IMG/VR virus record: IMGVR_UViG_3300031707_000196 | Location: 1-22,610 of that record | Length of the DNA stretch: 22,610 nucleotides | Reading direction: 5' to 3' (one strand) | Source: a virus | In this document: piece by piece, positions 1-22,610 of the stretch | How the letters are laid out: each line of letters begins with the position of its first letter | How positions within the stretch are numbered: the stretch's first letter is position 1 | The notes under the pieces: generated by a model | Database searches by the model: none | Seen by the model: only the letters and a program-made list of their open reading frames with translations | Told to the model about the DNA's origin: nothing | Made by a program: the position numbers and the translations under genes

Positions 1-219
1 CACAAGATTGGTGATATGGCAGGCAGGTGGACAAACCCTGGTGATTATTACGTGGTTAGAATGAATGATTTACGTTTTCATGCTCATCGTTTAGTGTATT
101 ATTTACGTACTGAAATTGATCCAGGTAATGCTGATGTCGTACATTTACCTGATAACAAAACCAAGGACAATCGACAGGAACTTATCTTACGTGTACGAGG
201 AGGTAAAGAACTATCATGA
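1..219 (+). CDS. HNH endonuclease, C-terminal part (5' end outside window)
   Basis: The reading frame is open from base 1, so the gene begins upstream of the window. The ATG at 16 is probably an internal methionine, because the residues before it (HKIGD) continue the usual HNH_3-type lead-in. The visible piece has the layout of phage HNH_3 endonucleases: a GxYYVVRM strand, then HAHRLVYYL with the conserved His-Arg, then a VVHLPDNKTKDNR segment in the place of the family's VDHIDGNxxNNR metal-binding loop. The second motif is degenerate (VHLPDN rather than DHIDGN), so catalytic activity is uncertain. It would be a site-specific nicking or homing-type DNase. It ends in an ATGA overlap with the next gene, another endonuclease, which suggests co-translation. 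Family assignment is moderate; activity is inference. Confidence 0.6.
   Translation, partial: HKIGDMAGRWTNPGDYYVVRMNDLRFHAHRLVYYLRTEIDPGNADVVHLPDNKTKDNRQELILRVRGGKELS
198..204 (+). promoter_or_regulatory. Strong Shine-Dalgarno for the His-Me endonuclease gene
   Basis: The sequence AGGAGGT lies inside the end of the upstream coding region, about 11 bases before the ATG at 216. It is one of the few near-perfect anti-16S matches in the window, where most genes have weak or no Shine-Dalgarno sequence. It supports the start at 216 despite the ATGA overlap. Confidence 0.6.
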
Positions 220-863
220 ATTATTCTAATTTTAAATACGTTGTTGACATTGATTCTTTATCAGAAAAAGATTTAAATGCACAAGGTTATTACACAGGTT
301 TCCCTTGTGTCCATAATCATGTAATTAGGAATACTACTAACCACTGGTGTTACCACTGTGTTGAAAAAATTATTTCTAATAATTGTGGTTTTAATATAAA
401 TTTTTTACATGCTGATTATCGTTATAAATTTCTACGTCTTTGGGATCAAGTTGATATTGGTAACTGGGAGGAATGCTGGACATATAAAGAGTGTGGTAAT
501 ACAAAAACAAAACGTGTTCAATTTCCATCCTATCGATCTTTCTATCAAGGACAGAAGTCAGAAAATGTATCCGCTCATAAAGTAATATATCAATGCGCCT
601 GGGGTGATGTAGGTAACTTATTTGTTACTCATTTATGTGGTAATAAGCATTGTTTAAATCCTTTACATTTGATGTCTTCTTGGAATCGTGCTAGTCCTCC
701 AGCTAATATCAATCCTTTTCAAATTACTTTTGATGCTGATGCTCTTTTATTATTTGGTAAAACAAAATTTCAAAATAATATTCAAAGTTTATTTAAGAAA
801 GATATGCGATCTACTATTACGCATCCACTAGATGTAACAGAAAATCCAGAGTACAATGAATAA
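216..863 (+). CDS. His-Me finger (I-PpoI-like) homing endonuclease
   Basis: This 215-residue protein carries two zinc-binding regions. The N-terminal one has Cys31, His33, His35, Cys45 and Cys48. The C-terminal one, HLCGNKHCLNPLHLM at about 139-153, closely resembles the active-site and zinc loop of the I-PpoI family: His139 corresponds to the general base, Cys141, Cys146 and His151 to zinc ligands, and Asn157 is a candidate metal ligand. Enzymes of this kind cut DNA and often spread their own gene into related phages. The start at 216 is supported by a strong Shine-Dalgarno and an ATGA overlap with the preceding HNH gene. The central part (residues 70-130) I do not recognise. The family call is good; whether it acts as a homing enzyme is inference. 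Confidence 0.72.
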   Translation: MNYSNFKYVVDIDSLSEKDLNAQGYYTGFPCVHNHVIRNTTNHWCYHCVEKIISNNCGFNINFLHADYRYKFLRLWDQVDIGNWEECWTYKECGNTKTKRVQFPSYRSFYQGQKSENVSAHKVIYQCAWGDVGNLFVTHLCGNKHCLNPLHLMSSWNRASPPANINPFQITFDADALLLFGKTKFQNNIQSLFKKDMRSTITHPLDVTENPEYNE

Positions 864-880
864 AATAACAATAATAATCA

Positions 881-1801
881 ATGAGTAGAGTATCTCAGTC
901 ACAAAGACAACGTACTAAAAATAATCCTTTGTTATTAGGTGCATTTAACGAAACATCGTTACGTGTATTAACAGGTACCCTTGGGCCTAAAAATCAAGTC
1001 GTTGGACGTCCTGATACTAATCAATATTCAAATGGAGGTTTTGGCGGTGGTACTTACAATCATTGGTTCCAAGTAAATATAACTACTCCTGCATGGATCA
1101 TTACCAGGAATGCAGGATCACGTCCTAATTATATACAAGTTTCAGCATATGATTTAAATTATACGCCTATCCAAGGACGTATGATTTTTCAAGCTGATAC
1201 TAATGAATTCTCTAGTGATTTAGATGGTGATTATTATCCTTATCTAGGTCATGTGATGGGAGCATCATCTGATTTATATAATAGTTTTAACCCTAATAGT
1301 ATCGGTCTTGGCAGTGATTTATACTTTCCTGTAGAAAAAGGTAACTATTTAATCTGTGTTTCAACTACACGTAATGAACTACTTGATTACAAGTTGGCTT
1401 TAATTGTAGAAGTACAAACAACAGAGATGTTCTTATTATTAGAAGATCTTGATATTAGTTTACTAGCACAAGAAACAACATTAGATGATTCAAATACTAT
1501 TATCATTGGACCTATTTTTACTGTTAACTTTACAATTCCGTCTGGGTTTAATGCTTTTACACTTATTGGTGCCACAATAAATTCGAGTGTTGTCGTAACA
1601 GTTCCTGCTAATGCAAGTTGGTATGTTGGTGAACTAAGTCCAGAAGGAAGCGATATCTTTATTATTGAGCCTTCTGATGTATATGATTATGATTCTATAC
1701 ATGAGCATTCATATGCTGAATGGTTAGCTGCATGGCGACGTGAGAGAAGTCCTGAAGATGCATTACCTAATATCTTTGATCCTTTAATTACATCTGCATG
1801 A
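881..1801 (+). CDS. Conserved cyanophage beta-rich protein, function unknown
   Basis: The 306-residue protein opens with a basic, Gln/Ser/Arg-rich stretch followed by a glycine-rich segment (NGGFGGGTYNHWF). The remainder is predicted mostly beta from its alternating pattern, with a PVEKGNYLICV strand reminiscent of pre-peptidase or jelly-roll domains. The C-terminus is amphipathic and charged (HSYAEWLAAWRRERSPED). I see no signal peptide, membrane segment or catalytic motif. I believe similar proteins occur in other cyanophages, but I know of no assigned role. A virion or adsorption-associated role is possible because of the beta-rich composition. It lies 17 bases after the endonuclease gene without a clear Shine-Dalgarno, and its stop overlaps the next start (ATGA). 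Confidence 0.55.
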   Translation: MSRVSQSQRQRTKNNPLLLGAFNETSLRVLTGTLGPKNQVVGRPDTNQYSNGGFGGGTYNHWFQVNITTPAWIITRNAGSRPNYIQVSAYDLNYTPIQGRMIFQADTNEFSSDLDGDYYPYLGHVMGASSDLYNSFNPNSIGLGSDLYFPVEKGNYLICVSTTRNELLDYKLALIVEVQTTEMFLLLEDLDISLLAQETTLDDSNTIIIGPIFTVNFTIPSGFNAFTLIGATINSSVVVTVPANASWYVGELSPEGSDIFIIEPSDVYDYDSIHEHSYAEWLAAWRRERSPEDALPNIFDPLITSA

Positions 1802-2226
1802 AATCTAAAGTAAAAATAAAAAGAATAAATAATTATATACTAAAAACAAAACTTACCCCTGATATAAAAAATAAAGACAATACATTATGGTTATTTTCTT
1901 TTGCAATAGGAAAAAGTATACATCAAATTAATGATTGGTTAAAGCAACGTAAAAATAAAAGAGCTACAAAATTAACTAATTTACTAACAGGAAAAAATTC
2001 TATTGCTCCGCAAATATTTGCTCTCCGTCAGTTACGTCAATACATAAATGAATTAAAGCAAGGGGATATTATATTTTTTAAATGTGAATCTAAAGAAAAT
2101 ATAAAACAATTTAACGTATGGAAGAAATGGTTTACACGGCGTGAATGTAAAGATTGGATCATAGATGAAAAATATTTATTATTTTATTACATTAAAACTA
2201 AGCAAGCATGCACCACCCAGAGTTAA
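1798..2226 (+). CDS. Hypothetical basic protein
   Basis: The 142-residue protein is very rich in Lys, Arg, Asn and Ile. Its N-terminus is strongly basic and there is a helical middle (residues about 50-90, with QLRQYINELKQGD). It starts within the stop codon of the preceding gene (ATGA), so translational coupling is likely. Its last 29 bases overlap the end of the endolysin gene on the opposite strand. The base composition is more AT-rich than most of the window. I do not recognise a family. The charge suggests nucleic-acid or membrane contact, but this is only inference. Confidence 0.5.
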   Translation: MKSKVKIKRINNYILKTKLTPDIKNKDNTLWLFSFAIGKSIHQINDWLKQRKNKRATKLTNLLTGKNSIAPQIFALRQLRQYINELKQGDIIFFKCESKENIKQFNVWKKWFTRRECKDWIIDEKYLLFYYIKTKQACTTQS

Positions 2227-3304
2227 AACCTTCGATTAGCCATCTAGGGTTGAAATTTTTATAGCTGTAATGCAGGTTCTTACCATTTGTATTTACGTAA
2301 GTTCCAGATATTAAATCAGCTTCTCCCCATGGGTCATTTACCCACCATCCTGTATCGTCATAACCGGTAATACATATCCAATGACCACCACCAGTTGGCC
2401 TTGTAACTAGGCCTTGGTGTAAGAAACCTACCGGTACAGGTTTATTTTTATCAATTTGTTTTTTAATTGTGTCTACATCACCTTTACTATAAAATCTAGC
2501 TTCCACTCCAAATTTAAATAATGCTTTTAACTGGGCTGTACTATCCGTACTATCGCCGTAAGTAAATACAACTTTTATATAATCGTCATCATTTTTAATT
2601 GAGGTAGGTTTTAGATATTTCAACATCATGGCACAACTAGAACTAAAGCATGTTCTACTTGCATCGCGATAATTATCGCGTTGACTCATATATAAAACAG
2701 GTAAGGGATTTACTTTTATTACAGTACCTCCTGGGGTACCTAATTTTGAATCCAATAACTGAATTAATTTTACGGCGTAGCCAGGATCTGTTGCATACCC
2801 TTGTTCTTTGAGTTGAACTGCGGCGGCATTGCGATTGGCTGCGTTATTAACACCTTTGAAGGTTTTGTAATCTTTATACCATCTGTCAACAAGATAGGTA
2901 ATGCAACTCCGTAGGTCAGGAAAATTAACAAAACCATCAGTGATTGTAACCCAAGTGTTGTCAATGAACTCTTGTGTTGTTCTAGTAGATCCTGTTCCTT
3001 TAATTCCAAAATAATTGTATTCGCCTGAAGGATGTTTACCCCAGTTTGACTCTAGTGCCCATTGAGCAGCTACAAGTTCAGGATATTTTGCACCAGCAGA
3101 TTGTGCTGCTGCTACCACGCCATCCCATGTATTATCAAATGTTGGTTTTGGCGGCGTTTCAATGCGGTATTTGACGCCGAAGTCAGCTAACACTTCGGGT
3201 GACAACTGTCTTTGCAGCCAATTCCAAGCCTCTTCTTGATGAGGTAGTTTCTTGTAAAAGGCTGCTGCATCAGCTAACTTAATAAATGCAACAGATTTTG
3301 TCAT
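2198..3304 (-). CDS. Two-domain endolysin: glucosaminidase plus C39-like peptidase
   Basis: This 368-residue protein should break down host peptidoglycan at two kinds of bond. Residues 1-50 form a short helical region. Residues about 57-190 match the mannosyl-glycoprotein endo-beta-N-acetylglucosaminidase (GH73-like) fold, with QWALESNWGKH carrying the likely catalytic Glu85, followed by NYFGIKG. Residues about 200-350 look like a C39-type cysteine peptidase (Peptidase_C39_2): YMSQRDN with an oxyanion Gln208, candidate nucleophile Cys219, GGGHWICITGYDD with His308, and VNDPWG with Asp324. There is no signal peptide, so release probably depends on a holin that I cannot identify for certain. 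Its ATG shares bases with the upstream stop (ATGA). It converges on, and overlaps by 29 bases, the + gene ending at 2226. Confidence 0.82.
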   Translation of the reverse strand: MTKSVAFIKLADAAAFYKKLPHQEEAWNWLQRQLSPEVLADFGVKYRIETPPKPTFDNTWDGVVAAAQSAGAKYPELVAAQWALESNWGKHPSGEYNYFGIKGTGSTRTTQEFIDNTWVTITDGFVNFPDLRSCITYLVDRWYKDYKTFKGVNNAANRNAAAVQLKEQGYATDPGYAVKLIQLLDSKLGTPGGTVIKVNPLPVLYMSQRDNYRDASRTCFSSSCAMMLKYLKPTSIKNDDDYIKVVFTYGDSTDSTAQLKALFKFGVEARFYSKGDVDTIKKQIDKNKPVPVGFLHQGLVTRPTGGGHWICITGYDDTGWWVNDPWGEADLISGTYVNTNGKNLHYSYKNFNPRWLIEGFNSGWCMLA

Positions 3305-3609
3305 CAGTTCCAGGGAGTACCTGATGCTTTGCTTGGGAAGCGTTGCTCTTCAATTTGATTAAGGAGAGCAGTTTCTACGTTAGTTACAGCTTCTTCTCCT
3401 AGTTTTTCTTTTACCCATTCAATGACCTGTTCTTTTGTCAAGTCAGCAAAAGAAATTAAATTTTCTGGGCGTTCAAAACCAATTGAACCATATGCACCAG
3501 CGGAATATGCTTCATCCTTTGCGTCTAACGTATAATGTGCCGTGAAGACATAACCATCGATCGTCTCGCGCTCAAGTTGTGCAATATTCCAAGTAATAAT
3601 AACAGTCAT
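3304..3609 (-). CDS. Conserved small cyanophage protein (DUF7936-like)
   Basis: The 101-residue protein starts with MTVIITWNI and ends with a helical part, LTKEQVIEWVKEKLGEEAV, followed by SGTPWN. I recognise this pattern from small cyanophage proteins of the DUF7936 type, which have no assigned function. A longer version using a GTG at 3628-3630 is open, but the ATG at 3607-3609 gives the family-typical N-terminus and is preferred. The stop overlaps the endolysin start, and the pair is probably translated together. It may be a virion or tail accessory protein because it lies between the tail fibre and endolysin genes, but this is guilt by location only. Confidence 0.6.
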   Translation of the reverse strand: MTVIITWNIAQLERETIDGYVFTAHYTLDAKDEAYSAGAYGSIGFERPENLISFADLTKEQVIEWVKEKLGEEAVTNVETALLNQIEEQRFPSKASGTPWN

Positions 3610-3667
3610 GCCAAGGGGGTAATCTTTCACAATTGTAACATGTAAGAGATTAAATTAGTGGCGCGCA

Positions 3668-3832
3668 CTACTCTATTTGTTTCCTTAAGTCAACCAACAC
3701 TTCATCAGGAGGAATTGTTTTTAGTACGTAGGTAGAAATCGTGCGATAACAAAGGAACGATTCTTCCATATCTAAACCACCACGCATTAAGTCCACAGCA
3801 GCAGACAAGACATCGTTTTGTTGTGGAGTCAT
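3668..3832 (-). CDS. Hypothetical small protein
   Basis: This short acidic protein (54 residues from the preferred start) has the sequence pattern MTPQQNDVLSAAVDLMRGG followed by MEESFLCYRTISTYVL. It looks like two or three helices with no membrane segment. An ATG ten codons upstream (start at 3862, 64 residues) is also open. I prefer the start at 3832 because AGAAGGA sits 5-8 bases before it, while the upstream ATG has no Shine-Dalgarno. It lies in the short-gene run between the tail fibre and endolysin genes. No function can be given. Confidence 0.5.
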   Translation of the reverse strand: MTPQQNDVLSAAVDLMRGGLDMEESFLCYRTISTYVLKTIPPDEVLVDLRKQIE

Positions 3833-3888
3833 GGCAGGTCCTTCTGCATTTGTAGCTTTCATTTAATTAGGCTATAGATTCTTCTGGT

Positions 3889-3915
3889 AGTATAAGCGTT
3901 TTTTAGGGCGCTCAA
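3889..3915 (-). promoter_or_regulatory. Possible sigma70-type promoter
   Basis: Read on the - strand, TTGAGC (3910-3915) and TATACT (3889-3894) are separated by 15 bases. The -10 box matches the consensus at five of six positions, but the spacing is short. It would start transcription near 3882, upstream of the small gene and the endolysin operon, in an 80-base gap that holds no gene. Confidence 0.3.
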
Positions 3916-3942
3916 CTTGCTAAACACTAACCCCTAGGTTGA

Positions 3943-4098
3943 CTACTGGTCTTTAAAAGTTTTTTGAAACTCTTTCCAACTTTCATCTAATTGTTTTTCT
4001 GCCCAACTCCAAGCGCCATGCTCCATACCATCAATAGCAGCAGCGTCAATCTCTTTTTTAATAAGCCAACGAAGTGTTTCTGTTTGTTCTTCTGTCAT
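3943..4098 (-). CDS. Hypothetical 51-residue protein
   Basis: This short reading frame encodes a 51-residue protein starting MTEEQTETLRWLIKKEID and ending with KTFKDQ. It contains WSWAEKQLDESWKEF, an amphipathic Trp- and Glu-rich helix. The composition is charged and coherent, with no rare or Cys-rich runs, and the gene fills an otherwise empty gap in line with its - strand neighbours. There is no obvious Shine-Dalgarno, as is common here. Its family is unknown to me. The small size keeps confidence moderate. Confidence 0.5.
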   Translation of the reverse strand: MTEEQTETLRWLIKKEIDAAAIDGMEHGAWSWAEKQLDESWKEFQKTFKDQ

Positions 4099-4138
4099 GG
4101 TGATTAGAGGCGTTGACTAGTCGGTTTAGTGAGTAGGA

Positions 4139-5794
4139 CTACGCGCCCTTGAGAGCTGCTACTTCGGCTTCAAGGGTTTCGATGCGACCAATGGCTTCTT
4201 GCAACGCTTTGGTCAGCACAGGAATAATGCTCTGGTAGGCAACATTCAAGTGGTTGGTGCCTTGTTGAACAATCCCATCAAGGTAATCCTGTCCCTGCAT
4301 CGCCTCCCGCAGTTCCTGAGCAATGAAGCCTGCCTGTATGGTTTGATCCTGTGAATACTCGGGCTTGTACTCAAACGTGACGGGACGAAGATTTTTGACA
4401 ACATCCAATGATGGTGGCAAGTTGCTGACGTTTTGCTTGATTGATGCGTCAGAGCCGTTTACGTAAGCGCCTTGACCCCACACGCCTGTTCCAAAACACT
4501 GAAGGTTGTAAGAGCCTTGGCTCGTAGACGTGCCAACTAACAGTCTCCCAGAGGTGTCGATGCGGGCTTTTTCACTGCTGTTTAAATTAAACGTAAAGTC
4601 ACCAGTGTTAGTGTTATCTCTTCCAATTTCCCAATAGTTGGTTCCACCGTCATCACTGAATCTTAATGCTCCTCTAGAGCCACTACCCCCACCAGCCACA
4701 TGAAGTTTTGAACTAACTGTAGTAGTGCCAATCCCTAAAAGCCCTGCCGAAGTAAGAACAGCCTTGGCGGTTGAAGAGTTGTTTGTGTAAAACTTAATTC
4801 CACCGCCTGCGTCCGTGTAAATCGCTGCATCATCGGATGATGTTCCAGTGACCCAACTATCTACACAGAAAATTGCTTTCTGAACACCGTTGCGATAAGC
4901 GCGGAACGCCCCGCCGCCGGTAGCAGCAGAGTTGTCGGCAATCACGCCTGCATAGGTGCTACCACCTTTGACGTGAAGGATGTCGCCAGGGCTAGAAGTT
5001 CCCAGACCTAATTTCCCTCCGGAATCTATAAAGAAGCTGTTAGCTGGTGCGCTTTGGTTAACGCTAAATGCAGGACTACTGCCAGCAGTACCAGCACCCT
5101 TGATTTCAAACAGGCCATCAGCGCGGATGCGGGCTTTTTCACTGCTATTCGTAAAAAACTTTACGGGGTGATTTGTTGATGTTCCAAAATCAAAGCGGCC
5201 ATCTCCATAGCCCGCAATAAATCCTCTAACAGTTGCGTCAGAGTTTCCAAGATAAATAACACCCCCGTTGCCAGTAGTGCTTCCACGAATATCAAGTGTT
5301 GAACCGTAATTAAGGGAGTCTACTGGAGAGCCAATTCCAACCCCAACATTTCCACTGGCATTAACGAACACTCTCCCAGTACCATTAGTTGAGATGGCTA
5401 GTTCGTCTGCACCAGAGGAATATATGCCTGTGTTTGGATCTGAAAGTATGGCTAGTGACGGGAGTGCGGCTGTACCACTAGCAATAATGCCAGATGTAAA
5501 GGTTGCCGTAATACCGGTTAATGAAGTAAATGTACCAGTTGCACCAGATATGCTGGTAGTAAAGACGCCAGTTGCGCCGGTTATTGTTTGAAAATTAGCG
5601 TTTGTTCCAGAGGTTGTTACACCGGTTAAGCTTGTAAAACTACCGTAGGTTCCTTGAACAGTAGTTCCTGAAACAGTTCCTGTAACAGTTAAATTACCTG
5701 ATATAGAGGCAATGATACCAGAAACAGAAATAGTTTGATCTACACTGTTGTTGGTAAAAGTAACTGTATCAACTTTGATAACACCGTAAGACAT
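4139..5794 (-). CDS. Tail fibre with C-terminal S74 intramolecular chaperone
   Basis: This 551-residue protein is the likely receptor-binding fibre. Residues 1-25 (MSYGVIKVDTVTFTNNSVDQ) resemble the virion-anchoring N-terminus of cyanophage fibres. Residues about 30-105 are a Thr/Ser/Gly-rich repeat of strands (SGATGTFTSLTG-like units) expected to form a trimeric beta-prism or helix. The middle carries repeats including NSSEKARI at 216-223 and again at 405-412. The C-terminal 104 residues match the peptidase S74 (endosialidase chaperone) domain: Ser448-Asp449 and Lys453 fit the SDxxxK self-cleavage motif, followed by RPVTFEYKPE, GFIAQEL and a terminal coiled coil (EAIGRIETLEAEVAALK). In the family the chaperone trims itself off after trimer assembly. 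Its start follows a 106-base AT-rich leader. The second half looks richer in GC than its neighbours, which suggests mosaic exchange. Confidence 0.85.
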   Translation of the reverse strand: MSYGVIKVDTVTFTNNSVDQTISVSGIIASISGNLTVTGTVSGTTVQGTYGSFTSLTGVTTSGTNANFQTITGATGVFTTSISGATGTFTSLTGITATFTSGIIASGTAALPSLAILSDPNTGIYSSGADELAISTNGTGRVFVNASGNVGVGIGSPVDSLNYGSTLDIRGSTTGNGGVIYLGNSDATVRGFIAGYGDGRFDFGTSTNHPVKFFTNSSEKARIRADGLFEIKGAGTAGSSPAFSVNQSAPANSFFIDSGGKLGLGTSSPGDILHVKGGSTYAGVIADNSAATGGGAFRAYRNGVQKAIFCVDSWVTGTSSDDAAIYTDAGGGIKFYTNNSSTAKAVLTSAGLLGIGTTTVSSKLHVAGGGSGSRGALRFSDDGGTNYWEIGRDNTNTGDFTFNLNSSEKARIDTSGRLLVGTSTSQGSYNLQCFGTGVWGQGAYVNGSDASIKQNVSNLPPSLDVVKNLRPVTFEYKPEYSQDQTIQAGFIAQELREAMQGQDYLDGIVQQGTNHLNVAYQSIIPVLTKALQEAIGRIETLEAEVAALKGA

Positions 5795-5900
5795 TTTGGA
5801 CTCTTTAATTTATCTTTATTTTAACGTAAAAATCTGGCTTTTTAATAACGTTGTTTATTGTTTCTCCAATTGGTTAGCAAGAAATAGTTTGCTCATTTCA

Positions 5901-6314
5901 TTACCATGCATTGATCGCGGTGCGCCTCCATGTGTTTGTAGCAATGCAGACGTAAATGTAATTTGCATCCCAGACAATCTCACCAGTAGTGCCAGGTGCA
6001 GTTGCTGATGCAGGAGTAGTTGCTGTGGTAAGGATGATACGATTAAGGGTCGCAAGAACTGAAGTAGTAAGCGTATTAAAAATACTGGATCCACTAACAA
6101 CAAAATTACCTGTTATTGTAACGTTTCCACTAAAAGTAGCTCCACTGCGGGGAGAATAATACAAATCTAAATAGTTTTTAAATGCTGCTATAGTAATTTT
6201 TTTATTTTTTAAAGTAGGATCAACTTCAAAAACATGTACCATCGTAAGCAGATCTTCTTCTGCTACTTCGCTACCTGTTAATATTGGTAACTGTGATATT
6301 CTTCTGTTAGCCAT
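5901..6314 (-). CDS. Tail-associated structural protein (fibre adaptor-like)
   Basis: The 137-residue protein begins MANRRISQLPILTGSEVAEEDL and continues with EVDPTLKNKKITI and KNYLDLYY. I associate this start with tail or baseplate proteins of cyanophages. A short beta-repeat stretch (FSGNVTITGNFVVSGSSIFNTL) resembles that of the fibre downstream. It closes with the pattern GEIVWDANYIYVCIATNTWRR at the C-terminus, which is frequent at the end of phage tail proteins. It probably links the tail tip to the fibre encoded next on the same strand. The ATG at 6312-6314 follows an AT-rich leader. The exact role is inference. Confidence 0.68.
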   Translation of the reverse strand: MANRRISQLPILTGSEVAEEDLLTMVHVFEVDPTLKNKKITIAAFKNYLDLYYSPRSGATFSGNVTITGNFVVSGSSIFNTLTTSVLATLNRIILTTATTPASATAPGTTGEIVWDANYIYVCIATNTWRRTAINAW

Positions 6315-6341
6315 TTATTACATAATATAAATCTTATATAA

Positions 6342-6347
6342 ATTATA
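6342..6347 (-). promoter_or_regulatory. Possible -10 element for the tail-protein operon
   Basis: A perfect TATAAT on the - strand lies about 28 bases upstream of the ATG of the tail-associated gene, in a very AT-rich 41-base gap. No convincing -35 box is found 16-18 bases upstream, so it may be a phage-type or activator-dependent promoter, or chance in AT-rich DNA. Confidence 0.25.
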
Positions 6348-6355
6348 GTTCCTTT

Positions 6356-6658
6356 TTACTTACTCCACCTTACTTCGATGCGAGGAAGATTATTAATTAA
6401 ATGCCAACCACCTTGCATTCCTAATACGACACCACAAGAAATCAAAAATACTACGATAAGCTCGGCAACAGTCAGATTACGGCGAATATAAACCACACGA
6501 CTAGTTGGCTGGGGTGTAACAGGTTGTGCCATTGCTGTTTGCATAGCTTGTGTTCGTGCACGTTCTTTAAACTGAGCTAGCATTTCAGGTGAAATATACC
6601 CTGTTGTGTCAACGATGGGCTGTGTAGGCATACTGGCAGGAACTTGATTTTCGGTCAT
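6356..6658 (-). CDS. Small single-span membrane protein
   Basis: The 100-residue protein has a Gln/Pro/Ala-rich N-terminal half and one clear hydrophobic segment at residues about 62-86 (LTVAELIVVFLISCGVVLG), preceded by YIRR and followed by a short basic tail (RIEVRWSK). The flanking charges suggest the N-terminus lies inside the cell. A TTG three codons upstream is open, but the ATG at 6656-6658 is the natural start. A holin-, antiholin- or spanin-like role is conceivable because lysis genes lie downstream on the same strand, but one central span with a long soluble N-terminus is not diagnostic. It is the first gene of the leftward block and is divergent from the helix-turn-helix gene. Confidence 0.55.
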   Translation of the reverse strand: MTENQVPASMPTQPIVDTTGYISPEMLAQFKERARTQAMQTAMAQPVTPQPTSRVVYIRRNLTVAELIVVFLISCGVVLGMQGGWHLINNLPRIEVRWSK

Positions 6659-6711
6659 GATAAGCAATTAACTTATTTTAAGGCTAACATAAAAACAATA
6701 AGATTGACATC
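6659..6711. other. Divergent intergenic spacer
   Basis: These 53 bases separate the leftward tail block from the rightward nucleic-acid cassette, so they should hold the promoters for both. The DNA is AT-rich with several A or T runs. I could not find a convincing -35/-10 pair on either strand. A TTGACA lies directly next to the + start codon and is too close to drive that gene. Confidence 0.4.
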
Positions 6712-7119
6712 ATGCAATACGGATTAAGAAAAGGTCTTGAGGATTTGGCTGCAGAGCTAAAAGGCATCAGGGTGATTTTAGGATCTATGTGGCATTCACG
6801 TTACAAAACAGAAGAAACGGATCGGTTAAACCCAGAGATGTATGCAGAGGAGTACATTTCAACTGAAGAATGTGCCAGGCGTTTACATATATCAGATCAA
6901 ACAATACGAAATTGGATTAAAAAATCCAAACATAACGCAGATACAGGCTGGATAGAAGGTATTCATTACATTAATATCTGTCCTACAGCAAAACAAAAAG
7001 CAATAATTAGAATCCCATGGAATGAACTGATCCGTTCTTTTGCTAAAAATCGAGAGATAGAAAATACAGACCAACGACATCCTGCTTTATATGTCAGTAC
7101 CCATAGCGCTCATTTATAA
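6712..7119 (+). CDS. Helix-turn-helix DNA-binding protein (excisionase/MerR-like)
   Basis: The 135-residue protein has an amphipathic N-terminal helix (residues 1-25) and then a helix-turn-helix at about 48-69, EEYISTEECARRLHISDQ followed by TIRNWI. A wing-like part with WIEGIHYINI and RIPWNELIRSF comes after it. This layout is that of small winged-helix regulators or excisionases, which bind DNA and bend or silence it. It is the first gene of the rightward cassette and is divergent from the tail block, so it could control either. There is no clear Shine-Dalgarno. It shares the GxHY-plus-Trp wing pattern with the lone + gene at 14605, which suggests a common family. Confidence 0.65.
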   Translation: MQYGLRKGLEDLAAELKGIRVILGSMWHSRYKTEETDRLNPEMYAEEYISTEECARRLHISDQTIRNWIKKSKHNADTGWIEGIHYINICPTAKQKAIIRIPWNELIRSFAKNREIENTDQRHPALYVSTHSAHL

Positions 7120-7120
7120 T

Positions 7121-7585
7121 ATGTCACATTTGATAAAAGATTTAGATGTAACAACAATCACTCCTGAGAACTATTCTCAATTATTGCCGAGTGTGTTGAT
7201 TAGACAAGTGGAAAGTTTTTTGCCTCCTCTTGGTTCTTTTGATATCGGATGCTTACAACGTTATCTAGCAAATATCCGAGATTATGAAGAGGAGGACGCA
7301 AATTCAAGTATGACTCTTGCTAATCGATTGCGATTAGCTTTTGTTGATATGCAACCAGATACGATTTGTGGTCGCTTTCCACAAGCTGAATTATCTTTGA
7401 AACGACGTTTACGTTGCGTGGCAGAATACTTGATAAGAGCTAAGGAATTTGATAAAGTAAAAGATGATAACGGTCAACTGATAAAAAAACGTGGTGTCAT
7501 CGGTAAGATGGTGTGTGTATACCAGCCTTTACCTAAATTACTAGATGTTTTACAGAAACAAAACTTTATCCAACCACCAACCTAA
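7121..7585 (+). CDS. Hypothetical protein in nucleic-acid cassette
   Basis: This 155-residue protein is mostly helical, with a charged core (ANRLRLAFVD, SLKRRLRCVAEYLIRAKEFDKV). There is no signal peptide, membrane segment or motif that I recognise. I chose the ATG at 7121, one base after the upstream stop, because it gives a natural N-terminus (MSHLIKDLDV). An ATG at 7091 is open too and would overlap the upstream gene by 29 bases. Its stop overlaps the next start (TAATG), so it is probably co-expressed with the Dam-like protein and may work with it, but that is inference. Confidence 0.5.
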   Translation: MSHLIKDLDVTTITPENYSQLLPSVLIRQVESFLPPLGSFDIGCLQRYLANIRDYEEEDANSSMTLANRLRLAFVDMQPDTICGRFPQAELSLKRRLRCVAEYLIRAKEFDKVKDDNGQLIKKRGVIGKMVCVYQPLPKLLDVLQKQNFIQPPT

Positions 7586-8169
7586 TGGCATTAAATTTAA
7601 ATTTACGCAATGAAGATCAAGAGCTTATTACAAATCCTGATTTAGTAGCATCAGCGCATGCCCTGTTAGGTGAGATTGATTTAGATCCAGCTAGTTCTAA
7701 CTTAGCTAATACGTATGTTGGTGCCTCTCATTATTACACTCCACAAGATGACGGTTTAAATGATGCGGATTGGTACGGAAAGGTATATGTATTTCCACCA
7801 AGTGGATCTTATTTTTTTAATAAACAATTAAATAAATGGAAAATGACCAGGACAAGTGCGGGCACAATAACATCAGCGCATGCAGTTTGGTACCACCGTT
7901 TATATCGCGCCTGGTTAAATAATGAAATTGAACAAGGTTTATTCTTTACAAATTGCCCTGATATGATTCGATACGAACAAAAAATCTTTGACTTCCCTGT
8001 GTGTATTCTTAAAACACCTCCTGAATTAATTAAGAATTCAAGTAGAGGACTGAGTAAACATCGTACATGCACCTCGTTAGCAGTCTACTTACAACCAAAG
8101 GATTCTCCAGGAGAAGCAACAGAAAGATTTATAGATATCTATGCCGAAAAAGGACGTATTCTTTGCTAG
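7585..8169 (+). CDS. Dam-like phage N6-adenine methyltransferase family protein, altered catalytic motif
   Basis: The 194-residue protein matches the phage Dam family (PF05869-like). It has EIDLDPASSNLAN near residues 30-42, ASHYYTPQDDGL at 47-58 and then DWYGKVYVFPPSG. Family enzymes transfer a methyl group from S-adenosylmethionine to adenine N6, using an NPPY or DPPY motif at this last position. Here the motif reads FPPS (about 70-73), so both the catalytic Asn/Asp and the aromatic residue are missing. The C-terminal half (AVWYHRLYRAWL, FFTNCPDM, FDFPVCILKTPPEL) is intact and does not look decayed. It may be a catalytically dead DNA-binding protein or an enzyme with changed chemistry. It sits directly before dCTP deaminase and overlaps the preceding gene by one base. 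Confidence 0.65.
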   Translation: MALNLNLRNEDQELITNPDLVASAHALLGEIDLDPASSNLANTYVGASHYYTPQDDGLNDADWYGKVYVFPPSGSYFFNKQLNKWKMTRTSAGTITSAHAVWYHRLYRAWLNNEIEQGLFFTNCPDMIRYEQKIFDFPVCILKTPPELIKNSSRGLSKHRTCTSLAVYLQPKDSPGEATERFIDIYAEKGRILC

Positions 8170-8202
8170 GCAAGCTACACTAGATAAGATTGAATTGTTG
8201 AA

Positions 8203-8790
8203 ATGAGTTTGCTGTGCGACCTTGAGATCAAAGAACTTGCTTTGAATCAAGGAATGATTGAACCATTTACTGATCACATGGTAAAAGAAGAAGATAATAG
8301 ACGTATTCTTAGTTATGGTTTAGGTTCTTATGGTTATGATATACGACTTTCTCCTTTGCAATGTTTAATTTTTGGTCGTATTGATGTTGGTGAAACAGAT
8401 CCTAAAAACTTTAATTCTGATATCCTTTGTCCTTCCGAATTATTAGAAGATAAACGAGGTAAGTATTTTCTTATCCCACCATATGGTTATTGTCTTGGTG
8501 TTGCAGAAGAACGTTTAGCGTTACCTGCAGATGTAACAGTGGTTGCAATGGGGAAAAGCACATATGCTAGATCAGGTATTATCGCAAATATAACTCCGGC
8601 AGAAGCATTGTGGCGTGGACACTTAACACTAGAGATTAGTAATGCTACTCCACTGTTTAATCGGATTTATGCCAATGAAGGTATTATCCAACTTTTATTT
8701 TTCCGCGGTACTCCTTGTAGTACTACATATGAAGATCGTAAAGGAAAGTATCAAGATCAAGGGAAGGAAGTTGTTACTTGCCGGGTATGA
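8203..8790 (+). CDS. dcd: dCTP deaminase
   Basis: The 195-residue protein, typical in length, should convert dCTP to dUTP and ammonia, feeding dTMP synthesis in the infected cell. It shows the trimeric dUTPase/Dcd fold signatures: YGLGSYGYDIRLSP near 38-51, MGKSTYARSGII at 116-127 (Ser119 and Arg123 in the nucleotide-binding loop), the TPAEALWRGHLTLEISN segment with the likely catalytic Glu144, and IYANEGIIQLLFF at 155-167. All key residues appear present. Whether it also has dUTPase activity, as some family members do, cannot be read here. It lies 33 bases after the Dam-like gene and overlaps the next gene by ATGA. Confidence 0.9.
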   Translation: MSLLCDLEIKELALNQGMIEPFTDHMVKEEDNRRILSYGLGSYGYDIRLSPLQCLIFGRIDVGETDPKNFNSDILCPSELLEDKRGKYFLIPPYGYCLGVAEERLALPADVTVVAMGKSTYARSGIIANITPAEALWRGHLTLEISNATPLFNRIYANEGIIQLLFFRGTPCSTTYEDRKGKYQDQGKEVVTCRV

Positions 8791-9002
8791 AAATTACTTC
8801 TCGTGATATTAACCAAAGGTTAGAGATATTACAAATTATTACTGACACTGTAATTCACCAACAGAATGAACAGTTAACATCACAGTTAGTACATTATCAA
8901 AGTGATAATGTACAGTGGGTTCTAAATATGGTTAAAGAAACACTAGAAGAAATTGAGGGTGCATTAGAGATGCAAGACTACAGTAATTATTTAAACGAAT
9001 GA
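8787..9002 (+). CDS. Small helical protein coupled to dcd
   Basis: The 71-residue protein is almost wholly helical and rich in Gln, Glu and Leu (DINQRLEILQIITDTVIHQQ; VKETLEEIEGALEMQDY), which suggests a coiled coil or dimer. I use the ATG overlapping the dcd stop (ATGA) and not a TTG three codons earlier. Translational coupling suggests matched expression with dCTP deaminase. Its last 12 bases overlap the end of the opposite-strand gene. It belongs to no family I can name. Confidence 0.5.
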   Translation: MKITSRDINQRLEILQIITDTVIHQQNEQLTSQLVHYQSDNVQWVLNMVKETLEEIEGALEMQDYSNYLNE

Positions 9003-9362
9003 ACGTCCAAAATTAAGTTTTGGTTTCTTAGCATACCCAACACTTCCTATCGGAGAAAATGTTTCCCCTGGTCCAGCACTTGTTGCTTCGTTGATCTGTG
9101 CAGTTTGTTTAAATCTACCAGCAGATTTTGCTGCCGCCATAAATTTTGATGCACGATCCTGTTGTTGTGCATTACTTGTATCGGCACGATTTGCCGAACT
9201 ACGTGCGTTTGCATCTAGTCGTCTTATGTCAACATCATATGCTTTCCCTGGATTTAGATCAGTTATTTCTGCGCCAGAAGTACCTGAATCTATTGTGGGA
9301 TCATATGTCTCGGGAATGAAGGATCCCCTTGAATCGTTTAATGGCTCGTAGAATCGTCCCAT
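8991..9362 (-). CDS. Hypothetical Ala/Ser-rich protein, isolated on minus strand
   Basis: The 123-residue protein is hydrophilic and Ala-, Ser- and Arg-rich, with an acidic start (MGRFYEPLNDSRGSFIPETY), a helical middle (DANARSSANRADTSNAQQQ; ASKFMAAAKSAGRF) and a basic end (KKPKLNFGRSFV). This composition is common in small virion, scaffold or internal proteins of phages, but I cannot assign one. A + strand frame also exists here (9091-9351), but its product is Cys-rich and incoherent, so the - strand is preferred. It is the only leftward gene between two rightward groups and overlaps the preceding + gene by 12 bases. No Shine-Dalgarno is seen. Confidence 0.5.
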   Translation of the reverse strand: MGRFYEPLNDSRGSFIPETYDPTIDSGTSGAEITDLNPGKAYDVDIRRLDANARSSANRADTSNAQQQDRASKFMAAAKSAGRFKQTAQINEATSAGPGETFSPIGSVGYAKKPKLNFGRSFV

Positions 9363-9394
9363 GTTAATATTGTAATCGAAGAAGATTTAAACAA

Positions 9395-9742
9395 ATGAAT
9401 CATTCAATAAATGCAGATGATTTCTTAAATGAATTCATGCATCAAGGAATACCTACTCAAGATGAACTCAACCGGCGGGAGTTAACAATGTGTGATTTTG
9501 GTGCGGAATTAGGTAACGAAGAGAATGACGTTCCTCTCTATGACCAGTATAATAGAGGTCTAGTGGCGACTCAACAAGATCGTCCACGCACCAACCTTGC
9601 TTTAGAGGGTAACGAATGTCCGGTCAATGTTCCAATGAAAGCGAATCGTCCGGGAGTAACTGGATATATCCCCAGCATGGAAGAAGCTGTAGAGATGGGC
9701 GCGATTCCTTTACCGAAGGGCTTGGGACGGAAGGGTTATTAA
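9395..9742 (+). CDS. Hypothetical acidic protein overlapping the DUF3310 gene
   Basis: The 115-residue protein is acidic and hydrophilic (MNHSINADDFLNEFMHQG; DFGAELGNEENDVPLYDQY), with a proline- and glycine-containing end (SMEEAVEMGAIPLPKGLGRK). No motif or membrane segment is recognised. It begins 32 bases from the divergent - gene, with GAAGAAGA about 10 bases before the ATG as a weak Shine-Dalgarno. Its final 127 bases overlap the DUF3310 frame in a different frame, so the two may be separate overlapping genes, or one gene joined by a -1 frameshift or split by an error. Confidence 0.5.
   Translation: MNHSINADDFLNEFMHQGIPTQDELNRRELTMCDFGAELGNEENDVPLYDQYNRGLVATQQDRPRTNLALEGNECPVNVPMKANRPGVTGYIPSMEEAVEMGAIPLPKGLGRKGY
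9604..9609 (+). promoter_or_regulatory. Shine-Dalgarno deciding the DUF3310 start
   Basis: AGAGGG lies 6 bases before the ATG at 9616, within the upstream coding region. It is good for this window and argues that the long overlapping N-terminus of the DUF3310 gene is really translated. Confidence 0.4.
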
Positions 9743-9933
9743 GTAATGTTGATCACCCTATTCATTATACTCAGGGGAGTATTGAGTGTATTGATGCAAT
9801 AGAAGCTGCTTTAACCCCTGAAGAATTCAGAGGTTACTGCAAAGGTAATGCATTTAAATATATTTGGCGCGAACAATATAAAGGCCAAGATGAATCTATT
9901 GATAAAGCAAGTTGGTATTTAGGACGAATTTAG
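9616..9933 (+). CDS. DUF3310 protein with unusual N-terminal extension
   Basis: Residues about 45-105 are a clear DUF3310 domain: NVDHPIHYTQGSIECIDAIE, then FRGYCKGNAFKYIWR and KASWYLGRI. DUF3310 proteins are common in phages and are sometimes labelled nucleotide kinase-like, but their function is not settled. The domain stops right at its end without the usual short tail. Only one start codon is available in frame, the ATG at 9616, which adds about 44 residues (Ser-, Gly- and Arg-rich) encoded out of frame within the upstream gene. This stretch looks unlike a conserved domain. It may be real, or a sign of a frameshifted fusion. The stop overlaps by four bases (TTAG) the stop of the opposite NblA-like gene. 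Confidence 0.72.
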   Translation: MSGQCSNESESSGSNWIYPQHGRSCRDGRDSFTEGLGTEGLLSNVDHPIHYTQGSIECIDAIEAALTPEEFRGYCKGNAFKYIWREQYKGQDESIDKASWYLGRI

Positions 9934-10247
9934 AATGGTGCCAAGAGACGAGGATCGTCATCTTCGTCTTCATCTTCGTCTTCATAGTCTCCTGTCGAGC
10001 GAGCTAATTCTTCTAGTTCTAATTCTGTTGAAATATCAAATTGAATATTCACTCCTTCTTCAGCAAGCAATTCTTTAATTGCAGTAATTTCAATAAAACG
10101 TTGCTGGTAAAGGTTAAGGAAAGCACCATATAATTGATCCCACGTCATCTCGTCAGCATAAATTTGTGCTTTGCGCATTGCAAATTCAAACTCCAAGGGG
10201 AGTTCAAGATCTTTAGGTTCAGCAGAAGGATCCATTAGGAACTGCAT
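9930..10247 (-). CDS. NblA-like phycobilisome degradation protein with acidic tail
   Basis: The 105-residue protein has a two-helix core at residues about 14-68: LELPLEFEFAMRKAQIYADE, then MTWDQLYGAFLNLYQQRFIE, then ITAIKELLAEEGV. Set against my memory of the NblA consensus (LxLEQEFxLRxFExQV, MSREQA, LYRQMMxR, YKELLK) it lines up without gaps, sharing LExEF, R, M, Q, LYxQ and KELL. NblA is a small dimer that binds phycobiliproteins and hands them to Clp protease; some freshwater cyanophages carry it to free amino acids from the host antenna. This version is longer than host NblA (about 60 residues) because of a C-terminal extension ending in a run of Glu and Asp (about 87-98). The match is from memory and modest, so another helical-hairpin family is possible. 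It sits next to a lysozyme gene. Confidence 0.5.
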   Translation of the reverse strand: MQFLMDPSAEPKDLELPLEFEFAMRKAQIYADEMTWDQLYGAFLNLYQQRFIEITAIKELLAEEGVNIQFDISTELELEELARSTGDYEDEDEDEDDDPRLLAPF

Positions 10248-10273
10248 TTTCTTGCTTGTATCTATTCTAAAGC

Positions 10274-10942
10274 TTACACCATGATTTCATCCTGTTGAAA
10301 AGCAGGTAATTTAAAAGCATTAATAAATTCTGCAAGTATTACAGGAGGAGTAGCTTGTTCTAGTTTCTTGATAGCTTGGATTTGATTTGGTAAGGACTCA
10401 TAACACATAAAGGCGTTTAACAAAAGCAAGCCGTTAAAATCAAGGCTTTTATTTTGGATACCGATTAAAAATAAATTAATTTCTTCTCGCCTTCTATAAA
10501 TCAGATTACTTATTACCTGGTAATCATGGTCAAAAATCCAACGGTACATTGTTTCTGTAACGATGCCCCATTCTTCTAAATCGATTGCATCAAGGATATC
10601 GCTATAAAGAAAGGGGTCCCAGCCGATAGAATGTACAAAAGAAATTAATGCTTCCTTAATATTTTTATGTAGCCCTGGTATTTCATTATCTAATAAGGTA
10701 TTGATTTCTTGCACTTCATACTGTAAATATTCCAGCGCTTTTTCTCTGGTACATAATTGATCTTTACCTACAGGTTCACCGTCAGGATAATATTGCGTCC
10801 CATACCCTATTGTATACGGCCTCGAATTAGTAATAGGATCTGCAAAAGACTTTTCATTAAAGCCTTCATACTTCATTATGATATCAATTCCTAAAGGTAG
10901 ATTCTGCATGATGAAAGTAATCATATTACCATCATCATACAT
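10274..10942 (-). CDS. GH24 (T4-type) lysozyme
   Basis: The 222-residue protein matches phage lysozymes of glycoside hydrolase family 24, which cut the MurNAc-GlcNAc bond of peptidoglycan. MKYEGF carries Glu26, ADPITNSRPYTIGYGT carries Asp35 and Thr44, and the Glu-to-Asp spacing of nine residues equals that of T4 lysozyme (Glu11, Asp20, Thr26). Further family marks are LHKNIKEALISFVHSIG at about 90-106 and RRREEINLF near 150-158. The last 60 residues are an extra helical domain of unknown use. There is no signal peptide. It is the second of three cell-wall hydrolases in the window. The first ATG is used; ATG at codon 7 is an alternative start. Confidence 0.82.
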   Translation of the reverse strand: MYDDGNMITFIMQNLPLGIDIIMKYEGFNEKSFADPITNSRPYTIGYGTQYYPDGEPVGKDQLCTREKALEYLQYEVQEINTLLDNEIPGLHKNIKEALISFVHSIGWDPFLYSDILDAIDLEEWGIVTETMYRWIFDHDYQVISNLIYRRREEINLFLIGIQNKSLDFNGLLLLNAFMCYESLPNQIQAIKKLEQATPPVILAEFINAFKLPAFQQDEIMV

Positions 10943-10959
10943 AAGTTAACTTAATTATG

Positions 10960-11076
10960 TTACCCTTGGCCTTTTTTTAATTTACGTCCATGGGACGGAA
11001 GTGAATGTTTGCCTTGTCCTTGTTTAGTTTTTTTAGGTTTAGAAACAATTCGTGGTTCAGCTTTTGCTTGTGCCAT
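10960..11076 (-). CDS. Very small basic protein (38 residues)
   Basis: This 38-residue frame, starting at an ATG at 11074-11076, encodes a strongly basic, Lys-, Gln- and Gly-rich peptide: VSKPKKTKQGQGKHSLPSHG, ending RKLKKGQG. The composition is too coherent for a chance frame, and it fills the gap between the lysozyme and DUF6321-like genes on the same strand. It may bind nucleic acid, as its basic neighbour might. No family is known to me. No clear Shine-Dalgarno is seen. Confidence 0.5.
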   Translation of the reverse strand: MAQAKAEPRIVSKPKKTKQGQGKHSLPSHGRKLKKGQG

Positions 11077-11118
11077 GGGATTTAATCTAGTTTATTTATT
11101 TAATATAGTAGATTTAAT

Positions 11119-11418
11119 TCACCATTTTTCGCGGTGACTCCAATATCGTGCAGACATTTTATCTGGATTAGGATCTTGTGCATTATGACGTGCATAATAT
11201 GATTTTCTTCTAGCTTTATCTTTTGCTGTGGTTGGGTTTTTACCAGCGCCTTCTACACCTTGTTGACCAAATCTAATAATCTTTTCTTCTCCTTTGTCAC
11301 ATGCTTTTACTACATGACTTTTAGTGGGATGTCCAGGAGTTTTTTGTGGTTTATTACAAGCCATTTTATCTTTTGCTATCTTAGCTGCTGCTGCAGCTTT
11401 TCTATGTTGAGTGGTCAT
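11119..11418 (-). CDS. DUF6321-like small basic protein
   Basis: The 99-residue protein has KMACNKPQKTPGHPTKSHVV near residues 18-37, then CDKGEEKIIRFGQQGVEGAG, KARRKSYYARH and a final MSARYWSHREKW. I recognise this pattern as the phage DUF6321 family, which has no known function. It is basic, with two conserved cysteines. The first 17 residues (Ala/Lys-rich) look like an extra leader. The start overlaps the stop of the 894-residue protein gene (TAATG), implying translational coupling. A DNA- or RNA-binding role is plausible by charge only. Confidence 0.7.
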   Translation of the reverse strand: MTTQHRKAAAAAKIAKDKMACNKPQKTPGHPTKSHVVKACDKGEEKIIRFGQQGVEGAGKNPTTAKDKARRKSYYARHNAQDPNPDKMSARYWSHREKW

Positions 11419-14102
11419 TATTTTTTAAAGAAGGAAGTGTAGTCACCAAGGAAAGAATCAGCGTCGATTGATGACGTTTCATTGTCATCTTCTTCATCTT
11501 CGTCATCATCTGTACCTATTTTAAAGTAAGAATTTGTTTTTGTTTTAGTAGATATTTTAGGAGGAGGAGAATCAATATCAGTGATTTTAGATAACATTTC
11601 AAAAGGATCTTTACTTTTTAAAAAGTCTATATCTAATTCAGGCATTTTCCCCTTGGTCACATCAGATAATAATTTAACATCACTAGGATCTGCATCAGGC
11701 ATATAATCTGTATAAAATTCTTTTTCTGTTCCTTTATAACCGACTGATTTAAAAGTATTATATAATTCAGTTTTTGCTGTTGTTGTATCTGCATCTTCTG
11801 AGCGTTCGATATAAGATACACCTAACTCTCTTTGCGTAGGAGTTTCATCTTCTTCTTGTAATGTTTTAATTTTATTCCTTATTTCTGCTGCTGTATCTGT
11901 TTTGATAGCATTAATAATCGTATCTTTTAAATCCTCAAATCCTGTATCTTTACTAAGATTATATTGTTTTAATAATTCTTGATATTGAGGTTTATCCTTA
12001 AAAGGATCTATACCTTTTAATAAAAGATCAGCAAATCCTTCTGGTGTTATAAATTCACCAAAAACAGTACCTAAAGATTGGGCTCTTATGTTAACAGGTG
12101 CTTCCAGCTCTGCTTTCAGTGTTGATCCAGGATCTAAGTTGGCATCTAAGTTGGCATCTTTTCCGATAATTTGATAATGTAATCTTGCAAATTCTCCTTT
12201 ATCTCCTAAATTAATTTTATATAATTCAGCATTTTGTGCCCACGTTCCAAGGGCTGGCACCTTTTCGTTGATAAAAGTATTTGGTTCTTTTCTAGCTGTA
12301 TTCCAATCTTGCTCAATAATTATTTTTTGTTGTTTATAGTTTTCTTGTTTAAGTTCTGTTGTGTAAGGATCCTTTGGATCAAAATAAAAATCAGGATTAA
12401 ACTGTACGTTTCGTGCTTCATCTCCTAAAGTTGAAGTTAAGTCTTTAGCTACTGCACGTGTATAATTTTTAACAGTTTCTAAACGGTCTGTAGTTTGAAA
12501 AGGATTTTTATTTTTTTCATCCACATTCATGTAATCAATAAATTCACTCATTGATTTTGAATAATCAAAACGAGGCTTTAAATATTTATCAATAAAATCA
12601 CGTGCAAAACCAGAATCAATTTCAACTTCTTCCGGTATGCTACTTCCACTTGTAAAGGTTAAATTTAAGTTACGATCTTTATTTGTTTCTAATGTTTTTA
12701 CTTTTTCTTGTAACGTACCTTTCATTGTTTCTAACTTAGTTTTATCAGTGCCACTGTTTTGTAAATCATTTAATAAAGAAGATCCAGATTCTTTTTGAGC
12801 TTCAAGAAATTTAAAAAGTTCTTCACTTGTTTTAAATCCTGCTTCTTTTATAAATGTATCTTTAAATTTATTATTTGTTTTATCATAAATGTCATCAGGT
12901 TTAGTTTTTATTGCTGCATTGATAACATCAAGAGTATCTTCTGTTGCATCAAACTCTTTATAATCAATACCATATTTATTAGTTAATGTATCATCAAACC
13001 ATTTCTGCCAATTATATGTAACATTATTTTGTAGTCCTGTAATAGAACCAAGTTGTTTTTCTAATCCTTCAGTAAGATCTTTTTCTGATTTGTTTCCTGT
13101 TAAAGGAAGAAATCCCCCTACACTAATATCTCCTATCATCGAGCTAGAAAGGGTTTTATTGAGATCTGCTATTTCAGAAAACCCTTCCAATCCACGATAT
13201 AAATCCCATTCTTGTTCTTTTGCTTTTATTTTATTTAACTCATCTACTGTATCTTTCAATACATTTTGTACTAATACACCATATTTTTTCACTTCTTCTT
13301 TTTCTTTAGGACCTAAAATTTTGTTTAATAATTTAGTGAAACTAGCAGAAGGTTTTTTTGTTTCATCTGTTTCATCTGCAATATCTCTTAATTCTTGCTT
13401 TTCACTATCAAGTAGTGTTTCTTTATAGTCAGTGGTTTTTGTTGTAGGGTCTTCTTTATACGCACGTATACCATTTTGTTGTCCTTGTGTGGAATAATGC
13501 CAATTAAAATAATCTTTTTCAGAACCATAACGTGCAAGGATATCAAGATCATCATTTTTAAAGGCTTCGTCCCATGCAGCAGCAGCAGCAGGAGCTTGTG
13601 TTTTATAATATTCAACTTCTAATTTTTTTAATCCATCTGGTGATGAAGGTTTAATAATTTTTGTAACATCAAAAGGAGTTACTTTTTCTGTCTTATAAAA
13701 ATCTTTAAAGTTAGCTTCTATATCTGTAATTATTTTAGGATCAATACCTAAGTCTCTGATGCGTTTTCTTTGCGCTATGTAATCCTGCCCCATGGTGGAA
13801 GTTACGATTGTAGGACTGGTAGGAGTACCGTCAACAACTTTATCGTAGGCTTCATTTATTTTAATATTTGCTTCATTCAATGCTTTGTCATCAACTTCAA
13901 CTTGTTTACTTTTTGTTACCTTTTTAGGAGCTGTGTAGTATTCTTCTCCTTCTTTATGATATTTACCTACAGCATCCCAGCCAGCTGTAGTAGTTTTTTG
14001 TGCTTCCACTACTTCGTAATCCTGTGTTTCAACTTTTGTATTATTTGTTTCCTCGTGAACTTTATACCATTTTTTTTCTTTTGCATTATATGTAAGAGCC
14101 AT
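11418..14102 (-). CDS. Large charged protein, possible internal virion or structural protein
   Basis: This 894-residue protein is the largest in the window. It is hydrophilic throughout, rich in Lys, Asp, Glu and Thr, with long stretches of likely helix and coiled coil and no membrane span. It opens with MALTYNAKEKKWYKVHEET, which may be a small folded unit, and ends with an acidic cluster (DDDEDEEDDNE) followed by SFLGDYTSFFKK. I find no enzyme motif. A 12-base tandem repeat near 12130-12160 encodes DANLDANLD. Its size and position next to HNH and DUF6321-like genes suggest a virion-internal or tail component, but it lacks the hydrophobic stretches of a typical tape measure. It starts in the stop of the HNH gene (TGATG). 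I do not recognise the family. Confidence 0.5.
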   Translation of the reverse strand: MALTYNAKEKKWYKVHEETNNTKVETQDYEVVEAQKTTTAGWDAVGKYHKEGEEYYTAPKKVTKSKQVEVDDKALNEANIKINEAYDKVVDGTPTSPTIVTSTMGQDYIAQRKRIRDLGIDPKIITDIEANFKDFYKTEKVTPFDVTKIIKPSSPDGLKKLEVEYYKTQAPAAAAAWDEAFKNDDLDILARYGSEKDYFNWHYSTQGQQNGIRAYKEDPTTKTTDYKETLLDSEKQELRDIADETDETKKPSASFTKLLNKILGPKEKEEVKKYGVLVQNVLKDTVDELNKIKAKEQEWDLYRGLEGFSEIADLNKTLSSSMIGDISVGGFLPLTGNKSEKDLTEGLEKQLGSITGLQNNVTYNWQKWFDDTLTNKYGIDYKEFDATEDTLDVINAAIKTKPDDIYDKTNNKFKDTFIKEAGFKTSEELFKFLEAQKESGSSLLNDLQNSGTDKTKLETMKGTLQEKVKTLETNKDRNLNLTFTSGSSIPEEVEIDSGFARDFIDKYLKPRFDYSKSMSEFIDYMNVDEKNKNPFQTTDRLETVKNYTRAVAKDLTSTLGDEARNVQFNPDFYFDPKDPYTTELKQENYKQQKIIIEQDWNTARKEPNTFINEKVPALGTWAQNAELYKINLGDKGEFARLHYQIIGKDANLDANLDPGSTLKAELEAPVNIRAQSLGTVFGEFITPEGFADLLLKGIDPFKDKPQYQELLKQYNLSKDTGFEDLKDTIINAIKTDTAAEIRNKIKTLQEEDETPTQRELGVSYIERSEDADTTTAKTELYNTFKSVGYKGTEKEFYTDYMPDADPSDVKLLSDVTKGKMPELDIDFLKSKDPFEMLSKITDIDSPPPKISTKTKTNSYFKIGTDDDEDEEDDNETSSIDADSFLGDYTSFFKK

Positions 14103-14467
14103 CAGTTTATTTTTTGATTTATATATTCATTAGTGTACTGGAAAAGATCTAGTAATTCTTGGTTTATCCAATCTTTAATTTTTTCTAACCGTTGATAACA
14201 AAAAAAATCTTGTGTTAAATACCATTCTTCCATTTTAGTACTACCTTTATGATTATTGCACCGTTGACAAGAAGGCATTAGATTATTTCGATTACTAGAA
14301 CCTGATCTAAATCTAGGTATTATATGATCCAGGCTTGTGGCTGGGTTACCGCAATAACCACAGGAGTACTCCCAGGATTTATATATTTCATCTCGAAAGC
14401 GGCGCTTTGCATGCTTAGGTGTTATTTCAATTAATAAGGCGAGAGGATCATGCTCTGTTGCGAACAT
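14102..14467 (-). CDS. HNH endonuclease
   Basis: The 121-residue protein has a full zinc-supported HNH core: SCGYCG with Cys36 and Cys39, SLDHIIPRFRSG with Asp47 and His48, SNRNNLMPSCQRCNNHKGS with the Asn cluster, Cys67, Cys70 and His73. Such enzymes nick or cut DNA, and stand-alone phage copies may act in packaging or as selfish elements. All metal and zinc residues appear intact. It lies directly upstream of the 894-residue gene with a one-base stop/start overlap, so it may be a recent insert into the operon or part of it. It begins 137 bases from the + regulator gene. Confidence 0.85.
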   Translation of the reverse strand: MFATEHDPLALLIEITPKHAKRRFRDEIYKSWEYSCGYCGNPATSLDHIIPRFRSGSSNRNNLMPSCQRCNNHKGSTKMEEWYLTQDFFCYQRLEKIKDWINQELLDLFQYTNEYINQKIN

Positions 14468-14550
14468 ACTCTGTAATTGCCATTACCTAATTTTAAGATA
14501 CCCTCATCTCCATGACGAATCGTAAAGATATGAAATGTTTATAAAGAACC

Positions 14551-14578
14551 TTGCAAACCTGTAATTTTTATGTATTGT
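14551..14578 (+). promoter_or_regulatory. Sigma70-like promoter for the lone HTH gene
   Basis: TTGCAA (14551-14556) and TATTGT (14573-14578) are spaced 16 bases apart on the + strand, about 27 bases before the ATG. Each box matches the consensus at four of six positions. It lies in the 137-base gap, where nothing else is seen, and would let host RNA polymerase transcribe the small gene. Confidence 0.45.
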
Positions 14579-14604
14579 AAGAAGGTACTTGTTTTGTTTT
14601 CCTC

Positions 14605-14826
14605 ATGGCTACAGTCGCAACATGGGTGACAGCTAACCAAATGGCTGCATCCTTGAACATTGATCGAAGTGCATTGTTCTGTATGCGAGATGATGGCACC
14701 TTGAAACTAGGTCCTCACTATGCCGCGTTCAAAGGGAAAACCTATTCCAGGGACAGCTACTTATGGAATGAAAAAGCAGTGCAACACTTTATGAGTAAAC
14801 AAGAAAAGCAATTAGTAGCTTGTTAA
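14605..14826 (+). CDS. Small helix-turn-helix regulator
   Basis: The 73-residue protein appears to be a single DNA-binding domain. WVTANQMAASLNIDRSALF at about 7-25 fits a helix-turn-helix, followed by a wing region with LGPHYAAF and SYLWNEKAVQHFM, like excisionase or MerR-type winged-helix proteins. It stands alone on the + strand between two long leftward gene blocks, with its own promoter-like sequence and a strong terminator immediately after. That is the arrangement of an early regulator or of a transferred moron gene. AGAAGG lies about 22 bases before the ATG, too far to act as a normal Shine-Dalgarno. It resembles the helix-turn-helix protein at 6712 in its GxHY wing. Target and function are unknown. 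Confidence 0.65.
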   Translation: MATVATWVTANQMAASLNIDRSALFCMRDDGTLKLGPHYAAFKGKTYSRDSYLWNEKAVQHFMSKQEKQLVAC

Positions 14827-14844
14827 GTAATTAAATATCTTATC

Positions 14845-14876
14845 AACAACCTTCAATATTTGAGGGTTGTTTTTTT
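14845..14876 (+). terminator. Rho-independent terminator
   Basis: A 12-pair stem (arms about 14845-14856 and 14860-14871, one G-T pair) with a three-base TAT loop is followed by a run of Ts to 14876. It is a classic intrinsic terminator 18 bases after the stop of the helix-turn-helix gene. The T run touches the stop codon of the convergent gene on the - strand. There is no matching U tract for leftward transcription, so it should act only rightward. Confidence 0.9.
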
Positions 14877-16425
14877 ATGGGCTATATGCTATTCCATTTT
14901 TATCTAACATTGTAAAATTTGTAATTTTAATATCTGCAGTTGTTATATTAAATAACTTTTGTAACATAGGAAATATCATTGGTGATTGACAATTATAAGG
15001 TGGTACATCCATTGTAGATAATGAACGTCGTGTTCTATTATATGCATTTGCTTTTTGTTGTTCTTTTTCTGTTTCTGATACTAGACGTTGTTCCCAATCT
15101 GCCATGCTTTGATCACCAACTGGAAAATCATTAGGCTCAGGAGGGAACAATCGATCTTTAAATTTTAATGCGTATATGTGTTTGCAATAACGTAACTCAT
15201 CTAATAGTGGTGTCCAGTTATCAGTAAAATTCACAATCACATCTTGTGGTACTGAACTAGAATCTAATTGTGTACGAGAAGTACTGTAATCATTAAACTT
15301 AGGCATCCCTTCTGAAGTGGCACCCGGGGCTGCGATATTCGTTGTACTACGGGTATATACCGATCCAAATTCAGTATAGACTCCTGGGTTATCTCGCGCT
15401 GATGTACGATCTACAAAAGCATCATCTGTAACTGTATAGTTAAGTTGGAAACCAGAAGGTGCATAAATTTCAACAGTACGATCTACAGCATTAGATGTCA
15501 TTGCTTCGTTATCTAAATTACCATCTGTTGTAATAAATTCAAAACGCCCTGGTTTTACAGAAGATAATCGATTGCGAGGAAATAATTTCTTATTGGTTTT
15601 ACCATCAGTACTAGCAAAAAAATAATCGCGATGTGTAAAATCTTGACATGTACAGGCATAACGAGAACCTGTTATTAAAAAACGACCTGGCGTAAAGCCA
15701 ATCGGAGAAGGGGTGACGAATGTACCATCAGGTGTTACTTGAATAGAGCCAGCTTTTTTAAATGTAAGTACACCAGTAAATGGATTTATATTTATAACAA
15801 CTGCTTGTACATACCCAAAACGTTTTTGATTACTAGGATTAATAGTATCTTTTGTAATGATAGGACCACCATCACTGATGATACGGTCTTCAAAGATTTC
15901 TGTATTAGCAGGATTTAAACCATTAGGTTGTCCAATGACAGGGATATAAAAAGGCGCAGGTAAAGGATTAACACTACTCCAAGTACCAGCTAGTTGTACA
16001 TACCAATAGTTAATATCTTCTGTAACAGAATCAATATATAACTTTAGGGTACTAACTGGATCAGTGTAATCATCACAACGTACAGAACCTGCATAACGCC
16101 AAATTGCCCAATGCATTCCAAGATCTTTATTAGATGTAGGAAAGCCTACAAAAGAACCAGATATTGTAGGTGGTGGGTTACCACTTGAAGTAGTTGCTGG
16201 TATTGCATATTTAAATCGATATTGATAACCGTCTTTATCTGTAGTAGCAGTAGCTAATTCATAACCACGCCGCCAACGAGACCAAGCTGACTCCCGGTTA
16301 ATTGTTGTAATAGAACCTGGTACACCACCTTTAGAAAATTCTGTTGTGATAGGTGTAATTTCTTTTAATTTAAAAACTTCTTTATCACCAAATGTACCAA
16401 AGGAATCTTTACCTTTAAAGGACAT
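14875..16425 (-). CDS. Structural-type protein with split SWIM-like zinc motif
   Basis: The 516-residue protein is the last gene of the leftward virion block and is mostly beta-rich, as in many tail or neck proteins (for example, SGSFVGFPTSNKDLGMHW; KLYIDSVTEDINYWYVQLAG). It also carries the two halves of a SWIM zinc signature, CxC...CxH: RYACTCQDFTHRD with Cys258 and Cys260, and LRYCKHIYALKF with Cys414 and His416. Usually the halves are only tens of residues apart; here about 150 residues lie between them. SWIM domains bind DNA or protein. The C-terminus is helical and charged (residues 440-470). The gene starts two bases after the upstream stop. A virion location is inferred from its neighbours; the zinc site is a sequence reading. 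Confidence 0.6.
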   Translation of the reverse strand: MSFKGKDSFGTFGDKEVFKLKEITPITTEFSKGGVPGSITTINRESAWSRWRRGYELATATTDKDGYQYRFKYAIPATTSSGNPPPTISGSFVGFPTSNKDLGMHWAIWRYAGSVRCDDYTDPVSTLKLYIDSVTEDINYWYVQLAGTWSSVNPLPAPFYIPVIGQPNGLNPANTEIFEDRIISDGGPIITKDTINPSNQKRFGYVQAVVININPFTGVLTFKKAGSIQVTPDGTFVTPSPIGFTPGRFLITGSRYACTCQDFTHRDYFFASTDGKTNKKLFPRNRLSSVKPGRFEFITTDGNLDNEAMTSNAVDRTVEIYAPSGFQLNYTVTDDAFVDRTSARDNPGVYTEFGSVYTRSTTNIAAPGATSEGMPKFNDYSTSRTQLDSSSVPQDVIVNFTDNWTPLLDELRYCKHIYALKFKDRLFPPEPNDFPVGDQSMADWEQRLVSETEKEQQKANAYNRTRRSLSTMDVPPYNCQSPMIFPMLQKLFNITTADIKITNFTMLDKNGIAYSP

Positions 16426-16427
16426 TA

Positions 16428-17213
16428 TTAGAAGAAGCCACCTTGAGCGTATACATGAACCCCTGGAACATAACCTGCACTATTAAGTGCATCTGGGAAT
16501 ACACCTACGTATATGCGGTCTCCTCGCTCCAGGTAGATGCCTTTGTTCCGTAAAGGAGCAGAAGGGCCTAACCCACTGGTATTGCCTGCAGAGACGACAG
16601 GAGCAGCCAACTGAGGCATTAGATCAGAACAGTCTACAATGCCACTATTAGCAGGGACTGTTTTAGCAAAAAGGAGCTTGTAATCTCCACTACCAGGGAT
16701 TGGTACTGTTGTATTACGTGTCTGATAAAAAGCAAATGTTACTGCTGGTTGATAACTATAATCAACTCCGTTATAATTAAATCCTGATGTGGTTCCCCCT
16801 GAATAACGTAAGACAGTATTAACACCTGTCAACGTAGGTGATCCGGTATAAGTATAATAACCCACGCCACTACTAGCTACTCCTGCGCCAGTAAAACTTC
16901 CTGTTACTTGAATCTGGACAATTTGTCCACTGGCAATAGATATAACAGTACCTGAGGTAGTTGTATTAACAAGATAGTCAGCTGCACGATATGTATCATT
17001 ACGTACGATACTAATTGAATCAACGATACCTCCGTTATTTGTATCATCACTTAACTCAGCATCCATATCTACCAAAATAGAAGGAGCTTGCCCACCTTGT
17101 ACAAATAATGTATTGGTGCTAGCACTACCAACAGTTTGTGTTGTTACTCGGATCGCATCAAATAAAGGACGATCAATAAACAGTGGTTGTTTATTAGTGG
17201 AAGTAGATGACAA
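16428..17213 (-). CDS. Structural (virion) protein
   Basis: The 261-residue protein is Gly-, Ser-, Thr- and Val-rich and beta-dominated, as expected for a tail or decoration protein. The start MSSTSTNKQPLFIDRPL and the end GDRIYVGVFPDALNSAGYVP, with VHVYAQGGFF, look like a pattern seen in cyanophage virion proteins. The start is a TTG (17211-17213), chosen because an AGAAGG Shine-Dalgarno lies 8 bases before it and the next in-frame Met is at codon 50. No enzyme motif is present. Its exact place in the particle (tail tube, neck or head surface) cannot be told from sequence alone. Confidence 0.55.
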   Translation of the reverse strand: MSSTSTNKQPLFIDRPLFDAIRVTTQTVGSASTNTLFVQGGQAPSILVDMDAELSDDTNNGGIVDSISIVRNDTYRAADYLVNTTTSGTVISIASGQIVQIQVTGSFTGAGVASSGVGYYTYTGSPTLTGVNTVLRYSGGTTSGFNYNGVDYSYQPAVTFAFYQTRNTTVPIPGSGDYKLLFAKTVPANSGIVDCSDLMPQLAAPVVSAGNTSGLGPSAPLRNKGIYLERGDRIYVGVFPDALNSAGYVPGVHVYAQGGFF

Positions 17214-17221
17214 GTTAAATA

Positions 17222-17227
17222 CCTTCT
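17222..17227 (-). promoter_or_regulatory. Shine-Dalgarno supporting a TTG start
   Basis: AGAAGG on the - strand lies 8 bases before the TTG at 17211-17213. It decides the start of the structural gene, which otherwise lacks an ATG near its conserved N-terminus. Confidence 0.55.
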
Positions 17228-17248
17228 GTTTTCTTATTAAATTCTAGC

Positions 17249-17893
17249 TTATATAGCTCGATTTTGTCCTAAAAGAAAAGGAAGAAGTTGAGCTGTTGGA
17301 TCAGTTGGAGATTCAAATAGCTGAGCAAATAAATTATCCTTTAATTCATCTGTCAAAGTTGTTCCCAATGCGGTGGCTCCAAATAAATTACCTGCTTCAA
17401 TTGCTTGTGATAGTTGCTGTGGTTTCTTTGGCACAGAAGAAGAAGCAGGATTTAAATTTTGTTGATATATATTTAATAATTCTTTAACAGCTTTTACAGG
17501 TTGCCCATAGTAACTAGTGCCTTTTAGTGTAGGTAAAGATGCCCACTCAGGAGCTAATTTATTTAAACTTTGCGGTGTTAATGGTTGATCTGGGTTTACA
17601 CCACGGTCTCTAATTAACTGTAAAGCACCTAAATCTTGTGAACCAGGAGAGAAATCTGGAAGTTTAAGTTTACTTGACACGCCTCTCCAGGTGTCTGGCA
17701 TAAATTGGTACGCGCCTGCCGCAGCTGAAGAGAGTCCATTTTTACTGTTTACGACTTGATTAGGATGTCCTTTTGATAAATCAAATTGACCCCCACCATA
17801 CATAGTAGAATACCCTTTTGGGCCAGCAGTTCCTTCTGCGTGGCGGATAACTCTTAAAAGAGCAGCAGCTTGTGGACTAATAGGTGTTGCCAT
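17249..17893 (-). CDS. Lambda-type (GH104) lytic transglycosylase, probably virion-associated
   Basis: The first 150 of 214 residues match the lambda R endolysin family (GH104): VIRHAEGTAGPKGYSTMYGG carries the likely catalytic Glu20, then GQFDLSKGHP, AAAGAYQFMPDTW at about 57-69, DFSPGSQDLGALQLIRDRG at about 80-98 and EWASLP. These enzymes cleave the glycan strand to give an anhydro sugar. The remaining 60 residues (Pro- and Leu-rich, from NLNPASSSVPKKPQ) are a tail not found in lambda R and may anchor it in the particle. Its location within the virion block suggests a tail-borne wall-piercing role at infection, in contrast to the two lysins elsewhere. It starts directly after the upstream stop. 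Confidence 0.8.
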   Translation of the reverse strand: MATPISPQAAALLRVIRHAEGTAGPKGYSTMYGGGQFDLSKGHPNQVVNSKNGLSSAAAGAYQFMPDTWRGVSSKLKLPDFSPGSQDLGALQLIRDRGVNPDQPLTPQSLNKLAPEWASLPTLKGTSYYGQPVKAVKELLNIYQQNLNPASSSVPKKPQQLSQAIEAGNLFGATALGTTLTDELKDNLFAQLFESPTDPTAQLLPFLLGQNRAI

Positions 17894-17896
17894 TAT

Positions 17897-18931
17897 TTAA
17901 TACTGATTATAAAACATTTGATTAGCCATATCTATTTGTTCTTGCGTTAGTTCTGTTGGACCCACACTTGCTGGAAGCGTTGCTGTAGTTGTCGCTTGTG
18001 GATATACCCGTTGCATTACATCATAACCAGCTTGACCAGGGCGGACTTTTTTAGCTAACTCTGGATTTGCTAAAGCAAACATTTGCATCCCAAGATCTTC
18101 TGCTGCTCTTGGATCAGGTTTACGTAAAGCATTGTATTGATTTAATAAAGGATTTTGTGCTGTTTGCTGTGCAACACTAGATAATTCAGATAGATAAGAA
18201 CGTCTTTCGGCTTCTGTATTACGAGGAGAAGAAAAATTTTCAGGTCTTCTGTTGTTTGTATTATTGTCTATTTCTATGAACCCTGAGTCATCAGGAGGAG
18301 AAGCTGATCTATAGCGTGGATTTACTGGACGTCCTGTTTTGTAATCGTATTGAATCCCATTTACTGTATAATTTTTACCTATACGGTCTGAAGCGTTTAA
18401 TTGTCTAATTAAAGCATCTTCGTCAAAAGCATTAACTGTAGTTCCCAATAAACCTAATGCTGCCATCTTACCAGGGATGCCAGGGGCAAGTGTAAGAAGT
18501 CCAAGGTTATAAAATTCATTGTCTCGTTTTGTGTTATCTGGTATAGCAGCATTAAGCACTGCAGCACCCACATAACCAGCAAAGTTACTAGGGTTAAGAG
18601 GATTAACAATACTACCTGCTTTTCCTAATAGTGTTGTAGGTGTTCGGGTTGCAAATGGATTTACAGCTGTTGGAAGCTTTTTGTAAAGGTTACCAACCTG
18701 TCCAATTCCCCCTTGTATCTGCCGTTGTGCATAACCTGCCTGTCCTTTTAAAAAAGTTAAGGGATCATTAAAAGAAAAAGCGGTTGGTCTTGAAGAAAGT
18801 TTGTTTACAAAATTATCTCTAATACTTCCTATGGATCTTTGTATAGGTGCACCTAAGTTGTCAATAACTCCAGGGACACGTTGCAATCCCTTTCCCACTG
18901 CATTTTGCAAGAATTGTTGAAATGGATTCAT
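17897..18931 (-). CDS. Virion-module protein, unknown role
   Basis: This 344-residue protein has a basic N-terminal third with amphipathic helices (FQQFLQNAVGKGLQRVPG), a mildly hydrophobic Ala/Leu/Gly stretch at about 118-168 (FAGYVGAAVLNAAIP; NLGLLTLAPGIPGKMAALGL) and a polar, Asn/Pro/Gln-rich C-terminal half. Such a mix of membrane-leaning helix and unstructured sequence is seen in internal or ejection proteins of phages, which contact the envelope during DNA entry. It precedes the GH104 lysozyme gene by three bases, which supports an entry complex. This is inference; no family is recognised. An AGGTAG sequence near the ATG acts as a weak Shine-Dalgarno. Confidence 0.5.
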   Translation of the reverse strand: MNPFQQFLQNAVGKGLQRVPGVIDNLGAPIQRSIGSIRDNFVNKLSSRPTAFSFNDPLTFLKGQAGYAQRQIQGGIGQVGNLYKKLPTAVNPFATRTPTTLLGKAGSIVNPLNPSNFAGYVGAAVLNAAIPDNTKRDNEFYNLGLLTLAPGIPGKMAALGLLGTTVNAFDEDALIRQLNASDRIGKNYTVNGIQYDYKTGRPVNPRYRSASPPDDSGFIEIDNNTNNRRPENFSSPRNTEAERRSYLSELSSVAQQTAQNPLLNQYNALRKPDPRAAEDLGMQMFALANPELAKKVRPGQAGYDVMQRVYPQATTTATLPASVGPTELTQEQIDMANQMFYNQY

Positions 18932-18935
18932 GATA

Positions 18936-19397
18936 CTACCTATGGTTCATGTGAAGATAAAGATTACTACCTACTGCAGTATCAGCTGGTCCAGGGAGCG
19001 ATTGAATAAATTCAGCTCCTGATCGTTCATAACGATAGCGAGCTTGAAAAGGATCTTTATAATTTGGCACGTAAAGGATCATTGCTAAACGATTAGTTTC
19101 ATATAAGTATATCTCATCCCATACTTTAAGTGCTTCTCTTGCATTACTAGATCTAATCGTACGATCTACATCACCTAAAATACTTTCAATTCTGGTAGAA
19201 GGAGATGTAGCAACCTCAGTCTTTTTCTCTGCAGTATCGCAACGTCCAATTTGAATAATAATTTTATTATAAAAATATGAATCTGGAACAGTATTTAAAG
19301 ATTCTTCTAGTCGTGCATAGTCTCCTGCTGGAACAGAAACTGTAAAATATCCCAAATGATATCTTACTCTACTTTTATCAAAGTTAGATAACTGCAC
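18936..19397 (-). CDS. Head-tail connector-like protein (conserved cyanophage)
   Basis: The 153-residue protein starts MQLSNFDKSRVRYHLGYFTV, a pattern I associate with small neck or head-completion proteins of cyanophages. The remainder contains a helical middle (STRIESILGDVDRTIRS; NAREALKVWDEIYLYETNRL) and a beta end. The start is a GTG at 19395-19397: an in-frame stop lies just upstream and no earlier start exists. Its place in the module, four bases before the 344-residue gene and downstream of the capsid region, agrees with a connector role. The function is not proven. Confidence 0.55.
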   Translation of the reverse strand: MQLSNFDKSRVRYHLGYFTVSVPAGDYARLEESLNTVPDSYFYNKIIIQIGRCDTAEKKTEVATSPSTRIESILGDVDRTIRSSNAREALKVWDEIYLYETNRLAMILYVPNYKDPFQARYRYERSGAEFIQSLPGPADTAVGSNLYLHMNHR

Positions 19398-19445
19398 TGA
19401 TAACTACCACTGTTCTTATATTATAAAGGTAATAAATTCAATTCA

Positions 19446-20195
19446 TCACATGGCTGCATTAGGATTTGATCCCATTACGTAAGACATCAGAAACTCTTCG
19501 GTTGGATCACGTTGCTGTTGTAGTAAGGAACTAATCAAACCACTGTAAGGACTAGCTTTCTTTTCTGATCGACCAAGGTAGTTAGATAAGAAATTAAGAG
19601 CTGACCCGGCACCTAGCAATTGATCTTGCTGCCGCTGGGAAAAAGTACTTCCCTGTGCAGCGGGAGGGGGCAGTGCTGCAACCTGTGGTACTGTTAAACC
19701 ACTATCATTTTCTGGCCGATCAACATTACCGTGACCTACACGGTATAAAACTTTGCCTGATGGATCTAATGCTTCTGAAAAATATCCATACCCTCCTCCA
19801 GAGCCACGTCTTACTTTTCCTCCTGCAATTGTAGGAAGATAAATAGAAGCATCTTCTACAGCTCCTGGTTTAAATCTAGATTGACCTTTAAAAGGAACGT
19901 AGAAATCATAAGAATTAAAATCTGCAGACGAAGGTGCATGCGCTCCAGTTGCTCTTTGAAGCAATGCTGCTCGTTCTGAAAAAGGTACATTGGGATTATA
20001 AATATCACCTGAAACACCTGCATTAGAGAATTCAATGTTTCTTTTATTTTGCCCATATCGTGCCGCGAGAGTATCAAAAGCTTTTACTTGTTCTGCAATA
20101 GGTAATGATTTTAAAATTTTGAAATCAACATGATAAGGACTAGAACCGCCTATTTTTTTAGAAGGGCCAGTGTAACTCGAGCGTGCAGTAGACAT
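19446..20195 (-). CDS. Virion-module protein, unknown role
   Basis: The 249-residue protein is polar and Ser-, Gly- and Pro-rich. Residues about 1-40 include SSPYHVDFKILKSLPIAEQV, and an Arg/Gly stretch near 130-145 (GGKVRRGSGGGYGYF) stands out. The C-terminus is Gln-, Leu- and Ser-rich (SQRQQDQLLGAGSALNFL; SGLISSLLQQQRDP). No domain is recognised. It may be a scaffold, internal or linker protein. It is the first gene after the intrinsic terminator at about 20211-20244, so its transcription needs read-through or its own promoter, which I could not find. Confidence 0.48.
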   Translation of the reverse strand: MSTARSSYTGPSKKIGGSSPYHVDFKILKSLPIAEQVKAFDTLAARYGQNKRNIEFSNAGVSGDIYNPNVPFSERAALLQRATGAHAPSSADFNSYDFYVPFKGQSRFKPGAVEDASIYLPTIAGGKVRRGSGGGYGYFSEALDPSGKVLYRVGHGNVDRPENDSGLTVPQVAALPPPAAQGSTFSQRQQDQLLGAGSALNFLSNYLGRSEKKASPYSGLISSLLQQQRDPTEEFLMSYVMGSNPNAAM

Positions 20196-20209
20196 GCTAT
20201 TTTATTTTC

Positions 20210-20244
20210 ATTATAAAATAAAGAAGCCCCAGTGAAGTGGGGCT
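20210..20244 (-). terminator. Rho-independent terminator within the virion block
   Basis: On the - strand a seven-pair GC-rich stem (AGCCCCA with TGGGGCT, arms 20225-20231 and 20238-20244) with a six-base loop is followed by TTCTTTATTTTAT. It lies just after the stop of the helix-hairpin-helix gene. It should end or reduce leftward transcription between the capsid-proximal genes and the rest of the virion module. Confidence 0.8.
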
Positions 20245-20248
20245 ACTA

Positions 20249-20659
20249 TTAAACACGTATCAAGTTAGCTGCAAATACAGATTCCCAATCAACACGTTTT
20301 ACTTGTTTTAATTGTTCCAAAGTAGTAAATCTTTCGCCGGATAAACTCATCTGGATATCTTTAAGTTCACGTGCAGTTTTTAATCCGATCCCTTTGATAT
20401 GATCAGCAATCATTTGAGCAGTTGCTGAATTAATATTTAAGCGTATGTCAGGGGGAAATGCACGTGGTTCTTCTTTAGCTGCTTTATCTTTTATTTGTAA
20501 TGTTTTAACTGTTTTTGTAGCTGATTCATCAGGTGTGATTTCAGTTTTGTAAACAGTATAAAGGCGACCGTCTTGATCTTCGACCAAAAACCAATCGCCA
20601 TTATCCCATTCACTAATAACTTTAACTCGTGCACCAGTTTTTGTGTGTTGGTAAAGCAT
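20249..20659 (-). CDS. Helix-hairpin-helix protein in the head module
   Basis: The 136-residue protein joins two parts. Residues 1-43 form a small beta unit (KTGARVKVISEWDNGDWFLV) like an SH3 or KOW fold. Residues about 74-136 contain a ComEA-type helix-hairpin-helix: LNINSATAQMIADHIKGIG, then LKTARELKDI and a second helical part, TLEQLKQVKRVDWESVF. Helix-hairpin-helix units bind the DNA backbone without sequence choice. A DNA-contact role in the head, for example in packaging or at the portal, fits its place among capsid genes. It is followed immediately by an intrinsic terminator. The domain call is firm; the role is inference. Confidence 0.72.
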   Translation of the reverse strand: MLYQHTKTGARVKVISEWDNGDWFLVEDQDGRLYTVYKTEITPDESATKTVKTLQIKDKAAKEEPRAFPPDIRLNINSATAQMIADHIKGIGLKTARELKDIQMSLSGERFTTLEQLKQVKRVDWESVFAANLIRV

Positions 20660-20714
20660 GTAATCCAGAAGATCTGGTTTTAGTTTAGCCTAAACCACCC
20701 ACAATGGGAACCAA

Positions 20715-21539
20715 TTAAGTACTTACCGTACGATTTGGTAAGTATTGCTCAATTGAATTATAATCTGGTGCATTATCAGGTACGATATAGCAGGCTTCAA
20801 CTAGTAGATAACCAGTTAAACCAGCAGCTTTATCTGTATCTGAGATGTATACACCGCCAGTAGCGGTAAGAGCATCAGCTGAGCCTTTGGCGTACACTTT
20901 AAATGTAGTGCCAGTGGTTAATATCTTGTATGCAATACCACTATTTACTAACCCAGATGCTGCATTTATTTGCGCCAGAGCAGAAATAAATACAGGGAAG
21001 GAGCCAAGGGCTTGTGCACCACCTGCAAAGTAAATCTTAGTTGCTGCATCACCTGATACTGTAGATGTAAGTACAGCAGCGGCTACTGGCTCACCAGAAG
21101 CAGCTACGGGAACACCAGCATTATCACGGCCAAAAGCAAGTACTGTACCTGTAGTAGCGTATACACCAGATGCAACACGATTATCGCCCCAACCGGAGGC
21201 AACAGATAGTGCAGAACGGTAGATATAAGCTGCTTGCGTGGTGTTACCACTCAGTACCATCCCGGTAATATCAGTACGTGTATCGTCCTGACGATAGGGG
21301 GAAGGGATAATTACACTCATGGTTTGACCATAAGTAGCAGCATCACCTGATTTCCAGGTTACAGGAACATAACCACGTTGTTGAAAAAAGCGCCAGCCGG
21401 GAACAGCTAATACAGAAGTAGGGCCGTCTGCAGAAGCATCAACTGTAGTTCCACCAGTGGTGTCAATGTTTTTATACCAGCCATTTAAATCTCCTGTCCA
21501 GTTACCTGGGTAGATTTTTTTAGTTGACAAGTAAGTCAT
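20715..21539 (-). CDS. Virion protein next to the major capsid gene
   Basis: The 274-residue protein is Ala-, Gly-, Thr- and Val-rich and beta-dominated (SGVYATTGTVLAFGRDNAG; SGIAYKILTTGTTFKVYAKG), starts MTYLSTKKIYPGNWTGDLNG and ends with EQYLPNRTVST. Its position directly after the major capsid gene and its composition suit a capsid decoration, stabilising or minor head protein. The start has one of the better Shine-Dalgarno sequences in the window (GGAG, six bases before ATG), which fits high expression. No enzyme motif is seen. A tail protein cannot be excluded. Confidence 0.55.
   Translation of the reverse strand: MTYLSTKKIYPGNWTGDLNGWYKNIDTTGGTTVDASADGPTSVLAVPGWRFFQQRGYVPVTWKSGDAATYGQTMSVIIPSPYRQDDTRTDITGMVLSGNTTQAAYIYRSALSVASGWGDNRVASGVYATTGTVLAFGRDNAGVPVAASGEPVAAAVLTSTVSGDAATKIYFAGGAQALGSFPVFISALAQINAASGLVNSGIAYKILTTGTTFKVYAKGSADALTATGGVYISDTDKAAGLTGYLLVEACYIVPDNAPDYNSIEQYLPNRTVST
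20720..20744. repeat. Inverted repeat at the end of a virion gene
   Basis: TACTTACC (20720-20727) and GGTAAGTA (20737-20744) form a perfect eight-base inverted repeat with a nine-base loop, covering the last codons of the virion gene. No U tract follows on either strand, so it is not a standard terminator. It may protect or process the mRNA between the abundant capsid-type messages and the helix-hairpin-helix gene. Confidence 0.35.
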
Positions 21540-21545
21540 TTAATT

Positions 21546-21549
21546 CTCC
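21546..21549 (-). promoter_or_regulatory. Shine-Dalgarno for the capsid-adjacent gene
   Basis: GGAG on the - strand lies six bases before the ATG at 21537-21539, in the 31-base gap after the capsid gene. It fixes the start and suggests efficient translation. Confidence 0.5.
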
Positions 21550-21570
21550 GTTTTGTTTTATTGTTGTTTA

Positions 21571-22610
21571 TCAAACATCACCATCATCTGCGACAAAACT
21601 ATAGGCAGTGGTAATAAAATCTTTATTCAAGATATCAAAACCAGCATAGAGTTGCCAGATCAAGATAATGAAGCGGCTAAAGTCATCATTGTTATTAATG
21701 AGTACTTGTGCATTAGGACCGCCGACACCAACACCTACAGCTTGTGGTCCAAAGAAGAAACCTTGTGCTACTTCTTTACTGCCGTAAGTAGAGTTATCAA
21801 ATGTAGCGGTAATATTCTTGGTGGGGAAGTTGGTTGATTCGTAGAACTTCACACCTTCAAATTGTACGCCGGTAGGCATTACAGGTTCGCCAGCAAGGAA
21901 ATAACCTTGACCAGCTTGAGGACCCTGGAAGAAACCTGCGTTGTTAGGCATCATCGGGTTACCCGACATATACATGCCTTGACCAGGATTACCTGCATAA
22001 CGTGCAATTTCACGGAAGTCAGGATCCCGACGCAGATGCATCATGAATGTAGGATCACAAATACAACGATACAAACCATCAGAGAAGGTAGGAACGTTGC
22101 GCTTACGTAGATCTTTTACTACATTCAGTAGATCCGTACGAACAGAGAACTGTTGTGTATTAGCAGTGAATTCTGCAGTGGTATATGTGATGCGACCAGA
22201 GGCATCTTTAACTTTACCAGCAGGGAAGAAGTATCCACCTTGTGTTGTTGATGCTACACCATTAGCTTCTGCTTTGGATAGTTCATCAATAAACACACGA
22301 TCACGCCAACGACGATAATCATCAAGTAAGGTAAGAGAACCAATGGACTGGTGGAACATATTTAGATTACCTGTATCCAGCAAAAGACGCTGTGCGGTAA
22401 TCAGTGTTTCACGTGCAATCTTAAAGGTACTGGGTTGAGTAGGATCGGCAGGATCGGCAGGACCAGTATATTCCTTAAGTACCACAAGAACTTTTTCTTT
22501 TGTGATATTACGGCTATTGGCAGTACCAATAGTTTGATCGGCAATACGTTCGCGGCTATCCTTAGTACCAGGAGTACCCCAAAACTTATAGCGATCTAAC
22601 TGAACAGTTT
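21571..22610 (-). CDS. Major capsid protein (N4 gp56-like), 5' end outside window
   Basis: The frame stays open to the right edge of the window, so the gene begins outside it. A GTG at 22483-22485 is not the start, because the residues before it (QLDRYKFWGTPGTKDSRER and what follows) are coherent coding sequence. The visible 346 residues resemble N4 gp56-type HK97-fold capsid proteins: GNLNMFHQSIGSLTLLDDYR, then RWRDRVFIDELSKAE, VVKDLRKRNVPTFSDGLYRC, DPTFMMHLRRDPDFREIARY, a Gly/Met/Pro-rich insertion (GMYMSGNPMMPNN) and VQFEGVKFYESTNFP. It ends FITTAYSFVADDGDV. It would form the icosahedral shell. Family placement is from memory and motif layout. Confidence 0.75.
   Translation of the reverse strand, partial: TVQLDRYKFWGTPGTKDSRERIADQTIGTANSRNITKEKVLVVLKEYTGPADPADPTQPSTFKIARETLITAQRLLLDTGNLNMFHQSIGSLTLLDDYRRWRDRVFIDELSKAEANGVASTTQGGYFFPAGKVKDASGRITYTTAEFTANTQQFSVRTDLLNVVKDLRKRNVPTFSDGLYRCICDPTFMMHLRRDPDFREIARYAGNPGQGMYMSGNPMMPNNAGFFQGPQAGQGYFLAGEPVMPTGVQFEGVKFYESTNFPTKNITATFDNSTYGSKEVAQGFFFGPQAVGVGVGGPNAQVLINNNDDFSRFIILIWQLYAGFDILNKDFITTAYSFVADDGDV

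Follow-up and report, generated by a model that had tools for sequence, protein, structure and literature searches.

A divergent NblA-like protein with a conserved acidic, phenylalanine-terminated extension in S-EIV1-type cyanophages

Cyanophages of the S-EIV1 type encode a divergent homolog of NblA, the small homodimeric protein that forms a four-helix bundle and tags the light-harvesting antenna for destruction. Here, we describe this protein from a viral fragment of 22,610 nucleotides (IMG/VR record IMGVR_UViG_3300031707_000196; hereafter ‘the window’, meaning the whole stretch analysed). We consider it on balance probable that the protein is an NblA-type adaptor, fixed in the S-EIV1 lineage and equipped with an added C-terminal docking arm, that would serve to dismantle the antenna of the host.

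NblA works with ClpC (PMC7966870), and loss of phycobilisomes has been reported as an effect of other cyanophage NblAs (PMC9602691; see also PMC5780444 for the antenna loss on which our analogy is based). The phage NblA homologs compared here (MaMV-DC/Ma-LMM01, PaV-LD, and Nodularia phage 2AV2) are tailless proteins of 54–65 aa. In tblastn searches against phages, a 51-residue NblA query gave no match, and a longer query recovered these known phage NblAs. The S-EIV1 lineage is widespread, according to the title of Chenard 2015, and the group is given as 3.3% of marine cyanophage abundance by Nishimura et al., whose table lists hli and ptoX and no nblA for it (PMC5332604). We found no link between S-EIV1 and nblA in the literature searched; Chenard et al. 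2015 or Nadel et al. 2019 may mention the gene.

Results

Gene, neighbourhood, and conservation

The window is a fragment of an S-EIV1-type cyanophage: the genes in its 22.6 kb are ordered locally as in Synechococcus phage S-EIV1, in which lysozyme is followed by the NblA-like gene and, further along, by dCTP deaminase. The features considered here are the following.

9930..10247, minus strand: complete gene of 105 aa (ATG, TAA) for a divergent NblA homolog with a C-terminal extension (open reading frame, S-EIV1 ortholog, IMG/VR family, dN/dS)
10062..10205, minus strand: NblA-homologous core, residues 15–62 (Pfam alignment, 48 ungapped HHalign columns, helices 18–32 and 36–63)
10002..10040, minus strand: third conserved segment, residues 70–82 (family pattern FDxPTxLELxELA), not in NblA (column counts, 100 distinct sequences)
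9954..9989, minus strand: acidic run, residues 87–98 (translation; acidic in all relatives listed; predicted disordered)
9933..9947, minus strand: LLAPF at the C-terminal tip, its Phe (residue 105) being invariant (100/100 distinct sequences)
10274..10942, minus strand: phage lysozyme gene directly upstream of the NblA-like gene (PF00959, E = 6.3e-13; 184/184 loci)

The 105-aa translation is MQFLMDPSAEPKDLELPLEFEFAMRKAQIYADEMTWDQLYGAFLNLYQQRFIEITAIKELLAEEGVNIQFDISTELELEELARSTGDYEDEDEDEDDDPRLLAPF. Between the lysozyme gene and the start of the NblA-like gene, both on the minus strand, lie 26 nt. The NblA-like gene also shares 4 nt with the end of a convergent DUF3310 gene. A sequence-only reading of the window had proposed both this open reading frame and the adjoining lysozyme gene, and both proposals hold. 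Relatives in IMG/VR and in S-EIV1 (AHV82245.1, annotated as ‘hypothetical protein’; tblastn E = 2e-23), together with purifying selection on the core (NG86 dN/dS median 0.12 over the 20 usable pairs, most pairs being too divergent for use), indicate a real gene rather than a chance reading frame. Scans around the gene yielded promoter candidates at chance level only and terminator candidates at about chance level.

Relatives of the NblA-like protein are encoded in 328 and at least 554 IMG/VR stretches (two alignment-based scans). Thirty large S-EIV1-like records of 66 kb or more were drawn from loci found via the SSB gene only, with an alignment query used instead of a single-sequence query that had given 6 loci; 29 of them contain the NblA-like gene, in one copy each. 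The sole exception (77.7 kb) has no match to the neighbouring lysozyme either, the block as a whole being absent, replaced, or located beyond the fragment. Wherever upstream sequence is sufficient (184/184 loci), the gene immediately upstream, in the same orientation, is lysozyme. The NblA-like gene is a conserved, syntenic core gene of the S-EIV1 lineage.

Homology to NblA

For the window protein by itself, NblA homology is undecided on sequence comparison. Residues 15–62 align with positions 1–48 of the 50-position Pfam NblA profile PF04485 at 16.7 bits (E = 0.01), which fails the curated cut-off of 25 bits and is counted against the NblA-type adaptor; the best PDB match is NblA 1ojh, at E = 0.074, and an NblA HMM built here scores the protein at 9.1 bits, a value that shuffled sequences also attain (maximum 12.9 among 4537 shuffles scored). 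Matches to phrog_9509 (E = 0.031) and to NCBIfam are at chance level.

It is the family-level evidence that settles the homology. Pfam NblA is matched by every one of the 28 family members scanned, with a best E of 4.4e-6; other weak Pfam matches (DUF4030, PHF12) involve fewer members and are weaker than NblA. Aligned by HHalign with 79 distinct host NblA rows, the phage family reaches 96.2% for the whole protein and 96.7% for the core over 48 ungapped columns. The score is 46.5; the highest among 200 column shuffles is 17.5, and the reversed control scores 11.1. Searched against the PDB, the core profile retrieves NblA 1ojh at E = 5.6e-5, the next match standing at 0.56; a ClpA N-domain match (E = 1.1) is at chance level. 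In the reciprocal direction, the phage profile finds 103 places at E ≤ 0.01 in 291 cyanobacterial genomes, of which at least 91 coincide with PF04485 matches listed from an earlier search, and three loci checked among the remaining places all contain NblA ORFs. By these profile comparisons, the family is a divergent, tail-bearing subfamily related to NblA, not canonical NblA. The sequence-only reading had put the window protein forward as a putative NblA with an ungapped alignment over a 55-residue core, and had named a significant PF04485 match over residues 14–68 as the support to look for; the alignment was recovered close to that range, and the identification and the profile match stand for the family and not for the window protein alone.

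The cyanobacterial genomes also encode very divergent short NblA-like proteins of the type MSDLPVEKQFTHMVFCQQIQNIDLDAAKQLLADLHMLYLGQQ (seven examples), partly below the Pfam cut-off yet recruited by the iterated NblA HMM, which are possibly a second NblA-like family.

The core and its departures from host NblA

The AlphaFold model of the core, computed with 33 relatives, has a pLDDT of 87 and two helices (window protein residues 18–32 and 36–63), which agrees with the two-helix core proposed earlier and places the short helix, loop, and long helix of the NblA pattern at high confidence. Foldseek was uninformative, finding no NblA with the full model against the PDB and BFVD or with the core against the PDB, and this is counted against the adaptor. 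Common to the phage protein and cyanobacterial NblA (PF04485; 1ojh) are the 48-column ungapped core, the two helices, and the E-L-x-L-E-x-Q-F-x-x-R, M, LY, Q, and L positions, and the NblA-shared residues L16, F22, R25, L46, and Y47 are invariant in the phage family.

The two differ in length (about 60 residues in cyanobacterial NblA, 105 in the phage protein), the phage protein adding the third conserved segment and the acidic arm with its terminal Phe, and they differ within the core as well. Among 27 columns conserved in at least 70% of host rows, 13 are the same in the phage-family consensus and 11 in the window protein, and this low sharing (13/27) is likewise counted against an NblA-type adaptor. 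At column 48, 99% of host NblA rows have Lys or Arg, whereas the window protein and 68% of family members have Ala. The matching residue in Anabaena NblA is Lys53, which is located where the long helix ends and reportedly takes part in phycobilisome binding. At several apparent packing positions the residue differs from that of host NblA (F to A, V to A, A to L, and F to A); Trp36 occurs in every member of the phage family but is not invariant in hosts.

The C-terminal extension

The extension consists, in order, of the FDxPTxLELxELA segment, an acidic stretch of variable length, and the chain end. Within the third segment, E77, L78, and L81 are present in all 100 distinct sequences, and a third helix (residues 75–89) is predicted at low confidence; the acidic run is predicted to be disordered (pLDDT below 50). 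The last residue is Phe in 100/100 distinct sequences from 190 loci (77 ending PF, 19 VF, 3 IF, and 1 FF); the sequences being related, these are not 100 independent events. The codon of this Phe varies (TTC in 64, TTT in 36), which argues for selection on the residue itself. The tail is without counterpart in the host NblA ORFs examined and in the phage NblAs of MaMV-DC (65 aa), PaV-LD (54 aa), and Nodularia phage 2AV2 (58 aa). The sequence-only reading had described a polyacidic tail, foreign to host NblA and running out in Glu and Asp. Its acidic run and the absence of a host counterpart were confirmed; the window protein, however, ends in PRLLAPF, and the reading had missed what is most conserved in the extension, namely the FDxPTxLELxELA segment and the unvarying Phe at the terminus.

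A comparable chain end is known from SSB: its C-terminal tip, in which acidic residues precede a terminal Phe, is a docking site for proteins of replication and repair. The phage tail has the same disordered acidic stretch leading to Phe, mostly Pro-Phe, as the SSB tip (DDDIPF type in E. coli; terminal Phe in T7 gp2.5), with the acidic stretch and the terminal Phe at a free C-terminus in 100/100 distinct sequences; unlike SSB, it sits on an NblA-like core rather than an OB fold, and its penultimate Pro, present in the window protein, is not universal (77/100). No OB-fold DNA-binding domain was found, the core being helical, with no strands and no SSB family match. The SSBs of these phages themselves end in PF in 79 of 80 cases. 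In the parts of S-EIV1 scanned, the only ATG-initiated ORFs of at least 80 aa ending in PF, VF, or IF are SSB, the NblA-like protein, and one unannotated ORF. Co-variation of the tail tip with the SSB tip of the same phage was not seen. Host SSB tips in small-genome cyanobacteria vary strongly, some being EIPF or EEPF and others, which lack the usual Pro-Phe, EEDDIG, EEEADL, or VPEM.

Other genes in the window

A 368-aa product (2198–3304, minus strand) combines a glucosaminidase domain (PF01832, E = 6.5e-18) with a C39-like peptidase domain (PF13529, E = 6.4e-11) and is, on these matches, a possible second cell-wall enzyme besides the lysozyme. The N-terminal part of the product of 7585–8169 (plus strand) matches phage DNA methyltransferases (phrog_111, E = 5e-10, residues 11–72) and has FPPSG at the usual position of the methyltransferase motif; enzymes of this kind usually have a D/NPPY-type motif, and the product may be a changed or inactive methylase. 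There are two HNH-type endonuclease genes, at 14102–14467 (minus strand; PF01844, E = 3e-11) and at 216–863 (plus strand; a weak HNH_3 match, E = 1e-4, below the cut-off). A repetitive 551-aa protein (4139–5794, minus strand) carries a C-terminal peptidase S74 chaperone domain (PF13884, E = 3e-11), a domain found in self-cleaving tail fibres.

Discussion

Under the explanation that we favour, the NblA-like two-helix core, established by homology and prediction, most likely dimerises as NblA does, and the dimer would bind host phycobiliproteins in the manner of NblA; the missing Lys/Arg weakens both propositions. The conservation of the tail suggests that the arm would then link the cargo-bearing adaptor with a second partner, for instance a Clp unfoldase, the contact being made by the acidic stretch and the free terminal Phe. 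Judging from other cyanophage NblAs, the outcome would be antenna loss during the lytic cycle, and gene order suggests expression together with the lysozyme and structural genes. The position beside lysozyme is nonetheless counted against an antenna adaptor, since the nblA genes of MaMV-DC and PaV-LD adjoin nucleotide-metabolism genes. Because 23% of the tails are without the penultimate Pro and many small-genome cyanobacterial SSBs are without a PF end, we read the tail as a docking arm whose partner would have a pocket for a terminal Phe; this partner could be a Clp unfoldase, a protein of replication or repair, or a phage protein. A more specific version, which we put forward tentatively, is a two-sided adaptor in which an NblA core and an SSB-type acidic-Phe arm would wire antenna destruction, by way of a terminal-Phe pocket, to a replication/repair protein or to a Clp unfoldase; in the literature searched, such a combination is not described for any NblA.

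Alternatively, the tail could mimic the SSB tip and dock in the SSB pocket of replication/repair or phage replication proteins, recruiting or blocking them, with the core serving mainly as a dimeric scaffold and not as an antenna adaptor. The invariant Phe behind an acidic stretch, the PF ends of the phages' own SSBs, the rarity of PF, VF, and IF ends in the scanned S-EIV1 sequence, and the loss of the host-conserved NblA Lys would all fit such mimicry. We nevertheless regard it as doubtful, since 23 of the 100 sequences, some of them from phages with an SSB ending in PPF, are without the penultimate Pro, a PF end is absent from many small-genome cyanobacterial SSBs, and the acidic run exceeds an SSB tip in length.

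It is also conceivable, and in our judgement unlikely, that the NblA fold was kept and its function lost, the product being a late or virion-associated protein, lysis-related or structural, that is co-expressed with the lysozyme. The fact that the gene strictly follows lysozyme, where the structural-gene block ends, would suit this account, as would the changed packing positions and the missing Lys/Arg, but the invariance of the core residues shared with NblA argues against it. A protein unrelated to NblA, resembling it by chance as one set of short helices may resemble another, is very unlikely and already disfavoured. The weak score of the window protein alone and the nature of NblA as a short helical family would allow for it; the family-level and reciprocal searches, however, score far higher than the controls made by shuffling and reversal, and the reverse search of cyanobacterial genomes selects NblA loci in preference to other helical proteins; chance similarity is rejected on these grounds as the source of the family-level match.

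If the favoured adaptor has true NblA function, then the dismantling of the antenna would be a fixed rather than an optional part of the S-EIV1 cycle, the gene being present in nearly every large record. The invariant acidic-Phe tail would in that case offer a concrete, mutable handle on the coupling of an NblA adaptor to a second partner.
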